From Melioribacteraceae bacterium (GTDB lineage Bacteria; Bacteroidota; Ignavibacteria; Ignavibacteriales; Melioribacteraceae): 64,000 bases of DNA. The notes beneath the pieces are model-generated. The model was given only the letters and a program-made list of their open reading frames with translations. It was not told where the DNA came from and did not search any database. Both the position numbers and the translations under genes were made by a program. Below, piece after piece: positions 1 through 64,000 of this stretch (positions within the stretch are counted from its first letter, which is position 1; every line of letters starts with the position of its first letter). The stretch is from positions 1-64,000 of the forward strand of contig JAKIUC010000003.1 in NCBI GenBank assembly GCA_021647785.1, in the 5' to 3' direction.

Positions 1-141
1 AATATCTAGTGCAGAAGCAGTAAGTTGAGTTGCCGGCAGTTTTAAGGTATCATGGTTTTTTTTTAAGTCGTTAAAAAAATGCTTTACATTTACAATCATT
101 TGACGCATATCTGGGGTAAATTCAACTCCTTGAAAAGACAT
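1..141 (-). CDS. Partial ORF, possible IS630-like transposase N-terminus
   Basis: Reading frame open to the left edge of the window; the ATG at 139-141 starts a protein beginning MSFQGVEFTPDMRQMIVNVK and ending, within the window, in ..LTASALDI. The short helical start followed by the beginning of what looks like a helix-turn-helix resembles the N-terminus of IS630/Tc1-like transposases, but only 47 codons are visible and no catalytic DDE residue can be checked. The gene beside it (223-573) looks truncated, which fits an insertion. Family assignment is an inference. Confidence 0.4.
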   Translation of the reverse strand, partial: MSFQGVEFTPDMRQMIVNVKHFFNDLKKNHDTLKLPATQLTASALDI

Positions 142-202
142 ATGAACCTCAATGTAAGAAAAGTTTATTTAGCATTCGTAAGAATACAATAAAAAACATT
201 AA

Positions 203-219
203 AATACAATGATTGTATT
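203..219. repeat. AT-rich perfect palindrome near the putative IS end
   Basis: AATACAAT, a single G, then ATTGTATT: eight-base perfect arms between the presumed transposase start and the truncated gene. It could be a subterminal transposase binding site or a terminator; the far end of the element is outside the window, so terminal repeats cannot be compared. Confidence 0.5.
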
Positions 220-222
220 AAG

Positions 223-573
223 TCAAATGAAATGTACTATAGTTAAGTCCAACTCAATATCATTTACACTTGTTTGCCCAGTAAGAATGTCAACAGGATT
301 TGTTCCATCAATATCATAACGAGTAATTTTGTTCCCTCCATTAATAGCAACATACATTTTATGTGGAGATACACTCCAATCTATTGCGACATTTGCGGGT
401 CTATCAATATTATTGACCAAAATTGTCGGGCTTCCGCCACCTAAACCATCGGAATATACTCTTCCAGAATATTGATCGAACCTAGTAAAAAAAACTTTAG
501 AAGTTGATTGAGAAAAGAGGGGTGTAACTATTACTAAAAATAGAATTATAGTTAAGAAATTATACTGCTTCAT
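223..573 (-). pseudogene. Truncated secreted beta-propeller (YWTD/LDLR-like) protein
   Basis: 116 codons. Residues 1-21 form a clear signal peptide ending near LFSQS. The rest resembles one to two blades of a YWTD-type propeller: VFFTRFD..GRVYSDGLGGG, then NVAIDWSV..KMYVAINGG..ITRYDIDG, then a third blade start NDIELDL. It stops in the middle of that blade, whereas such proteins need about six blades. The last residues (TIVHFI) look like foreign sequence next to the probable IS end at about 223-241. I read it as a gene cut by an insertion; the missing part would lie left of the window or be lost. Confidence 0.6.
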
Positions 574-608
574 TGTTCCTCCAAAATATATTTTTGAAAT
601 TATTGTGC

Positions 609-2159
609 TTATTTAAGAACTATTAGTTTTCGAGTTTGAGAAGAACCATTACAATTAAGTTGATAGAAATAAATTCCTGATGGTAGTTTTGCAGCATCAA
701 AACTTATTTTATGATTCCCCATAGTTTGCTCGCCTTTTACCAGTGAAGCCACTTCTTTTCCAAGAATGTTGAATATTTTTAATGAAACAAATCCACTTTC
801 AGAAATTGAGTATTCAATTGTTGTAACTGGATTAAAAGGATTTGGGTAGTTTTGATATAGCATGAAATCACTTATCTTTTCTGCATTATCCTTAATTCCA
901 ACTAAGGAATTATTTACCATCCAAACATGTATAAGTGTTCTATCTTCCTCAAATCTTCCAGGCTCAAAGAGATAGAGAAGTTGATTTTCTCTATCGTAAC
1001 TTGCAGCACCAAGATGATACCATTGTTGTGTAGAACGGAGATGAAACAATACACTATCAATATTCATAACTGCATAAGGTTGTGGTTCGTATGGTTCCAT
1101 TGTACCTTGTGCTACAGCTGCAAAATCGGCAGGATTATAAAATAAAATTTGCCCACTAAATTCAGGAGACCACCAGCCGCGGTTGTCACATTCCAAGCAA
1201 GGTCCAGTTTCGTTTCCATACCAGGCTTCACCAATACCTTTAGTTCCAACAAAAATTACTGCCGAACTATTTTTTGTTGTTAACCAAGCACCTCCTGTCC
1301 ATTCATCGGAGTGTTCATAATTATTTAACTTGTAAGAAGGATTTGGTACACCATTATAATTATTGGAATATTGCAAAAGTTGAACTACTGATAATGTATC
1401 TCCATTGGTAGGAGGATTTCCATCTAACCAAGGTCCAAATGCATATAACGAAGGACCAAAACCTGACCAGCCACCATCTCGGTATCTTCCCGAAACCAAT
1501 CTCATTCCGGATGTATTACTGTTTGCCCATTCCTCTGGAATTGCGAACATATAATCATTTCCAGAATAATTTGAAACACCGTCAAGCCACCACACTCCTG
1601 CTGTTTGCGGATTTGATAAATTCACTTCACTCCAAGAATGAGAGGGCATATTACTCTCATCACCAGCCTCTTGAAAATGTGAACCCCAGCAATAGTATAG
1701 TTTATCTGTTGTTTGTCCAGTTTGTGTAGGTAAATACTCAACACCAACCCTTGGCATTTCTCCGAGAAAAGGATTAAATAATCCACCCGTTACATCCGAA
1801 AATGGTTGTATTGTTTCAGCAGTGTTTAATTCACTAATATTTTTTGAAGGAGAAATAATTGGAATAGGAATTGAAATTTCAGAAAAGTATTGAAGTATAT
1901 CGAATCCAGATGCAATAATAGAACCTGTGTAACCATCATCTAATCCAATAGAATCACCAAGCGGATAATGCGTCATTGCTGTTCCACCATATTCCCAAAA
2001 TTCAGTATCGGAAATCCATTCTGGTGTTAAAAAGGCACCCTTATAAACTAAATCTTCAGGTTCAATTAATTGTGCATTTATAAATCCATTAAAACTAAAC
2101 AAATAACCAATTAGAATTAAATTTCGTATAAAAACTGATTTACTATTCCATTGCATCAT
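609..2159 (-). CDS. Secreted T9SS-sorted protein of unknown function
   Basis: 516 residues. An N-terminal hydrophobic stretch (about 10-28) is a signal peptide. The last about 80 residues (from YQNYPNPFNPVTTIEYSI) form a typical T9SS type A sorting domain ending in a short basic tail, so the protein should cross the outer membrane and be surface-attached or released. The roughly 400-residue middle has many aromatic and Gly/Asn-rich turns and short repeated phrases such as FNPFLGEMPRVG and GNETGPCLECDN, suggestive of a beta-rich propeller-like fold, but I recognise no catalytic motif. A GAGG element precedes two adjacent ATG codons (2154-2159); either may start. Monocistronic on the minus strand. 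Function unknown. Confidence 0.8.
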   Translation of the reverse strand: MMQWNSKSVFIRNLILIGYLFSFNGFINAQLIEPEDLVYKGAFLTPEWISDTEFWEYGGTAMTHYPLGDSIGLDDGYTGSIIASGFDILQYFSEISIPIPIISPSKNISELNTAETIQPFSDVTGGLFNPFLGEMPRVGVEYLPTQTGQTTDKLYYCWGSHFQEAGDESNMPSHSWSEVNLSNPQTAGVWWLDGVSNYSGNDYMFAIPEEWANSNTSGMRLVSGRYRDGGWSGFGPSLYAFGPWLDGNPPTNGDTLSVVQLLQYSNNYNGVPNPSYKLNNYEHSDEWTGGAWLTTKNSSAVIFVGTKGIGEAWYGNETGPCLECDNRGWWSPEFSGQILFYNPADFAAVAQGTMEPYEPQPYAVMNIDSVLFHLRSTQQWYHLGAASYDRENQLLYLFEPGRFEEDRTLIHVWMVNNSLVGIKDNAEKISDFMLYQNYPNPFNPVTTIEYSISESGFVSLKIFNILGKEVASLVKGEQTMGNHKISFDAAKLPSGIYFYQLNCNGSSQTRKLIVLK

Positions 2160-2179
2160 TTTCCTCTTTGTTTATTTAT

Positions 2180-2404
2180 TTATAAAATCAGTAGCAGGCT
2201 TGAAATAACAATTATTAAATTTATAATTTTAAAAATGGTTTCATTCCTTTTAGAAATTTCCCCAAGAAAAGAACGAATAATCATTATAAGAATTAAAAGA
2301 AAAACACTAACTAACCAAAATGCATTTGTTTCCTGAAAAAGAGGAATAAGAAAAATTAGAAGCAAACAGAATCCGGACATGATATAAGTTTGTAATTCCT
2401 TCAT
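2180..2404 (-). CDS. Small hydrophobic membrane protein
   Basis: 74 residues, with three apolar segments (about 8-24, 28-47 and 56-74) separated by short charged loops (RSFLGEISKRNE). It lies between the AraC-type regulator and the T9SS gene, same strand, 21 bases from the latter. No family is recognised and no good ribosome binding site is visible. An overlapping ORF on the plus strand is less protein-like, so this strand is preferred with limited confidence. Confidence 0.4.
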   Translation of the reverse strand: MKELQTYIMSGFCLLLIFLIPLFQETNAFWLVSVFLLILIMIIRSFLGEISKRNETIFKIINLIIVISSLLLIL

Positions 2405-2474
2405 AAGGGAATATAGGATAGCTATTAAAATATAGCTTGTATAATTACGACAAATAGATGTAATTTAAAGCGGT

Positions 2475-3860
2475 TTAATGATTTGCGATATTTTTTACAA
2501 AATCAGTTGGAGATATTCCGTAATATTTTTTAAATATTTTGGAAAAGTAGGAGGGGTCGGAAAAACCAAATTCATAAGTAGCATCTGTAATATTTCCCTC
2601 TTTATTTTTTAGATATTCTGCTACTAATTTTAATTTTATTACATAAATATAATTTGTTGGAGTTAAGTTTAATTCTTCACGAGTAATTCTCTGAAAGGTA
2701 CGCAGAGATATTCCTGCAACTCTTGCTGCATCTTCAGAATGGATTGCTTCATTACGTTTTTCCACAATAAAATTGGAAATAGATTTTAGAATTTTTTGAT
2801 TATATGAAAGAATATTGTCATCTAAGTTTTTATCAAAAAAAAGAATTGAGCTTTTATTAATTTCTTCATGGGATGGTATTTGTCTTATTTTGTATATGCG
2901 GTATAGTAGAAGTGCAATTACAATAATTACAAGAAGGAGAGTAGTTATATAAATCCATAACCATTCTTTTTTATACTTTTCTGAAAAAGATTCAAGCATT
3001 GTGGGATTTCCCGTGAGTTCTGCCAATTTCCAATAATTGGGGTACCCAAAATCACTATATCCACTCCAGTTAAAAGACCATATATTTGTAGATATTTCTT
3101 CAATTTCAACTCCACTATTTCTAAAATAATCAACATCGTTTATGCAAATGTCTAACTTAAATTTATCTCCACTTTTTGGTACCAATCCTATTGCAGCAAA
3201 GGGTATAGCAATTTCAATTATGTAAAGTGAGTCTTCCACTGTTTCGTCGTTAATTGTTCCAATATAATTTGTTGATAATTGGAACAGCACATTTTGGTCA
3301 TAATCCTTTGGAACAGCAGTGGTATCGGCTATTATCTCTTTTCTATCACCACGGAAAACTATAGTCTCTCCTTTAATATCAACAATAAATTGGTAATCAT
3401 TTATATCCATTTTTGCGGGACTGTCGTTTTTAGTATCGATATAAATTTCAATACCATCGTTCATGTGTATTCGCGGTTTATCAATACGGCTCTCTATTTC
3501 AGCAACCAAGTGTTTATCCCAAACTGTAAATGCAAAGTAAATTGAACTTAAATTCCAGCATGCTTGAAACAATATTTCATTTTTAGATTTTGGATTCTTA
3601 ATTTGCAAAAAATCAAATTGTGGCGGATACAATTCTTTAAGTTCGTAATCACCTGTAGAGACAAACGATGTAAGCGTGTCTTTAAAATAGTATTTTAATG
3701 AAGTATCCCAATCAGAGAGATTACCATCAATAATTATTTTGTTGCTTGTATATGGAATGTGAAGTGCGTTATAACCGACTTGTGAAGAAAGTGGATCTGA
3801 AAGTTTTAGAAAAAACCCACAGATATAAAATAATATTTTTATTTGCCGTTGATATTTCAT
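2475..3860 (-). CDS. Transmembrane AraC-family regulator with exported CBM9-like sensor domain
   Basis: 461 residues in an unusual layout. An N-terminal hydrophobic stretch (5-25) looks like a signal sequence. Residues about 38-285 resemble a family 9 carbohydrate-binding (DOMON-like) domain: IIIDGNLSDWD, FTVWDKHLVAEIE, NDGIEIYIDTKND and VEIAIPFAAIGL match the characteristic blocks. A single membrane span follows at about 302-322 (IYITTLLLVIIVIALLLY) with a positive flank RIYKIR inside. The C-terminus (about 360-458) is an AraC/XylS double helix-turn-helix, with DAARVAGISLRTFQR and the second helix ATYEFGFSDPSYFSKIFKKYYG..P. It would sense a ligand outside the inner membrane and bind DNA from the membrane. 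The chitinase-like gene just upstream (4093-6597, same strand) and the CBM9-containing protein at 8658-13298 are plausible targets; this is inference. Confidence 0.85.
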   Translation of the reverse strand: MKYQRQIKILFYICGFFLKLSDPLSSQVGYNALHIPYTSNKIIIDGNLSDWDTSLKYYFKDTLTSFVSTGDYELKELYPPQFDFLQIKNPKSKNEILFQACWNLSSIYFAFTVWDKHLVAEIESRIDKPRIHMNDGIEIYIDTKNDSPAKMDINDYQFIVDIKGETIVFRGDRKEIIADTTAVPKDYDQNVLFQLSTNYIGTINDETVEDSLYIIEIAIPFAAIGLVPKSGDKFKLDICINDVDYFRNSGVEIEEISTNIWSFNWSGYSDFGYPNYWKLAELTGNPTMLESFSEKYKKEWLWIYITTLLLVIIVIALLLYRIYKIRQIPSHEEINKSSILFFDKNLDDNILSYNQKILKSISNFIVEKRNEAIHSEDAARVAGISLRTFQRITREELNLTPTNYIYVIKLKLVAEYLKNKEGNITDATYEFGFSDPSYFSKIFKKYYGISPTDFVKNIANH

Positions 3861-3915
3861 CTGTTTATAATTGAATATTTTTGTCAGATGGTACTCGTAT
3901 TAATAACCATCTGCT

Positions 3916-3938
3916 ATGCCGAAGGCATTCCTACGGAA
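3916..3938. repeat. GC-rich short palindrome in intergenic region
   Basis: ATGCC-GAA-GGCAT followed by TTCCTACGGAA, in the 230-base gap between the AraC-type gene and the chitinase-like gene. A related CCTACGGCAAGGCA stretch occurs at about 17773-17787. It belongs to the general class of GC-rich palindromes scattered through this AT-rich window. No gene is seen in the rest of the gap (3861-4092). Confidence 0.5.
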
Positions 3939-4092
3939 GTGGTAAAAGTTTTTACACTTCAACCAGTTCAGTGCATCGCATGCTCGGTTCATTTGTTTAA
4001 CAGGTTAACAGCATTTATTTGAATCACACGATACCAGTCTTCTTGTAAAAAACACTTCACAAAAAGCTATTTTAAATTAATATGATATGATA

Positions 4093-6597
4093 CTATTTCA
4101 ATATAAGCATTTTTTTAGAATCGATAAATTTTCCACTCGTAATTTTATAAAAATATACTCCAGAAGTTAATTCACTTCCTGTTGCTGAGCTTGTCTCCGA
4201 ATGGATGCCTTTGGCAGAAGCATCGAATGTAACTTCGTAAGTACCTGCTCGTTGTTCTTTGTTTACAAGGGTTGCTACTTCCCTTCCAAGTATATCATAA
4301 ACTTTCAATGTTACTAACCCACCCCCACCCCCTCCCAAGAGGGGAGTTTGAACCGATGGTATTGAATATTTTATTACTGTACTTAGGTTAAAAGGATTTG
4401 GATAATTTTGATAAAGAACATATTCACTTGGGTTTAGGCTTTCATCATCAACAGATGGGGTTACATCAAATCCGCTAAGTATATTTTCAATTAACGCCGT
4501 TCTTTCTTCATCATTGTAAACCGCTTCAATCGGAAATGCTAAATAAACCACTCCGCCTGAAGTTTGTGAATCTTGATACCGTACACCAGCGTACCCTAAC
4601 GAAGTTGGTACATCCTTATAAGTAAAAATATTTTCAGCCCCATCAAATGCTTCAATAGCATCAGGCCAATCAACATCAATGGTACCGTGGGTTCCATCAT
4701 CAAAGTTAAATGCTGTGCCATCCAAATTGAGGGCAGTATAATATTTCCCTTTTTCATTATTCGGGGCATCCGAAATGTAATTTGCTTTTAGATAATTTTG
4801 ATAAAATTCCTTATCTGCATCTGAACCTTTTTCAACCAAATCCCAGCCAATCTCTGAACCAGATAGGAATAAAACTCCACCATTATCAAGATATTGTTTT
4901 ACCTTCTCCTGTTCAAGTGAGTTAAAAGTTTCATCAGCTGTGCTTTCATCCATAAGCATCCAAAAAACAAAATTATAATCTTCTAAATTAACTAAACCTT
5001 TATATACCGCTTCATTACTTGTTGATGAGAAACCTCTGTGAAGATTTGTCATGGGATAATCGTACATTCTGATGTAATCAAATGTATTGGTTGTGCCTCC
5101 TGTTCTATCAAATCCATTTACAATTAATATATCTAAATTGTTTGCACTTGAAATTGCAGCAAGTACCTCAGTCTGTGCTGATGAACCAGAGGCGTTAATT
5201 GCATCAACTTTGAAATAGTAAACAGAATCAGTTTCAAGATTTGTAATTGAAACAGAATTGGAAGTTGACTCTGTAATTTTCTCAAAATTGAGCCCGTCAG
5301 TACTCATATAAACTCCATACTTCTCAGCATAATCAACAAACTCAAAACTTAGAATTAAAGTTGTTAAATTGTGTTGTAATACTCTGAAACTCTTGGGCTT
5401 ATTAGGAATTGGAAGAGTGCCAGGACCAAATTTGTAATTAATTAAATTCCACAATTCTTGTTTATCTCCATCATAACCCAAAGCCCACATCCCTACTCCG
5501 CCAAGGTTTTGTGCAATAGCCAAGTCATATTTTTTATCTAACGATTGCACATCATCAAACCAAGTTTGATTCCACTGAGAGCCTTCCTGCCAACGAAACC
5601 AAGATGTTTGCGAAACATTATCCCAAAGCAATCCGTACATATCAGCATTATCAATATCGTTATAAAAGCGTGTAGAACCTTGATACCCTCCACTTGCTGT
5701 ATCAACTTTTGAATAAGCATTTTTAGTTTCAGTTTTCCACTCGTGTCCGTAATATGGTACACCAAGTATTAATTTCTCCGGATATTTAGAGACCGGAACT
5801 CCATAATCTACCGTAACAACAGAAGTGATATCGTGCGTAAAGCCAGTGAGAGGGGCGTTTGGTCCAGCAGTGGAACTCCAAGCACCCCAAAAAGAATATC
5901 CCATAATCAAAACATAATCACAGCTTTGTACTAAGCCATCCAAATCCCAACGGTTACCCCAATTAACTGCAGGTCCGGCAAATGAGACTTCCTTCCCAGG
6001 TAACTCTGCACGGATAAAGGCAGTTAGCTCAACCATAAAATTGTTAATACTATCGGCTTTATCTTCATGACGTAGTCCTTCAAAATCAACATTCACTCCG
6101 TCAAGCTGATAGGTTTGAATAATATTTTTTGTATCGGAAAAAAATTTTTGTTTAGAACTTTCGTTATTAATTATACTTGCAATTACATCTTTATCAAAAT
6201 TTACTGCTGTCATTATAACTTTTGTACCGGCAGAATGTGCGGCATTTATTAAGTCGGTCCAAGGCCAGGCGGATGGAAAACCAACACTGCCATCACTTGC
6301 AACCATAAAATCGAAAGCGGCAATGTGTGTTAATAAATCGTATCGTTGATTTGCATGTGCCCCTCTAAGGTACTCCCAGTCGGGCATATACCCAAATACA
6401 ATTTTTGATAATTCCTTCTGTTCATTAATTTGCAATGGAATGATACCACTTCCATCAGCAGCAAATTTACTAAACTGATTACTTAAGGTTTTGAATTCTT
6501 TATACTGAGCCTCATGGGTTGAATACTCATAAAATTCTTGTGCTGAAAGAGAAGTAAACATCAGTGCTGCTAATAATAAATAATAAAATCTATACAT
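4093..6597 (-). CDS. Secreted GH18 chitinase-like glycosidase with FN3, GATase-like and T9SS domains
   Basis: 834 residues. Signal peptide 1-19 (ending SLSAQ). GH18 barrel about 65-388: substrate-binding strand start IVFGYMPDWEY; catalytic block LDGVNVDFEG at 165-174 with E173 as the proton donor; YxxxM-type strand VLIMGYSFWG; C-terminal GVGMWALGYD. The DxxDxDxE motif has Asn at its middle Asp, as in spore-cortex YaaH-type enzymes, so the substrate may be chitin or peptidoglycan. A fibronectin III domain (about 400-485) and a ThuA/GATase-like Rossmann domain (about 488-715, with ILIVNGFDR and GGVLFLSGSEIG) follow. The T9SS sorting domain starts near 750. Two short in-frame inserts interrupt that domain: a Gly-run (PLLGGGGGGL) and AKGIHSETSSAT, both encoded by dispersed repeats. 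Likely exported, surface-associated polysaccharide degradation. Confidence 0.9.
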   Translation of the reverse strand: MYRFYYLLLAALMFTSLSAQEFYEYSTHEAQYKEFKTLSNQFSKFAADGSGIIPLQINEQKELSKIVFGYMPDWEYLRGAHANQRYDLLTHIAAFDFMVASDGSVGFPSAWPWTDLINAAHSAGTKVIMTAVNFDKDVIASIINNESSKQKFFSDTKNIIQTYQLDGVNVDFEGLRHEDKADSINNFMVELTAFIRAELPGKEVSFAGPAVNWGNRWDLDGLVQSCDYVLIMGYSFWGAWSSTAGPNAPLTGFTHDITSVVTVDYGVPVSKYPEKLILGVPYYGHEWKTETKNAYSKVDTASGGYQGSTRFYNDIDNADMYGLLWDNVSQTSWFRWQEGSQWNQTWFDDVQSLDKKYDLAIAQNLGGVGMWALGYDGDKQELWNLINYKFGPGTLPIPNKPKSFRVLQHNLTTLILSFEFVDYAEKYGVYMSTDGLNFEKITESTSNSVSITNLETDSVYYFKVDAINASGSSAQTEVLAAISSANNLDILIVNGFDRTGGTTNTFDYIRMYDYPMTNLHRGFSSTSNEAVYKGLVNLEDYNFVFWMLMDESTADETFNSLEQEKVKQYLDNGGVLFLSGSEIGWDLVEKGSDADKEFYQNYLKANYISDAPNNEKGKYYTALNLDGTAFNFDDGTHGTIDVDWPDAIEAFDGAENIFTYKDVPTSLGYAGVRYQDSQTSGGVVYLAFPIEAVYNDEERTALIENILSGFDVTPSVDDESLNPSEYVLYQNYPNPFNLSTVIKYSIPSVQTPLLGGGGGGLVTLKVYDILGREVATLVNKEQRAGTYEVTFDASAKGIHSETSSATGSELTSGVYFYKITSGKFIDSKKMLILK
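4181..4220. repeat. 40-bp dispersed repeat inside T9SS C-terminal domain (copy 1)
   Basis: Forty bases nearly identical (37 of 40 by eye) to 47440-47479, which lies in the C-terminal domain of another T9SS cargo gene. On the coding strand it encodes SAKGIHSETSSAT in frame, interrupting the normal ..FDAS/ELTSGVYFYK.. junction. It contains a TGCC-AAA-GGCA hairpin. Confidence 0.8.
4318..4352. repeat. Fragment of GC-rich composite repeat within CDS, encoding a Gly-run
   Basis: A run of ACCCACCCCC type followed by CCCCTCCCAAGAGGGG. The same core hairpin occurs in the intergenic copy at 8424-8460. Here it lies inside the chitinase-like gene and is read in frame as TPLLGGGGGGL between YSIPS and VTLKVYD of the sorting domain. 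Confidence 0.75.
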
Positions 6598-6703
6598 TTT
6601 ATATCCTTAAATAAAATCAAATTAGTAAATTGAGAATGGCATTTTAAATCAATATTTTAGATAATTAAATTACTTAAATAAATAAAAAATAATGGGGTAA
6701 AAA

Positions 6704-7216
6704 ATGATATCAAAAAAAATGGAAGAAGCATTAAATAATCAACTTAATAGAGAACTCTTTTCATCATATCTATATCTTTCAATGGCAACATATTTTGAAA
6801 ATAATAATTATGTTGGAATGTCTAAGTGGATGAGACTGCAAGCAGATGAGGAGCACGCTCACTCGATGAAGTTTTTTGTTTTTATTCAAAAAATTGGCGG
6901 CAGAGTAATTTTAGAACAAATTGATAAACCACAATCTGAATGGGACACACCTAAAAAAGCATTTGAAGATGCACTTGCTCATGAAGAGTATATCACAAAA
7001 AATATAAATGAGCTTACTGATTTAGCAATTGAAGAGAGAGACCACTCAACAAAAACTTTCCTACAATGGTATATTGATGAGCAAGTTGAAGAAGAAGCAA
7101 CAGTAAATGAAATTGTTCAAAAATTTAACTTAATTGGAGATAGCAAAAGTGGGTTATATATGCTTGATACTGAGTTAGGTACAAGAATTTTAACTCCAGA
7201 TACAACTGCGGAATAG
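6704..7216 (+). CDS. ftnA: Non-heme ferritin
   Basis: 170 residues, the usual length for bacterial ferritin. The four-helix bundle carries ferroxidase ligands in helix A (LNRELFSSYLYLSM), helix B (DEEHAHSMKFFVFIQKIGG), helix C (ALAHEEYITKNINEL) and helix D (LQWYIDEQVEEEATV). It oxidises Fe(II) and stores it as a ferric core in a 24-mer in the cytoplasm. A GGGGT-rich stretch precedes the ATG. It stands alone, facing away from the chitinase-like gene and ahead of rpmB. Confidence 0.95.
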   Translation: MISKKMEEALNNQLNRELFSSYLYLSMATYFENNNYVGMSKWMRLQADEEHAHSMKFFVFIQKIGGRVILEQIDKPQSEWDTPKKAFEDALAHEEYITKNINELTDLAIEERDHSTKTFLQWYIDEQVEEEATVNEIVQKFNLIGDSKSGLYMLDTELGTRILTPDTTAE

Positions 7217-7263
7217 TAACAAAAAAAACATTAATTCATTTAACAACTAATAATTATTTTTGT

Positions 7264-7271
7264 TATATTTG
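7264..7271 (+). promoter_or_regulatory. Candidate Bacteroidota-type -7 element upstream of rpmB
   Basis: TATATTTG matches the TAnnTTTG -7 consensus of Bacteroidota promoters and lies 38 bases before the rpmB start. No convincing -33 TTTG is seen, so this is a weak call. Confidence 0.3.
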
Positions 7272-7308
7272 GAATCGTATTAAAATAGAATGAAATTTGG
7301 AGTGTGAT

Positions 7309-7548
7309 ATGTCAAGAAAATGTGAAGTTACAGGGGTTGGACCGAGAGCTGGAAGCAGTATTTCACATGCTCACAATAAGACAAAGAGAAGATTTTTACC
7401 AAATTTACAGAAAAAGAAAATTTGGATTCAAGAATTAAATAAATTTGTTACTGTTAAATTAACTACAAGAGCATTGAGAACAATCTCTAAAAATGGAACT
7501 GCAGATTTAGCCAAAATGGTGAGAGAAGGTAAAATTAAAACAACTTAA
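7309..7548 (+). CDS. rpmB: 50S ribosomal protein L28
   Basis: 79 residues from the ATG at 7309. This start is preferred over one four codons upstream because all L28 proteins begin MS(R/K)xCxxTG and a GGAG lies just before it. Visible L28 features: MSRKCEVTGVGPRAGSSISH at the N-terminus, then NKTKRRFLPNLQKKKIW and the C-terminal LRTISKNG. It is a structural protein of the large subunit. A good terminator follows. Confidence 0.97.
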   Translation: MSRKCEVTGVGPRAGSSISHAHNKTKRRFLPNLQKKKIWIQELNKFVTVKLTTRALRTISKNGTADLAKMVREGKIKTT

Positions 7549-7578
7549 TTTAAGTACAAATTTATATCTTAAAAATTG

Positions 7579-7608
7579 AACCCCTTTCAGAAATGATTGG
7601 GGTTTTTT
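7579..7608 (+). terminator. Rho-independent terminator after rpmB
   Basis: AACCCC, a 14-base loop, GGGGTT followed directly by a T-run, 30 bases after the rpmB stop. It may also act for the convergent yceH-like gene. Confidence 0.85.
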
Positions 7609-7618
7609 ATTAAATATA

Positions 7619-8257
7619 CTATTCCAACTCTTTACGGAATTGATTAAACTCATTTTTAATAGTTGCAATTTCATCTTTTAATTTTTGAACTTCATCTTCC
7701 AACTGATTTACTTTTGTTTCCAAACTCTCTTTTTTAATTGGCTCATCTTGAACTGTTATTTCTGGTTCTCCGCAAAATAGATGTGTATAGCGGTGTTCAC
7801 GTCCACTGTTTTTAGGAAGTTTAATTATAAAAGGGGCATCCTCCCTATTCATCAACTTATCAAATGTTTCATGAACTTCGGATAGATTATTAAAATTATA
7901 AATTCTACTTGTTCTACTTCTAATTTCGCCAACTGTTTGTGCCCCACGTAAAAACAACACACAAAGAACCGCAACTTCTTGAATTGATAAGTTATAATGC
8001 CTTCCAAATAGTTGTGTATATTTTGGAACACGGAAATCGCTACTTGTAACAATTCCAGTTAGTTGCTTCTCTCTTAGTTCACTAATTATATCTTCCACTT
8101 GAGATTCATCAAATGAAACAACAGGATTACGACTTGACTTCTGATTACATGCATTTGTAATTGAATTAATAGTCATTGGATAGTAGGCAGGCGTTGTATA
8201 TTGTTTCTCTAAAATTGAACCTAATACTCTTACTTCTTCGTGCGATAATAATTTCAT
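7619..8257 (-). CDS. yceH: YceH/DUF480 family protein
   Basis: 212 residues, matching the family length. It starts MKLLSHEEVRVLGSILEKQ and contains TTPAYYPMTINSITNACNQKSSRNPV, typical of the first winged helix, then a second winged helix with LSIQEVAVLCVLFLRGAQTVGEIRSRT. The last about 40 residues (KKESLETKVNQLEDEVQKLK) form a coiled coil. The family (UPF0502) has two tandem winged-helix folds and no firmly established function; a regulatory or DNA-binding role is likely. Convergent with rpmB. Confidence 0.9.
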   Translation of the reverse strand: MKLLSHEEVRVLGSILEKQYTTPAYYPMTINSITNACNQKSSRNPVVSFDESQVEDIISELREKQLTGIVTSSDFRVPKYTQLFGRHYNLSIQEVAVLCVLFLRGAQTVGEIRSRTSRIYNFNNLSEVHETFDKLMNREDAPFIIKLPKNSGREHRYTHLFCGEPEITVQDEPIKKESLETKVNQLEDEVQKLKDEIATIKNEFNQFRKELE

Positions 8258-8423
8258 TTCGTTCCATTTAATGTTTTAAATTCTGAAATAAAAATAATAT
8301 TGCTTCACAACAATTCCAATTAAATCTTATTGAATTATTTTTTTTAGTTTTCTATTCTAATTTTTTGAATCGTTTAATTTAGTTTCTAAAGCCTATACTT
8401 ATTGCACTGGTGTCAACTTAGTA

Positions 8424-8540
8424 AGAACCCACCCCTTAATCCCCTCCCAAGAGGGGAAATTAGGACTATCCCGCATTTGCAGGATAGTGTAAAAAAACTT
8501 TCTCTTGGAAGAGGGTTGTCCGATGGACTCTCTGAGACAT
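8424..8540 (+). repeat. GC-rich composite repeat with nested hairpins
   Basis: Contains CCCCTC-CCAA-GAGGGG (8441-8456), ACTATCC..GGATAGT (8465-8488) and GAGGGTTGTCCGATGGACTC (8511-8530). The last part matches the complement of about 32561-32580 in the element at 32546-32637, so these are two diverged copies in opposite orientation. It lies in the 400-base gap 8258-8657, where I see no gene. Confidence 0.7.
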
Positions 8541-8657
8541 GGTGTGTAGTTTATTTTAAATTTTATATTCCCTTAAATCGACAACTTTGCATTGCGTGCT
8601 GGGTTAATAGACTTTTTGACTTTTCATGCAGCCTCAAAAAGTATAAGCTCAATTATA

Positions 8658-11600
8658 CTATTTCAATAACAACGCTTTTTTAACTTGCGTGAAATTCTTT
8701 TTTGAATTTAATCCTTCTGCTCTCAAACTAACCAAGTAAATTCCACTTGGTAATCCGCCCGTGGCGGAGGATGCATTCCAAGTGGTTTCATAATACCCTG
8801 CTGATTTATTTCCATTTACCAAAAGAGCTACACTCTGACCTAGCATATTAAATACTTCAATTCTAATATTGCTTTGCTCCGGTATTCCATATTTAACCAT
8901 GGTACTTGGGTTAAAAGGATTTGGATAATTTTGAAACAGCACATATTCATTCGGAATTATCATTTCATCATCAACGCTAATAATAACAGCTTTTTCAACT
9001 GCAATGTGAATTGTATCCACAACTATTGCTGCGGAATCACTTACACTCCAAATTAAATCTCCTTCTCCACCAAATTTTATTTCGGCACTTAGTGTTAGTA
9101 TTCCTGTTCCATTATCGTAAGAAATAAGAATCGAATCTGAATCAACACTGAATTCGTATGCAAGTAAATCATCAGTTGTTTCTACATCCGAAACTAACTC
9201 CCAAATATCTATTGTATAGTTAGTGTCTGAAACAAATTCAATAAGTTCCGGTGCTTCACTAATTATTGGATAATCATTAACTGGCAATACAAGAAATGTT
9301 ACATCTTTACTACTTGACGCATAACTTGGATCTGTAGCAGTAAAAGTAATTACCTCTCTTCCAAACCAATCTACATGTGGTATCAAAATAGTTGCAACTC
9401 TATTTCCATCAACTTCAACTGATAAATCATTATTACCGCTAAAAGACCATGTAATTTCTGAATCTTCATTGTCAGAATCTGTAACATAATTATCTAATTG
9501 GATTGATGTAAAAATGTTTCCTTCAAAGATTGTTTGGCTTGGAATATTTGAAACAAATGGTGGACTTGTAGAATTGGGAAAGAAATAGAATAGAGCATTT
9601 GCAACAACACTACTCCAAGTGTTCCAGTTATGACCACCATTACTAACAATGTCTGATTCAAATTCTTTTCCTTTAGAATCATATATCCCTTTTAATCTGT
9701 TAAAGTATCTTACTCCATCTGCATCTGACGAACCTGTACTTAGATATAATTTCATACTATCTAAATTAGCGGCTTGCAGATCTGCATCTATATTGTAACC
9801 ATCGTTTGGATGTAAATATGGAGAGTTCATACTAAATAATTTGAAATAAGCAGATGCTTTTACAGAAAAATATTCGGCATTGTAACCACCATACGAAGCA
9901 CCCATAATTCCTCGAGCATACGATGAAGTATTTGTTTTGTATGCTGCATCAATTACTGGTAATAGTTCTTGTGTTACATAATTAACAAAATTAATATTAT
10001 TGCGGTATTCAAATCCACGTCTATCGTTTGATAAATTATTTGGGTCTCTCGGATCAAGAAAAATTGCAATAACTGGCTCAATTATATTATCGGCAATCAA
10101 ATCATCTAAAGTAGTTACCATCTTACCCTTGGAATTACTAAGATAGTTTTGTCCATCGGTAACATAAATAGTTGGCAAATTTGATAGTATATTATATCCT
10201 GCTGGTCTATATACTCTATATTGGCAATCATATCCAAGGTATGAACTGCTAATAATTATATTATTGCTAAGTGAACTTGGCTGAGGTGAACTATCTGTAA
10301 CTGTAAATGTTGCTTCATCATTATCACTTGCTCCACTTGGGTCTGTTGCTGTAAATGTAATAGTTTCACTTCCATTCCAATCTGCATTTGGCGTTGAAAT
10401 TGTCGCTACTCTGTTACTATTAATTGAAACGGATAAATCTGTATTTCCACTATAGCTCCAATCTATCTCACTATCAAGATTATCAGAATCAGTTACAAAA
10501 TCATCAAGATTTATTGTAGTAAATGATTCACCTTCATTAGTTGTTTGGTTGGGAATATTAGAAACAACTGGAGCATTAGAGAAAAACAATGTTAATTCAC
10601 CAAAATTAATTGTGGTACCATTATTTATATCATTTCCACTCCAAATTAACTGGTATTTGTTACCATTACGATTTACAATATTTGCAACATCAAATCCAAT
10701 TGTTTTACCATTAGTCGGCGTAATACCTAAGTTACTCCATGGTATTGCCATCTCAACAGTAAAACCTCCACTAATATTTTGTACAGAATGAAGTACGCCT
10801 GTAGTCAAGTTATTTTTTTCGGTTAATCCTGAATTATTCCAACCTTTGGTAAAATGTCTATCAAAAGAATCGTATTGATATGCTTTGTTGAAATCACCAT
10901 CAATAAAAATTTCAACACCATCATTCCAACCATCTGATGAATTATTTTCAAGATTATTATCCAAAACTTCAACTGCTACATATAAATAATCAGCATCCCA
11001 TAAAACTCCATATTTAGCACTATTATAATTCCATGTTTGATAAAATGGATAAATACCTTCAATGTCTTGATTGAGATTCCAATTAGATTCATTAATATTT
11101 CCATCAATGTTAATTGGTGCTTGTACATTATTAGCAATTACATGTTGGGGAGGAATTTTCCAGTTTTGTTCATAAAAAACATAAAAGGAGTTCATAAAAT
11201 CTACTTTATCAGTAAAACCCAGAGTGGTATAATCAGAACCATCAGATAATATGAAGTTCTTTAATCCCAAATATCCACTTGTTTTTATTATGTAATCAAC
11301 TAACACTGAACCAAGTAAATAATACAAAGCGCCTGTATCAATTTCATAAGTATTAACAAAATCATTTGATTCAAAATCATCAATAGTTGGATATCTTCCC
11401 GCTGCTGCAACAATTTTACTAAATTCAACATTAACCTGTTCTTTTATAACACCAGTTGAACCATTAATTATATCTTCCGAAATTAAACCATCAGGCATCA
11501 AAGTAGCTAAACCTTCACTCTGCCATCTTTTATGTGAATTATATTCCAAGTTACCCTGAATAACATGGGTAATCTCATGTTTAGCTAATCCTATAGAATT

Positions 11601-13298
11601 CATCATGGGAACACCTGCATCTCTTCGAGTGAAAGAACATAGATTGATAGCAATAGAGTGTCCAACGCTACCAGTGGGGCAATCATCACGCCCTTGAATA
11701 TAATGGAAATCGCATAATTCCGGATAAAAGAAAACATGAATTTTATGGTCAATAGTCATTTGCATATCACCGGTAAAACGAGTATAAAATTCTTCCAATT
11801 CAGAAGCCCATTGATCAATTTCCGACATATCTTCATCAACGAGATAAAAATAATAGTGTTCAGTTTCTCTTTGGAATTCTATTCTTTTAGTTTCTCTTAA
11901 ATAAAACATATCAAGACTATAATACCAAGCTTCCTCAAACTCTGCCTCTGAATGAATCTCCAAGAAACCATATTGTACTGAATTATCATTGAATCGAATT
12001 TGATTGAAAATGTAATCGAATGAATGTACATCAGCTACATATTGAAAGATAGTATATGCAAAAGCATATTTATCAAATGCTGTAATCTGGTCCCAATTAT
12101 TCATTTCTGCCATTGTTGGATTTCTACCAAGATTACTAATCTCTGCACGGATCTCTTCCGGTGTAGATTTCATACCAGATTGATGCCGAGCAAACCCATA
12201 TTTCATCCATTCAGATGCAGTATTATTGTATTCATCATCAACAAACATCATTGCAAAGCCGTGCATAGCTGCTTGCTCAAAATTATCAAAATATCCCTGT
12301 TGTGCTGTAGTTGTTGGAGTTATTAGATAAAGTATTTCTTGATTTATATAAGAAGTTTCAAAATCGGGCAAATCAGCCGGCTTAAATTGATTAAATTCTG
12401 TTAAATCTTTGCAAATATTAATTGAAAATGTTTTTGAGTGGTCAGTAAAAAAATACTTAAAATATTTTTTATAGAAATCTGTTTTATTTTGTAATTGCGT
12501 AATAATTGTATTCGCATCACTACTGTTTTCCGAATCATAATAAATTATAAAATTCTCCGATGTAATTTGTGGTTTGTTTAAAGTAGTACTAAAATCTCTT
12601 ACCACATTACTAATTCTTAATTCATCAATATAGCCGTCAAACGCTTCACCAATTCTTAGGTCTTTAGAGTTTAATAATACATCACTACCAGAATAATTTT
12701 GTGAACTTGAAGAGACTACATTCCAATCCTCATCATGAACAATTATACTAATTGTAGAATTTGTAACATCTCTAATAAATGCGACATGATACCATTGGTT
12801 TAGAGTTGGAGACATTCCTGTAATATTGATACGAGTTTGCTCATTTGAAAAATAGAATCCGTGTAAGATATTACCCCACCACGGATGTAATTCAAAAGTA
12901 TAATTAGAATTGTAATTATCTGTATCTCCCGGTTTTCTCACTATTATAGACTGAGTGTTTGAATTAAATGCAGTAATTTTTATCCATGCTTCAAGCGTCC
13001 AATCTCCGTTCAAATCTAAATTTGAATTATGTGGAACAGTTACATATGAAGAACCATCCAGATTAAAACTTTGCTCTAAGTTTGCTGGTGTATCTGAACT
13101 ATATGAAGCACCACTCCCTTGAAGATTACCATCTCCTGATAGTGAGGAATTATTGGTTAGATTTCCATCAAAATGCATCAATAAAATCGTATTAGCATCC
13201 GTTGTGTATGGACCACCTGTTTCCTGTCCATTTATTGATGTTGAAATAGATAAAAATGTAAGTAGAGTTATAAGCATAGCAGATTTAAGATGTTCCAT
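8658..13298 (-). CDS. Giant T9SS-exported multidomain protein: LamG, duplicated gluzincin peptidase, CBM9, esterase
   Basis: 1546 residues from the ATG at 13298; AGGAGG six bases upstream decides this start over one 11 codons earlier (residue numbers below count from that earlier ATG). Signal peptide about 16-36. LamG/concanavalin-like domain about 85-245. Residues about 258-480 resemble a degenerate copy of the peptidase-MA-like unit that follows. That unit (about 490-728) carries HEITH at 585-589 and downstream SEGLAT with Glu606, a gluzincin-type zinc site. CBM9-like domain about 735-918. Cadherin/dystroglycan-like domain about 925-1012. Putative esterase about 1020-1252, with Ser1146 in GASYGG and His1234 in GGHNW. 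Second cadherin-like region, then a T9SS sorting domain from about 1465. It probably acts on polysaccharide or glycoprotein outside the cell. SSATGG near residue 1522 comes from an inserted palindrome. The frame is intact throughout. Confidence 0.9.
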   Translation of the reverse strand: MEHLKSAMLITLLTFLSISTSINGQETGGPYTTDANTILLMHFDGNLTNNSSLSGDGNLQGSGASYSSDTPANLEQSFNLDGSSYVTVPHNSNLDLNGDWTLEAWIKITAFNSNTQSIIVRKPGDTDNYNSNYTFELHPWWGNILHGFYFSNEQTRINITGMSPTLNQWYHVAFIRDVTNSTISIIVHDEDWNVVSSSSQNYSGSDVLLNSKDLRIGEAFDGYIDELRISNVVRDFSTTLNKPQITSENFIIYYDSENSSDANTIITQLQNKTDFYKKYFKYFFTDHSKTFSINICKDLTEFNQFKPADLPDFETSYINQEILYLITPTTTAQQGYFDNFEQAAMHGFAMMFVDDEYNNTASEWMKYGFARHQSGMKSTPEEIRAEISNLGRNPTMAEMNNWDQITAFDKYAFAYTIFQYVADVHSFDYIFNQIRFNDNSVQYGFLEIHSEAEFEEAWYYSLDMFYLRETKRIEFQRETEHYYFYLVDEDMSEIDQWASELEEFYTRFTGDMQMTIDHKIHVFFYPELCDFHYIQGRDDCPTGSVGHSIAINLCSFTRRDAGVPMMNSIGLAKHEITHVIQGNLEYNSHKRWQSEGLATLMPDGLISEDIINGSTGVIKEQVNVEFSKIVAAAGRYPTIDDFESNDFVNTYEIDTGALYYLLGSVLVDYIIKTSGYLGLKNFILSDGSDYTTLGFTDKVDFMNSFYVFYEQNWKIPPQHVIANNVQAPINIDGNINESNWNLNQDIEGIYPFYQTWNYNSAKYGVLWDADYLYVAVEVLDNNLENNSSDGWNDGVEIFIDGDFNKAYQYDSFDRHFTKGWNNSGLTEKNNLTTGVLHSVQNISGGFTVEMAIPWSNLGITPTNGKTIGFDVANIVNRNGNKYQLIWSGNDINNGTTINFGELTLFFSNAPVVSNIPNQTTNEGESFTTINLDDFVTDSDNLDSEIDWSYSGNTDLSVSINSNRVATISTPNADWNGSETITFTATDPSGASDNDEATFTVTDSSPQPSSLSNNIIISSSYLGYDCQYRVYRPAGYNILSNLPTIYVTDGQNYLSNSKGKMVTTLDDLIADNIIEPVIAIFLDPRDPNNLSNDRRGFEYRNNINFVNYVTQELLPVIDAAYKTNTSSYARGIMGASYGGYNAEYFSVKASAYFKLFSMNSPYLHPNDGYNIDADLQAANLDSMKLYLSTGSSDADGVRYFNRLKGIYDSKGKEFESDIVSNGGHNWNTWSSVVANALFYFFPNSTSPPFVSNIPSQTIFEGNIFTSIQLDNYVTDSDNEDSEITWSFSGNNDLSVEVDGNRVATILIPHVDWFGREVITFTATDPSYASSSKDVTFLVLPVNDYPIISEAPELIEFVSDTNYTIDIWELVSDVETTDDLLAYEFSVDSDSILISYDNGTGILTLSAEIKFGGEGDLIWSVSDSAAIVVDTIHIAVEKAVIISVDDEMIIPNEYVLFQNYPNPFNPSTMVKYGIPEQSNIRIEVFNMLGQSVALLVNGNKSAGYYETTWNASSATGGLPSGIYLVSLRAEGLNSKKNFTQVKKALLLK
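8754..8768. repeat. Palindrome inserted in frame in a T9SS sorting domain
   Basis: TCCGCC-CGT-GGCGGA, a perfect six-base-arm GC palindrome in AT-rich coding DNA. It encodes SATGG between WNAS and LPSGIY, where homologous sorting domains normally run on without extra residues. Confidence 0.65.
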
Positions 13299-13484
13299 AT
13301 TGCCTCCTGATAAAGAATAGTTGCAAAACATACTTTAGTTTATGCAAAATATTTAAGAAGTCAATTACGTATTAAGGTATTCCCTTTGCTAAAAATTGGC
13401 TTATTGAAACTTAATTATTATACAAAAACAATACAAGTTATTTTTATCTTATTTAATTAGACGTGATATCCCTTTCAACTTAAT

Positions 13485-13600
13485 ACTTGTTCGATATTCC
13501 TTATTCCTTGTTCGATATTCCTTGTTCGATATTCTTTATTCCTTGTTCAATATTCGTTATTCATTATTCGACATTCCTTATTTTTCCTTCATTATTCAGC
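13485..13600. repeat. Degenerate short tandem repeat
   Basis: Repeated units of the form CTTGTTCGATATTC alternating with CTTATTC, six or more times with drift. It fills much of the 330-base gap between the giant gene and the M49-like gene; no ORF or clear promoter is seen there. Confidence 0.8.
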
Positions 13601-13661
13601 TATTCTCTTTGAACATCTTTATATTGCATTCTAATAATAATTTTAATACAACGAGGAAAGC

Positions 13662-15311
13662 ATGCAAAAACTAATTGTTTTATTTTTAATTACATTTCTA
13701 ATTATTGGTTGTTCAAATAACAACAAAAAAGAGGAGAACTCAGATTTGAAAAAGAAAATTAGCCAATATTCCAAAACAGAATTAACTTATGATGAATCTC
13801 TTTTAGATGAAAATCAAAAAATAGTTGTTGAAAAACTTTACGAAGCCGGAAAAATAATTGACAGAATTTTTCTTGACCAAGTCTATTCTAAAAATGAAGA
13901 GATTGAAGATATACTTTTGAAATCTGCAGATTCTACAGATAAAGTTACTTTAGAATATTTCAATATTAATTTTGGTCCTTTTGATAGACTTGACCACGAC
14001 AAACCATTTTATGGAAACCAGGAAAAACCGAAAGGTGCAAATTACTATCCGGAGGATATGACAAAAGAGGAATTTGAAAATTTCATAAAAGAGAATCCGG
14101 AAAAGGAAGCTGAGTTTACATCTGAATTTACAATGATACGTAGGGAGAATGGAAAGTTGGTTGCAATTCCTTACACAGAATTTTACAAAGCGGAGCTAAC
14201 AGAAATTTCAAAACTAATGAACGAAGCCGCAGAGTATGCTGAGAATGCCTCGTTAAAAAATTATTTGCTTACGCGTGCAAAGGCGTTCAAAACAAATGAC
14301 TATTACGAAAGCGATATGGCTTGGATGGATTTAGAGGAGCATACAATTGAAGTAATAATTGGACCATACGAGGTTTATGAGGATAAACTTTTTAATTACA
14401 AAGCAGCCTTTGAAATTTTCTTAACACTTGTTGACCCTGAAAGCACTGAAAAATTAAAAACTTTTGCAAATTATTTAACGGAGATGGAAGAGAACTTACC
14501 AATACTGCAGGAGCATAAAAACTTTGAACGAGGCAGCGACTCCCCTATCATTGTTGCCCAAGAGGTATTTAGTGCTGGCGATACCAAAGCCGGAGTTCAG
14601 ACTTTAGCATTTAATCTTCCAAACGATGAACGTGTACGCAAAGCAAAAGGTTCAAAAAAAGTGATGCTTATAAATGTACACGAAGCAAAATTTGATAAAC
14701 TACTAAAACCAATTTCCGAATTAGTTTTGGATAAATCGCAATTACAATATGTTACTTTTGATGCTTTCTTTAACCACACACTGATGCACGAAATGTCGCA
14801 CGGATTAGGACCAGGCTACATTACAGTTGATGGAAGAGATACAGAAGTAAAGAAAGAATTGAAAGAGACATACTCTACAATGGAAGAGTGCAAGGCTGAT
14901 ATTCTCGGACTTTATAATAACAAATTTATGATTGGTAAAGGAGTCTATCCCCAAGAGTTTGAAAAAGAGATGTGGGTAACATTCCTTGGCGGAGTTTTCC
15001 GCTCAATCCGTTTTGGAATAAATGAAGCACACGGCGGCGGCAATGCAATAATTTATAATTACTTGCTCGAAAAAGGTGCTTACGAGTTTGACAATGAGAG
15101 AGAAATAATAAAAGTAAATTTTGAAAAAGCATATCCGGCACTTAAGGAATTAGCAAATGAAGTATTAATGATTCAAGCAACCGGTGATTACGATGGAGCG
15201 AAATCTATGATTGCAAAATATGGAGTTTCATCTGAATCGATTAAAATACTTGTTGATAAACTGAGTGTTCTTCCAGTTGATATTATGCCAGTATTTCAGA
15301 TTGAGAAGTAA
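13662..15311 (+). CDS. M49-like zinc peptidase, lipoprotein
   Basis: 549 residues. Signal peptide with lipobox LIIGC (Cys17) followed by Ser-Asn, so a membrane-anchored lipoprotein. The zinc site HEMSH is at 376-380 with downstream STMEECKADILGLY (Glu408/409, Asp413), the arrangement of dipeptidyl-peptidase III-related (M49) proteins. It has the HEXXH form seen in the bacterial/plant branch rather than HEXXXH. FGPFDRLDHDKPF near 105 is typical of that branch. It probably releases dipeptides in the periplasm. A GAGG site lies ahead of the ATG. Transcribed alone, with a strong terminator behind it. Confidence 0.85.
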   Translation: MQKLIVLFLITFLIIGCSNNNKKEENSDLKKKISQYSKTELTYDESLLDENQKIVVEKLYEAGKIIDRIFLDQVYSKNEEIEDILLKSADSTDKVTLEYFNINFGPFDRLDHDKPFYGNQEKPKGANYYPEDMTKEEFENFIKENPEKEAEFTSEFTMIRRENGKLVAIPYTEFYKAELTEISKLMNEAAEYAENASLKNYLLTRAKAFKTNDYYESDMAWMDLEEHTIEVIIGPYEVYEDKLFNYKAAFEIFLTLVDPESTEKLKTFANYLTEMEENLPILQEHKNFERGSDSPIIVAQEVFSAGDTKAGVQTLAFNLPNDERVRKAKGSKKVMLINVHEAKFDKLLKPISELVLDKSQLQYVTFDAFFNHTLMHEMSHGLGPGYITVDGRDTEVKKELKETYSTMEECKADILGLYNNKFMIGKGVYPQEFEKEMWVTFLGGVFRSIRFGINEAHGGGNAIIYNYLLEKGAYEFDNEREIIKVNFEKAYPALKELANEVLMIQATGDYDGAKSMIAKYGVSSESIKILVDKLSVLPVDIMPVFQIEK

Positions 15312-15321
15312 CAAAAGTTTA

Positions 15322-15357
15322 AGAAAGCCCATCAAAAATAATCCCGATGGGCTTTCT
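15322..15357 (+). terminator. Terminator after the M49-like gene
   Basis: Stem AGAAAGCCCATC/GATGGGCTTTCT followed by T-rich sequence. The same stem recurs at 16110 and 16928. Confidence 0.9.
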
Positions 15358-15544
15358 CTTTTTATGGAAAATTAAATTGCTGCTATTGTTCAATTGTTTA
15401 ATTGCTGAAAGAAAAGGGAAAAATATCTTTAAGTAACAATTCAGCCATTCCACAATTTAAGTTTTAGATTATTTTAACAGTCTTAGGTTTTACTCTTTCA
15501 TTTTGATAAGTTTAAGTATTCTAATAAATATAAAAGGTTATTTT

Positions 15545-16102
15545 ATGTTAAGTAAATTTCAACTATTCATTATTGTTTTATTTATTTCAATTTCACTCTC
15601 CGCTCAGGATGCTTTAAATAAAGGTGTTTATACGCTTTCAGGTTCTGCAACTTATTCAAGCACAAACTCTACTTATACTTGGACAGGAAATGACGATAAT
15701 GTTAAAACCACAACAATTAGTATAACACCATCATTTGGATATTTTATAATTGACAATCTCCAATTAAGAAGCAATATATCTTTTTTCTACAAAGAGCTTT
15801 CTTTAAACAATACATATAATAATATTGACAGAAATTATACAATCGGAGTTGGTGTAAAATACTATTTCAGAATGAATAATTTAAGTCCATTTATTAGTGC
15901 TGACTATGGATACAGCAATGCAACAACTGGAAGCAATGACGCTAATTCTTTTATTTTTGCTGGGGGATTAAACTTCTTTATTTCAAATAGCGTTGCATTA
16001 GAGCCTTTTGTTCAATATTCAACTCGTAATAGTATTAGCTATCTGAAAAACCAAACTGAAACTTCTATTGGGATTAGAATAGTCTATTTTATAATAAATT
16101 AG
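15545..16102 (+). CDS. Outer-membrane beta-barrel protein
   Basis: 185 residues from the ATG at 15545, chosen because the signal peptide MLSKFQLFIIVLFISISLSAQ begins there; the frame is open 14 codons further up. After cleavage the chain shows alternating polar/apolar strands with aromatic ends (FGYFIIDNLQLRSNISFFYK, YTIGVGVKYYF, SPFISADYGYSNA, ALEPFVQYSTRN) and ends in IRIVYFIIN, with a C-terminal aromatic strand. The size and pattern match small eight-stranded OmpW/OprF-N-like barrels. Function unknown. Confidence 0.8.
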   Translation: MLSKFQLFIIVLFISISLSAQDALNKGVYTLSGSATYSSTNSTYTWTGNDDNVKTTTISITPSFGYFIIDNLQLRSNISFFYKELSLNNTYNNIDRNYTIGVGVKYYFRMNNLSPFISADYGYSNATTGSNDANSFIFAGGLNFFISNSVALEPFVQYSTRNSISYLKNQTETSIGIRIVYFIIN

Positions 16103-16109
16103 AATTAAT

Positions 16110-16140
16110 AAAGCCCACTGAAATAATTCCGATGGGCTTT
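16110..16140 (+). terminator. Terminator after the beta-barrel gene
   Basis: Stem AAAGCCCA/TGGGCTTT followed by CTCTTTT; nearly the same module as at 15322 and 16928. Confidence 0.85.
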
Positions 16141-16183
16141 CTCTTTTCAATTTAATCGGAAGATCTTCGACCTCTACTAAAAT

Positions 16184-16579
16184 CTAATCTTCCTCTATTT
16201 TTTTTTCAATACTTTTATATAATAGATTTATGGCATTAGCATATTCATTTTTTATCCGCAAATAAATTACTCGTGAATCTTCATGATTATAAATATGTGT
16301 AGTATTATTTCTATCAACCAACATGTTCAAATAAATTTCATCATCAGAAAATAATCCATATCTGAAAGCAGCTTTCAAACAATCTTTAGGAGATTTACAC
16401 AAAATTCCTCTATCGTCCAAAAACAATTTAAGTGTTTTCCATAGCAGTTCAAATGTAAATTCAAATCTTTGAATAACTCCATCCTCGCCTAACTCATCTT
16501 TAACTATTCTAAGACCTTCTTCAAGTCTAATTATAGCTTCTTTGAGTTTGCTAATAGAATATTTTAACTCATTTTTCAT
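16184..16579 (-). CDS. HEPN-domain protein (HI0074 family), putative toxin of an MNT/HEPN pair
   Basis: 131 residues, all helical, of the HI0074 nucleotidyltransferase-partner family. FEFTFELLWKTLKLFL and LKAAFRYGLFSDD are family blocks, and R90-NNTT-H95 followed by IYN gives the RX4H motif of HEPN ribonucleases. It overlaps the upstream nucleotidyltransferase gene by 11 bases, the usual antitoxin/toxin coupling. In characterised pairs (type VII) the MNT partner adenylates the HEPN protein near this motif and silences it. Activity here is inferred from motif conservation. Confidence 0.85.
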   Translation of the reverse strand: MKNELKYSISKLKEAIIRLEEGLRIVKDELGEDGVIQRFEFTFELLWKTLKLFLDDRGILCKSPKDCLKAAFRYGLFSDDEIYLNMLVDRNNTTHIYNHEDSRVIYLRIKNEYANAINLLYKSIEKKIEED

Positions 16580-16865
16580 AAACTAATTTTCCAGTCTCTA
16601 ATATTATATTTTTGAAATCAGAATCAACGGAATTTAGATTAACTAAATCAACAGAATATAAGCCAGCAATTTCTTCAATTTTTTCTTTAATCTTTCTTAT
16701 CTCATTTCTATCATCAATATCAGTATCTATTGCAAAATCAAAATCAGCCCCAGTAGAAGAATTTCCTTTTGCTCTTGAACCAAAAAGAAAAATCCTCCTT
16801 GCATCAATGCAAGAATTTATAAGATAGATAAACTTATTTAATAATATTTCTTCTTTCACTTTCAC
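16569..16865 (-). CDS. Minimal nucleotidyltransferase (MNT), putative antitoxin
   Basis: 98 residues. The signature GSRAKG (29-34) followed by ADFDFAID (Asp41, Asp43 and Asp47) is the GSX10DXD active site of MNT-type nucleotidyltransferases. It precedes the HEPN gene and overlaps it. The expected role is AMP transfer to the HEPN toxin. Both active-site aspartates are present, so the enzyme looks competent. Confidence 0.87.
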   Translation of the reverse strand: MKVKEEILLNKFIYLINSCIDARRIFLFGSRAKGNSSTGADFDFAIDTDIDDRNEIRKIKEKIEEIAGLYSVDLVNLNSVDSDFKNIILETGKLVYEK

Positions 16866-16927
16866 TGTAAATTATTCTATTAATTATAGTCTAAATTAAA
16901 AGAACTAACTCTTATTTACAAATAAAA

Positions 16928-16960
16928 AAAGCCCATCAAAAATAAATTCTGATGGGCTTT
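16928..16960 (-). terminator. Terminator of the heat-shock gene cluster
   Basis: GATGGGCTTT/AAAGCCCATC stem. Read on the minus strand it is followed by a T-run and lies 26 bases past the stop of the small membrane protein gene. It shares its stem with the terminators at 15322 and 16110. Confidence 0.8.
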
Positions 16961-16986
16961 CTCTTTTTATGGGAAATCTATTTCAT

Positions 16987-17223
16987 TTACTTTTTAAATT
17001 TTCCAGATTCTTGCACTTCCATTTTTTTATTAGCTTTAACTTCAACAACTTGCTCTATGGCTGCACGATTATCTTTGCTTAAAAATTCATACGTTGCGGC
17101 GTGCATTGTTGTTGCCATGCTTCCGCCATATTTTCTTACTCTCATCGATATTCTTACAAAACCAAATATTACAACCAGCAAAAGAATAGGAACTAGAAGT
17201 AAACTAAATGTATCGTTACTCAT
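16987..17223 (-). CDS. Small single-span membrane protein
   Basis: 78 residues: a membrane span at about 8-26 (LLLVPILLLVVIFGFVRI), then a basic stretch RVRKYGG and a charged, probably helical cytoplasmic tail ending ESGKFKK. It begins 14 bases after the hsp20 gene on the same strand and before the terminator, so it is the last gene of the hsp20-dnaK-hsp20 cluster. No family is recognised; a membrane role in stress response is only a guess. Confidence 0.65.
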   Translation of the reverse strand: MSNDTFSLLLVPILLLVVIFGFVRISMRVRKYGGSMATTMHAATYEFLSKDNRAAIEQVVEVKANKKMEVQESGKFKK

Positions 17224-17236
17224 TTTATTTTAATCA

Positions 17237-17629
17237 CTAATTAATAGTTATAGTTTTTGGTTTTACTCTTTCGTGTTTTGGAAGCGTTACAACCAATTGT
17301 CCATTTTCAAAACGAGCATCTATTTTATCACTATTAACACTATCCGATAGGTTGAATTTTCTGTAGAAATTTCCGAACTCATTTTCTTGTAATATAAATT
17401 TACGAGTTGAAACATTTTCGTAATCTATTCTTCCCATAATAATTAGACTACCTTTTTCCAATTCAACTTTTATCTTTTCCCTACTTACTCCAGGCATATC
17501 GGCTGTTAGAAAGTAGTTGTCGTTAGTTTCATATATATTGGTCTTTGGGGCTACCCAAGATTCACGTTCTAAGGCTTCATCCCAACTCGATTTCTCTTCC
17601 ACTTTTACCATTGCTTTTTCGTCAGTCAT
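17237..17629 (-). CDS. Small heat-shock protein (Hsp20/alpha-crystallin)
   Basis: 130 residues from the ATG at 17629, where AGGAGG stands seven bases upstream; nine further in-frame codons above it are probably not translated. The alpha-crystallin domain runs from about YETNDNYFLTADMPGVSREK to GQLVVTLPK. A short C-terminal tail lacks a clear I-x-I motif (KTITIN is the nearest). It acts as an ATP-independent holdase that passes clients to DnaK, encoded just upstream. Confidence 0.92.
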   Translation of the reverse strand: MTDEKAMVKVEEKSSWDEALERESWVAPKTNIYETNDNYFLTADMPGVSREKIKVELEKGSLIIMGRIDYENVSTRKFILQENEFGNFYRKFNLSDSVNSDKIDARFENGQLVVTLPKHERVKPKTITIN

Positions 17630-17725
17630 TTTTAACCTCCTTTTTTTTAGACACAAGATTTTGAGACATTAGATATGAGATTAAAGAATTGTCCCTCTTT
17701 CTTGTGTAATACTATTGTTATTAAC

Positions 17726-17790
17726 AAAGTGCCTAAAGCCTTTTAACTTTACGGACTTTTCCCCAAGGGATACCTACGGCAAGGCACTTT
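17726..17790. repeat. 65-bp element bounded by AAAGTGCCT inverted repeats
   Basis: AAAGTGCCT (17726-17734) and its exact complement (17782-17790) enclose a GC-richer core with CCCCAAGGGATACC. It lies between dnaK and the downstream hsp20. It could be a dnaK transcription-attenuating stem or a member of the palindromic repeats of this genome. Confidence 0.5.
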
Positions 17791-17806
17791 CAACTTCTAA
17801 CTTTCT

Positions 17807-19759
17807 TTATTTTTTATCTTCCTCATCATCAACAACTTCGTATGATGCATCTTCAACTTCGTTCTCTTCTTTTTTAGTATCGTCTGTTGCTTGCTGGTTA
17901 CTAGCTTCTTGCTGTGCACCTTGTGCTCCAGCATCGGCACCAGGCTGACCTTCAGCGCCTTGCTGTGCATACATTTGTTGAGATATTTCACTCCATACTT
18001 TATTCAAACTATCGGTAGCAGATTTAATTGTTTCTGTGTTGTTAGTTTTAAGAGCATCTTCAACTTTTGTAATTTCAGCTTCAAGTTTGCTTTTTTGATC
18101 TTCCGGTAATTTATCTTTTAGTTCTTCAACTTGTTTTTTAGTTTGGAAAACTAAACTATCGGCACTATTTCTAACATCAACTTCTTCTTTTTTCTTTTTG
18201 TCTTCTGCAGCATTTTCTTTAGCAGCATTTTTCATTTTTTCAATCTCAGCATCATCCAAACCACTTGAAGAAGTAATTTTAATACTCTGCTCTTTTCCGG
18301 TTGCTTTATCTTTTGCAGATACTTGCATAATTCCGTTAGCATCAATATCAAAAGAGACTTCTATTTGCGGAATACCACGCTGTGCTGGGGGAATATCAGA
18401 AAGTTGGAAACGTCCAAGTGTTCTGTTATCATTAGCCATTGGTCTCTCACCTTGCAGCACATGGATATCAACAGAGGGTTGATTATCGGCAGCAGTAGAA
18501 AATGTTTCACTCTTCTTTGTAGGGATAGTTGTGTTTGCATCAATCAACTTTGTCATAACTCCACCAAGAGTTTCAATACCAAGCGATAATGGAGTAACAT
18601 CAAGCAGCAATACATCTTTAACATCACCAGCCAAAATTCCACCTTGAATTGCAGCACCAATTGCAACCACTTCATCAGGGTTTACACCTTTGTGTGGTTC
18701 TCTTCCAAAAATCTCTTTTACCTTTTCTTGAACTTTAGGAATACGCGATGAACCACCAACCAAAATTACTTCATCAATTTGAGAAGCTGAAACACCAGCA
18801 TCCTTAATGGCATCAAGGCAAGGCTGAACACTTCTTTGAATTAAATCATCAACAAGAGATTCAAACTTAGCTCTTGAAATATTAATGTTCATATGCTTCG
18901 GACCATCAGCAGTAGCAGTGATAAATGGTAAGTTTACATCAGTTGCTGTAGCTGAAGAGAGTTCAATCTTTGCTTTCTCTGCTGCTTCCTTCAATCTTTG
19001 CAATGCCATTGGGTCGTTTCGCAAATCAATTCCTTCCTGAGACTTAAATTCATCAGCAAGAAAATCTATTAACTTTTGGTCAAAGTCATCACCACCTAAA
19101 TGCGTATCACCTTTTGTTGATTTAACTTCAAATACTCCCTCTCCAAGTTGAAGAATAGAAACATCAAAAGTACCGCCGCCAAGATCGTAAACAGCAACAA
19201 GTTCTTCCTTATCTTTTTTATCCAAACCATAAGCAAGTGCAGCAGCAGTAGGCTCATTTACAATTCTCTTAACGGTTAAACCAGCAATCTCACCAGCATC
19301 TTTTGTAGCTTGTCTTTGCGAATCATTAAAGTAAGCTGGCACAGTAATTACAGCTTCTGTAACATCTTGTCCAAGATATTCTTCAGCAGTTTTTTTCATT
19401 TTTTGCAAAATCATTGCAGAAATTTCTGGTGGCGAGTATAATCTTTCACCAATTTTTACACGTGCAGTTTTGTTATCACCCTCTACAACTGCATAAGGAA
19501 CTTCGCTAATCTCATTAGCAACTTCACTTATTTGGCGTCCCATAAATCTTTTAATTGAAAAGACTGTATTTGTTGGATTTGTAACAGCTTGTCTTTTTGC
19601 AGGCTGCCCAACAAGTCTTTCATCATTTTTTGTAAATCCAATAATTGATGGAGTTGTTCTTCCACCTTCTGAGTTAGGAATTACAACAGGGTCATTCCCT
19701 TCCATTACGGATACACACGAGTTTGTTGTACCTAAATCAATTCCAATAATTTTTCCCAT
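17807..19759 (-). CDS. dnaK: Molecular chaperone DnaK (Hsp70)
   Basis: 650 residues from the ATG at 19759 ([18 protein letters not shown]), preceded by AAAGGAG; the open frame extends 26 more codons upstream without Hsp70 character. The nucleotide-binding domain shows [11 protein letters not shown], the phosphate-2 loop [14 protein letters not shown] and the adenosine motif [13 protein letters not shown]. The linker [16 protein letters not shown] and the substrate-binding domain follow. The tail is Gln/Ala/Gly-rich and ends in an acidic EEDKK, as in cytosolic DnaK. ATP-driven folding and disaggregation chaperone. It sits between two hsp20 genes; dnaJ and grpE are not in the window. Confidence 0.98.
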
Positions 19760-19841
19760 AATTTTCTCCTTTCGACTTCTCATTTCGGTTGCACTCGTTT
19801 CGACACGCTCAACGCATCGCAATGCACCGCAAGGCAAGTCT

Positions 19842-19861
19842 TTTTTGTTAGCAACAAAAAT
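19842..19861. repeat. Hairpin upstream of dnaK
   Basis: TTTTTGTT-AGC-AACAAAAA in the gap between the upstream hsp20 and dnaK. With T/A-runs on both sides it could terminate or attenuate transcription of the first hsp20 gene. Confidence 0.45.
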
Positions 19862-19962
19862 TCTGCTGCATATTTTATTTGTTTAATTTTTTATTCGCCA
19901 CTTTTTTTTCATTCGTGGCTTTCTTCTTGTCAGGCGTAGTCCGGTTTTTGGACGAAGACTGA

Positions 19963-20400
19963 TTATTTTACTTCTATTACTTTCTCTACTGGTGCTTCCT
20001 CTTCTACTTTAGTAAGTAATATTTCGAGCACACCATTTTTAAATTTTGCATCTACTTTTTCAGAATCTACATCTTCAGGTAGAGTAAAACTTTTTTTGAA
20101 AGAGCCATAACTTCGTTCAGTTCTAAAATATTTTCTGTTACTCTCTTCCAATATATTTTTCTTTTCACCTTCAATAGTTAAAATGTTATCTTGCAATGTT
20201 ATTTTTAAATCTTCTTTTGTAACTCCTGGAATTTCAGCATCAATAATTAGCTGATTCCCTTTTTCACTGATATCAATTTTTGGTGAAAAACTTTCAGTAT
20301 TAAATGAAGATTCCATAGATGAGAAATCATCAAAATATTGTTGAATTGTGTTATGTATATTATCAAATTCTCTTGTTGGTTTAAATCTTACAAGTGTCAT
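19963..20400 (-). CDS. Small heat-shock protein (Hsp20/alpha-crystallin)
   Basis: 145 residues from the ATG at 20400; GGAGG six bases before it selects this start over one 16 codons earlier. The N-terminal arm MTLVRFKPTREFDNIHNTIQ is typical of bacterial class A sHSPs. The crystallin domain covers SPKIDISEKGNQLIIDAEIPGV to VDAKFKNGVLEILLTK. It differs strongly from the other Hsp20 of the cluster, so the pair probably forms distinct oligomers. First gene of the heat-shock cluster. Confidence 0.93.
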   Translation of the reverse strand: MTLVRFKPTREFDNIHNTIQQYFDDFSSMESSFNTESFSPKIDISEKGNQLIIDAEIPGVTKEDLKITLQDNILTIEGEKKNILEESNRKYFRTERSYGSFKKSFTLPEDVDSEKVDAKFKNGVLEILLTKVEEEAPVEKVIEVK

Positions 20401-20565
20401 TTTTTCCTCCATAATGTTTACTGTTTTTGATACTACTATTACAAACAATGTGCCAAACAGTGATATTTGTATAACTTATTGTTTTATATTAACTTACAAT
20501 ATTATTCGCAAAAATAACATTTCAACTATGTGTCAGTTTATCTGTCATAAAAGCATAACAAAGTC

Positions 20566-20590
20566 ATATTGACACTATATATGTCAATAT
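20566..20590. promoter_or_regulatory. Candidate operator palindrome between hsp20 and birA
   Basis: ATATTGACA-CTATATA-TGTCAATAT, nine-base perfect arms, 20 bases upstream of the birA start in the divergent region. TTGACA is present in both directions. Two more TGTCA half-sites lie at 20531-20547. The regulator is unknown, and it is not the CIRCE element of HrcA. Confidence 0.5.
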
Positions 20591-20609
20591 TGTTTATTTC
20601 GGAGAAAGT

Positions 20610-21389
20610 ATGAGAACAAGAAATTTTGTAATTGAAGAAATGGATATAAAGTTAAAAACCAACTTTATTGGAACAAACTTTATCTTTTATGATGAGGTAG
20701 ATTCTACAAATGAGCAACTACTAAAAGATACTTCTATATCAAATCATGGAACAGTTCTTTTTGCAGATAACCAAGTAAAAGGAAGGGGTCGTTTGGATAG
20801 AGAATGGATTTCGGATAAACATAATTCCTTAACATTTTCAATTCTGCTTACAGAAAATTTATCAGCAAATAATATCAATTTAATTAATCTTGCTGCATCT
20901 GTTGCTGTTGCCCAATCTCTCGAAAACCTTTACCAGCTTGATGTTCGTCTAAAATGGCCCAACGATGTTTTAATTAAAACAAGAAAAGTTTGCGGCATTC
21001 TGGTAGAATCTGTTTCAAAAGGAGATACAGTAGAGAGATTAGTTATAGGAATTGGAGTAAACGTAAACCAGCCTATTTTTGAAGGCAAATTTAATGTACC
21101 ACCTACTTCAATCAGAAAAGAGGCTGGAAAAGTTAGTAGCAGAGAGCGTTTAATAGCAGAAATTCTGAATGAATTTGAACGAATTTTGAAAAAAATAAGA
21201 AAAGATCCAGATTCAGTACTAAATAGCTGGCGTTCACGATGCAAAATGATTGGTGAAAGAATTAAGGTTGTTGATGGAGAGACTGCAACCTATGGGATTT
21301 TTGAAGACATAGATGATAAAGGATTTCTACTATTAAATGATAGAGATGGAGTTAAGAAAATTTTTAATGGTGATGTAACTTTAAGATAA
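20610..21389 (+). CDS. birA: Biotin--[acetyl-CoA-carboxylase] ligase
   Basis: 259 residues. It attaches biotin to the carboxyl-carrier protein via biotinyl-AMP. Visible motifs: STNEQL at the N-terminus, the biotin/ATP loop KGRGRLDREWISD, LKWPNDVLI, KVCGILVES and the C-terminal beta-barrel domain (GERIKVVDGETATYGIFEDID). There is no N-terminal winged helix, so this is a non-regulatory group I enzyme. A GGAG stands before the ATG. The in-frame ATG ten codons on (MDIKLKTNF) is an alternative start. Confidence 0.93.
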   Translation: MRTRNFVIEEMDIKLKTNFIGTNFIFYDEVDSTNEQLLKDTSISNHGTVLFADNQVKGRGRLDREWISDKHNSLTFSILLTENLSANNINLINLAASVAVAQSLENLYQLDVRLKWPNDVLIKTRKVCGILVESVSKGDTVERLVIGIGVNVNQPIFEGKFNVPPTSIRKEAGKVSSRERLIAEILNEFERILKKIRKDPDSVLNSWRSRCKMIGERIKVVDGETATYGIFEDIDDKGFLLLNDRDGVKKIFNGDVTLR

Positions 21390-21471
21390 TAAAACCCGAA
21401 AGTTGAGATTCGTAAATTGCAAAGATTAAATTTGATTCAATTATTTTTCAATTTATAAAATAAAATTTAAT

Positions 21472-23781
21472 ATGAAAGCAAAGCAACTACTACTCCTAAT
21501 TGTATTAGTGCAATTTCAAGGATTAGCACAAAGTAACATTGTTTCTGGATTACTTTTATCAAAAAGCAGCAACGAACCAATATCTTTTGCTAATATAAGT
21601 TTTAATAAAAATAGGGGAACCGTTACAAACAGCGAAGGATTATTTGAGTTGAGTTTTAATTCTGATTCGGTTACTATAAAATTTTCTTGTGTTGGGTTCA
21701 AAGATTCTGTTATTACATTCAATAAAACTGAAAAGAATCTGAAAATTTATTTAGAAGAAATATCTTATACACTTAACGAGGTTATTGTTAATCCATATAC
21801 CTATGCAGAAAAATTCATTTTAGAAGCTATCAAGGTTAATAACAAGCAACGCTCATTAATAAGATATTACGAAAATGACACATATTCAAAAGAGACTATT
21901 CGTGCAAATGTAAAAGATACTTTGCGTGTTTTAGGCATTATTGAGGCAGTTTCTAAGCATTCTTATTTGTCGCCAAATAATTATTACGAAGAAATATTAG
22001 CTGTATCAAAATCTGCAAATATGAAAAATGTTCCCTATTCAGCATTCGCAATTAGTCAAAAGATAGATTTACAAAATGAATACTCCGAAATTGCTAATTT
22101 TTCAATAATAAATCCGCTTAATCCTAATGCTTTAGATTATTATAATTTTTATTTAGAAAAAGAGCTAATAACAGATAAAACAAAAACAACAATTTTAAAA
22201 GTAGAGCCAAAACTATCTGACATTCCACTTTTTGAAGGGAAATTATTTTTTAATAGTGCTCATAAATTATTAGAAGCAAACCTAAAAGGAAATTCCCAAA
22301 TAGCCGATGAAGTATTTGACTCTTTGGTTCTTAATCAAAAATTTGCAACTCTCAACAATAAAAATAATCTTCCATATTTAACATCGTTTTCAATAAATAT
22401 GAATTTTGGCATATTTTCTTTTGCGTTTGGAAAAGAGACAAGTTACGTTAATTACATAATTAATGATTCATTAAACAAACCAGTAATAACATCAAACAAA
22501 GCAATTGCATATACATTAAACTCCAATATCAATTTAGAACTTCTACGAAATGAACATTTTAAAATACCATTAACTCTAAAAGAAAAAGAGTTTAATGAAA
22601 AAATGAATCGTGTTTTTGTAGATGGCTCACTATTTAGAAAAATATTTTTCTTTTTATCCATCGATATACCTCCCCTTCTTTTTGACACACCAGTAAATAT
22701 TTTTGAATTTAACATTTCAAAATTTTCTAACATTTACAAATTCAATAAAGTTGGAGGGCATTTTGTTGGAATTGAAAAAGAGTTCAAAGTAAATGATGGA
22801 ATTATAAATTATACCAATTTAGGATATAATTTTGCTTCAAAAACAATCCATTTTAATAACGATTTTATATGGAACTATTTTAGAGTAAAAATTAAGAATG
22901 GAATAAGAACTCTTGGCGAATTTAACAAGTATCAAACACTCCAAACTATAGAAGGACTTACTCAACATACCGATGATTACAATTATTTTTTCAGAAAACT
23001 TGTAAATGTTGGTGTTACAATTCCTGTTTTTAGCAAAATGGAGCTAACTACTGCAATTAATTTTGAACGGAAAGAGGGGCTTGATAATAACACTAATTTT
23101 AGTATTTTTAATCGAAATTCATACTATAAACCAAATTACAATTTTACAAATTATAATAATAACTATATTGAATTAGGGTTAACCTATCAAAGTAACCCAA
23201 ACTACCATGTAAATTGGCAAAGAAATCTTAAAGGAAGATCGACCTTCTTATTGATGGCAAAAATGAAATATTATGATAAGAACTTATTAAACTCATCAGA
23301 ATCTTTTTTTGGATGGGAAGTATATTCAAAACTATATTGGGAATTATCTTATAATATCAAAGTTGATATATCATTCGTATATTTTAACCAAAGTAAAAGT
23401 AAACATATTTCTCAATATAGGTTTACAAATAGAGATCGTATCGTTTCTTTTGAATATCAAGATATTTCTAATTTTAGTGAAATTATACCGTTTTATACTC
23501 TATGGGATTATCAGCATACTGTAAGTGAATATTTATTTATTAAAACTAAAATTATTTGGTTTAAGTTCCCAAAAATATTACATATGCGAACATCTTTTTC
23601 AACAATTTTTTCATATCTAAAATCATTTTCTACCCCCAATGAAATAATTGGAAGCAATCTTGAAAAAGATTTTTTTGAGTATGGAATTGGAATTGAGGGA
23701 ATTTCTTTCATGAATATATATTTGGTTTCAAATAATTACAATCATAAAAATGTTTCCTTACAATTCGGATTTATGTTATAA
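21472..23781 (+). CDS. DUF5686 family outer-membrane protein with CarboxypepD_reg-like domain
   Basis: 769 residues. Signal peptide 1-19 (LVQFQGLAQ). Residues about 22-105 form a carboxypeptidase-regulatory-like beta sandwich (VSGLLLSKSSNEPISFANIS..GTVTNSEGLFELSF), common at the start of Bacteroidota outer-membrane proteins. The rest matches DUF5686: NEVIVNPYTYAEKFILEAIK, then a C-terminal half of amphipathic strands typical of a barrel, ending in LQFGFML with a final aromatic strand. Function unestablished. Eleven bases before the cysteine desulfurase gene, so possibly co-transcribed. Confidence 0.85.
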   Translation: MKAKQLLLLIVLVQFQGLAQSNIVSGLLLSKSSNEPISFANISFNKNRGTVTNSEGLFELSFNSDSVTIKFSCVGFKDSVITFNKTEKNLKIYLEEISYTLNEVIVNPYTYAEKFILEAIKVNNKQRSLIRYYENDTYSKETIRANVKDTLRVLGIIEAVSKHSYLSPNNYYEEILAVSKSANMKNVPYSAFAISQKIDLQNEYSEIANFSIINPLNPNALDYYNFYLEKELITDKTKTTILKVEPKLSDIPLFEGKLFFNSAHKLLEANLKGNSQIADEVFDSLVLNQKFATLNNKNNLPYLTSFSINMNFGIFSFAFGKETSYVNYIINDSLNKPVITSNKAIAYTLNSNINLELLRNEHFKIPLTLKEKEFNEKMNRVFVDGSLFRKIFFFLSIDIPPLLFDTPVNIFEFNISKFSNIYKFNKVGGHFVGIEKEFKVNDGIINYTNLGYNFASKTIHFNNDFIWNYFRVKIKNGIRTLGEFNKYQTLQTIEGLTQHTDDYNYFFRKLVNVGVTIPVFSKMELTTAINFERKEGLDNNTNFSIFNRNSYYKPNYNFTNYNNNYIELGLTYQSNPNYHVNWQRNLKGRSTFLLMAKMKYYDKNLLNSSESFFGWEVYSKLYWELSYNIKVDISFVYFNQSKSKHISQYRFTNRDRIVSFEYQDISNFSEIIPFYTLWDYQHTVSEYLFIKTKIIWFKFPKILHMRTSFSTIFSYLKSFSTPNEIIGSNLEKDFFEYGIGIEGISFMNIYLVSNNYNHKNVSLQFGFML

Positions 23782-23792
23782 AGGAGAATACA

Positions 23793-24947
23793 ATGCAAGT
23801 ATATTTCGACAACGCAGCCACTACCAAAATTCATCAAAAAGTACTTGGAGCAATGCTTCCATACCTAAAAGAGAATTTTGGAAATGCCTCCTCAATCCAC
23901 TCATACGGAAGAAAAGCACGAGTTGCAATTGAAAATGCCCGTGAACTAATAGCAGATTTTATTGGTGCAATACCAAGTGAAATATATTTTACAAGCGGCG
24001 GCACAGAGGCAATAAATTTCATCATTAATGGAATTGCTAAAACAAATTTTGAAGAATCAGGAAAGAACGAACTGCTCACCACACCTATCGAACATAAAGC
24101 TGTATTGGATACTCATTTAAATCTAACTCATAACGGATTCAAATATAATTTCATTGAAGTTAATAATAGTGGGAGTTTCAGTCCAACTTCTCTCATAAAA
24201 AACATTTCAAACAACACCTCACTTGTTTCAATAATGCACACAAATAATGAAATTGGAACAATAAATAATATCAATAAAATCTCGGAGAATTTATCCGAAG
24301 ACCAATATCTTTTTTGTGATGCAGTACAAGCATTTGGAAAAATTGAGATTGATGTTAAAAAACTTAATGTTCATGCTCTTTCAGGTTCAGCACATAAAAT
24401 ATATGGACCAAAAGGAATTGGATTTGCATTTGTAAAGAGCGGAACTCCTCTTTCTCCACTTTTATTTGGCGGAAGTCAAGAGCGGAACAGACGGGGTGGA
24501 ACAGAAAACACCGCTGCAATTGTGGGTTTAGCAGAAGCTGTAAAAATTGCTAAAGAAGAAATGGACGAAAATTATAAAAAAGTAACCTCATTAAATAACT
24601 ATTTCAGAAATAGTATTTCGCAAGTATTTGGAAATAAAATTGAAATAAATGGAGGAAGTTACACTTCACCGTATATTGTAAGTTTAACATTCAAAAGTGA
24701 GTATTTCAAGAATGATGGCGAATCACTTTTGATGGCACTTGACATAAATGGAATTGCAGCATCTCAAGGCTCAGCTTGTACTTCAGGAACAATTAAACCA
24801 TCCCACGTAATATTTGGAATTGGAAAAGAGATTGATGATGCAAATGGTACACTCCGTTTCTCATTTAATCCTCAAAATACTAATGCAGAGATTGATTACG
24901 TTATTTCTGTTTTAGAAAAAATTGGACAACAATCTAAACTATCGTAG
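23793..24947 (+). CDS. Cysteine desulfurase (NifS/IscS class)
   Basis: 384 residues. PLP-dependent release of sulfur from cysteine for Fe-S clusters and tRNA thiolation. It begins VYFDNAATT. His101 in TPIEHKAV stacks on PLP. Lys202 in SGSAHKIYGPKG binds PLP as a Schiff base. Cys329 in SQGSACTSG carries the persulfide. The TSGGTEAIN loop is intact. GGAG lies before the ATG. No iscU or iscR is adjacent, so it may serve tRNA modification or general Fe-S supply. Confidence 0.95.
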   Translation: MQVYFDNAATTKIHQKVLGAMLPYLKENFGNASSIHSYGRKARVAIENARELIADFIGAIPSEIYFTSGGTEAINFIINGIAKTNFEESGKNELLTTPIEHKAVLDTHLNLTHNGFKYNFIEVNNSGSFSPTSLIKNISNNTSLVSIMHTNNEIGTINNINKISENLSEDQYLFCDAVQAFGKIEIDVKKLNVHALSGSAHKIYGPKGIGFAFVKSGTPLSPLLFGGSQERNRRGGTENTAAIVGLAEAVKIAKEEMDENYKKVTSLNNYFRNSISQVFGNKIEINGGSYTSPYIVSLTFKSEYFKNDGESLLMALDINGIAASQGSACTSGTIKPSHVIFGIGKEIDDANGTLRFSFNPQNTNAEIDYVISVLEKIGQQSKLS

Positions 24948-25018
24948 CTTTTAGTGTAACCCATTTGGAACAAACATTACGTAATACTAGAGCAATTTAT
25001 AAATTCTATAAAACAAAA

Positions 25019-25056
25019 AACCCTCAAAACTGCTTATAATCACATTTTTGAGGGTT
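25019..25056. terminator. Bidirectional terminator between the desulfurase and tRNA genes
   Basis: AACCCTCAAAA and its exact complement TTTTGAGGGTT around a 16-base loop, A-rich on the left and T-rich on the right. It can end the plus-strand desulfurase message and the minus-strand tRNA transcript. Confidence 0.85.
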
Positions 25057-25064
25057 GATTTGTT

Positions 25065-25141
25065 TGGTGACCCCTACGGGAGTTGAACCCGTACTCTTCG
25101 CCTTGAAAGGGCGATGTGTTAACCAATTACACCAAGGGGCC
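25065..25141 (-). tRNA. tRNA-Glu (TTC)
   Basis: Seven-base acceptor stem GGCCCCT/AGGGGTC, anticodon arm TCGCC-CTTTCAA-GGCGA with anticodon TTC, and T-arm GTTCAACTC. The 3' CCA is encoded (25065-25067). Confidence 0.95.
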
Positions 25142-25158
25142 TATTAAAAATTTATTTG

Positions 25159-25233
25159 GGTGAGAGATGGGACTTGAACCCACGACCTCCTGGGCCACAA
25201 CCAGGCGCTCTAACCGACTGAGCTACACCCACC
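25159..25233 (-). tRNA. tRNA-His (GTG)
   Basis: Anticodon arm CCTGG-TTGTGGC-CCAGG with anticodon GTG. An extra 5' G (25233) can pair with C73, the tRNA-His identity feature. One T-T mismatch is seen in the acceptor stem. CCA is not encoded. Confidence 0.93.
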
Positions 25234-25249
25234 ATCTACTAATTATAAG

Positions 25250-25323
25250 TACGCCCGAGTGGACTCGAACCACTAACCTACAGCTTAGAAGGCTGTTGCT
25301 CTATCCGATTGAGCTACGGGCGC
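25250..25323 (-). tRNA. tRNA-Arg (TCT)
   Basis: Acceptor GCGCCCG/CGGGCGT, D-arm AGCTCAATCGGATAGAGC, anticodon arm ACAGC-CTTCTAA-GCTGT with anticodon TCT, and T-arm GGTTCGAGTCC. Its 5' half is copied twice just upstream (25383-25490). Confidence 0.95.
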
Positions 25324-25382
25324 TCATTAACATCAAAATATCAAACTGAAAACAATACAATAAAATTAACTACATTCGTACT

Positions 25383-25436
25383 AACCTATCCCGCAGTAGC
25401 GGGATTGCTCTATCCGATTGAGCTACGGGCGCTCAT
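25383..25436 (-). pseudogene. tRNA-Arg-derived fragment with palindrome in place of the anticodon arm (copy 1)
   Basis: The acceptor 5' strand, D-arm and four flanking bases are identical to the real tRNA-Arg gene (25299-25327), and the TAACCTA after the anticodon arm is also kept. The anticodon arm itself is replaced by ATCCCGC-TACT-GCGGGAT. The T-arm and 3' acceptor are not recognisable, so it is not a functional tRNA. Confidence 0.85.
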
Positions 25437-25490
25437 AAACCTATCACACAGTGGCGGGATTGCTCTATCCGATTGAGCTACGGGTGCTCA
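25436..25490 (-). pseudogene. tRNA-Arg-derived fragment with degraded palindrome (copy 2)
   Basis: Tandem second copy of the preceding unit, about 53 bases later: the same tRNA-Arg 5' half with one change in the acceptor (GCACCCG), and a palindrome whose one arm has drifted. It indicates duplication of the aberrant unit rather than of the intact tRNA. Confidence 0.8.
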
Positions 25491-25508
25491 AATTTATCTT
25501 TAGAATTG

Positions 25509-25583
25509 TCGGGGCGGCAGGATTCGAACCTGCGACCTCCTGCTCCCAAAGCAGGCGCGCTAACCGGACTACGCTACGCCCCG
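25509..25583 (-). tRNA. tRNA-Pro (TGG)
   Basis: Acceptor CGGGGCG/CGCCCCG, anticodon arm CCTGC-TTTGGGA-GCAGG with anticodon TGG, T-arm GGTTCGAATCC. First gene of the minus-strand tRNA group Pro-Arg-His-Glu. Confidence 0.95.
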
Positions 25584-25747
25584 TTCTACTAAATCCTTAA
25601 CGGTTTCAATCAATAATTAAAAGAACAAAGTCCTATTAATAACGATTCCCAAAATATAATTATTTTTTTAGAATGTCAATAATTATGATTATTTTGCAAA
25701 ATTCGTTATACTCTGTTTCAAAATTGTTTAAATATTTGGTCAAATGG

Positions 25748-26971
25748 ATGTCATTCCCTCTATTCATAGTCAATAAATATATACGCTCTCAAAAATTCTC
25801 GTTTCTTTTTTCATTTGTATCTTTAATTACAATTGGAGGCATTGCTGTAGGAGTAACTGTTGTAACAATTGCTTTATCAATCTTGGATGGATTTGACTCT
25901 GTTATTAGTGAAAAAATTATAAATTTCAATTCTCATATTGTAATTTCAAGCTATGGCGACCGAGATTTAGAAGAAAATAGTGAAATTGAAAGTTTAATAA
26001 CAACAAATTTAGACGGACGGCTTTTATCATATTCCAAGTTTATTGCAAAAAATTCAATCATAAAATCTAAAAAGAATTCAGAGGGAGTTTTACTTTATGG
26101 AATTGATACTGAAAAAACCAACCTTGATATCAAGAAGATGATTCTATCTGGTGAGTATTTCGATAGTAATTCAAACAAAAGAGAAATAATTCTGGGTAAA
26201 AAACTTGCCGAAAAATTAAAACTGACTGTAGGCGATAGAGTTACTCTCTTTACTTTGCAAAACAATAAACTCCCCTCTTATACTAATCCACCAATGATTT
26301 CTCAATTTTCTGTTACCGGAATTTTTGAGAGTGGGATGCCTGAATATGACGATTTGAAGGCTTACATTCCACTAAGTTTAGCGAAGTCCATATTGAAAAT
26401 GGAGAAAAAAATTTCCGGATATAATATTAGGTTGAAAGATATTTCTGAAATTGATTTATTAGTAGAGTCGCTTCAAGAGTCCCTTCGGTATCCATATTAT
26501 GTAAGGTCAATATTCCAACAGCATCAAAACATTTTTACTTGGATTGAGTTACAGAAAAAACCAATTCCAATAGTGCTTGGACTTATTGTGCTCGTTGCTG
26601 TTTTCAATATTATTGGAACAATTTTAATGAATATATTGGAGAGAACAAGTCAGATTGGAATATTAAAATCGATGGGTGCAAACCGAAAACAGATTCTGAA
26701 AATATTTTTAATCCAAGGAGTTTATCTCGGAACAATAGGGATAATTTTAGGAGTTGTTTTTTCACTTCTGCTTAGTCAACTTCAATTAAGTTTTAATATT
26801 ATTGAACTTCAAGAATCAGTTTACTTTCTAAACTCGGCACCAATTGATATTAACTTTTTAAATTATTTCGTTGTTTCAGTTACAGCTTTTGTATTAACAA
26901 TTCTCTCTTCAATTATTCCAAGTATTGTTGCCTCAAGAATTGACCCGATTTCTGCAATAAGATTTAATTAA
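25748..26971 (+). CDS. LolC/LolE-family lipoprotein-export ABC permease
   Basis: 407 residues from the ATG at 25748 (MSFPLFIVNKYIRSQKFSF), the normal LolC/E N-terminus; the frame extends 25 codons up without family features. First span about 20-42 (LITIGGIAVGVTVVTIALSI), then a MacB-like periplasmic domain of about 230 residues, then three spans in the C-terminal FtsX domain (IVLGLIVLVAVFNIIGTIL, IQGVYLGTIGIILGVVFSLL, FVVSVTAFVLTILSSI). The GILKSMGANRKQI coupling helix contacts the ATPase. With the next two genes it forms an exporter that extracts lipoproteins from the inner membrane. Confidence 0.9.
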   Translation: MSFPLFIVNKYIRSQKFSFLFSFVSLITIGGIAVGVTVVTIALSILDGFDSVISEKIINFNSHIVISSYGDRDLEENSEIESLITTNLDGRLLSYSKFIAKNSIIKSKKNSEGVLLYGIDTEKTNLDIKKMILSGEYFDSNSNKREIILGKKLAEKLKLTVGDRVTLFTLQNNKLPSYTNPPMISQFSVTGIFESGMPEYDDLKAYIPLSLAKSILKMEKKISGYNIRLKDISEIDLLVESLQESLRYPYYVRSIFQQHQNIFTWIELQKKPIPIVLGLIVLVAVFNIIGTILMNILERTSQIGILKSMGANRKQILKIFLIQGVYLGTIGIILGVVFSLLLSQLQLSFNIIELQESVYFLNSAPIDINFLNYFVVSVTAFVLTILSSIIPSIVASRIDPISAIRFN

Positions 26972-27016
26972 TTATGACTTCAAAAATTATACAAAAAATA
27001 TTGATTGGATATTTAG

Positions 27017-28246
27017 ATGTTTGAATTATTTATTGCAAAAAAATATCTCAAGACTAAAAATAAATTAAATTTTATTTCAATAATTTCAATACTCTCTACG
27101 CTTGGTATTACAATTGGTGTTGCGGCACTTGTAATTGTTATATCTGTTTTCAATGGCTTTGGAAGTATAGCAATAAAGATGCTGGTTGATTCCAGTCCGC
27201 ATATTAAAATCATTTCTGTTTCAGAAAATCTTGAAGCAGATAAAGAGAAAATTGATGATATTATTAGTAATGATAATCGTGTGCTCTCTTACTCTCCCTA
27301 TCTGCAAGGTAAAATTGTAGTTGCAAAAAGCAGCACTTATCAAATTCTTGATGTAAAAGGAATTAGTCCAAATTCTTTATCTGAATCTTGGGGTGTTAGC
27401 AATAAATTGATGGGAGGAGATATTAACTTCAGTGCTTCATCGAAAATTCCGGAAGCTGCTATTAGCCTTACAAGTGCGTTAAAATTATCTGCTCGCATTG
27501 GCGACACACTCACTGCAACATCATTAAAAAGTATTGAAAAAATGCTTACTAATTTTTTAGTAATTCCAAATAGAATGCAATTTGTTGTTAAGGGTATTTA
27601 CAAATCGAACAGTAAAGACCAAAGTGGATTTTTACTTTATACAAATCTTAATTCGGCAAAGAGATTATTGAAAAAGAATAATATTTCGGGGTATGAAATT
27701 AGGTTGAAAAATATTGATGATGCGAGTATTATTAAAAGTGAACTTGAAAATATTCTTCCACAAGACCAATACTCAATCTATACTTGGTACGATATGAATA
27801 AAGACTTTTACAATGTTCTTAAAATTGAAAGATGGGGTGCCTTTATTCTGTTACTTCTAATAATATCGGTAGCAACCTTTAATATACTTGGGTCTCTGAC
27901 TATGTCTGTAATTCAGAAAAGACGAGACATTGGAATACTACGCTCGATGGGAGTTTCAAAAAATGGAATTCAAAAAATCTTTATGTTTGAAGGAATTTTA
28001 ATTGGTGCAATTGGAACAATATCGGGGATGATAATTGGTTTGTTAGTTTGTTATTTACAAATAGAGTTAAAACTATATCCGCTCGACCCAGCAAAATATA
28101 TTATTGATGCAATTCCTATGAAACTGCAAATAAGCGATTTAATTATAATTCCTATTGCTTCAATGTTTCTTTCATTTGTTGCATCCCTTTACCCAGCAAG
28201 GCGTGCAGTAAACCTTAATGTGATAGATACTATTAAATATGAGTAA
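27017..28246 (+). CDS. LolC/LolE-family lipoprotein-export ABC permease (second subunit)
   Basis: 409 residues: MFELFIAKKYLKTKNKLNFIS start, first span with LGITIGVAALVIVISVFNGF, periplasmic MacB-like domain, and a C-terminal FtsX domain with coupling helix DIGILRSMGVSKNGIQKIF. 45 bases after the first permease on the same strand. Two different permeases plus LolD is the LolCDE arrangement rather than the homodimeric LolFD form. Confidence 0.9.
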   Translation: MFELFIAKKYLKTKNKLNFISIISILSTLGITIGVAALVIVISVFNGFGSIAIKMLVDSSPHIKIISVSENLEADKEKIDDIISNDNRVLSYSPYLQGKIVVAKSSTYQILDVKGISPNSLSESWGVSNKLMGGDINFSASSKIPEAAISLTSALKLSARIGDTLTATSLKSIEKMLTNFLVIPNRMQFVVKGIYKSNSKDQSGFLLYTNLNSAKRLLKKNNISGYEIRLKNIDDASIIKSELENILPQDQYSIYTWYDMNKDFYNVLKIERWGAFILLLLIISVATFNILGSLTMSVIQKRRDIGILRSMGVSKNGIQKIFMFEGILIGAIGTISGMIIGLLVCYLQIELKLYPLDPAKYIIDAIPMKLQISDLIIIPIASMFLSFVASLYPARRAVNLNVIDTIKYE

Positions 28247-28318
28247 AGACTGGTAACTAGATACTAGATGATATGCTATTAAAGGATAAAGCAAAAAAGA
28301 GCTAACTAAAAGTGGTAA

Positions 28319-28380
28319 TTTATTGTCATTAACTTCGTGTTATTAATAGTCATTTGTTGTTCATTCATAATGACAATAAA
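28319..28380. repeat. Inverted repeat between the second permease and lolD
   Basis: TTTATTGTCATT at 28319 and its exact complement at 28369-28380, with a 38-base loop in the 230-base gap. A related TCATTTATAGTCATTTGG stretch occurs at 31511-31528. It may attenuate read-through into lolD or be a repeat remnant. Confidence 0.55.
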
Positions 28381-28480
28381 TGACAGCCGAGCAATTGACC
28401 CAATGACTAAAATAGTAAATTATATAAGTCCCGATTTTGAAAGAGTATTTTTTTATTAAGCACGTAGATACGAGAATTTT

Positions 28481-29158
28481 ATGAAAACAATTTTAACATG
28501 TACAAATATTCACAAATCGTTTCAGAAAAGAGATGAGGAAAAACTTGAAATTTTAAAAGGAATTTCCCTCTCTATTGAAGAAAGAAAAATTAATGTGATA
28601 GTGGGTAAATCTGGGGTTGGCAAAAGTACTTTGCTCCATATCCTTGCTGGCTTGGATAAACCTGATAGCGGAACAGTAAATTTTGGTGAACTTGACTTGA
28701 ACAAATTAAAGGATGAAGAAATTTCAAAATTCAGAAATCAGAACTTAGGATTTATATTTCAATTTCATCATCTCTTGCCCGAGTTCACTGCACTTGAGAA
28801 TATTTCAATTCCTCAGATGATTGGCGGAATTGATATTGCAAAAGCCAATAAGCGAAGCCGTGAATTGCTTGATATTATTGGGCTTGCAGATAGATGGAAT
28901 CATAACCCATCCGAATTATCTGGCGGAGAGCAACAACGGGTAGCAATAGCAAGGGCTTTAGCAAATAACCCAAAAATAATTTTTGCAGATGAACCAACCG
29001 GCAACCTTGATACAGCAAATAGTACAATAATTCATGAACTAATAAAGCGACTGAGAGACGAATTGGATTTGACTTTCTTAATGGTTACTCACAATAAAGA
29101 ACTTATGAGTATTGGTGATAGAATTATTGAAATGCGAGATGGAATTATAACTGAATAA
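28481..29158 (+). CDS. lolD: LolD-type ABC transporter ATPase
   Basis: 225 residues. Walker [10 protein letters not shown] (42-50), Q-loop [17 protein letters not shown] (the [10 protein letters not shown] stretch is a LolD hallmark), signature [15 protein letters not shown], Walker [14 protein letters not shown] and the switch His in MVTHN. It powers the two permeases encoded just upstream, releasing outer-membrane lipoproteins to a LolA-type carrier. The 235-base gap before it may hold its own promoter. Confidence 0.92.
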
Positions 29159-29228
29159 CTCTTCTCTTTCTCCAATTCATAAAACCGAAATGACAAAAAA
29201 TAAAATTCAAAAAACAAATATACACAAC

Positions 29229-29245
29229 ATCCCGCATAGCGGGAT
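29229..29245. repeat. GC palindrome, ATCCCGC/GCGGGAT family
   Basis: Perfect ATCCCGC-ATA-GCGGGAT followed by TGT. The same arms occur at 25388-25405 in the tRNA fragment and at 31535-31554. Confidence 0.8.
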
Positions 29246-29250
29246 TGTTA

Positions 29251-29324
29251 TATACCGACAATATTCGCTTTTGGAATTCCGAAAACCTCCGTAAGAGTCT
29301 CACAGACAATTCATTGTCGGTATA
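29251..29324. mobile_element. MITE-like 74-bp element
   Basis: TATACCGACAAT at 29251 and its exact complement ending at 29324 form 12-base terminal inverted repeats around about 50 non-coding bases. The ends carry TA, compatible with a TA target site. It lies directly beside a GC palindrome. No matching transposase is in the window. Confidence 0.5.
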
Positions 29325-29441
29325 AATCACAAGTTTCAAATTCGAAGTTCCAAACACTATAACCTTTTGGACATTGTTTTTTATTTTTTGGTATTTATTT
29401 GTGATTTACTATTTATGAGTCAACTTAAAAAAGCTTATATC

Positions 29442-29532
29442 TGTCATTACGAGGCGTACTTTGCCGAAGTAATCTGTTGATTTTGAGTTGAATTCTAAAG
29501 ATTGCTTCGGGGAAAAGCTCCTCGCAATGACA
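29442..29532. repeat. BIME-like inverted repeat (TGTCATTACGAGG type)
   Basis: TGTCATTACGAGG..GCCGAAGTAATCT on the left and AGATTGCTTCGGGG..CTCCTCGCAATGACA on the right form a long imperfect hairpin. This sequence type is widespread as an intergenic repeat in many bacterial phyla. It lies in the 440-base gap 29159-29601, which has no gene. Confidence 0.8.
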
Positions 29533-29601
29533 AGATTGACCTTTTAATAGTGGACTTATTAATCAAAATGCAGTATTTCTTTGACACGCTGCAGGGTGTC
29601 T

Positions 29602-31308
29602 CTATGTAATATTTCTACTAACTTTCCGTTTTAAATATTTTTCAAACTCTGCTTCTGAATAACAATTAATTACCTCATTGTTTTGGATGCCACCTTTACG
29701 TGCAATGTTAATTCCAAAAGCAGTCTCTTCAATTCCCTTTACAGAATGTGCATCTGGATTTATTGCAAATTTACAACCAAGTTCGCGTGCATAATATATA
29801 TTTCTCCAATCTAAATCCAAACGATGGGGTGATGCATTTATTTCAATTGCTACATTATTCTTAGCACAAGCCTTTATTATTTTTTTGATATCAAGTTTAT
29901 ATGAATCGCGAGCAAGTAATAATCGTCCTGTGGGATGCCCTAAAACATCCGTGTTTGGATTCTCAATTGCTCGGATAATTCTATTAGTCATTTCTATTTC
30001 GGGCAATCCAAAAACAGAGTGAACGGAGGCTACTACAAAATCGAAATTAAGGAGAAATTCATCGGAGTAATCGAGACTTCCATCCTTCAAAATATCTGAT
30101 TCAATTCCGTGATATATTTTTATTCCTAATTCATCCGAAACACATTTCACTTCTTCTTTCTGTTTTAGAACTCGCTCTTCTGTTAATCCATTTGCATAAA
30201 ATGCCAACTTGCTATGATCGCAAACTGCAAGATATCTATATCCAAAATCCAACGCTCCCAAAGCCATTTCACGAAGCGTATTTATTCCGTCAGATTGTGT
30301 TGTGTGAAAGTGGAGCATCCCATTAAAATTATCTTTTGTAAGATTTGAATTTGTTCTAAGCTGCTTCGGAGCATTCCAATATTCTCCCTCCCGCATCTCC
30401 GGAATAATAAATGGAATATTTTTTATCTCAAATAGATGCTCCTCATTTTCAAAATTACTACTATTCAGATTATTTATTCCACTAATAAACTCCACAGAAC
30501 CAGTGGTAGTAAAAAGTGTTGAAACATAACTTTCCTCATTGGTTAATATTAGATAGACTGGAATATTTACACCCATTTCTACTTCCAGTATTTCACTTAA
30601 TTCATCAGCACTTAACCTATTGTATTTATATGCGTTAACTAAATTTGACTTAAAGTTATCTCTACTACTAACCGAGCAAATAATTTCAATTTTTGCAATT
30701 ACTTCCATTTTGCGTCTTAATTCTCCCGTAAATTCTACTTTTAAACAAGATTCAAATTCCAACAGTCTATTTATTAACTGTGCTCCTAAATGCTCCGCTC
30801 TATTATAGAGCATAAATCTTTTGTTTTTACTCTGTTTTTCAATTTCTTCAAGAATTGTATATTCAGATTTAACTGTAAAGCCTTTTACTTCTGAGAGTCT
30901 ATTATTGAGGCAAACTTCTGATAGATCATTGATATTATTTACCCCAAGAGTTTCGTGAATTACTTTAACTTTTTTAACTCCAAGTCCTCTTATTTGAAGT
31001 ATGTCAGCAATACCTTCTGGTATGCTCCCGCTTAATTCTTCAAGTTCCTTTACTACACCATTATCAGAAAGTTCATAAAGAAATGCTTGGATCCCTTTTC
31101 CAATTCCTTTAATATCTGTTATGCTCCCATCTTGAAGCAAAGTCTCAATATCACCATCTACATTTCTTAGTCTATTTGCTGCTCCTCTAAACGCACTTAT
31201 TTTAAATCTATTTGCTCCCGAAAATTCAAGTAAATCGGCAAAGAGAGTTATCTGTTTTATAGCTTCTTTTTGGAATGACATAATTTGTTTTCTTATTTTT
31301 TTAGTCAT
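29602..31308 (-). CDS. PolX-family protein: degenerate polymerase X core plus PHP phosphoesterase
   Basis: 568 residues. An N-terminal helix-hairpin-helix region (about 20-135, with DIKGIGKGI and LQIRGLGVKKVK) binds DNA. The nucleotidyltransferase region (about 160-300) keeps the strand TGELRRK, but the metal-binding GDIDI motif of bacterial PolX reads AKIEI (205-209), so polymerase activity is probably lost. The C-terminal PHP domain (about 328-555) has intact metal sites: HFHTTQSDG, AVCDHS, GIESDIL, VASVHS, DVLGHP, EINAS and NPDAHS. A 3'-5' exonuclease or AP-endonuclease role through the PHP domain is plausible. The ATG nine codons on (MSFQKEA) is an alternative start. Confidence 0.9.
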   Translation of the reverse strand: MTKKIRKQIMSFQKEAIKQITLFADLLEFSGANRFKISAFRGAANRLRNVDGDIETLLQDGSITDIKGIGKGIQAFLYELSDNGVVKELEELSGSIPEGIADILQIRGLGVKKVKVIHETLGVNNINDLSEVCLNNRLSEVKGFTVKSEYTILEEIEKQSKNKRFMLYNRAEHLGAQLINRLLEFESCLKVEFTGELRRKMEVIAKIEIICSVSSRDNFKSNLVNAYKYNRLSADELSEILEVEMGVNIPVYLILTNEESYVSTLFTTTGSVEFISGINNLNSSNFENEEHLFEIKNIPFIIPEMREGEYWNAPKQLRTNSNLTKDNFNGMLHFHTTQSDGINTLREMALGALDFGYRYLAVCDHSKLAFYANGLTEERVLKQKEEVKCVSDELGIKIYHGIESDILKDGSLDYSDEFLLNFDFVVASVHSVFGLPEIEMTNRIIRAIENPNTDVLGHPTGRLLLARDSYKLDIKKIIKACAKNNVAIEINASPHRLDLDWRNIYYARELGCKFAINPDAHSVKGIEETAFGINIARKGGIQNNEVINCYSEAEFEKYLKRKVSRNIT

Positions 31309-31328
31309 GATTTATTTAGTATTAATGG

Positions 31329-31460
31329 TTTAGGGGGTGGAATAAAATAAGTCATTGATATTGATCTTAAATTGTTAACTTGTTACCGCAGTGCGGTACA
31401 AGTGTTTTTATAGAACATACAACTTGTTAATCAGCGAGTTATTCTATTCCACCCCCTTAG
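31329..31460. mobile_element. 132-bp element with 22-base terminal inverted repeats
   Basis: The ends pair over 22 bases with three mismatches (core AGGGGGTGGAATA). Inside is a second palindrome (TACCGC-AGT-GCGGTA at about 31384). It is non-coding and lies in the 426-base gap before the PAP2-like gene. The structure fits a MITE or REP-type element. Confidence 0.55.
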
Positions 31461-31534
31461 TTAATTATTCATGCAAAAAACAAGGGACAGGGTCGGGTAA
31501 TTATTTGCAGTCATTTATAGTCATTTGGTAATTT

Positions 31535-31554
31535 AATCCCGCCACTGCGGGATT
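31535..31554. repeat. GC palindrome, AATCCCGC/GCGGGATT
   Basis: Perfect eight-base arms around CACT, followed by G; same family as 29229 and 25388. Confidence 0.8.
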
Positions 31555-31636
31555 GTCATTTTTTTCTAAAATATTCCGCAAAAAAATGGGGAACAGGTCT
31601 GAGCAAGTTAAAATAATTTTCATTTCAATAAAACCT

Positions 31637-31675
31637 TACCGCTATGCGGTACAGGTACACGCTTTGTGGTACAGG
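31637..31675. repeat. Tandem pair of TACCGC/GCGGTA palindromes
   Basis: TACCGC-TAT-GCGGTACAGG, then a drifted copy TACACGC-TTT-GTGGTACAGG. The stem resembles that inside the 132-bp element at 31384. No gene is seen in 31461-31733. Confidence 0.65.
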
Positions 31676-31733
31676 TGTTTGCTTTTATCTGAAATCTTGC
31701 GTCTAATCCCTTCCGCTATTTATTGTCATATTA

Positions 31734-32321
31734 TTATAGAAGTTTAATTGCTCCATTCAAAATATAATAGGTTGGTAATGCTCCTAATAAAAAGCCAGTA
31801 ATTATTTGCATTGGAGTGTGCACTTTAAGAGTTAACCTTGCCCAACCAACAAGTATCGGAATTACTAATAAAATTAAAGCATCGGTTTGAAAAAGAAAAA
31901 ACATTGCTGCAAAAGGAATTCCAACACCAATTAGATGAGCACTTATTTTCCAAAATAAATTTACAATTAACATTACTATTTGAGTGAAAATATATGAGAG
32001 CCAAAGTGCAATTATAAGAGGATGCAATTCAAAAATAAATGATAGAATTAGAGCGTTAACTGCAAGTCCAAGTCCGATGATATATGGAAGCGTTCTCTCC
32101 CCTTTCTCTGTGGCATCATCATTTAATATTTTTCCCTTTTTGCGAAGATAAACAAACAGAGAAATTGGTAATATAAAGCCAAATATTAGTGCAATTAATA
32201 TTGTTTTAAGTTTTAATACATCATCAATATAAATCTGGTTTGATAGGATAATAAATATTCCCAACAAATTTATAGGTGGAATAAATAGATAGGATATTAT
32301 TTTAGCTGTTTTTTGTTTCAT
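31734..32321 (-). CDS. PAP2-like integral membrane protein
   Basis: 195 residues from the ATG at 32321 (MKQKTAKIISYLF), with 24 more upstream codons less likely translated. Five to six membrane spans. Partial traces of the PAP2 phosphatase signatures remain: KGERTLP (C1-like), ISAHLIG (C2-like SxxH) and GWARLTLKVHTPMQIITGF (C3-like RxxxxxHxxxQ, with Gln where the family has Asp). It may dephosphorylate lipid phosphates such as undecaprenyl pyrophosphate, or be an inactive relative. Confidence 0.65.
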   Translation of the reverse strand: MKQKTAKIISYLFIPPINLLGIFIILSNQIYIDDVLKLKTILIALIFGFILPISLFVYLRKKGKILNDDATEKGERTLPYIIGLGLAVNALILSFIFELHPLIIALWLSYIFTQIVMLIVNLFWKISAHLIGVGIPFAAMFFLFQTDALILLVIPILVGWARLTLKVHTPMQIITGFLLGALPTYYILNGAIKLL

Positions 32322-32545
32322 CTGTTTACCTGTTCCGTTCTTTTGCGGGATATTTTCCATAAGAGAGGCTTTACATAACCAATAATTTGTCATTTTTTAC
32401 TTTTTACTTTTTAATTCTTCTTTTTTCTTTCTTGAACCAGCTTTTATTTGTTTTTCTCTGTGAATTGCTTATGAAATATCATGAAATATTTCATAATAAA
32501 CTAATTTCTCTAGTGTCAAGTTTGTAGTGTCGTATGTCTTTTGAA

Positions 32546-32637
32546 CTCACCCCTCCAAAGGAGTCCCTCGGACAACCCCTCTCTTAAAAAGAGAGGGGCT
32601 TTTACTCCCTCTCCCTTTGGGAGAGGGTTGGGGTGAG
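32546..32637. repeat. Clover-shaped GC-rich repeat with three stems
   Basis: Outer stem CTCACCCC/GGGGTGAG encloses two perfect hairpins: CCCCTCTCTT-AAA-AAGAGAGGGG (32576-32598) and CCCTCTCCC-TTT-GGGAGAGGG (32607-32627). It shares the GTTGTCCGAnGGACTC part with 8512-8530 in reverse orientation. It fills the gap between dusB and the PAP2-like gene. Confidence 0.85.
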
Positions 32638-32670
32638 GGTTTTTACTTTTATACTTTTGCGGTTCTCTTT

Positions 32671-33657
32671 CTATTCTTCTGCAAAATTATTTAACTCTTT
32701 CAAATAATTAAGTAAAATTTCCTCAATTGGAGCATACTCAACATACTTCATCAACTCTTGTCTAACTTTGGATGAACCATACAAGCCTTTTAAATATCCG
32801 GTATAATATTTTCTGAATGGAATTACAGCCTGTCGTTCTTCATCCTTATATTCAATTTCATATTTTAAATGTTTCAAAGCTGTTTTAATTCTATCTTCCG
32901 CAGTAAGTTCAGGCAACTTTTTATTAGTTTCAATTAAGTATTTAGCTTCCCTAAAAATCCATGGATGATTAATAGCACCCCGAGCAATCATAACTCCATC
33001 AGCTCCTGTTTCATCAAATGCACGCTTGGCATCTTCCGCAGTAAAAACTCCGCCATTTAATACAATTGGAATATCAACAACCTCTTTAATATCAGAAATG
33101 TGAAACCATTCAGGTTCACCCGAATGCCCTTGACGGCTATGGCGACAGTGGATTGTTAACTCCCTTGCTCCAGCATCTTCAAGACGTTTTGCAATTTCAC
33201 AAATTATAATTGAATCGGCATCCCAACCAATACGAGTTTTTACTGTTACTGGAATTTTCACAGCTTTTACAATTGCTGCAACCATTGCTTCCATATAATC
33301 GGGGTCTTTAAGCAATCCGGAGCCAGCACCACGCTTCACAACCTTTTTAACCCAACAGCCAGCATTTATATCAATTATATCAGGATTCATCTCCTCAGCC
33401 ATTTTAGCGGCTTCAACCATTGTATCAATATCAGCACCATATATTTGAATTCCGACTGGACGCTCTTCCTCTCGGATTTCCATTTTTTTTGCTGTCTTTT
33501 TGTTTTTTCTGATTAATCCATCAGAGTTCACAAATTCGGTGTAAACAATATCTGCTCCCATTTCTTTGCATAACCTACGGAAACCGAGTCCGGTAACATC
33601 CTCCATTGGTGCAAGGAGTAGTGGCTTTTCAAATTCTATTTTATCTATTTTGAACAT
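32671..33657 (-). CDS. dusB: tRNA-dihydrouridine synthase (DusB type)
   Basis: 328 residues. FMN-dependent reduction of uridines in the tRNA D-loop. The TIM barrel shows LLLAPMEDVTGLGFRRL, the catalytic Cys in DINAGCWVKKVVKRGAGS (family NxGCP-like loop), KTRIGWD, the FMN-contacting HCRHSRQGHSG, VLNGGVF and GVMIARGAINHPWIF. The C-terminal helical domain includes FRKYYTGYLKGL. Its ATG directly abuts the stop of the MFS gene upstream, so the two form an operon. Confidence 0.95.
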   Translation of the reverse strand: MFKIDKIEFEKPLLLAPMEDVTGLGFRRLCKEMGADIVYTEFVNSDGLIRKNKKTAKKMEIREEERPVGIQIYGADIDTMVEAAKMAEEMNPDIIDINAGCWVKKVVKRGAGSGLLKDPDYMEAMVAAIVKAVKIPVTVKTRIGWDADSIIICEIAKRLEDAGARELTIHCRHSRQGHSGEPEWFHISDIKEVVDIPIVLNGGVFTAEDAKRAFDETGADGVMIARGAINHPWIFREAKYLIETNKKLPELTAEDRIKTALKHLKYEIEYKDEERQAVIPFRKYYTGYLKGLYGSSKVRQELMKYVEYAPIEEILLNYLKELNNFAEE

Positions 33658-34842
33658 TTAATTTAAATTTAATCTATTAGTTTTAAGTAAATATATAGTT
33701 GCTATAATTGAAAAAAATGCAAATACTCCACCAGTTACAAAGGGTGCTTCGTAACCAAGTGCTTGGAATGCAAAACCACCCCAAAGAGGACCTAACACAC
33801 GGGCAAGGGAAGCAATGGATTGATTAAATCCGAGGATTGCACCTTGTTCATCTTCTGGTGAATATTTTGATACTAAACTAATTAATGTTGGTTGCAGAAT
33901 TCCAGTTCCTACAGCAAGAAGACTACAAATAAAAGCTACTCCTGTAAAATTTGAGCCATACGGCAATAATCCTAAACCAAATGTTAGAAAAATTAACCCA
34001 AAGATAATTATTGCCTTTTCACTCCACAGAATAGAAATTCTTTTTATTAACCCACCTTGAATAATTGTGCTTACAATTCCAATAATTCCAAAAAGATATC
34101 CATTTTCTCTATCAGTAAACCCATAATACTTCTGCCCAAGCAAAGCAAATGTTCCATAAATATTTGCCACAGAAAAAATGATAACAAAAAATAGGAAGAT
34201 AAAAATTCCAACATTAGGTAATTTTAGAATTCTCTTAAAGTCATCAATCTTAAATAGTGAAATTGAAAAATTCGTAATTGGCTTCTTCTCTTTTATAGAT
34301 TCTGGAAGAAAAATAAGAGCAAAAATAAATGATAGGAATGAAAATCCTGCACTTGCAAATCCAACATATTCGTAACCAAACTCAGAGAGAAACCCACCCA
34401 TAATAGGGCCAAAGACGAACCCAAGTCCGAATGCTGCACCAATCATTCCCATTCCTTTAGCTCTATTGCTTTTATCTGTAATATCTGCTATATAAGCCTG
34501 TGCAGCACCAATGTTACTTCCACCAATACCAGCTAATAATCTTGATGCAAAGAGAATCATAAACGTAGTTGAAAATGAAAATACGATGTAAGATAAAGAG
34601 GTTATTAACAGAGTAACTAAAATTACTGGTCTTCTTCCAACTCTATCTGAAATTCTACCAATTATTGGATTAAAAAGAAACTGCGTTAATGAATAAATAG
34701 CAATTATAACTCCAATTCCAAAATCGGAAATTCCAATTTCGCCACTTGCAAATGTTGGGAGTATTGGAATTAGAATTCCGAAACCGAGTAAATCGATAAA
34801 AACTGTTAGAAATATTATGGTTAATGCTTTTTTGTTTTTCAT
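33658..34842 (-). CDS. MFS transporter, TetA-like drug exporter
   Basis: 394 residues, 12 predicted spans. Motif A GRISDRVGRRPVI between spans 2 and 3, motif B-like LFASRLLAGIGGSNIGAAQAYIAD, and motif C-like GAAFGLGFVFGPIMGGFL, typical of drug:H+ antiporter-1 exporters such as TetA. The first span carries FIDLLGFGILIPILP, also seen in TetA-like proteins. The substrate cannot be read from sequence. Operon with dusB downstream. Confidence 0.88.
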   Translation of the reverse strand: MKNKKALTIIFLTVFIDLLGFGILIPILPTFASGEIGISDFGIGVIIAIYSLTQFLFNPIIGRISDRVGRRPVILVTLLITSLSYIVFSFSTTFMILFASRLLAGIGGSNIGAAQAYIADITDKSNRAKGMGMIGAAFGLGFVFGPIMGGFLSEFGYEYVGFASAGFSFLSFIFALIFLPESIKEKKPITNFSISLFKIDDFKRILKLPNVGIFIFLFFVIIFSVANIYGTFALLGQKYYGFTDRENGYLFGIIGIVSTIIQGGLIKRISILWSEKAIIIFGLIFLTFGLGLLPYGSNFTGVAFICSLLAVGTGILQPTLISLVSKYSPEDEQGAILGFNQSIASLARVLGPLWGGFAFQALGYEAPFVTGGVFAFFSIIATIYLLKTNRLNLN

Positions 34843-34898
34843 TTATTGTGAAGCTGTAAAATTTATTTATTGCGAAATGCAAATATAGGGAATGAGTT

Positions 34899-34936
34899 GG
34901 ATACTTGATACTGGATTCTGGACTCTGGATGCTTGA
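34899..34936. repeat. Short degenerate tandem repeat (GGATNCT units)
   Basis: GGATACT, GATACT, GGATTCT, GGACTCT, GGATGCT in a row between the MFS gene and the phosphoesterase gene; a drifted version (CTGGTAACTAGATACTAGAT) follows the second permease near 28252. Confidence 0.55.
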
Positions 34937-35040
34937 ACGAATAGGGAACATTAACCTTGTAGGTTTTCAGTTATTGATACTGAAATTTGCAACTTGCTGC
35001 AAGTATCGTGTAAATTGCACAATGAAAACATGGAGATTTT

Positions 35041-36885
35041 ATGAAGCGTCTATTTTTAGTTTTATTTTTAATACTGAGTTCACTTTCTGCACAACATAAA
35101 TTTGCTTGGATTTCTGATACGCACATTGGCTACGATAGTGCTGATGTAGAATTAGAAAAAATTGTAGCTCAAATAAATTCCTTTGATGATATTTCATTCA
35201 TACTTGCTACTGGTGATATTACTGAGAAATCTAAAAATTCAGAATTTGATAGAGCAAAAGAAATTTTGGATGAACTGGAAAAACCGTTACTGATAATCCC
35301 AGGAAATCACGATACTAAATGGAGTAACAGTGGTGGTGCAAAATTTATTGAAATTTGGGATGACGATAAATTTATTTACAAAAAAGATAGTACAGTTTAT
35401 ATTGGAATGAGTAGTGCAATACCCTTACGTGGCGGTGGCGGGCATTTCAAACCAGAAGATATTGAGTGGTTAAAAGATGAGTTGAGTAGAATTGATTCTT
35501 CAAAAGAAATAATTTTTGCAAGTCACCATCCATTAAATTCTGATATTGACAATTGGTTTAAGGTTACAAATCTTCTAAGAAATTATAACATAAAAATTGT
35601 ATTAAATGGACACAACCATAAAACCGAAAAAAATATTTATAATGGAATTCCAGCCATCATGGCTCGCTCAACTTTAAGTCAGAACCGAGATAGTTATGGA
35701 TTTGTAATTGTTGAAAACTTAAAAAGTAAACTTAATTTCTATGAAGTTGAAAGAGATACTTTGCCAAAATTTTGGGGAGAAATTAGTAAGACCGATTCCC
35801 TCTCAATTCCACTAATTGATTCAACACAATTTATTAATTATAGTGCTAAAATATCTTTTCAAAAAAATATTAAAACTACACTTGTTGCTCCCCCACTATT
35901 TTGGAAAGATAAAATATATGTTGCCGATTATACTGGACTTGTAAGCTGTTACAATATGAAAGGAAAACTACTTTGGGACTACGACACCTACGGCGATATA
36001 ACTGGCAAGCCCTCTATTGTTGGAAATAAATTTATAGTCTCGACAGTACAAGGCGAGCTAACAATTTTAGATGCAAAAAATGGTGACCAGTTAGAGACTA
36101 TTGGGTTTGATGAATATTTAATTGCTCCACCAGTGATTTTTAATCACAAAGGAGTTAAGAATTTAATTATTCCGAAGCAGACTAAATCGAACGCCGCTGT
36201 AATTATTGCTTCTGCTTCCGGAAAAGTTTTTTGTTACGATATAGAGACACTTCAAGAAATTTGGATAAACGACGAAGCAACTGATATGATTGAAGCTGCT
36301 CCAATGGTTATTGGAAATCAAATAATTTTTGGAAGTTGGGATACGCATCTTTACTCCATTGATGCAAATAACGGAACAACAATTTGGAAGTGGCAAGGGA
36401 ATGAATCGTTCTATTACTCCCCCGCTGCTTGCAAGCCAGTTACAGATGGGAAATATTTATATTTTACTACTCCCGACAAAATGGTTTACGCTGTTGATCT
36501 ACGCCTTGGCACAACAAAATGGAAAAAGAAAAAATATGATGCCTGGGAATCTATCGGAATTTCAAAAAATAAAAAACGACTCTATATTAAAAGTGCCGAA
36601 GATAAATTTCATATTATTTCTGCAAAAAATGGAAATCTTATCAAGAGTGTAAATGTAAATTATGGAGTTGACACAATGCCCATCACTCCAATTGAATGGA
36701 ACGGTAAGATAATTTTTTCATCAAAGAATGGATATGTTTACAGAATTAATAAAAAACTTTGGTATAAATCTATACTCTTTCTTGGTTCTGCTCGGGTTCA
36801 TTCAATCCAAAAGATTGATGATAAAAGACTAATGGCATCCAATATGGATGGTAAAATTGTAGTTTTTAATATTGTGAATGATTGA
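35041..36885 (+). CDS. Secreted calcineurin-like phosphoesterase with PQQ-type beta-propeller
   Basis: 614 residues. Signal peptide 1-17 (ILSSLSAQ). Residues about 20-240 are a metallophosphoesterase with all metal blocks: ISDTHIG, ATGDIT, PGNHD, ASHHPL and NGHNHK. Residues about 270-610 form a PQQ/quinoprotein-like propeller with repeated GKLLWDYDT, VYAVDLRLGTTKWKKK and SIDANNGTTIWKWQ units. The substrate is unknown; similar fusions act on phosphodiesters or nucleotides outside the inner membrane. It stands alone, with a good hairpin behind it. Confidence 0.9.
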   Translation: MKRLFLVLFLILSSLSAQHKFAWISDTHIGYDSADVELEKIVAQINSFDDISFILATGDITEKSKNSEFDRAKEILDELEKPLLIIPGNHDTKWSNSGGAKFIEIWDDDKFIYKKDSTVYIGMSSAIPLRGGGGHFKPEDIEWLKDELSRIDSSKEIIFASHHPLNSDIDNWFKVTNLLRNYNIKIVLNGHNHKTEKNIYNGIPAIMARSTLSQNRDSYGFVIVENLKSKLNFYEVERDTLPKFWGEISKTDSLSIPLIDSTQFINYSAKISFQKNIKTTLVAPPLFWKDKIYVADYTGLVSCYNMKGKLLWDYDTYGDITGKPSIVGNKFIVSTVQGELTILDAKNGDQLETIGFDEYLIAPPVIFNHKGVKNLIIPKQTKSNAAVIIASASGKVFCYDIETLQEIWINDEATDMIEAAPMVIGNQIIFGSWDTHLYSIDANNGTTIWKWQGNESFYYSPAACKPVTDGKYLYFTTPDKMVYAVDLRLGTTKWKKKKYDAWESIGISKNKKRLYIKSAEDKFHIISAKNGNLIKSVNVNYGVDTMPITPIEWNGKIIFSSKNGYVYRINKKLWYKSILFLGSARVHSIQKIDDKRLMASNMDGKIVVFNIVND

Positions 36886-36897
36886 CAGAAAAAAAAC

Positions 36898-36944
36898 AGC
36901 CACTAATTCACTAATTGATAAGTTTAATTCGTGAATTAGTGGCT
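36898..36944 (+). terminator. Long-stem hairpin after the phosphoesterase gene
   Basis: AGCCACTAATTCAC and its exact complement form a 14-base stem. The right arm with its flank (TTCGTGAATTAGTGGCT) recurs alone at 37627-37643 before a T-run after the HAD gene, so the module has been duplicated in part. Confidence 0.7.
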
Positions 36945-36973
36945 ACTTATTAAATTATTAAACGAGGAAACAT

Positions 36974-37615
36974 TTGAACAAATTTGATGGAATTATTTTT
37001 GACATTGATGGAACAATTACGGCAACTAACAAACTAATTTTTGCAACCTTCAATCATGTTACAGAAAAATATCTTAACAGAACATTTACTCCAAAAGAAA
37101 TTACAGCTTATTTTGGTCCAACAGAAAAAGTTATTATCAAAGAGATAATTGGCAAGCATTATAACGAAGCAATGGATGACTATCACCAGTACTACCGTGC
37201 AAATCATAGTAGAATGGCGAGAGCATTTGATGGAATTATAGATATAATTAAAGAGCTAAAAAATCGTGATATTCTCTTATCAATTTACACAGGTAAAGGA
37301 CGACCCTCTTCTGAAATTACACTCGAAGAAATTGGAGTTATAAATTACTTTGATATGATTGTTACTGGAGATGACATCGCTGGAGACAAACCATCTCCTG
37401 AAGGTGTGGATGTTTTTATAAACAAATATAATCTAAATCGTGATAGAGTTTTAATGGTTGGCGATGCACCGCCGGATGTTAAAGCTGCGAGAGCTACCGG
37501 AATTAAAATTGCTTCCGTCCTTTGGGATTCATACGCAAAAGAAGAAGTTCTGCAAATGGAAAGTGATTTTTATTTTGATACAGTTATAGAGTTATCTGAA
37601 TTTTTGTTGGATTAA
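36974..37615 (+). CDS. HAD-superfamily phosphatase (phosphoglycolate phosphatase-like)
   Basis: 213 residues from a TTG start (36974) preceded by GAGGAAA. Motif I FDIDGT (nucleophile Asp), motif II SIYTGKG, Lys in GDKPSPEG and motif IV VGDAPPDVKAAR place it in the haloacid dehalogenase family, with an alpha-helical type I cap (about 18-85). Closest in style to Gph/PpaX phosphatases; the substrate is uncertain. Confidence 0.9.
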   Translation: MNKFDGIIFDIDGTITATNKLIFATFNHVTEKYLNRTFTPKEITAYFGPTEKVIIKEIIGKHYNEAMDDYHQYYRANHSRMARAFDGIIDIIKELKNRDILLSIYTGKGRPSSEITLEEIGVINYFDMIVTGDDIAGDKPSPEGVDVFINKYNLNRDRVLMVGDAPPDVKAARATGIKIASVLWDSYAKEEVLQMESDFYFDTVIELSEFLLD

Positions 37616-37661
37616 AAAATATTTATTCGTGAATTAGTGGCTCTCTTTTTTCTATAAAGCC

Positions 37662-39359
37662 TCACTTCTCATACAATAGTGTTACACCGTACATCTGCGG
37701 GTTATCTGGTGGTGTGGAGTTCCATTCTTCGTAAGAATGGGAATCATCTGTTTTGTAGTGGAGTTTATATTTGCCAGCCTTCAATTTAACTACTTCATTA
37801 AATAATCTATTTTTCTTGGCTCCTCCGGCGTGGGATGTTTCGCGGTATTTCATTTCCCAAACAGTATTACCATCCTCATCTGTTATCCATGCATAGTCAG
37901 CAAGGTCATTCCCGTCTCTTTCACCAAAAGCAATAATTCTTACATCCGATTCTGCAAATAGTTTGAATCGCTTAACTAATTTCTCATCATCACCAACTTT
38001 GGTAATTTTAGTAATTAAATTTTTACTTTTATAATTTTTAGAATTAAAAGTTTTAACGTTTTTTCTATCTTTTTTATTTATTGTCCAGATTGTAATTCCC
38101 CACCTCTCTTCATCAAATGGAGGTGCAGCATTCCAATCATCGTAGTTATGCGAATCATCCGTAACATAATTAACAATATAATTACCAGCATCTAATCTAA
38201 TAGTTTCATCAACCATTCTATTCTTTCTCGCCCCACCTGCATACTCAGTATCTCGATGATTCATCTTCCAAACAATCTCTTTTGTATCAGCATTTATAAT
38301 CCAGCCATAATCAGCTAAACTTTTATAGCCTTCACCAATAGAGAGAATTCTTATCTTCATACTCTTACTTAAAGAGAGTCCTTTTGAAAGATGTTCATCT
38401 TCTTCCACTCTAATCATTTCAAGTACTGGCTCAACAATATCATTTTCATTAAACGGAGCAATATTTTTTCTATCATTTTCATCAACAAGAGATACTACAA
38501 TTCCCCAATGCTGCGGGTCATTCGGGGGTAGAACATTCCATTCATCAAACGAATGAGAATCATCCGATTTGAAGACTACATAATAACTCCCCTTTTTTAA
38601 TGTAACAACTGCTTTCTGAACTATATTTTTCTTTCCGCCACCAGCTTGGCTTGCATCATCTCTATTAAACATCCAAACTTTTTTATTATGCGAAACATTA
38701 TAGATAAAACCGAAATCGTAGAATTGTTTCTTAACACCTTCTCCTATTCCATAAATTTTAACATCTGTATCATCTTCAACCGAAAACCTTTTCTCAATTT
38801 TTTCAGAATCACCAACTCGTATAATGGTTACAATTGCATCCTTATTTAAATCATTAACTAATTGGAATGGTTTTCGTTTCTCAAATATTCCATTTTTGCC
38901 CGATACATTTATGAAATACTCATCTCTATATTTCTTTATATCAGATTTACGCCCACCAATTAAACCCTGAATAGCACCAAGATTAAATGTAAAGTATTTA
39001 TTCGCTTTTGCACCTGCAGAGAAATAAACCTCATAATTACCCGATTTAAGTTTCAGCTTTTCCTCAATATCGTAATCCCCATTTTCATCAGAGTAGTCAT
39101 CACATTTTTCACTACTCCAGATAACTTTTCTACTGTCTGTTTCAAGAATCCACGCATAATATTTTAAGTATTCATTCCATTCGTCAAGTGATGTTCCCAC
39201 ACCATTAATTTCAATTATGGAATCCTCAGAGAGATTGAATCCACCCAAATCAATCTCTCCGGGGAAAACATTACCAACCTTTATGGAATTATTTTGTGCA
39301 ATTACAAGAATTGATACGAAAAACAAGAGTAAACTTAGTCTATTTATTTTATTGAGCAT
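37662..39359 (-). CDS. Secreted protein made of four copies of an unrecognised repeat domain
   Basis: 565 residues. Signal peptide 1-21. Four about 110-residue units (about 40-145, 180-292, 315-427 and 453-565). Each runs: a strand with IGEG, then DYGWIINADTKEIVWKM, then AGGAxKNR, then a strand LxAGxYxxxYxTDDSHSYxEW, then PPxxPxxWGI. Unit 1 is the most divergent and lacks the TDDSH block. The conserved TDDSH..EWN..PP patch may bind metal or ligand. No T9SS domain is present, so the protein is periplasmic or surface-bound by other means. No family is recognised. Confidence 0.75.
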   Translation of the reverse strand: MLNKINRLSLLLFFVSILVIAQNNSIKVGNVFPGEIDLGGFNLSEDSIIEINGVGTSLDEWNEYLKYYAWILETDSRKVIWSSEKCDDYSDENGDYDIEEKLKLKSGNYEVYFSAGAKANKYFTFNLGAIQGLIGGRKSDIKKYRDEYFINVSGKNGIFEKRKPFQLVNDLNKDAIVTIIRVGDSEKIEKRFSVEDDTDVKIYGIGEGVKKQFYDFGFIYNVSHNKKVWMFNRDDASQAGGGKKNIVQKAVVTLKKGSYYVVFKSDDSHSFDEWNVLPPNDPQHWGIVVSLVDENDRKNIAPFNENDIVEPVLEMIRVEEDEHLSKGLSLSKSMKIRILSIGEGYKSLADYGWIINADTKEIVWKMNHRDTEYAGGARKNRMVDETIRLDAGNYIVNYVTDDSHNYDDWNAAPPFDEERWGITIWTINKKDRKNVKTFNSKNYKSKNLITKITKVGDDEKLVKRFKLFAESDVRIIAFGERDGNDLADYAWITDEDGNTVWEMKYRETSHAGGAKKNRLFNEVVKLKAGKYKLHYKTDDSHSYEEWNSTPPDNPQMYGVTLLYEK

Positions 39360-39473
39360 TACAGAATTTCCGATTATTTTTTACTTTCCAAGAGACGTAA
39401 TAGTCAATAAATAGTTCATTTCATTTTGTGGAAAATTATTAGATGTGATTATTTGAAGTGAAGAATATTTTCT

Positions 39474-40529
39474 CTACCTTTTTCCTACTAATCTTTGTAC
39501 ACTCTTTACTTCTTTTAGTGAGTTAAAATAGCCCACTCTCACTCTATGCCAAATGCTTCTTTTATGTTTTGGTTTAACTGAAATAATAAAAGCATTGTAC
39601 CCATCAGAGAGTAATTTATTCAGTTCTCTATCTGCATAAGCCTTTGTTTTCCAAGATGATACTTGAAAACAATACAAATTTCCATCTGTGAATATTGCAT
39701 TTTTTAATGCTCTTTCGTTGTTAGAATTGTACTCACTTCTAACAGGTTCTTGAATATTTATAGAATCGTAAATCTTATTAAACTCTTTTGCTGCTGTTAC
39801 AGATACGATTGTTGGTTTTTCAGTAATTTCCAATCTCTCCTCTATTATTGGAATGTCAGTCCAACTCTCTTTTGTTAAATCCACAGCATCAGTTCCCTTC
39901 TCGGATGCTTTTATAACTGCCAACTCCATTCTAGCACTGCTATTTGGTGCTTTTTCAATAGGAGCAATTTTTTCTGGCACACTATCTTTATTTATGGAAA
40001 GCTGCACATCTTCCTTTTGCTTTTCAGCTAATTGACGATGAACTGATGGAATTTCCATATTTGCATTATCATTCTCTTTTTCATCAGATTCAACAATAGA
40101 TACAATATCTCCTGTTATCAAAAAAGAGATAACTTCTTTGTAAATAATTTCAACCTTGGGGTCAGATTGTATTGGAGTCATAAATGCAGCAGATGTTGCT
40201 TGAAAATTTGATTTTGATGAACGATTTATAATTTTTCCTTTATTATCATAGTAGATAATACCAACTTCAGCATATCGTTTTTTCATTTTATCAAATAGAT
40301 AATGGGTCTTTATTTTAGAAATTTTTTCATCCATATTTGATTTGGAAGTCTCTTCAAACTTCTCAATAACCCATACAGATATTTCATTTCCATAACCAAT
40401 TATTTTTGATGAATTTAAATAAAGAGTAGATTCTTCATCAGAAATAATTGGAGTCCAATCACTTGATATCGATTGAGCATTAACAAAGTTAAATATTAAC
40501 AGCAGAAATAATATCTTGAATAATCTCAT
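39474..40529 (-). CDS. Exported SPOR-domain protein
   Basis: 351 residues. Signal peptide 1-18 (LIFNFVNAQS). Residues about 20-135 resemble the surface-adhesin E-like fold (WTPIISDEESTLYLNSSKI..VWVIEKFEE). A charged, Pro/Lys-rich linker follows (about 150-270). The C-terminal about 70 residues form a SPOR domain (YCFQVSSWKTKAYADRELNK..VRVGYFNSLKEVKSV), which binds denuded peptidoglycan at division sites. Probably a cell-envelope or septum protein. Confidence 0.8.
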   Translation of the reverse strand: MRLFKILFLLLIFNFVNAQSISSDWTPIISDEESTLYLNSSKIIGYGNEISVWVIEKFEETSKSNMDEKISKIKTHYLFDKMKKRYAEVGIIYYDNKGKIINRSSKSNFQATSAAFMTPIQSDPKVEIIYKEVISFLITGDIVSIVESDEKENDNANMEIPSVHRQLAEKQKEDVQLSINKDSVPEKIAPIEKAPNSSARMELAVIKASEKGTDAVDLTKESWTDIPIIEERLEITEKPTIVSVTAAKEFNKIYDSINIQEPVRSEYNSNNERALKNAIFTDGNLYCFQVSSWKTKAYADRELNKLLSDGYNAFIISVKPKHKRSIWHRVRVGYFNSLKEVKSVQRLVGKR

Positions 40530-40633
40530 TCTAAAACCAATTTTTATAATGTATAATTTAATTATCTTTGTGGAAAGATATTATATAATTTTTATTAGCA
40601 ACTATTATACAAAAAAAACAGAACACTTCTATC

Positions 40634-41524
40634 TTGAAAAATCTTATTCAAAATTTACCCCTTAGTTGGACTCTCAATTTTGGCATTGATGAAGTTTTAA
40701 CAATCAAAATTAATAGAAATAGTATTTGGTTAAATGGTGGTAATATGAAAAACAGAGATAATTTCATATCAACAATCGAAAAGTATTCCAAGAAAAAGCA
40801 GGTTATTATTAGGGGATGTAATAAATCAGTATCCAACAAATTAAAAGAGAGTGGCTACTACGAAACTCTTATTGCAAAAGAAGCTATTATAGAACTGAAT
40901 GGTAAAATGAAACTTACTGCAAAATTAGAGAGAAGAATTAGAAGTTTACTAAAACGGGGTTCAGTAAAAGAGATTTCTTATTCTAAAGAGAATGTTGCTT
41001 TATTTAATAAATTTATTCAACAAACTATTCATTCCAACGAACCACAACTTAAATATCTATTTATTGATAGATTAACAGATAAAACCAGATTATTTGTGTT
41101 TGAAATTACTCCAAACCATTGGGAAGGTGCAATTCTGATTTCAAAAAATTCAGAATTTAAAATGCAAGGCGAGCAATTCTTTAGAAAAAGAAATGGAATG
41201 AATGGAATAATGGATACTTTGGTTTTTGAAATAAGCAGAATTCTTAGAAAAGAGGATTATTCTGAATTTTCACTCGGTGAAGTACCATTTATTGTAAAGG
41301 ATAAATCCTCTTATTTTTCACAAACAAATTTGGTACAATTTATTGGAAGTAAATTCAAATTTGCATACAATTATGAAGGACTTTTCCACTTTAAAAATAA
41401 ATTTGCTGCAAGATGGGATGATGTTTTTATTTGTTCAAATCGTAAATTAAAACTTTTTGATATTTTCGGGATGGTAAAAAAATCTAATTTATTATCATTA
41501 ACCGTTTATAAAATTTTTAATTAA
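40634..41524 (+). CDS. DUF2156/MprF C-terminal-like protein (soluble)
   Basis: 296 residues from a TTG start (40634); an ATG 37 codons on is an alternative, but the N-terminal part looks like family sequence. Resembles the catalytic tandem-GNAT domain of phosphatidylglycerol lysyltransferases: GYYETLIAKEAIIEL, KLERRIRSLLKRG, the second-half block YSEFSLGEVPF, and FAYNYEGLFHFKNKFAARWDD, which matches the GLxxFKxKFxPxW hallmark. The membrane flippase half is absent. It may transfer an aminoacyl or acyl group to a lipid; the substrate is unknown. Convergent with the radical SAM gene, with an 8-base overlap. Confidence 0.75.
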   Translation: MKNLIQNLPLSWTLNFGIDEVLTIKINRNSIWLNGGNMKNRDNFISTIEKYSKKKQVIIRGCNKSVSNKLKESGYYETLIAKEAIIELNGKMKLTAKLERRIRSLLKRGSVKEISYSKENVALFNKFIQQTIHSNEPQLKYLFIDRLTDKTRLFVFEITPNHWEGAILISKNSEFKMQGEQFFRKRNGMNGIMDTLVFEISRILRKEDYSEFSLGEVPFIVKDKSSYFSQTNLVQFIGSKFKFAYNYEGLFHFKNKFAARWDDVFICSNRKLKLFDIFGMVKKSNLLSLTVYKIFN

Positions 41525-42320
41525 TAAGAGCATTGTACCCAACATTTCTGTTTTGAAGAACAATTTGTGCCACATCAATTCCTCTATTTAATAATTGTTC
41601 AACCGAAATATCGGAAACTCCACTATTCGGAAATTTATGCTGGCAGAAATTGATATGGTTAATATTTAAATTTTTGCATAACAAAATATCATCAGCAATA
41701 TCTTCCAATGTTTGATTTGGAAGCCCTATTATGCTACCGCTTCCAATGTTATAACCTAATCTCTTTAACTTAGCAATATGAGCAAGTCTGTCTTCAAATT
41801 TTCCCCAAGATTTTGTTTTTTCATATAAAATTTTATTTGATGTAACAAAATTTAGAAAATATGAATCTGCTCCAGCTATTTTCCATGCTTTATATTCGTT
41901 GAATTTCCGAAGCCCAAAACTTAGTGTTATTTTTAAATCAGCCCTCTTTTTGATGGTATAAATAATATATGCTATTCTATCCCTGTTATAGAATTTATCG
42001 TAGCCAGAATGGATGATAATTGATTGTTTTCCTAATTTATAAAGTGCTAATGCTTCCTCTATTATCTCCTCTCTATTTAGCCTAAAACGTTCTATCTTTC
42101 CATTTTCATTTCTTGAATTACAAAAGAGACAATTAGCATCACAATAATTCGAGATTTCAATAGTTCCCTCGTTCTGATGATAATCTTTTGGCAGTTGTTG
42201 TCTAAAGTTTTTGGCAACAATCTTTATTAACTTGTTTTTATCAGCTTCATCAATTTTTAACAAATTAAGAATCTCGGCTTTGGTGGGGGTGGTCTTATTT
42301 AATATTTTAGTTGCTTTCAA
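41517..42320 (-). CDS. HydE/biotin synthase-like radical SAM protein
   Basis: 267 residues. The CxxxCxxC cluster motif reads CDANCLFC after GTIEISNY, and the barrel strands LGKQSIIIHSG, LKITLSFGLR, GADSYFLNFVTSNKILYEK and IGSGSIIGLPNQTLEDIADDIL closely follow HydE (FeFe-hydrogenase maturase). It is about 80 residues shorter than HydE. The C-terminal part (HKFPNSGVSDISVEQLLNRG) is truncated relative to the family. No hydrogenase gene is in the window, so its role is open. Confidence 0.8.
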   Translation of the reverse strand: MKATKILNKTTPTKAEILNLLKIDEADKNKLIKIVAKNFRQQLPKDYHQNEGTIEISNYCDANCLFCNSRNENGKIERFRLNREEIIEEALALYKLGKQSIIIHSGYDKFYNRDRIAYIIYTIKKRADLKITLSFGLRKFNEYKAWKIAGADSYFLNFVTSNKILYEKTKSWGKFEDRLAHIAKLKRLGYNIGSGSIIGLPNQTLEDIADDILLCKNLNINHINFCQHKFPNSGVSDISVEQLLNRGIDVAQIVLQNRNVGYNALIN

Positions 42321-42498
42321 TTTATAACTTTTCTATTGAAAACTCTGTAACAAAAAATATACCAATTTGGATAAATTAGTTTTTGCACCAAAATTTAAGG
42401 AGAAACAATTTAAATTCTTAAAAACAAGAAAGGGTTTCTACTTTTTCTTAGGTATAAAGAGTTAAAAATAGTTCTTACTTAAAACTTGACAAATATCC

Positions 42499-43275
42499 CT
42501 ATTTTGTAGAAATTATAAGTTTAATTCCAAGTGGCTCTTTCTGAAGAGTCATCTTTCTTAAACCTTCAATTTCAAATAATTCGGTTATATTTTCAGAATC
42601 ATTCACCCTAATATTCCATGTTTTACTAAAAGCTTTTTTTAATTTGGATGTCATTTCTTCGAATAAGTTTTCCTCCGATTCAAAATTGATTGTTAACACT
42701 GAAACATCATTTTTTGAAACTATCGTTGCTGATTTGTATTTACCACGAGAATCTAATTGAACATCCCACTTCCCAGATATTTTTTCACAATCAATACCTT
42801 TCAAAAAGAGGAAATCTGTTTTGGAATGAGCTAAAAAGAATTCCATTAGAGTTATAAAATTTGCATTGGGGGGAATTTCCTGTGCATCCTTTGAAATATA
42901 ACATATTTCTAAATTATGCTCACCTCTATCTAAGCTATCGCCAGCAATATAAATATACCACAAACCAGATTCATCAATCGTCTGCTGATAAATTACTGTT
43001 GGATTATTATCTTGAGGAAAAGCCATTTTATATTCGTTTGAAGGTGCGGTAACAATCATCAATGGAAAAAATGAGGCGGTTAATCTCATCTTAATAATAT
43101 CCCCTTCCTCCATAGGAAGTTCGTAAGCATCAAAACGTCCAAAATCTTTTTCAAATATATCTTCGCTTGTTAACTCACCCTTTAAAATTATCTTGTGAGT
43201 TTTAAACTGATTTTGTTGTGAAATAATATTGAAACTTGCCCCAAATATTAGAAATAAAATAATTTGCTTAAACAT
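42499..43275 (-). CDS. Exported protein of unknown function
   Basis: 258 residues. Signal peptide 1-19. Residues about 28-130 look like a beta sandwich of the bacterial pre-peptidase C-terminal (PPC) type: GRFDAYELPMEEGDIIKMRLTA..DESGLWYIYIAGDSLDRGEHNLEICY. The C-terminal half has no recognised fold. Divergent from the next plus-strand gene. Function unknown. Confidence 0.7.
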   Translation of the reverse strand: MFKQIILFLIFGASFNIISQQNQFKTHKIILKGELTSEDIFEKDFGRFDAYELPMEEGDIIKMRLTASFFPLMIVTAPSNEYKMAFPQDNNPTVIYQQTIDESGLWYIYIAGDSLDRGEHNLEICYISKDAQEIPPNANFITLMEFFLAHSKTDFLFLKGIDCEKISGKWDVQLDSRGKYKSATIVSKNDVSVLTINFESEENLFEEMTSKLKKAFSKTWNIRVNDSENITELFEIEGLRKMTLQKEPLGIKLIISTK

Positions 43276-43401
43276 CTGATTTTCCCTTTTAAATATTTTA
43301 TATTCACCATTATAAATAAAATAGTTGATATCTCAAAAGTATATTATAAAATTTTTATGATTGTAAAAAAATACTTCCGAAACTTAAAAAGTTATAGAGA
43401 A

Positions 43402-44064
43402 ATGAAACTAATTGTAGTCATTATTTTGCTCTTAACTTTTTCAATTAATGCACAAATATTTGTTGAAAAGAATCTAGAGGAAAGCATTAATTATTTAGTT
43501 GATTTTATTAATTCGGATAATTTCATTGAACTAAAAAAATATAATTCTGATCTTGATTTAATAGACACATTATTTTTGCGTGCAATTAAATTTAATAACT
43601 ACGATTACTCCGAAGCATTACTTTCATTAACATTTGTAACTCTTCCCTTTCAAAAGATGCCGCTTCACATTCCCTTCACCAAAATTACTTTCGCCCTCAA
43701 ATTACCTTCTGGTGCAGATGAACAAATTCCCACCAAAATCAATAACCTTCCAAAAAATATCTTTATCGATTCGCCAAAAACAAATTTTGGCGATAAAGAT
43801 AAAGTTGCACATTTTTTTGGCAATGCTTATTTGGCATACTCTATAAGTATCTTTAATCTTTCTAAATTTCTAAGTATTTTTGTAGAGCTTTTTGAAGATG
43901 CTTTTAAAGTTAAAGGTGGAATTGATAATAGAGATTTTATTGCAAATCATCTTGGTTATCTTTTTGGAAAAGAATTATTGAAAAATCCGAACTCTCTCCC
44001 TTCACAATCTTTGAAACTTTACCCAACAATTAAAGAGAATTACTTGAAGAATAATTATGAATGA
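43402..44064 (+). CDS. Exported DUF2279/YfiM-like protein
   Basis: 220 residues from the ATG at 43402, where a signal peptide starts (MKLIVVIILLLTFSINAQ); the frame is open 46 codons further up. The C-terminal half reads GDKDKVAHFFGNAYLAYSIS..ELFEDAFKVKGGIDNRDFIANHLGYLFGKEL, matching the D(K)xxHF..E..D....G.S..D..AN..G pattern of the YfiM/DUF2279 lipoprotein family (VanZ-like core). Function unknown. Confidence 0.65.
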   Translation: MKLIVVIILLLTFSINAQIFVEKNLEESINYLVDFINSDNFIELKKYNSDLDLIDTLFLRAIKFNNYDYSEALLSLTFVTLPFQKMPLHIPFTKITFALKLPSGADEQIPTKINNLPKNIFIDSPKTNFGDKDKVAHFFGNAYLAYSISIFNLSKFLSIFVELFEDAFKVKGGIDNRDFIANHLGYLFGKELLKNPNSLPSQSLKLYPTIKENYLKNNYE

Positions 44065-44152
44065 GGCGTATCTAAAAAGGCATAGACGACAATTTCAAAC
44101 TTCAAATTTAGCTTCTAATCAAAGCTTTTTTAAACCTTTCTAGAGGAGACTT

Positions 44153-45505
44153 ATGAATAATATTTTAATAATTGATGACGAAATTGAAATTTGCGAAAGC
44201 ATAAAAATGATTCTCGAATATGAGGATTATAATGTTGATTACTTTACAGATGCAAAAAAAGGAATTGAGCAATTAAAAGAGAGAGAATATTCTGTTCTTT
44301 TACTTGATATCCAAATGCCAGCTATCACTGGGTTTGAAGTCTTAAATAGGATAAGTTCGATGGAGGCAAGCCCAAATGTAATTATGATTTCTGCACATAG
44401 CTCCCTCGAAAATGCTGTTAAAGCAACAAAACTTGGTGCGTTCGATTTTATTGAAAAACCAATTGATAGAGAGAAACTATTAATAAGTGTACGAAACGGA
44501 TGTGAGCGAGCCAATCTACTTTTGGAAAATAAAAAACTTAAGCGTGAATTGGATGTTGACTATACGATGGTTGGGAATAGTGATATTTTAGAGCAAATTA
44601 AAATGACAATTGCTCGTGTGGCAAAATCGGATGCAAGAGTTTTAATATCTGGAGAAAATGGAACTGGAAAGGAACTGGCTGCAAGAGAAGTTCATAAAAA
44701 AAGTGACCGAGTAAATGAACCATTTGTTGAAGTAAACTGTGCTGCAATTCCAAATGAGTTAATTGAATCGGAATTATTTGGGCACGAGAAAGGCTCATTT
44801 ACCGGTGCAAATCAGAAAAGGATTGGGAAATTTGAAGCTGCAAATAAAGGGACTTTGTTTTTAGATGAAATTGGTGATATGTCGCTTCAAGCACAGGCAA
44901 AAGTTTTGCGTGCAATTGAAAGTGGAAATATTGAACGTGTTGGCGGAAATAAAAAAATAAAAGTGGATGTAAGAATTGTATCAGCAACAAATAAAAATCT
45001 TGAGTATGAAATAGAAGAAGGAAATTTCAGAGAGGATTTATTTCACAGATTAAATGTTATTCCAATAACTATACCACCTCTACGAGAGAGGAAGGATGAT
45101 ATCGTAGAATTAGTAAATCATTTTTCTTCAATAATTTGTGATAAAAATAATTTTCCAAAAGTTAATTTCGAGAAAGATACACTTAAACTTTTGCAATCGA
45201 ATAATTGGAGCGGAAATATTCGTGAATTGAAAAATATTATTGAACGAATTATTATTATGGTTCCCAAAGAATCTATTTCTGCAAATGATATTGCACATCT
45301 TCTGCCAAATTCTAAAATTAAAAATGATGACCTATTAAATATCTCAAATTCATTTCAAGAGTTTAAAGAAGTTACAGAACGTGCATTTATTTTAAAACAA
45401 TTAGAACTAAACAACTGGAACATTAGTAAAACTGCCGAGATATTGGATATTCAAAGAAGTCATCTTTATAATAAAATGAAAAAATATAGTATTGAAAAGA
45501 GTTGA
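44153..45505 (+). CDS. NtrC-family sigma-54-dependent response regulator
   Basis: 450 residues. Receiver domain 1-120 (acidic pair Asp8/Asp9, phosphoacceptor Asp52 in LLLDIQMP, Lys102 in EKPID). AAA+ domain about 135-370 with Walker A GENGTGKE (167-174) and sigma-54 contact loop GSFTGA (214-219, canonical GAFTGA), FLDEIGDM (Walker B) and FREDLFHRLNVIPI. C-terminal Fis-type helix-turn-helix (NNWNISKTAEILDIQRSHLYNKMKKY). It activates sigma-54 promoters on phosphorylation. No sensor kinase lies next to it. GAGGAG lies just before the ATG. Confidence 0.95.
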   Translation: MNNILIIDDEIEICESIKMILEYEDYNVDYFTDAKKGIEQLKEREYSVLLLDIQMPAITGFEVLNRISSMEASPNVIMISAHSSLENAVKATKLGAFDFIEKPIDREKLLISVRNGCERANLLLENKKLKRELDVDYTMVGNSDILEQIKMTIARVAKSDARVLISGENGTGKELAAREVHKKSDRVNEPFVEVNCAAIPNELIESELFGHEKGSFTGANQKRIGKFEAANKGTLFLDEIGDMSLQAQAKVLRAIESGNIERVGGNKKIKVDVRIVSATNKNLEYEIEEGNFREDLFHRLNVIPITIPPLRERKDDIVELVNHFSSIICDKNNFPKVNFEKDTLKLLQSNNWSGNIRELKNIIERIIIMVPKESISANDIAHLLPNSKIKNDDLLNISNSFQEFKEVTERAFILKQLELNNWNISKTAEILDIQRSHLYNKMKKYSIEKS

Positions 45506-45528
45506 GGTAAAATTTCTATACACAACAT

Positions 45529-45615
45529 AAAAACGAAAAAACCGTACGTAACTGCATTTGCCTTGATTAGAGTGCGGTTCGCAAAAAGAGGCTCTCACAA
45601 TCTTGCCTTATTCGT
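45529..45615. repeat. Dispersed 3'-associated repeat, copy A
   Basis: About 87 bases, closely matching copy B at 53692-53778 and, over its core, copy C at 55211-55275. The shared core is GTGNGGTTCGCAAAAA..GCTCTCACAATCT. It lies just beyond the 3' end of the Ycf48-like gene, in the same orientation relative to the gene as B and C have to theirs. Confidence 0.85.
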
Positions 45616-45638
45616 TTTAACAAAATACTATTGCTGTC

Positions 45639-46631
45639 TTATCTCAAACTGTATTTTAGGATATTACCTTGATTTGTTAAAGCCCAACCATTTGAACCAT
45701 TCAAGAAATAAATGTCTTTAATAAATCCAATGTTTTCATTCTCAAACTGACAACTCCATGATTTTCCACCATCAATTGTTTGAAATATTTTTGTAACTTG
45801 AGATATCCATCCTTCATTAGTATTGATAAACTTAATATTATCTAAGATAAGTCCAGCTAGTGTTGCTTGACGAACCCAAGTTTCACCGCCATTAGTTGTA
45901 ATATAAATTGATGTGCTATCGTGAATTGTTGAACTTGGTGCCCAATTCTCTGTAAACCATCCATATCTTTCATTTAGGAAGTAGATGTCCCCACTCCATC
46001 TTGTTGATAACTGATATGTATCCCAAGTCTCACCACCATCAGCTGTTCTTTTTAGTTCGTTCCCAGAATGTTGCATTGCAAATCCAGTAGATGAGTTAGG
46101 GAAATATAGATATGAATATCCCCAATTTTCAAATTTATATTTAGAACTCCAATCATGTCCATAATTTGTTGACCAGAGTATTTCGCCATAATTTGAGATA
46201 AACAATATGTTGTAATCATTGTCATGATGAATGTTACTAAATATAGTTGAATTATTGCTTGGAACATTATGAGATTTCCATGTATTACCACCATTTTGTG
46301 TAGAAAGCAATGTGTTATTATATCCAGTAATAAAACCTTTTTGGCTGTCTATAAAAAAGATTGAAATAAGTTTGTTTTTAGTGCTGCTATTCTGGTTCTG
46401 CCATGTTTTGCCACCATTGTTAGAATAAATAATCTTACCACTATCTCCAACTACCCAACCATTTTCCGAATCAACAAAGAATATTTTATTTAATCCATTA
46501 GTTTCAATTGAAATTATTTCCCAATAACCAACTTCTTGCTTAATAGATACTGGATTTTCTGATTTATGACAACTAACAAATAGTGAGAACGTAAAAGAAA
46601 AACAAATTAGTATTTTAACTATTTTTATCAT
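45639..46631 (-). CDS. Ycf48/BNR-repeat-like lipoprotein
   Basis: 330 residues. Lipobox LFVSC (Cys21). The body is a beta-propeller of at least six blades with the GGKTWQNQ, GGNTWKSH, GGETWDTY, GGETWVRQ and GGKSWSCQ Asp-box-like turns and the IFFVDSENGWVVGDSGKI repeat of Ycf48/Hcf136-like proteins. In non-photosynthetic bacteria such proteins are of unknown role. Periplasmic or outer-membrane anchored. Followed at its 3' end by repeat A. Confidence 0.85.
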   Translation of the reverse strand: MIKIVKILICFSFTFSLFVSCHKSENPVSIKQEVGYWEIISIETNGLNKIFFVDSENGWVVGDSGKIIYSNNGGKTWQNQNSSTKNKLISIFFIDSQKGFITGYNNTLLSTQNGGNTWKSHNVPSNNSTIFSNIHHDNDYNILFISNYGEILWSTNYGHDWSSKYKFENWGYSYLYFPNSSTGFAMQHSGNELKRTADGGETWDTYQLSTRWSGDIYFLNERYGWFTENWAPSSTIHDSTSIYITTNGGETWVRQATLAGLILDNIKFINTNEGWISQVTKIFQTIDGGKSWSCQFENENIGFIKDIYFLNGSNGWALTNQGNILKYSLR

Positions 46632-46946
46632 ATTGTTTCCTAGCTATGCACATAACTATTTATTAACCAAACAAAACACTTTCTTTTTCAGAGTGTTATT
46701 AAGAAAATGTCTTTCACTAATACTCTTAAATATAATTCTCTTTTTCGTTATAAGTTATTTTAATTAATTCTTTCAAATCAAGAAATGCAAATAATCATAA
46801 TATCCCGTCACATCAATTTCCGCAATTACCACTCTGTGCATTTCTTTTGAGTATTAAAATAATTAGAAAGTTGCTATTATTCCAATATTATTTTTTTAAG
46901 AATCTAATCACGTGGAGAATTTCACTTTTGTTACTATACAATAATG

Positions 46947-47255
46947 TTAAAACCTTACTCCAAGCATACCTAATATTATAACTCCAACAGAAATTGTAAT
47001 AGTAGAACCAAGTGTTGATATGGCTATAATACTTTACCAGTCATTTTTGAATTGCTGCCCATTACTTCTGCCATTACAAAGGATGCAATGGCTGTTGGTG
47101 TTCCCATTAAAATAAATAGGATTATAATACCTTAATCTTTCAAACCCAATAAAGAGCCGGCAATAACAGAAATTATTGGAAATAAAATTAATTTATTTGC
47201 GGATGCAATGAATGAGAGCCTTGAGGCTGTAAGCAATTTCTTTAAATCTATTTTG
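46947..47255 (-). pseudogene. Degraded copy of the C-terminal part of the AEC transporter gene
   Basis: Matches 56393-56693 (3' third of the AEC transporter gene) at high identity, together with the about 280 bases downstream of that gene (46672-46946 against 56030-56392). A two-base insertion near 47030 and an in-frame TAA near 47135 destroy the frame. There is no start. Relative to the 56-kb copy, this one lacks an about 100-base insert at 56115-56211. Confidence 0.85.
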
Positions 47256-47349
47256 GGTAAATTGTGCTTGGTCGGTAACTCACAACCCCTTATAAACAAA
47301 GGTAAATATGGGAAATCTACATATAGGAAGAATTTTCTTATCTTAAAAG

Positions 47350-47401
47350 AATCCCCACAAAAAAGCGGGATTGTTCTAAAATCAATACTCACTCCGTGAG
47401 T
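47350..47401. terminator. Palindromic repeat and terminator-like hairpin after the T9SS gene
   Basis: AATCCC..GGGATT (47350-47372) belongs to the GC palindrome family. ACTCAC-TCC-GTGAGT (47387-47401) lies right at the T9SS gene stop and could terminate it on the minus strand. Between 47256 and 47349 I see no gene. Confidence 0.5.
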
Positions 47402-47402
47402 T

Positions 47403-49511
47403 TTATTTGATAAGCAACATCTTATTTGTTTGTGTAAAGGTTGCTGAGTTAGTCTCCGAATGGATACCTTTGGCAGAAGTACCAACTCTAATTCTATAGA
47501 AATAGATTCCACTTGAAAGATTTATAGCATTAAAATTTACTGAGTGAAAACCCGCAGTCATTTCTTGGTTTACTAATTTTGCAACTTCCTCTCCAATACT
47601 GTTAAATATTTTTAGATTTACATTTCCACTCTCTGGTATTGCAAATTCTATTACGGTACTTGGGTTAAATGGATTTGGATAGTTTTGTGAAAGTGAATAT
47701 TCTTTGGGAATCACTTCACTCCCCTCTTCAACATCTGTTAAACTTTGGATTATAATACTGCGAGAATTATTACCGTCAACAATACATTGGTAAGTTGCGT
47801 TATCTGGTTGTAATCCATTTGAAAATGTAAGTACATTACTATTTTCTCCTGAAATATCATTGCCATTTTTAGTCCACTGATAATTCGTTCCATCAATCAT
47901 TGCATCAAACATTATAGAATTGCTAATTATGGCAGAGTCTGAGGGCATAGAAATAAATTGGTCTTCAGTACCATTTAATAAAATCTGACTAATACTTTTC
48001 CAACTCCCTTCATTGGTTAAATTCCCCGATATTTCAAAGTAATAGTTATCTATCTTACCGGCATTAGTAATATTACCAAGAATATAATTATTTGAATTCC
48101 AAGTCCCATTGTTTACAACACTTCCTTGAATTAAATTATTAACTTTCATATTCCCATCATTAGTAATATTGCAATTTAATGTAGCATTCCCTTCAAAAAG
48201 ACCATCTTCTATAATTTCTATATCACCAATAAAAGTTGTTGGATTATTTGTTTTAATGTATTTAATTTTTGCATTCGTAATGGTGCTAGTTTTAGTACGT
48301 AACCCTTTCGCATTTTTAAGAACTGAATTATTGGCATTAAGAACTGTATTGTCCATCCCAAAATTAATTAGTTCCCCATTATACGGAAGAATTAATTTTC
48401 CTCCATTCATATTGATATTTAATTTGGCATCAAAACTTGATACTAATCCTCCAACATCTGTTACTGTTTTAACATTCACAATTGTGTTAGTATCTAATCC
48501 AATAAGTTCACTCAACTCTAAAGAATCGCCATCTGCCCAAAATTCATGCGAATTATAGAATAAAATACTCTTATTTCTAATTATTCCTAAATTAATAAGA
48601 CGACCACTCTTAATACGGAGTTCTAGTCCATGATCCGGATGCCATCCATTTTTATCAATAATTCCGTTATTATACAATTCACCCTCAACAAAAATTGTTT
48701 TGCTATAATTCTCTTGAGCATTTATTATTGTTCCATTATTAACAACATTTCCTAATAATGTGGTTGTTCCTATTGTGGAATCAATAGATGAGCCGTTAAA
48801 ATTTAAGTATCCTTCCAATATTGCATCTTTTACAAAAGTATGTTGTTGTTCATTAAAACCACCACTAAAGCCTATAGTACTATTGCCTTTACCAAGTATT
48901 ACATTATTATTACACTCAATTACTCCACCATCAATTAGTCCATTATTTAATATTAATGTATCTGGGGTAACATAACCACCAGGTAAAATTATTTTTGAAC
49001 CACCTAATAAAAAATTTCCTGAAATAGAAGCAACACTATCAATAATAAAAGTTGATGCAGCGTTTCTTCCGAAGGCAGATCCAAAAGAGATAGTGTTACC
49101 ATTGTATGTTCGTAAATGGTGGTCTGCACTCCCTTCAAAATTAGTGGTACCAGTTATATAGATACCATCATTGATTATATCTCCATTTATTCTAACTGTT
49201 AAATAATCGCTTCCGTGATCTGGATGATCTCTCAACTCACCTTTATTTAAAAGGTCTCCATAAATACGCAGATATTCACCACCATAAACTTTCCCATTAA
49301 TAGTTAAATTTCTGCAAATATCTCCACCCATCGTACTTAGTATATGATTTATAATAACTGATGAATTTGAATCTGGTAATGCAGTTGCATTTTGGTCGGA
49401 AGACCAAGTTGAGGGAACTCGCCATTCTCCATCTTTAACCGATGTAAATTGTGCAAAATTATTGATTGTAAAAATTGATAGGACAAAAATAACTGATAAT
49501 AATTTTTTCAT
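47403..49511 (-). CDS. Secreted T9SS-sorted beta-helix-like protein
   Basis: 702 residues from the ATG at 49511, with GGAGG five bases before it. Signal peptide MKKLLSVIFVLSIFTINNFAQ. The region about 25-520 consists of short strands with periodic Asn/Gly turns (LTINGKVYGG, VRINGDIINDGIYITG, NVVNNGTIINAQ, VNNGTWNSNN), typical of a right-handed beta-helix or filamentous surface protein. An Ig-like segment follows (about 535-600, YQWTKNGNDISG..YQCIVDGN), then a T9SS sorting domain (SQNYPNPFNPSTVIEFAIP). In that domain, SAKGIHSETNSAT is encoded by the 40-bp dispersed repeat also found in the chitinase-like gene. Likely adhesin or surface-layer cargo. Confidence 0.85.
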   Translation of the reverse strand: MKKLLSVIFVLSIFTINNFAQFTSVKDGEWRVPSTWSSDQNATALPDSNSSVIINHILSTMGGDICRNLTINGKVYGGEYLRIYGDLLNKGELRDHPDHGSDYLTVRINGDIINDGIYITGTTNFEGSADHHLRTYNGNTISFGSAFGRNAASTFIIDSVASISGNFLLGGSKIILPGGYVTPDTLILNNGLIDGGVIECNNNVILGKGNSTIGFSGGFNEQQHTFVKDAILEGYLNFNGSSIDSTIGTTTLLGNVVNNGTIINAQENYSKTIFVEGELYNNGIIDKNGWHPDHGLELRIKSGRLINLGIIRNKSILFYNSHEFWADGDSLELSELIGLDTNTIVNVKTVTDVGGLVSSFDAKLNINMNGGKLILPYNGELINFGMDNTVLNANNSVLKNAKGLRTKTSTITNAKIKYIKTNNPTTFIGDIEIIEDGLFEGNATLNCNITNDGNMKVNNLIQGSVVNNGTWNSNNYILGNITNAGKIDNYYFEISGNLTNEGSWKSISQILLNGTEDQFISMPSDSAIISNSIMFDAMIDGTNYQWTKNGNDISGENSNVLTFSNGLQPDNATYQCIVDGNNSRSIIIQSLTDVEEGSEVIPKEYSLSQNYPNPFNPSTVIEFAIPESGNVNLKIFNSIGEEVAKLVNQEMTAGFHSVNFNAINLSSGIYFYRIRVGTSAKGIHSETNSATFTQTNKMLLIK
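47440..47479. repeat. 40-bp dispersed repeat inside T9SS C-terminal domain (copy 2)
   Basis: Near-identical partner of 4181-4220, in the same orientation and reading frame with respect to the host gene. It sits after YFYRIRVGT, a different place in the domain from copy 1. Confidence 0.8.
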
Positions 49512-49747
49512 CTTTTCCTCCATATTGAACTTTGTTTTGCAATATTACATTTAAACAAACTATATATAATTTAGTATCTATATTTTTTAAAGATTAGCTA
49601 GTTCAACAAATCGGATATTATTATCTAATAGCAAAGATTATATCAGATAAATGAATATCTACATTATTTTAAATAAATTAACACTCATTAAAATAAAAAA
49701 TGTTCACTTCAATATGTAAGTAAAATTACATTCGCTATTATATTTTT

Positions 49748-49781
49748 AGAATTCGTAAATGTATTTAGAGAATTCGTATAT
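49748..49781 (+). promoter_or_regulatory. Direct repeats, candidate LytTR binding site
   Basis: AGAATTCGTAAAT (49748-49760) and AGAATTCGTATAT (49769-49781) are spaced exactly 21 bases, the two-turn spacing used by LytTR-domain regulators. They lie 60-93 bases ahead of the kinase/LytTR operon, and the second overlaps a TATATTTG (-7-like) element at 49777-49784. Autoregulation is the simplest reading. The rest of the 318-base gap has no gene. Confidence 0.5.
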
Positions 49782-49840
49782 TTGTATTATGGTTATACCC
49801 CTTTTTAAATTAATAGCTTAATTATTTAATCGGAATTTTT

Positions 49841-51766
49841 GTGAATCTTAAAATGACCCTATTAATTATCTATCTATCTTTTTCTTTTTATCCCTCTCAA
49901 AATATTCAAGCACAAAACAGATTAAATGATACTTTAATAATAAATGAGCTGATAGATATTGCTGATTCAATTCTTGCAAATGAACCCAAAAGTGCAAAAG
50001 TATTAATTGATAGTGCAATGGTTATTGCAGAAAAATTAGATGTTGAAAAATACAAAATTAAAATATTGCGACGTAGAGTTGATGCACAATATTATCTTGG
50101 CAGGTATAGTAAAACAATCACAGATTTATTTACATTACTAACATATTATGAAACACTAAAAGACACTGTGAATATAGCGATAGTGTACAACGATATTGGA
50201 ACAACCTATACAGAAATGGCTGAGCTCCCTCTTGCATTAGAATATTTGCAAAAAGCTATTATTGTAAGAGAAGAAAAAGGGACAACAAAAGAAAGAACTA
50301 CTACACTTGCAAATATTGGTTTGGCATATATATACATGGAAAAATATGAGGACGCTCACAAATATTTGAATAAAGCATTAACAATATATGAAGAAATTAA
50401 TTTCCTCGAAGGAATTGCTACTGTAAATAGTAATATTGGTATGGCATTTAATAATGAAAGTAAGTATAACAAGGCATTGTTGCACTTCAATATTTCCTTA
50501 AAAACATATAAAAAAATAGATAATCTAGATGGTATTGCTAACACGTTAAACAATATTGGCTTGTTGTATTACTATTGGGGAAACTACAAAGATGCAATAA
50601 ATTATTTTGAAAAATCGGCAAAAATACGCAGTAAAATGGGGGATAGTAACGGGTATTTATACGCAATTAATAATATTGCACATGTTTACAAAAAACAAGA
50701 AAATTACCGTAAATCTTTAGAATACTTAGAGAAAAGTTTATCAGTAGCTAACAAAGAAAACGATAAACGAATAATGACAACAATAGTAGAAAAAACTGCC
50801 TTAGTTTATTCAGAATTAGGCGATTATAAAAATGCATATCAGTATCAGTTGCAATACCACGATTTATATAACGATGTTGTAAATACCAAAAAATTGGAAC
50901 AAATTGAAGAATTAAAAATTGAGTTTGAAACTGAACAAAAAGAAGCTGAAATAACAAACTTAAAAGAGGTTACAAGAATTCAGAATGAGTCTCTTCAACA
51001 GAGACAAATAATAATTTTTTTGCTTGTAGGTACTCTTATTCTGTTAGGTTTAATAGTATATTTTGGGATTACGCGATACCGTTTAAAAACCGAACAAAAG
51101 GGACTTAAATTAGAACAACAAACTTTGAAACTTGAACAACGCTTACTCCGTTCGCAAATGAATCCACATTTTATTTTTAACTCATTATCTGTTATTCAAG
51201 CATATATTTTCAAAGGCTCTGCAAAAGAAGCTGCGGGTTATCTTTCCAGTTTTGCCAAACTTATGCGACACATTCTTGAAAACTCCCAAGAGGAATACAT
51301 TTCACTCAGCAAGGAAATTGAAACTTTGGAGCATTATCTGAGACTTCAAACTATTAAAAACGAAGGGAAAATAAACTACTCTATAAACATTAAAGATGAA
51401 ATAGAATTGGAGAACATTAGCGTTCCTCCAATGCTTGCACAACCATTTATTGAGAATTCTATAAAACATGGTTTACCTGGAAATGGGAAAATAAATATTT
51501 TTATTAATTATGTGTTAAAAAATGAATTTATTCTTTTATCGATTGAAGATGATGGCATTGGAATAAACAAATCGGGAAAAAATTTAAGCAAGCAAAAAGA
51601 GAATCATAATTCATTAGCAATCTCTATTACAAAGAGCCGTTTACAGTTACTCAATAAAGGGGGGAAAAAGAAATTCAATTTCAGCACAACAGATATTTCA
51701 GAAGAGAACCCGAATAAAACTGGGACAAGAATTGAAATAGAAATACCATATTTAGAAGAATTTTAG
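49841..51766 (+). CDS. TPR-containing sensor histidine kinase (LytS/YehU class)
   Basis: 641 residues from a GTG start. Signal sequence 1-25 (ending NIQAQ). Six to seven tetratricopeptide repeats about 60-350 (for example LPLALEYLQKAIIVREEKGT, YEDAHKYLNKALTIYEEI), a coiled-coil, a membrane span about 388-408 (IIIFLLVGTLILLGLIVYFGI), then the His_kinase domain with phospho-acceptor His in LRSQMNPHFIFNSLSVIQ and an HATPase domain with N-box PFIENSIKHGL and G-box DDGIGI. The TPR part is exported and probably binds a protein or peptide signal. It pairs with the LytTR regulator 12 bases downstream. Confidence 0.93.
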   Translation: MNLKMTLLIIYLSFSFYPSQNIQAQNRLNDTLIINELIDIADSILANEPKSAKVLIDSAMVIAEKLDVEKYKIKILRRRVDAQYYLGRYSKTITDLFTLLTYYETLKDTVNIAIVYNDIGTTYTEMAELPLALEYLQKAIIVREEKGTTKERTTTLANIGLAYIYMEKYEDAHKYLNKALTIYEEINFLEGIATVNSNIGMAFNNESKYNKALLHFNISLKTYKKIDNLDGIANTLNNIGLLYYYWGNYKDAINYFEKSAKIRSKMGDSNGYLYAINNIAHVYKKQENYRKSLEYLEKSLSVANKENDKRIMTTIVEKTALVYSELGDYKNAYQYQLQYHDLYNDVVNTKKLEQIEELKIEFETEQKEAEITNLKEVTRIQNESLQQRQIIIFLLVGTLILLGLIVYFGITRYRLKTEQKGLKLEQQTLKLEQRLLRSQMNPHFIFNSLSVIQAYIFKGSAKEAAGYLSSFAKLMRHILENSQEEYISLSKEIETLEHYLRLQTIKNEGKINYSINIKDEIELENISVPPMLAQPFIENSIKHGLPGNGKINIFINYVLKNEFILLSIEDDGIGINKSGKNLSKQKENHNSLAISITKSRLQLLNKGGKKKFNFSTTDISEENPNKTGTRIEIEIPYLEEF

Positions 51767-51778
51767 TTTGGAGTTTGG

Positions 51779-52528
51779 ATGCTTAAAATAGTAATTGTTG
51801 AAGATGATACAGCAACAAGAGATTTACTGAAAAACATGATTTCTCAATCGCTTTCGGATATTGAAATTATTGGAGAAACTGATAGTGTTACTGGAGGAAT
51901 TAAATCAATACAGGAAAATAACCCTGATGTTGTTTTACTTGATATAAATCTTTCTGATGGTAATGGATTTGAAATTCTGGAAAAAACTCAGAGTAATGAT
52001 TACATGGTTATTTTCATAACTGCTTACAATAACTATGCAATAAAAGCATTTAGAATAAGTGCAATTGATTATCTTCTGAAACCTGTTGATATAAATGATT
52101 TAATAGATGCACTTAAAAAATGTAAAAAACAAAAAGAAATTGGGGAATTAAATATTAAATTAGATGCATTGTTTTCCAATCTAAAATCTGAAGTAAATCA
52201 AGATAAAAAGATTGTACTAAAATCATCTGACACTATTCATGTAGTTCCAATTCATGAAATAATTAGATGTGAATCTGTTAGTAATTACACTACATTTTAC
52301 TTGAAGAATAATAGAAAGTTACTAATTTCAAAAACATTAAAGGAATTTGATGATTTATTGAGAGAGTATGATTTCTTTCGCTCTCACCAATCGCATCTTG
52401 TAAATATGAACTATGTTGAAAGTTATGAAAAACCACATGGCGGTTTGCTTGTTATGAGTGATAAAAGTCGTGTACCTGTAGCATTTAGAAAGCGAGAAGC
52501 TTTGTTAAATTTGTTTAACCACTTGTAA
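51779..52528 (+). CDS. LytTR-family response regulator
   Basis: 249 residues. Receiver domain 1-120: Asp9/Asp10, phosphoacceptor Asp55 in VVLLDINLSDG, Thr in FITAYNNYA and Lys in LLKPVD. LytTR DNA-binding domain about 148-247 (IHVVPIHEIIRCESVSNYTTFYL..FFRSHQSHLVNMNYVESY). Cognate of the TPR kinase upstream, with which it forms an operon. It probably binds the 21-base-spaced direct repeats ahead of that operon. Confidence 0.95.
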   Translation: MLKIVIVEDDTATRDLLKNMISQSLSDIEIIGETDSVTGGIKSIQENNPDVVLLDINLSDGNGFEILEKTQSNDYMVIFITAYNNYAIKAFRISAIDYLLKPVDINDLIDALKKCKKQKEIGELNIKLDALFSNLKSEVNQDKKIVLKSSDTIHVVPIHEIIRCESVSNYTTFYLKNNRKLLISKTLKEFDDLLREYDFFRSHQSHLVNMNYVESYEKPHGGLLVMSDKSRVPVAFRKREALLNLFNHL

Positions 52529-52534
52529 TTTCTA

Positions 52535-52885
52535 TGTAATAATAGAACCGAGTGTTGTTATTGCAATAATATTACCAGTCATTTTTGAATTGCGCCCCAT
52601 TGCTTCTGCCATTACAAATGATGCAATGGCTGTTGGTGTTCCCATTAAGATAAATAGAATTATAACATCTTGGTCTTTCAAACCGAATAAAGAGCCAGCA
52701 ATAACAGAGATTATTGAAAATAAAATTATTTTATTTGCGGATGCAATGAACGCAAGCCTTGAGGTTGTAAGCAATTTCTTTAAATTAATTGAAGCACCAA
52801 TTCCTATTAATGCTAATGGAAGTGCAATGTCGCTAAGATACTCTAATGTTATTTTAATGGAAGGTATCAGTTCAATTTTGAAACA
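52535..52885 (-). pseudogene. Second partial copy of the AEC transporter gene
   Basis: Matches 56443-56795 (the internal and C-terminal part of the AEC transporter); the frame is still open: LEYLSDIALPLALIGIGASI..RLAFIASANKIILF..GTPTAIASFVMAEAMG..GNIIAITTLGSIIT. It lacks the N-terminal about 200 residues and the last about 15, so a transporter could not be formed. It ends where the lipoprotein gene begins its 3' end. Confidence 0.85.
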
Positions 52886-52890
52886 AAATT

Positions 52891-53571
52891 TTATGGCGTA
52901 ACAGTCCAATTTAAAATTTTTATAATTCCACCATTATTTGACTCAATAATTAGTGATTTTCCTCCAGATTCAGAATCTGACTGATACAATGTATTGCTTA
53001 TTTGCCAAGTATAATTATTATATTCATTTGCATAAAACTGAAATGTAACAGACCAATCACTAATCCCATCCTCAAATCCATTCTCCTTTGCAATAGAAAT
53101 TGCTTCCTCTTTCTCTATTATTTGGAAATTATCCCAGCAATTATTATCTGAACAATTTGGAATACCAAATGTTTCTCTACTTGGGACTACATTCCCAAGG
53201 GTATCTGTAACAAATTCAATAATTTCATCAACAAATTCCTTTTCTGATATCTTAAACGAGTAAACAAAATAATAATGTGGTTTTAATAGAAAATCAGCAC
53301 AGCTAGAAGGGTTTTCAACACAGAATGAATCTGCAGGAGAAAACCTAGAATTTTTAGAATCATACTTTATATAAGAATTAAAAAATTGCTCGCCAACTTT
53401 AGAAACCAAAAAACTATTTGCTTTATAAATCATTGAATCGGAAATTACCGGAATAAATTGAGGCTCGCCAATTTTGATTTGTGGATTTTCCTCAGTGTCA
53501 ACAATTTTTGAACAAGAATATAAAAGGAACGAAAACAAAAGAACGCTTAAAAAATATTTTGTTAGTTTCAT
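52891..53571 (-). CDS. Lipoprotein of unknown function
   Basis: 226 residues. Lipobox LLYSC (Cys20). One pair of close cysteines in NCSDNNCWDN may form a disulfide. The segment EEAISIAKENGFEDGISDWSVTFQFYANEYNNYTWQI..KSLIIESNNGGII resembles a PepSY-like unit. GAGGAAAATT precedes the ATG. It sits between the AEC fragment and repeat B in the accessory zone. Confidence 0.65.
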   Translation of the reverse strand: MKLTKYFLSVLLFSFLLYSCSKIVDTEENPQIKIGEPQFIPVISDSMIYKANSFLVSKVGEQFFNSYIKYDSKNSRFSPADSFCVENPSSCADFLLKPHYYFVYSFKISEKEFVDEIIEFVTDTLGNVVPSRETFGIPNCSDNNCWDNFQIIEKEEAISIAKENGFEDGISDWSVTFQFYANEYNNYTWQISNTLYQSDSESGGKSLIIESNNGGIIKILNWTVTP

Positions 53572-53591
53572 AATTTTCCTCTATAATTTAA

Positions 53592-53778
53592 TCCTGCCTC
53601 GCTCTTTTTGCGGGGTAAAACTTAACTGACCAAAACCACTTTTATATTACACATGTACCACAAATCGGTAACAACTTTTAACACGCACCCCAAAAACGAA
53701 AAAACCGTGCATAACTGCATTTGCCTTGATTAGAGTGTGGTTCGCAAAAAAAGCTCTCACAATCTAACCTTGTTCGTT
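53592..53778. repeat. Dispersed 3'-associated repeat, copy B (downstream of Fic gene)
   Basis: Begins with CCTGCCTCGC..TTTTTGCGGGG (53594-53615), like copy C. The core at 53692-53778 matches copy A almost throughout and shares GGTTCGCAAAAA..GCTCTCACAATCTAACCTTG with copy C. Follows the 3' end of the Fic gene. Confidence 0.85.
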
Positions 53779-53794
53779 GCAAACGTATTTGTGT

Positions 53795-54928
53795 TTACAA
53801 CTTTTGTTTGAATAATTTAATATACTCACTAAACAAATAGTATTTACCTCTTTTTGCTCCTGTAACTTCTTTAAGTATCTCTAACTTTTCCAAATCATCA
53901 ATTAATTTATAAACCGATGGTAGTGATAGTTTTGTTATTTTCTTAGCTTTCTGAGCATCAAGAATTGGTTTTTGAAATAGATTAGATACAATTAGTTGAG
54001 CATTATTAGACCTACTACCAAGTTTTTGAATTTTAATATCAACTTCTTTTTGTAATTTGAGAATTCCATCAAACGTTTTAATGCTTCCTTTTGCTGTTTC
54101 TATAACGCCGACTAAAAAGAACTTAAACCACTGAATCAAATCATTTTTTTCGCGAACACGTGTTAAATTATCATAATATAAAGTTCTGTTTCTCTCAAAA
54201 AAATCCGACAAATACAAAATAGGTTTCTTCAATATTCCTTTTTCTACAAGATAAAGAGTAATCATTAATCTACCAACTCGTCCATTTCCATCTAAAAACG
54301 GATGAATTGTTTCAAACTGATAATGTATTAGTGCAATTTTTAGCAAATCGGGGAAATAATATTCAGTATTGTGTGCAAAATTTTCTAAATCACTCATATA
54401 ATCATTAACCGAATTTTCTACTGGAGGTACAAATGTTGCATCATTTATACTTGCACCTCCTATCCAGTTTTGACTACTTCTAAATTCGCCAGGCAGTTTG
54501 TGCTTTCCGCGAACACCTTTTAATAAAATTTTATGAGATTCTTTCATTAACCTAGTTGAAAATGGAAGTTTTTCTAAACCATCTATTGCTCTATTTAATG
54601 CTGAAACATAATTTTGAACTTCTTCCCAATCATCTCTTTTCTCTTCATTTATGTCTTTTTTCTCTAGTAATGCTTCTTCAATATCTGTTTTTGTCCCCTC
54701 AATTTTGCTAGATTGAGATGCTTCTTTTAACACATGCATACTAATAAATAAATCAATATTTGGAATATATTCAGAATACATATCAAGTCGTCCCAATTCT
54801 CTATCTGCTTGACTTAAAAGATTTAGCAATTCCATGTTTTCAACATGCCATTCCCTATTAATTTTTTCAGGTTGAAAACTTCTATATGTACCTTGATTTA
54901 TATATTTACCAGCAAAAAACTTTTTCAT
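53795..54928 (-). CDS. Fic-domain protein (putative AMPylator) with C-terminal winged helix
   Basis: 377 residues. The N-terminal Fic_N region carries the autoinhibitory helix motif (S/T)xxxE(G/N): SSKIEG at 73-78 with Glu77, marking a class II enzyme. The Fic core (about 125-255) has the complete active site HPFLDGNGRVGR (209-220). The last about 75 residues (KPILDAQKAKKITKLSLPSVYKLIDDLEKLEILKEV) look like a winged helix. Fic enzymes transfer AMP to protein hydroxyls. The winged helix suggests DNA binding and self-regulation through the palindromes upstream. Flanked by direct repeats B and C. Confidence 0.92.
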   Translation of the reverse strand: MKKFFAGKYINQGTYRSFQPEKINREWHVENMELLNLLSQADRELGRLDMYSEYIPNIDLFISMHVLKEASQSSKIEGTKTDIEEALLEKKDINEEKRDDWEEVQNYVSALNRAIDGLEKLPFSTRLMKESHKILLKGVRGKHKLPGEFRSSQNWIGGASINDATFVPPVENSVNDYMSDLENFAHNTEYYFPDLLKIALIHYQFETIHPFLDGNGRVGRLMITLYLVEKGILKKPILYLSDFFERNRTLYYDNLTRVREKNDLIQWFKFFLVGVIETAKGSIKTFDGILKLQKEVDIKIQKLGSRSNNAQLIVSNLFQKPILDAQKAKKITKLSLPSVYKLIDDLEKLEILKEVTGAKRGKYYLFSEYIKLFKQKL

Positions 54929-54959
54929 TTTTCCTCTAAATCTTTAAATAAAGATACTG

Positions 54960-55011
54960 CTTAATTAAGAAATACGCAAAAAACTTAATTAACGGGCTTG
55001 ACTAATTAAGT
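54960..55011. promoter_or_regulatory. Cluster of TTAATTAAG half-sites upstream of the Fic gene
   Basis: CTTAATTAAG (54960-54969) and the inverted pair ACTTAATTA-N11-TAATTAAGT (54983-55011), 32-83 bases ahead of the Fic start. A likely operator region for a winged-helix or other dimeric regulator, possibly Fic itself. Confidence 0.5.
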
Positions 55012-55124
55012 TGCAAAGAATACTTCCCTATTTGAAAACATCAATATTTTTGCAAAGTTTATAACGGCTTTTGGCTAAGGCGTTCACCGTTTATAATTTA
55101 CCTTAATTTATACGCCTAAATGTT

Positions 55125-55275
55125 ACCTGCCCCGCTCTCTTTGCGGGGTTAAAAAATAATTTTGCCAACTTGAACTATTTTTACAAAACTACAACTTTAA
55201 ATACACATTCAAAAACAAAAACGCCCCAGATTGTGGTTCGCAAAAAGATGCTCTCACAATCTAACCTTGTATGTT
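55125..55275. repeat. Dispersed 3'-associated repeat, copy C (upstream of Fic gene)
   Basis: Starts CCTGCCCCGC..TTTGCGGGG, then a diverged stretch, then the core AGATTGTG-GTTCGCAAAAAG..CTCT-CACAATCT whose ends are exact inverted repeats. It follows the 3' end of the coiled-coil gene (55321-55983). At 55049-55084, TTATAACGGCTTTTGGC..AAGGCGTT is another GC-richer stretch. No gene lies in 54929-55320. Confidence 0.8.
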
Positions 55276-55320
55276 ATACCTTTTATTAAAAATCACTCTA
55301 ATATTTACAAAGTATTTTTT

Positions 55321-55983
55321 TTATATTTGTTTAAGGTCAATTCTCATTTGATGTCTAAGTTGAGAAACTTTATCTTCTAGGATTTTGCCAATTTTCATCA
55401 TAGAATTTTTGTTTTTTTCTGCTAACTCTTGATCGTTATTAACATCAATTTTTATTAAGTTGGACATCATATTGCCTGACAATTCAAATAATTGACGATA
55501 TAATTCTTCTATTTCTCCAAGAAGTTTTGCAACTTCATCACTTGCTAAAAGTCTTAAACTATTTGTTTCGGATTGAATTGTATTGAGTTCCTTAAACCCA
55601 TCTATAGTGATTTTTGAAATTTTTTCTGAAAACCGAATAGTTGCTTTTGTTTCTGCACCTATATCATTCTGGGTAGCCGCTGTCAAATATGAAGACATAA
55701 ATTCATTCATAATTGGTAAAAAGACTTTTTCATAGTCGGTTTGGTGTCTATTATGAATTTCATCAATAAGCTTAAAATATAATTCATATTGATTTGCCTT
55801 CATTTCAAACACTTTTTTCCTTCGCTCTAAATCAAGATCAAAAGATTGTCTAAGTTTGACAAGTTCTTTTTCGTGGTGCTTTTTGTTGAAGTATACAAAA
55901 GCTATCCAGCACGCATTTACAACAACAAAAAACATTGCCACATACTCTGGGTTTTCTGAAATAAAATTTAAAATTTCTCTCAT
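55321..55983 (-). CDS. Membrane-anchored coiled-coil protein of unknown function
   Basis: 220 residues from the ATG at 55983 (MREILNFISENPEYV); 11 more upstream codons are less likely translated. One membrane span at about 14-33 (YVAMFFVVVNACWIAFVYF), then a long charged helical region (KKHHEKELVKLRQSFDLDLERRKKVF..) with coiled-coil character to the end. Position in the accessory zone beside Fic and between repeats suggests a cargo gene. Function unknown. Confidence 0.7.
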   Translation of the reverse strand: MREILNFISENPEYVAMFFVVVNACWIAFVYFNKKHHEKELVKLRQSFDLDLERRKKVFEMKANQYELYFKLIDEIHNRHQTDYEKVFLPIMNEFMSSYLTAATQNDIGAETKATIRFSEKISKITIDGFKELNTIQSETNSLRLLASDEVAKLLGEIEELYRQLFELSGNMMSNLIKIDVNNDQELAEKNKNSMMKIGKILEDKVSQLRHQMRIDLKQI

Positions 55984-56114
55984 ATTTGTATTTATTGTTG
56001 TATAACTATACACCAACCCGACGAAACATTTTTGTTTTTCAGAGTGTTATTAAGAAAATCTCTCTCACTAATACTCTTAAATATAATTCTCTTTTTCATC
56101 ATAAGTTTTTTAAT

Positions 56115-56211
56115 CCCGCAGAGCGGGACAAGAGTTAATTCTCCACCCTTGGGGCGAAATAAAAATTCCGATTGATACTCCGTCCGTTTGCGGCGGGGTA
56201 GTTCATTTTAA
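56115..56211. mobile_element. About 100-bp palindromic insert present in one of two duplicated copies
   Basis: Compared with the duplicated region at 46741-46775, this copy carries an extra about 97 bases starting CCCGCAGAGCGGGACAAG and ending GCGGCGGGGTAGTTCA, between matching flanks (ATAAGTTNTTTTAAT and TTTTAATTCTTTC). The TTTTAAT at both edges may be a target duplication. It contains GC palindromes of the family seen elsewhere in the window. Confidence 0.7.
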
Positions 56212-56392
56212 TTCTTTCAAATCAAGAAATGCAAATAATCATAATATCCCGTCACATCAGCTTCCGCAATTACCACTCTGTGCATTTCTTTTGAGTGTTA
56301 AAATAATTAGAAAGCTACTATTATCCCAATATTATTTTTTTTAAAGAATATAATCACGTGGAGAATTTCACTTTTGTTACTATACAATAATG

Positions 56393-57340
56393 TCAAAACT
56401 TCACTCCAAGCATACCTAATATTATAACCCCAACAGAGATTGTAATAATAGAACCGAGTGTTGTTATTGCAATAATATTACCAGTCATTTTTGAATTGCT
56501 CCCCATTGCTTCTGCCATTACAAATGATGCAACGGCTGTTGGTGTGCCCATTAAAATAAATAGGATTATAATATCTTGGTCCTTCAAACCGAATAGAGAG
56601 CCGGCAATAACAGAAATTATTGGAAATAAAATTATTTTATTTGCGGATGCAATGAACGCAAGCCTTGAGGCTGTAAGCAATTTCTTTAAATCTATTGAAG
56701 CACCAATTCCAATTAAGGCTAATGGTAATGCAATATCACTAAGATACTCCAAAGTAATTGTAATGGGGGAAGGTAAATTAATTTCAAAGATAGAGACTGG
56801 AATAGCAAAATAGGCTGCAATAATTAATGGGTTTTTTCCAATTTCTTTTAATGTTTTAATAATACTTCCGCTGCTGGCTTGGTTCATAGGAACAGTTAAA
56901 GCAATTACAGCAAGCACATTAAATATTGGCATAACAAAGGCAAGCAGCATTACTGCTTTACCAAGATGGTCGCTATCAACAATACCAGTTAACATAGCAA
57001 TGCCTACAATTGCATAATTACTTCTGTAGCTTCCTTGTATAAAAGCACCTTTATCTTTAGGGGTTTTGGTAAATATATTTGCAGTAAGCCAGCTAATTCC
57101 GAAAACAAATAATATTAACAGAATTACAATTACAATCAGCTTAGTATCAAACGCAGTATCAATCTCTACACTTGCAAGCTCAAGAAATATTAGTGCTGGC
57201 AACGAAACATTGAAAACAAAGGTGGCAAGCTGTTTAACAAAAACATCACTGATAATATTAATACGTTTAAGAAGAACTCCCAGAAGGATTAACAAAAATA
57301 TTGGCAGAACTATATTGAATAAGAATACTATATTTTCCAT
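56393..57340 (-). CDS. AEC-family transporter
   Basis: 315 residues, about ten membrane spans, the full length of the auxin efflux carrier/malate permease family. N-terminal VLPIFLLILLGVLLKRINIIS, mid-protein RSNYAIVGIAMLTGI, C-terminal SDIALPLALIGIGASIDLKK and LFILMGTPTAVASFVMAEAMG are family blocks. Exports or imports small organic anions; the substrate is unknown. Its ATG follows the manA stop by one base, so it is translated with manA. Two partial copies exist in the window. Confidence 0.92.
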   Translation of the reverse strand: MENIVFLFNIVLPIFLLILLGVLLKRINIISDVFVKQLATFVFNVSLPALIFLELASVEIDTAFDTKLIVIVILLILFVFGISWLTANIFTKTPKDKGAFIQGSYRSNYAIVGIAMLTGIVDSDHLGKAVMLLAFVMPIFNVLAVIALTVPMNQASSGSIIKTLKEIGKNPLIIAAYFAIPVSIFEINLPSPITITLEYLSDIALPLALIGIGASIDLKKLLTASRLAFIASANKIILFPIISVIAGSLFGLKDQDIIILFILMGTPTAVASFVMAEAMGSNSKMTGNIIAITTLGSIITISVGVIILGMLGVKF

Positions 57341-57341
57341 T

Positions 57342-58526
57342 TTACTCTGGTATTGAAACTCTAAATATTGTAGAATTACTTTTAGAATTTATACTGTACA
57401 TATCCATTAGAGCCGGTATTAGCAAGGCTTCACCGCACTTTAGAGTTTTATCATTGATATAACATTCGCCATTAACAGAAAGAATAATTTCGAGTTTGTT
57501 CTTTGTTGAAAAGGAGAAAGAGTTATTGCTAATTTTTATTTTTTCAATTTTAAATTCTTCAAAATCTACTAAATAATGTGTTGTTGATTTTTCTCCATTT
57601 TCTTTCAATATTTTTGGCTTTCCAAAATCGTAAGTTAATATTTTAGTTAGTTGTTGAACATCTTTAAACTTTGGAGTTAAGCCTGCTCTCACAACATTAT
57701 CGGAGTTTGCCATACATTCAACAATATTCCCTTTAAGATATGCGTGAGGTATTCCAGCCAGTGTGTAAATAGCCTCGCCAGCATTGAGGTTTACAACATT
57801 TAGAAAAAAGAGAACAAACAATCCAATGTCTATTCCGTATTGATTATATAAATTCAGAAATAGTTTTTCATCTTCAGAATTTTCACTCTTGTTATTTATC
57901 GCATCAATAAGGGATTCAATTTTGCTTTTAAGTAACTCAACATCTTCCGATTTTTTCATCAACAATGAAAATAATTCCCGCAATCCATCTCTGCTTTTAT
58001 TTATAACAAATTTATTAAATCCATCATCTCCAATAAACTCAAGGAGTTGCGGATATTTTAATATATTCAATTCTATTACATCCAAATCTCTGAACCCTAC
58101 AAGTGCGGATAGAGAATTGAGAGCAATTGCAATTTCCGGTTTATGATTATCGTCAGGATAATTTGCAGAATCATTTTTATGGAGTTCAACAGCTTCCATT
58201 TTGTTTGGATGAGTTTGAATTGATAAGGCACGTTCTGCCGAAAGAATTTTTAAGAGGAATGGGATTTTACTCCCAAATTTTTCTACAATTGATTTCCCTA
58301 ATATTTCGTTTGGGTATTTTTCAACAACCTCTTTTAGATTATGCAGTTTCCCATCGACTAATATTTCAGAACTTAATTTTGGATGATCGCCTATCCAGAG
58401 TTCAGCGTAGGGCTTATCTTCCCCTTCAAACCCTAATAGCTTTGGGATGAATGCTTCTTTTCCTCTTGTTCCCCATTCATAATTTTGAATATAATTTTTT
58501 AATTTATAAGGTTTTGCTTCTATCAT
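57342..58526 (-). CDS. manA: Mannose-6-phosphate isomerase, class I
   Basis: 394 residues. Interconverts mannose 6-phosphate and fructose 6-phosphate, feeding GDP-mannose or glycolysis. Zinc-site blocks of class I enzymes are visible: LSIQTHPNKMEAVELH and DDNHKPEIAIAL, then AGEAIYTLAGIPHAYLKGNIVECMANSDNVVRAGLTPKF with the catalytic region. The C-terminal cupin half is complete. It starts eight bases after the usher stop and abuts the AEC gene, so it is the fourth gene of the minus-strand operon. Confidence 0.95.
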   Translation of the reverse strand: MIEAKPYKLKNYIQNYEWGTRGKEAFIPKLLGFEGEDKPYAELWIGDHPKLSSEILVDGKLHNLKEVVEKYPNEILGKSIVEKFGSKIPFLLKILSAERALSIQTHPNKMEAVELHKNDSANYPDDNHKPEIAIALNSLSALVGFRDLDVIELNILKYPQLLEFIGDDGFNKFVINKSRDGLRELFSLLMKKSEDVELLKSKIESLIDAINNKSENSEDEKLFLNLYNQYGIDIGLFVLFFLNVVNLNAGEAIYTLAGIPHAYLKGNIVECMANSDNVVRAGLTPKFKDVQQLTKILTYDFGKPKILKENGEKSTTHYLVDFEEFKIEKIKISNNSFSFSTKNKLEIILSVNGECYINDKTLKCGEALLIPALMDMYSINSKSNSTIFRVSIPE

Positions 58527-58534
58527 TTATACCT

Positions 58535-61144
58535 CTATTCCAAAATAAAATCGACATTCATTATAATATCTCCATTCTCTATTGGGGATATCGTGAACTC
58601 AATTGGTTCAACTCTTTTTTTAATTCCAATAATTTTCAGTTGCTTCTCATCAACATAAGCAATATAATTACCAGGACGAAGCCCAAAGTAATAATAACTT
58701 CCATCGGAGAAAGTAACAACTGTTTCAACTTTTTCATCATTAATATTTTTTATATATATTTTTATTCCGCCAATATTGCTATAACTATTTCCAATTTTTC
58801 TTGAAACTTTTCCATCAATTTCACCAGCAATATAGAAAGGTATATCAATGTTTTTTACTGTGTTAGGATCTGCCACAAAAGAGAACCGCTTAATGCCGGG
58901 TACTAACAAGGGATTTCTAATTGCAGATTCATCAATATCAACAGAATAAATTGTGTAAGGGTCTAACTCCCTTGCTCTAATAATTCCACTCTCCTCTTTT
59001 TCAATAACTGATGTACCCATCAAAATATTTCCATTCTTAATTATTTCTTCATCTTCATCATATTCACTATTACCATTTGAATCAATATAGAATCTAAAAG
59101 CAGCAGTAGAACGACCAACTTGTAAACGATTGAATCCGTTAACTTCGCTTGAAACTTCATCGTAGGTTAACGAGCCTAATCCACCAAGCCTAAATCCGCT
59201 ATTGGCTAGAGAACTATTAACTTGAATATTCTGCAAGTACAAAATCAGTTGCAACTGGAAGGAATTATCTGATGCTATAAAATTTCTTGCATAACTTACT
59301 TGCAATCTTGCATCACGTTTTATAGTAGTGGATAGACTTATTGTATAATTATCGAACTTATTATTTTGTGTATCATAATATGAACGAAAAGTCATTAAGT
59401 TTCCTGAAAGATATTTGCTTAATCTAAATATAGAACCGAGGAAATAAGAGAATCCAAAATCGAGGTAGTGTCTGTTAACATCAATACCACTGCTAACAGA
59501 TTTTATATAATTGTAATTTAATGATGGGTTAAATCCATCAAGTGAGGCAGAGGTTCCAATTGAATAATCATACAATTCTTGATTATTATTTTTAGCATAA
59601 TTGAATGAACCTCTAATATTAATTTGCTTAGAAGGGAACCTAAATGGTATAAAAAAGTTTGCCCCAAAATCATCTTTCAAATTACTTGGGTTCATATAAC
59701 CTTTGCTAAGATATCGAGTATATTCAAGACCAAATGAAGTTTGAGAAAAGTAGAGAACATCTGCCGCCAATTTAAGATATGCATCCGGAGCAATTGTAAC
59801 ATTAAAAAGATACTCTCCCAAAAACCGAGCTGTAGTTGAGTTATAGAAAATATTTTCAGAAATATCATTCTCTAAATAATGATATCCAACCTCCGTTGTA
59901 ATCCACTCATTTATTCCGTATGCCCCTTTAATAGTAGCTACTTTACTATTGATATTATTAATAGAGCCATAGTTAATGAAATAAATAAATTCATCTGGTC
60001 TCAGCAAATAGTATGGTGTTTGGTACAATCTTGTTTGTTCATAATACTCACCACCAGGTCCATAAAACTTCATCTCTAAAAGAGTAGTTCCATAAGAGAG
60101 TGGCATATCAAAATAGAAATCGCCAACCGCATCTGCCGTTGCTACAGCAATTAGTTGACTGCTAATGTATATTTCAACACTCCAATTTGCACTTGTTTTT
60201 TCATATACTCTCTGCGTTGCATAAGTTTGGCGAGGTTCAACTTGGTCGTTACTAATCTTAATTCCGGTATAGTTAAGAGAATATAAACCATTTAATGAAA
60301 CATCTCCTACTGTAACAGTTCTTAAATATTTATTTTTATCAAATACAAAACGCCATAAAAAATCAATGTTATTAGAATTCGCATTGTCAAAATCTATATT
60401 TCCTGAAGTACTAATTTCACCATCGCCCCCCAATAGTTCTCCACCTAATTTGAAGTTATAAAACCTATTTAAGGTTTGATTATCACCAACACTATATCCA
60501 AAATTATAATCAAAAATAGCACCACCTATAATTTTTCGTTCTCGCGGAAATAATAATTCTGGTCTCTCTTCTTCACTCTTTTTTGAAAAAACATTATATA
60601 GTTTTTCTCTTTCCATTCGTTTAAAAATAGGCATCAATTCTTTAGATTGAAGAGAAGCAACTAAATTTCCAAAATCTGTTTTTATCCCTAATCCAAATAT
60701 TTTTTTATAGAAATCTGCATTAAAATAATAATCAAAATCTGTCTTAAGATAATCCACAAACGTGAAATTACTTGATACATCACTCAAAGTAACTGTATTA
60801 GGATTGAACTCAATTTTAAATGTATTTGATTGATTATTTAAGAAACCAGTTATCTTATTATTTTCAATCTCATTAAATATCTCTAAATTTTCGCAAAATT
60901 CCCGGAATGGGAAATAGAATTCATTTTTGTAATAGTAGGAAATAATTGTGGTGTTTACTAAACCTGCATAAGTCATTTTTAGAAATATCTCATCGGCGTT
61001 TTCGAGATTCTTACTCTCGTTAAATTTAATTTTACCGAGCGAATCTTTTGCAGTTTCAGTTGAATTACTCATATCAATTTGTGCAACAATACTATTAGCC
61101 CAAAAAGTAAATAATATCAGTGAATTTATTAAAAGTATTTTCAA
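58535..61144 (-). CDS. Chaperone-usher pathway outer-membrane usher-like protein
   Basis: 869 residues. Signal peptide 1-22. After an N-terminal domain (about 45-130) comes a long region of amphipathic barrel strands (TVTVGDVSLNGLYSLNYTGI, SLSTTIKRDARLQVSYARNF). It is interrupted near 305-390 by a plug-like sandwich (WSVEIYISSQLIAVATADAVGDFYFDMPL..GTTLLEMKFYGPGGE), as in fimbrial ushers. The C-terminal part (about 775-869) resembles a carboxypeptidase-regulatory/prealbumin-like sandwich. Preceded by chaperone and pilin-like genes on the same strand, which supports the assignment. It differs clearly from gamma-type (PapC) ushers and looks like a divergent clade. Confidence 0.8.
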   Translation of the reverse strand: MKILLINSLILFTFWANSIVAQIDMSNSTETAKDSLGKIKFNESKNLENADEIFLKMTYAGLVNTTIISYYYKNEFYFPFREFCENLEIFNEIENNKITGFLNNQSNTFKIEFNPNTVTLSDVSSNFTFVDYLKTDFDYYFNADFYKKIFGLGIKTDFGNLVASLQSKELMPIFKRMEREKLYNVFSKKSEEERPELLFPRERKIIGGAIFDYNFGYSVGDNQTLNRFYNFKLGGELLGGDGEISTSGNIDFDNANSNNIDFLWRFVFDKNKYLRTVTVGDVSLNGLYSLNYTGIKISNDQVEPRQTYATQRVYEKTSANWSVEIYISSQLIAVATADAVGDFYFDMPLSYGTTLLEMKFYGPGGEYYEQTRLYQTPYYLLRPDEFIYFINYGSINNINSKVATIKGAYGINEWITTEVGYHYLENDISENIFYNSTTARFLGEYLFNVTIAPDAYLKLAADVLYFSQTSFGLEYTRYLSKGYMNPSNLKDDFGANFFIPFRFPSKQINIRGSFNYAKNNNQELYDYSIGTSASLDGFNPSLNYNYIKSVSSGIDVNRHYLDFGFSYFLGSIFRLSKYLSGNLMTFRSYYDTQNNKFDNYTISLSTTIKRDARLQVSYARNFIASDNSFQLQLILYLQNIQVNSSLANSGFRLGGLGSLTYDEVSSEVNGFNRLQVGRSTAAFRFYIDSNGNSEYDEDEEIIKNGNILMGTSVIEKEESGIIRARELDPYTIYSVDIDESAIRNPLLVPGIKRFSFVADPNTVKNIDIPFYIAGEIDGKVSRKIGNSYSNIGGIKIYIKNINDEKVETVVTFSDGSYYYFGLRPGNYIAYVDEKQLKIIGIKKRVEPIEFTISPIENGDIIMNVDFILE

Positions 61145-61176
61145 AGTGTACTACTGCTAAGTTAAGGTTATTATGT

Positions 61177-61207
61177 TGTATAAAAAACCTTCAAGGTTTT
61201 TTATACA
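61177..61207. repeat. Perfect palindrome between chaperone and usher genes
   Basis: TGTATAAAAAACCTT, C, AAGGTTTTTTATACA: 15-base exact arms. A related half (CAAAAACCTTGAAGGTTGG) lies at 61262-61280. It could act as an attenuator inside the operon or be a mobile palindrome. Confidence 0.75.
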
Positions 61208-61330
61208 CAAAATGGACTACTGATTAAAATTGACTAAATATATAATAGAAACTTCTTTATTCAAAAACCTTGAAGGTTGGTCACATCGAGATTTTCAATT
61301 TATATCCGTCATATTACAATTAACACAACA

Positions 61331-62158
61331 CTACTTTTGTAAGGGGTAATTAAACTCTAACTCTTTCTTATATGTAAACTTATCAGGCACCATTCTACTC
61401 TTGGGTATATCTTCTTTTTCGTTAAAAAGTATTTCAAGTTCAACTCTATATTTCCCTGGTTCCAAATTTTCAAGCGGAAAATCAATTCTCTTTTTCATGT
61501 CGTAATAAACCTGGATGAAATTCTCATCAACAGCAACAGTATCGCCATATTCATTAAATATGCGTGTAATCATATCTCCAAAATATGCCGAATTACCTTC
61601 TCTCTTTATATCCACATACATTTGTAAATTAGTTGAATCACTTTGCAGACTTAAATCTGCTAATTCCAATCCGGTTGTAGCAGTCTCAACTCTATAAATT
61701 ACAGTTGTTACTTGATTAAGCACAAATCTTATTTTTGCTGAAATTCCTTCTTCAAGTGTATCAACTGGTAGCGATTTAGGTGTGGATGAAGTTACCATCC
61801 TCGTCCAATATGTTCCTGGTTCTAAATCCCTTTTTGGGCGAACAGTCATCCTAACTATTTGCTTCTGCTCCGGAACTAATATAAAACTTTTAGGAAATGC
61901 TCTAACCCAATTAGCAATTGATGGAAGCGAGTCTGCAGGGTTCTCAATATATTTCATTGTCCCACTTCCTAACGAATCGGTTGTTGGGTATCCAAAAACA
62001 AAAGAGATATTTATTTCATACTCTTCAAGAGATTTATTTTGAACTAAGAATGTTCCAAACCTATCTTTTTTATCCATGTAAACAATATATGGCGAAATAA
62101 TTACTTGGCTATAAATTGTTGATGCTGCAAATAGAATTATCAAAATATACTTTTTCAT
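61331..62158 (-). CDS. Periplasmic pilus-assembly chaperone-like protein
   Basis: 275 residues. Signal peptide 1-17 (AASTIYSQ). Two Ig-like domains in the PapD layout. The first has VIISPYIVYMDKKDRFGTFLVQNKS as strand A-B and SFILVPEQKQIVRMTVRPKRDLEPGTYWTRM in place of the chaperone signature strands (the Q-IVR-T segment is the donor-strand region). The second domain includes GKYRVELEIL. Expected to fold and cap the pilin-like protein encoded just upstream and hand it to the usher. Confidence 0.8.
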   Translation of the reverse strand: MKKYILIILFAASTIYSQVIISPYIVYMDKKDRFGTFLVQNKSLEEYEINISFVFGYPTTDSLGSGTMKYIENPADSLPSIANWVRAFPKSFILVPEQKQIVRMTVRPKRDLEPGTYWTRMVTSSTPKSLPVDTLEEGISAKIRFVLNQVTTVIYRVETATTGLELADLSLQSDSTNLQMYVDIKREGNSAYFGDMITRIFNEYGDTVAVDENFIQVYYDMKKRIDFPLENLEPGKYRVELEILFNEKEDIPKSRMVPDKFTYKKELEFNYPLQK

Positions 62159-62167
62159 TTTTTCCCT

Positions 62168-62641
62168 TTAATAAGCTACAGTTAAAAGAATGGTACCAGA
62201 ATAAATACCATACGGTAAATCGGATGTTGTTGTTATTGTACCACCCAACCAGAGATATACATTTCTATAGAACCAAACTCGCCTTATTTTTAATACTGAA
62301 TGCGGGTCAAAATTTCTTCTTCCCGATTGACGGTCGTTATATGACCACGATGCCTGAGACTGGTCAAAAGTTATTCGTATTTTGTTACCTCCATTATTTA
62401 ATGTGGTAGGTAAAACAAAATTAACTTGTATATTTCGTCTAAACCATTTGGTATGATAAAAAACAAACTTAGCTGCATTAATATCAGTATCTCTAATAGT
62501 TGACGAATACCCAATAAATACCTCACCAAAATCTAAATCGTTTATTTTAGTGATATAAATATTTTGTGCACTAATGCTTGAAAAGAATGGAAATAATAGG
62601 AATATCAATAATATGGTTTTGAATAGAAATTTATTTTTCAT
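62168..62641 (-). CDS. Pilin-like secreted protein (DUF4402-like)
   Basis: 157 residues from the ATG at 62641 (MKNKFLFKTILLIF), since the signal peptide begins there; 12 further codons are open upstream. After cleavage near SISAQ: ITKINDLDFGEVFIGYSSTIRD..AAKF and the C-terminal GGTITTTSDLPYGIYSGTILLTVAY, the ending pattern of DUF4402/spore-coat-U-like pilins (..G.Y.G...VTV.Y). It would be the subunit assembled by the chaperone and usher encoded 9 bases and about 1 kb downstream. Confidence 0.75.
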   Translation of the reverse strand: MKNKFLFKTILLIFLLFPFFSSISAQNIYITKINDLDFGEVFIGYSSTIRDTDINAAKFVFYHTKWFRRNIQVNFVLPTTLNNGGNKIRITFDQSQASWSYNDRQSGRRNFDPHSVLKIRRVWFYRNVYLWLGGTITTTSDLPYGIYSGTILLTVAY

Positions 62642-62747
62642 GGGTTGAAAATTATCGATTTTTTTGGGAATTAACAATTTAATTGTATTGATACAGCAAT
62701 GTACTAATCAGTTGGATACTTATTAAAAGTAGCCCCAACTGATTGCC

Positions 62748-64000
62748 TCAGAAGATATTATTTAGAACTGACTCTAATTTATCACGTAGAATTGGTTTAG
62801 ATATAAAATCTGTAAAACCAGCAGTGATAAATCGCTCTCTATCGCCAGGAAGCACATAAGCTGTAACCGCAACTATTGGTACATCTTTATGGCTTTCCAT
62901 TTTTTGAATTGCCCGCAAGGCATCCAATCCGTTGTACTCCCCTTGCAAATTTATATCCATAATTATAAAATCGTAAACTCTTGATTGTAAAAGTGGTATT
63001 GCCTTTTCAAAACTATTTGCAAACTCAATTGTTTTAAGTCCCTTCATCTGAACCTTAAAGAGAATTTGTGAATCTATTTGGTCTTCCACATAAAGACATG
63101 AAAGATTTTCAAAATTAACTTCTTTATCTTCAACTATAGCTTCAGTATCCTTAGTCACTTCTTCTTTTTCTTCTTCCACCGCAGAGGTAGGAACACCCTC
63201 AGCTAATGGAACTTCAGTAACCGGCTGAACATTCTGCTGCGAATTGGATTGAGTATTTACATTTACTTGTACTGTAAAAGGTTCAGTTGGTTTAGTTGAT
63301 TCATCAACTTTTGTTTGCTCGTCAGTATTTACTTCCTCTACTTTAACCTCCGAAGGTTCAATAGTAGGCTCAACTTTAGTTTCAGTTTTAACTGGAGTAG
63401 TTGGTGTTTTATCTTCTTCTATAATTGCTGGTTCCTCAATCACTTGTGGAGTTGCAGCTTTTTTATCATCAAACCTTATCGGAAATGTAAAACCAAATTC
63501 TGTTGGTTCGCCATATTTATTTATTGCACCTTTACTCTCACTAATTAAATGGGATACTTTAATAGCAAAGCGTAACATAAATCTGGATATTCCGTACTTA
63601 TGTCTTATAGTGTTTTCATCTGCTCTAAATATTTCTTGTAAATTTTCAAGCAATTCTTTCGAGATTGAATTCCTATCATCCTTAACAGAAATAACACAAT
63701 GCCCAGGGTCAGTCTGATAAGCTGAAAGATATATTTTCTCATTCTTTGTAGCTCGCATTGCAAACTCGATTAGAAGAGAAATTAGTGATTGTAATTTTGA
63801 TTTATCCGTTTCAAATTTTAACGATGACGAAATTTTTCCGTAAGAGAATTCTTTTTCAAGATTTGATGAAACCTTTGCTATATCATTCTCTATCTGGTCA
63901 ATTAGCTCAACAAAATGAACACTTGTAGGATTTAGTTTAACATGATCTTTTTCAAGTTCAGTATATTGAATTGCATTATCCATTAACTGCAAAAGCGTAC
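62748..64000 (-). CDS. Hybrid histidine kinase, 5' part outside the window
   Basis: The frame is open to the right edge, so the true start lies outside (an internal TTG at 63992 is not a convincing start). Visible part about 417 residues: the end of the dimerisation helix (LLQLMDNAIQYTELE), an HATPase-like domain (about 40-180) in which the N- and G-box motifs are weak (SVKDDRNSI, KYGISRFML), a Glu/Val/Thr-rich linker (about 185-290), and a receiver domain with phosphoacceptor Asp in FIIMDINLQGEYNG, VTAY and a Lys in FISKPI. It may act as a signalling scaffold rather than a strong kinase. Confidence 0.85.
   Translation of the reverse strand, partial: TLLQLMDNAIQYTELEKDHVKLNPTSVHFVELIDQIENDIAKVSSNLEKEFSYGKISSSLKFETDKSKLQSLISLLIEFAMRATKNEKIYLSAYQTDPGHCVISVKDDRNSISKELLENLQEIFRADENTIRHKYGISRFMLRFAIKVSHLISESKGAINKYGEPTEFGFTFPIRFDDKKAATPQVIEEPAIIEEDKTPTTPVKTETKVEPTIEPSEVKVEEVNTDEQTKVDESTKPTEPFTVQVNVNTQSNSQQNVQPVTEVPLAEGVPTSAVEEEKEEVTKDTEAIVEDKEVNFENLSCLYVEDQIDSQILFKVQMKGLKTIEFANSFEKAIPLLQSRVYDFIIMDINLQGEYNGLDALRAIQKMESHKDVPIVAVTAYVLPGDRERFITAGFTDFISKPILRDKLESVLNNIF

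Follow-up and report, generated by a model that had tools for sequence, protein, structure and literature searches.

A 40-bp repeat in two T9SS sorting domains is probably the core of a dispersed hairpin element in a Melioribacteraceae genome

A 40-bp sequence that recurs in frame in the sorting domains of two T9SS proteins from a Melioribacteraceae bacterium can be explained, with a probability that we put at about 0.88, as the core of a ~45-nt hairpin that spreads as DNA and was built from a short hairpin and a 21-nt loop module. The window referred to below is the whole stretch of DNA analyzed, 64,000 nucleotides in length.

Results

Comparison of the window with itself by BLASTN revealed 37/40 identical bases (92.5%, E 8e-11) between positions 4181-4220 and 47440-47479, with nothing alignable in the flanks on either side. 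A first-pass annotation had described these tracts as nearly identical DNA in otherwise unrelated hosts, and this was borne out: both lie in frame inside two C-terminal T9SS type A sorting domains, and this domain is all that the two host proteins have in common. The features concerned are as follows.

Positions 4181-4220, minus strand: copy 1 of the long hairpin element, 40-bp conserved core, encoding SAKGIHSETSSAT
Positions 47440-47479, minus strand: copy 2 of the long hairpin element, encoding TSAKGIHSETNSAT
Positions 4093-6597, minus strand: host gene 1, 834 aa, with GH18, fn3 and Por_Secre_tail (T9SS type A) domains; sorting domain at about 4096-4428
Positions 47403-49523, minus strand: host gene 2, a 706-aa secreted protein with Por_Secre_tail (T9SS type A); sorting domain at about 47406-47705

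A covariance model of the element matched copy 1 at 4177-4228 (66.5 bits) and copy 2 at 47436-47487 (60.1 bits). Around the inserts, the proteins read ...FDASAKGIHSETSSATGSELTSG... (host gene 1) and ...YRIRVGTSAKGIHSETNSATFTQTNKM... (host gene 2), and, as the annotation had stated, the insertion points within the sorting domain are not the same. Mapping onto AlphaFold2 models placed the inserts in separate loops, lying between strands at CTD residues 62-69 and 90-98 for host gene 1 and between strands 66-75 and 89-98 for host gene 2. The pLDDT was <50 at residues 75-81 of the first sorting-domain model and averaged near 62 over residues 81-90 of the second. The T9SS sorting-domain profile likewise excludes the insert, which fills a loop. 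Such positioning of sorting-domain copies in low-confidence loops of the models is consistent with the earlier proposal that T9SS C-termini may tolerate inserts in turns. Foldseek searches with the sorting-domain model gave weak beta-sandwich matches only.

Orthologue comparison showed that the peptide was inserted. In each of four congeners, the orthologue of host gene 1 (70-75% identity) is shorter at this point by exactly 14 residues (42 nt), which defines a net insert at about 4178-4219 in copy 1. The best orthologue of host gene 2 (57%; L265 in G003) reads YRITAGNFEQTNKM where the window protein has YRIRVGTSAKGIHSETNSATFTQTNKM and carries no insert. An AKGIHSET-like peptide is likewise missing from almost all of the ~80 further sorting domains compared, and an in-genome paralogue (C17) lacks the insert present in C34 and C63. 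The opposite reading, that the peptide belonged to the ancestral sorting domain and was lost in some orthologues, found no supporting point; it is ruled out by the insert-free orthologues of both host genes and argued against by the other domains compared, which leaves it a probability of practically nil. The empty site examined in this respect, that of the host gene 1 orthologues, showed no target-site duplication. A length difference was also observed in mnmE, the product of which comprises 453-456 aa in two congeners versus 520 aa in the present genome.

The repeat had been annotated as a 40-bp unit of T9SS genes. The repeat itself is real, but the 40 bp make up the interior of a hairpin element of ~45 nt that also occurs outside T9SS genes. 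The layout comprises a self-complementary, variable terminal stem of 5-8 bp, then TTC-TGCCAAAGGCATCCATTCGGA-G(A/G)C, then TCCGCTC or AAGCTC, and finally the second stem arm. The whole element is visible outside sorting domains, for example as GGTGGTT-TCTGCCAAAGGCATCCATTCGGAGGCTCCGCTC-AACCACC. The arms vary among copies yet pair within each, as in GGTAGCT/AGCTACC and GTCATT/AATGAC. For 13 long copies, covariation over a three-stem fold was 0.308 versus 0.144 after shuffling (0/500) and was lost when the partners were slid; the outer stem alone gave 0.462 versus 0.171 for shuffled long copies. Well-preserved copies fold as a cloverleaf in single-strand folding. In the window copies, this cloverleaf has decayed and the terminal stems are degraded, and these sorting-domain copies therefore need not be active.

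The covariance-model search (E<1e-4) identified 19 copies of the long element in the genome and one each in congeners G002 and G003, whereas in 55 other relatives no match exceeded 27 bits and none was convincing. A match in G039 was weak (26 bits), and matches of 18-25 bits in other relatives were left out of the counts; those for the genome come from searches by model and by pattern and from retrieved stretches. One match, in a Candidatus Omnitrophica record (L049), was rejected as a chance hit: it falls in a gene reading SEVGPAKGIHSEH, and the stems are absent. In another species, G003, a copy next to an unrelated gene matches copy 1 without a mismatch over 41 bp. The exact core also occurs in G003, a genome of the same genus (L011), and in the Melioribacteraceae record L048, where the flanking sequence is the same.

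Of the 19 long copies, 12 lie inside open reading frames (ORFs): nine in T9SS cargo genes, one in mnmE, one in a 590-aa ORF (C18) and one in C29, where it extends the C-terminus of a protein resembling an HD-domain hydrolase. The other seven are intergenic, including one between nuoC-like and nuoD-like genes. The T9SS type A sorting domain (TIGR04183/PF18962 Por_Secre_tail) hosts 6/19 copies, namely two in the window, two in C34 and one each in C63 and C9. Another three, oriented the other way, sit in upstream parts of T9SS cargo genes; those in C9 and C38 read VAERS...SYRLKQI, and that in C15 reads TEAERNLQMDAYGRSW. In mnmE (L163, G000:C19:70162-71721), ~65 extra residues between NKVDL and KISVK include one long element and one short relative, such that the stretch is at least partly repeat-made. 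Congener G003 has 28 residues of another kind inserted at this site, so that insertion into this housekeeping GTPase has recurred at one point. Tandem diverged long elements with a period of about 44 nt were also observed in intergenic DNA at about 33160-33240 of G000:C24 (L239).

The coding copies are read in four frames and in both orientations, reverse-strand frames included, and five of the six reading frames of the element consensus are open. It follows that what was dispersed is DNA and not a peptide domain. In this respect, the annotation of a coding mobile repeat stands, the mobility being judged from the distribution of the 19 copies and part of the T9SS spread probably reflecting conversion. 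All six sorting-domain copies use one common frame, as would be expected if the AKGIHSET peptide were selected for a function (as a processing, glycosylation or binding site) with the DNA similarity following. However, other proteins read the same DNA in other frames, giving VAERSLRMDAYGRS, LSEASEWMPLVEMT and GGFCQRHPFGGSAQP, and the best-preserved hairpins are copies outside sorting domains. Selection for the peptide is thus extremely improbable, and neutral tolerance of the extra residues is taken as the default.

T9SS cargo ORFs make up about 8-10% of the genome and contain 9/19 long copies. When shared sites were merged, about 6/16 events fell in T9SS genes, for which the binomial P (roughly 0.001-0.003) is only approximate because the events were merged by hand. 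There are about 150-200 paralogous sorting domains per genome, and some probably exchange sequence. Host gene 1 and C9 carry the same insert within flanks of 86 and 84% DNA identity, compared with 72 and 56% between the host gene 1 sorting domain and its own orthologue; given this closer match to C9, the host gene 1 copy may have arrived by sorting-domain conversion. The same domain is an apparent mosaic with a third domain around a QTPLLGG insert (described below), and the C34 and C63 copies have one common site and similar flanks. Part of the spread within the T9SS family was therefore probably due to sorting-domain gene conversion or duplication. It is very unlikely, though, that such exchange within T9SS genes is the whole explanation and that the peptide marks a domain subtype and not a mobile DNA repeat. 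The copies in mnmE, the 590-aa ORF, the C-terminal extension and seven intergenic positions are without sorting-domain flanks and refute it as the sole cause, and reverse-strand frames are in use. In addition, the host gene 2 repeat is 92.5% like that of host gene 1, but its flanks match the C34 and C63 domains no better than they match the empty paralogue, and so show no sign of gene conversion.

A shorter hairpin, stem-TTCGACTCCGCTC-stem, occurs across the order. Its core, TTCG(A/G)CTCCGCTC or TTCGACAAGCTC, is flanked by the same kind of arms in about 40 candidate copies in the genome. The arms of 42 candidate sequences, a few of which are chance matches, gave 3.10 contiguous pairs versus 1.28 after shuffling (sd 0.16), and 32 short copies at loci of related genomes gave 4.06 versus 1.62. 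An exact 14-mer, TTCGACTCCGCTCA, was found in 29/97 relatives with zero control matches. In three homologous contexts, short and long forms share one site and differ by exactly 21 nt, as follows.

Short/long pair 1: C41 and C9
Short/long pair 2: C85 and the window copy
Short/long pair 3: C1 and C98

Because the difference is exactly 21 nt in all three contexts, the long form is most simply read as the short hairpin with a 21-nt in-frame module in its loop. Gain of the module is likelier than loss, as the long form was found in this genus only, unlike the widespread short form. Short copies fill further loops, encoding STSSAT in two sorting domains and FDKLN in two cargo proteins. Other genera of the order carry the short core in reverse and in a different loop, the first of the sorting domain, where it is read as LSGVEG (L271, L272, L274 and L298). 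The window itself contains a related short core.

Positions 19799-19811, plus strand: short core TTCGACACGCTCA, one mismatch, just upstream of the start of a dnaK-like gene

Elsewhere (L070, G000:C95:5198-5246), a 543-aa ORF that may encode a restriction-modification subunit has two oppositely oriented short cores in frame close to its N-terminus (ASTSLSIPVPSSLSGVE).

One upstream cargo site, marked by SYRLKQI, bears elements in eight genes, in either orientation and in short, long or nested form, with an AGCTACC arm in 5/8. This variety suggests resident cassettes that stay at the site while their form changes. Of the eight genes, five use TACC for the codons that form one arm, whereas element-free genes mostly have TATAGA. 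This contrast argues against a target-templated origin of one stem arm, a possibility that was rejected, and it indicates that the arm was probably brought by the element.

Other repeats were seen in the window, among them a second, unrelated one in the same sorting domain of host gene 1.

Positions 4318-4356, minus strand: repeat-derived insert in the host gene 1 sorting domain, encoding QTPLLGGGGGG, with the core hairpin CCCCTCTTGGGAGGGG at 4329-4344
Positions 8441-8456, no strand assigned: intergenic copy of the CCCCTCCCAAGAGGGG hairpin, the same repeat as the QTPLLGGGGGG insert

Host gene 1 is one of at least eight genes in the genome whose products carry QTPLLGG(V/G)GGG-like peptides in this sorting-domain loop. 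A VETR(R/H)G peptide that recurs in the first sorting-domain loop (L103, L127, L136 and L151) probably represents a further repeat family. Adjoining host gene 1, intergenic GGCATTCCTACGGA at 3924-3937 resembles a dispersed genome motif, GGGATTCCTTCGGA (e.g. C25:76838).

Discussion

Rickettsia and some REP-rich genomes provide the best-known cases of small palindromic repeats inserted in frame into genes. The first-pass annotation had likened the present repeat to the Rickettsia palindromic elements (RPEs), and the comparison holds as an analogy: set beside published descriptions, the element works like RPEs and intragenic REPs. RPEs are small palindromic repeats that lie in frame in unrelated genes, housekeeping genes included, and also between genes; several families occur per genome, and clusters can encode tens of residues (PMC10969869, PMC3733652). 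In-frame insertion into coding genes is likewise evident here from the empty orthologues of host gene 1, host gene 2 and mnmE. RPEs, however, are ~150 bp (PMC10969869), with RPE-4 and RPE-6 being short CGTC-tagged repeats (PMC3733652), whereas the present element is ~45 nt, untagged and found in Ignavibacteria, with stems that vary among copies and T9SS genes as the main host.

Intragenic GTAG- and CGTC-tagged REPs are 20-40-bp hairpins whose stems and loops are heterogeneous; some occupy a single site in related genes, and some form clusters encoding 43-82 residues (PMC3733652). The present family resembles them as a set of heterogeneous short hairpins in many copies (19 long and about 40 candidate short, with covarying stems), some inside ORFs. 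REPs are mostly extragenic, and many of the intragenic ones reported lie in DNA synthesis and repair genes (PMC3733652); by contrast, 12/19 long copies lie inside ORFs here, and the hosts are mostly secreted proteins. No terminal GTAG or CGTC tetranucleotide was invariant in an alignment (A1) of the copies, the arms of which vary, and lacking such a tag the element falls outside the tagged REP superfamilies as defined in those descriptions. Against the definition of a MITE, the arms are self-complementary but copy-specific, the one empty site shows no target duplication, and the search for a partner enzyme covered Y1_Tnp. In the literature searched, the core sequence was not found named in any paper, and, within the collection searched, T9SS domains were not found linked with palindromic repeats.

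The following scheme would account for these observations. The long hairpin would derive from the order-wide short hairpin by gain of the 21-nt module in its loop, and the element would spread as DNA into many unrelated places in either orientation, the distribution pointing to active mobility. Copies landing in frame in protein loops would survive, since five of the six frames are open and the length change can be a multiple of three. T9SS cargo may be the main sink, the numerous paralogous sorting domains having loops that tolerate extra residues, and recombination among these domains would spread some copies further. Copying itself may proceed via short microhomologies and single-stranded or template-switch intermediates, carried out by host enzymes or by a Y1-type transposase in trans.

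Between these two agents, host-mediated copying at short homologies is preferred with moderate confidence. Its main rival, compatible with the rest of the scheme and concerning the copying step only, is that a Y1/IS200-type transposase mobilizes the elements in trans, as proposed for REPs and RAYTs. The hairpin structure of the element and the presence of Y1_Tnp genes in the genome, two of them encoding complete single-domain proteins of about 150 aa, are consistent with this. No element copy, however, lies within about 1.5 kb of any Y1_Tnp gene, so that a linked RAYT-type transposase or other mobilizing enzyme was not identified, and the element ends lack a conserved GTAG/GGAG tag. Transposition in trans is accordingly considered unlikely, although appreciably less so than the alternatives weighed above.

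The present case adds the Ignavibacteria, and an untagged hairpin family, to the known intragenic palindromic repeats. The large natural set of paralogous sorting domains renders insertion, in-frame growth and loop tolerance countable, and makes testable both repeat copying without an obvious enzyme and the role of repeat-derived loops in secretion or surface display. More tentatively, T9SS cargo across the bacterial order might act as a general sink that turns dispersed hairpins into loop peptides, with the hairpins as site-resident cassettes that are always in frame (switching between short and long, flipping the core between the arms or taking a further element into the loop) and with landing set by self-pairing arms that fit host codons. 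If this doubtful extension were true, site-resident cassettes would represent template- or homology-guided hairpin propagation without a dedicated transposase.

Follow-up and report, generated by a model that had tools for sequence, protein, structure and literature searches.

Partial tRNA gene copies whose anticodon arm is replaced by a GC-rich hairpin, and their association with GIY-YIG nuclease genes

Results

Two scarred copies of a tRNA-Arg gene

The window, a stretch of 64,000 nucleotides from a Melioribacteraceae bacterium, contains an intact tRNA-Arg(TCT) gene on the minus strand (positions 25249-25323), recognised by ARAGORN and by Rfam (RF00005, 72.4 bits), whose anticodon arm reads ACAGCCTTCTAAGCTGT. 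Upstream of this gene, on the same strand and beyond a spacer (25324-25382), lie two tandem units of 53 bases, copy 1 at 25383-25435 and copy 2 at 25438-25490, with a start-to-start distance of 55 bases. Each unit starts 3 bases before the tRNA 5′ end and matches the tRNA through position 27; an 18-base palindrome (ATCCCGC....GCGGGAT in copy 1) then occupies the anticodon-arm site, and the unit ends in the variable loop. In copy 1, all 31 bases from about -3 to 27 are identical to the intact gene (31/31), and ATCCCGCTACTGCGGGAT stands in place of ACAGCCTTCTAAGCTGT, followed by AGGTT(AGT) of the variable loop. Its palindrome, ATCCCGCAGTAGCGGGAT (25388-25405), has no mismatch. Copy 2 is 92% alike to copy 1, with a decayed hairpin, ATCACACAGTGGCGGGAT (25443-25460), that has 2 mismatches.

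A sequence-only reading of this DNA had reported two tandem tRNA-Arg-like copies with a GC palindrome at the anticodon arm, and both units are indeed present. Only the 5′ part of tRNA-Arg is represented in them; neither a T arm nor a 3′ acceptor strand is present. In the covariance-model scan that had been proposed, neither copy was called a tRNA by Rfam; ARAGORN called neither, and neither was among the matches of a tRNA model search of the whole genome at E≤10. The tRNA models thus recognise in the copies no cloverleaf of a functional tRNA gene. An exact DNA search with the Arg unit in all genomes gave no occurrence outside its own genome.

Other repeats are present in the window. Long repeats with 73-96% identity across several hundred bases lie at 46680-47296, 52535-52834 and 56031-56740, and units of 21 bases (TATTCCTTGTTCGA...) are repeated in tandem at 13481-13592.

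The palindrome belongs to a dispersed family

The reading had also described the palindrome as one of a family scattered in the window. This was borne out: five members were counted (≤3 mismatches), when 0.31 were expected, and none of 100 shuffles reached five. Members outside any tRNA context are TCCCGCATAGCGGGA (29230-29244), TCCCGCCACTGCGGGA (31537-31552) and TCCCGCAGAGCGGGA (56114-56128). In the whole genome, 163 palindromes of the form TCCCG-N3-9-CGGGA were found, whereas the reversed control pattern occurred once; seven relatives had 33-160, compared to 1-15 for the control. Just 3 intact palindromes and 1 decayed one were found within tRNA copies in the window's genome, so that the suggestion of a spread of the family through tRNA-like structures is not supported.

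In the flanks of about 50 dispersed copies from two genomes (G123 and G000), no consistent CGTC tag (or TGTC/CCTC) preceded the stem. Nor do the dispersed palindromes have the shape of CGTC-tagged REPs, namely a stem of 8-9 bp starting with AT, a loop of 4-5 bases and a CCA tail; many have no A-T pair outside TCCCG, loop lengths vary, and the CCA tail is absent. At two loci of the window's genome, G000 (L121 on contig C52 and L122 on C95), genes for Y1 (RAYT-type) transposases are flanked by AATCCC-N3-GGGATT hairpins, which are related, not identical, to the family palindrome. Elsewhere in G000 (C61:58726), a family palindrome is followed by a second palindromic repeat, in what looks by eye like the final part of a coding sequence for a secretion domain.

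Scarred tRNA copies recur

A second locus was found in the window's genome. On contig C83, an intact tRNA-Gly(TCC) is immediately preceded by two tandem 5′ copies of tRNA-Gly, which have the same hairpin in the same place, and directly followed by a GIY-YIG gene. We then have the result of a scan of 84,980 genomes, nearly all of those compared being metagenome assemblies, with a query made of the end of the D arm followed by ATCCCG..CGGGAT, and hence anchored on one hairpin family. It returned 43 stretches, 38 of which proved to be tRNA copies (Gly, Arg and Lys) by comparison with intact tRNAs; the match typically ends at positions 26-28 and resumes at 43-45. They were found mainly in Ignavibacteria and other Bacteroidota, with single cases in KSB1, Zixibacteria and two candidate-phyla-radiation lineages. 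One genome of the window's family (G027) shares 1,691 identical bases with a contig named Melioribacter roseus.

An anchored test was carried out on 391 genomes of the class, with a pattern made of the tRNA-Gly D arm and any base but C at position 28. All 17 matches, in 10 genomes, had a hairpin at the anticodon arm (a TCCC..GGGA palindrome, decayed to ACCC..GGGA at one locus). Conversely, tRNA-Gly copies with a normal arm and a truncated T loop were found in none of the 391 genomes; when relaxed, the pattern used does find intact genes. Truncation and hairpin therefore go together in this test. The claim that a mobile palindrome sits precisely at the anticodon arm of tRNA copies is thus supported, and extends across tRNAs and phyla; of the genome-wide search that had been proposed, the palindrome and the similar tRNA-Gly copies came back, the exact Arg unit being confined to its genome.

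Copies upstream of an intact gene retain the 5′ end and in many cases break off at the T loop; those downstream retain the 3′ end. In single-copy cases, similarity is limited to the tRNA body, to the exclusion of the promoter region, and a tandem duplication including the promoter is ruled out for them. Later amplification of the copy together with its spacer is clear in L094, L112 and L063. Another possibility, counter-selection of copies that retain the anticodon arm, does not explain why a palindrome is found rather than a deletion. A target specificity for tRNAs with A27-T43 was rejected too: the pattern that gave 0/391 misses arms replaced from position 27 on, and the Val and Pro cases described below contradict it.

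Hairpins were also found in the D and T loops of some tRNA copies. In L142 (G045:C13:1-550), a unit of about 72 bases, made of a tRNA 3′ end and a terminator, occurs six times in tandem, with TCCCGAT[A/G]CTCGGGA in place of the T arm. In L181 (G123:C92), two copies upstream of a tRNA-Arg(ACG) have palindromes in the D loop and in the anticodon arm, one of them with an additional palindrome, CGTTAGCTAACG, nested in the D-loop region. In the tandem tRNA-Trp copies of L092 and L244, the hairpin stands where the variable loop and the 3′ side of the anticodon arm would be. Finally, a tRNA-Leu(TAA) called by ARAGORN in L093 (3448-3524) is a scarred tRNA-Gly copy with the hairpin TCCCGCTTAAAGCGGGA, and gene finders may therefore take such copies for real tRNAs.

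A GIY-YIG gene adjoins the intact tRNA at about 12 loci

At about 12 loci, a GIY-YIG reading frame begins where an intact tRNA ends, or shortly downstream. These are tRNA-Gly (L060, L064/L222, L084, L093, L095, L096 and L221), tRNA-Arg (L082), tRNA-Pro (L265, with two tandem rounds) and tRNA-Val loci (L270, L271 and L085). The frames are about 77-93 codons long and match the domain PF01541 (E 2e-17); in an alignment, the catalytic motifs (Y-Y, R and E) are kept, as in a homing endonuclease with a GIY-YIG catalytic domain. A search for open frames with strict motifs gave no match in L095, L099 and L082, so that some of the genes at these three loci may be damaged or divergent.

Most of the frames directly precede a displaced 3′ tRNA fragment that carries a hairpin within or close to the anticodon arm, and at about 10 loci the GIY-YIG gene lies between the intact tRNA and the scarred fragment. 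Several frames end within the displaced D loop. The 5′ and 3′ pieces of L093 share an identical hairpin. Other hairpin sequences were met at the Pro locus (TGGCGCG-CTT-CGCGCCA) and at one Val locus (TCCGCTGGCCAGCGGA), and the place of the hairpin is therefore more constant than its sequence.

This association, which the letters of the window could not reveal to the sequence-only reading, was assessed on 79 loci picked by tRNA similarity alone. Partial copies were present at 5 of 7 loci with a GIY-YIG gene and at 13 of 72 without (p = 0.006, an optimistic value, as loci within a genus are not independent). Many hairpin copies at other loci have no GIY-YIG gene, and in the window tblastn detected neither such a gene nor a remnant of one, be it in the spacer next to the intact tRNA-Arg or elsewhere. 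Searching the open-licence literature for tRNA-linked GIY-YIG cassettes, or for hairpins in tRNA copies, returned nothing relevant.

Filled and empty sites in close relatives

Occupied and empty alleles of one site were found in two genomes of the same genus. G265 has, in this order, a 5′ piece with hairpin, a spacer, an intact tRNA-Gly, the GIY-YIG gene and a 3′ piece with hairpin; at the same site, G288 has an ordinary tRNA-Gly, and both outer flanks are shared. Such paired alleles are expected of a homing endonuclease gene, and by sequence the pair fits a gain in G265 or a precise loss in G288 alike. A similar likeness of filled and empty sites was seen on the upstream side in G178 and G334. 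The intact tRNA beside the nuclease in G265 is identical to the empty-site tRNA of G288, while the displaced pieces are without the arm; the immunity that usually protects an occupied site is thus left unexplained.

Discussion

With the structure of the copies, their recurrence, the dispersed family, the GIY-YIG association and the empty sites in close relatives as direct observations, we give about even chances to the following reading: the scarred copies would be scars left by the invasion of tRNA genes by GIY-YIG cassettes, with a hairpin at the junction. A short cassette, seen at other loci as a complete replacement tRNA copy with a small GIY-YIG nuclease gene attached to its 3′ end, would enter a resident tRNA gene. 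The pieces of the resident gene would remain next to the new intact copy, those from the 5′ part upstream of it and those from the 3′ part downstream, with their anticodon arm (about 28-42) replaced by a GC-rich hairpin, usually a member of the dispersed TCCCG...CGGGA family. We infer that the nuclease makes the break and that the break falls in the anticodon arm; the hairpin would then enter during repair, or mark a site that has become resistant to cutting. At many loci the nuclease gene would later be lost, and the scarred pieces would multiply in tandem. For the window array, in which no nuclease gene lies, an origin by cassette invasion is suggested by its likeness to other loci, notably C83. 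The lack of GIY-YIG there, and at many scarred copies elsewhere, counts against this reading, as do the hairpins in D and T loops, the tRNA-Trp hairpin shifted towards 3′, and the identity of the intact tRNA of G265 with the empty-site tRNA of G288.

The main rival, which we regard as possible but rather doubtful, holds that no nuclease is involved: palindromes of a REP-like kind would insert into hairpin tips of single-stranded DNA, possibly by means of a REP-associated tyrosine transposase. The arms of tRNA genes would be such tips, only duplicated, dispensable tRNA copies would survive, and the GIY-YIG genes would be mere neighbours. The abundance of dispersed palindromes in the genome and the D- and T-loop hairpins fit this proposal, as do the Y1 transposase genes, two of them flanked by hairpins. 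In G123, moreover, a palindrome takes the place of the loop of a GTCATTGCGA..GAAGCAATCT repeat, and pairing is better between the flanks of dispersed copies than between re-paired flanks (-11.18 versus -10.48, sd 0.24, 0/200). At most sites, however, the flanks pair weakly or not at all, and the effect is only marginal in either genome taken alone (22/200 and 11/200). Duplication followed by an independent insertion should also leave truncated copies with a normal arm, and none was found; the position of the GIY-YIG genes, and the stop codons of their frames in the displaced D loop, are left unexplained. A preference of REP-like palindromes for hairpin tips may nevertheless be part of the same story as the cassette.

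A role of the copies as functional small RNAs, acting as decoys that resemble tRNA or as regulators and kept by selection for the new hairpin, is improbable. Arrays of 3-5 near-identical units (L094, L070 and L086) and hairpins that are paired in most copies speak for such a role, and copy 1 folds better than its shuffles (z -2.2). It is the hairpin itself, however, that gives this score; both the sequence of the hairpin and the truncation vary by locus, and most copies lack one acceptor side or the T arm and can form no cloverleaf. Still less credible is debris from the attachment site of a tyrosine integrase. Anticodon arms of tRNA genes are integrase targets, and displaced fragments beside an intact tRNA fit in outline, but integration does not swap both strands of the anticodon stem for a foreign palindrome, and the frame found between the pieces is GIY-YIG. 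Ordinary local duplication with chance drift, which the sequence-only reading had named as sufficient if the unit were unique and the palindrome family without a link to tRNA, a condition that does not hold, can be read into the window unit taken alone, but is next to impossible given the second locus in the same genome, the 17 of 17 matches in the anchored test and the 38 tRNA-like loci of the collection.

If tRNA genes are invaded by GIY-YIG cassettes, selfish nuclease genes would routinely enter essential single-copy tRNA genes and survive by bringing a spare tRNA, and the anticodon-arm scars would record the positions of the breaks. This would also give a handle on a long-open question, the movement of tag-less palindromic repeats of the RPE/CGTC kind. 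More tentatively, one may think of a minimal mobile element that would act on many tRNA isotypes, in Bacteroidota and beyond, and be made of a putative GIY-YIG nuclease that reads the hairpin structure of a tRNA gene rather than its sequence, of a replacement tRNA that would let the host survive, and of displaced pieces capped with a foreign hairpin.

Comparison with known systems

CGTC-tagged REPs and the Rickettsia RPE-4 and RPE-6 are, in the portions consulted of Di Nocera et al. 2013 (PMC3733652), short, dispersed, GC-rich palindromes, found in Bacteroidetes and Chlorobi too, in intergenic regions and inside genes; AT occupies the first two positions of the CGTC-tagged stem, and no dedicated transposase is known for this type. 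As far as those portions go, the palindromes described here are alike in being short, dispersed and GC-rich, with a similar stem, and differ in replacing the anticodon arm of tRNA copies, which is unmentioned there. Since the CGTC tag and the CCA tail are absent in the contexts read, where loops also fall outside 4-5 bases, we did not assign the family to the CGTC-tagged REPs or RPEs. With REPs mobilised by RAYT (TnpA-REP), there are in common the Y1 genes, two of them with AATCCC-N3-GGGATT hairpins, and the outer ATCCC/GGGAT arms; the inner stem differs here, and a tetranucleotide tag was not observed.

Other mobile DNA, such as tRNA-gene integrases and group I introns, also makes use of the anticodon arm or the anticodon loop of tRNA genes. 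An intact gene adjoining a displaced fragment recalls the former; here, unlike in both, a palindrome replaces the arm; no intron was detected, nor was an integrase noticed. Free-standing GIY-YIG homing endonuclease genes likewise are small and sit in or beside a conserved gene, close relatives having either the filled or the empty allele. In contrast to these, the target here is a tRNA gene, and a complete replacement tRNA comes with the cassette; a foreign hairpin is found in the displaced pieces, while the presumed target persists in the intact tRNA.
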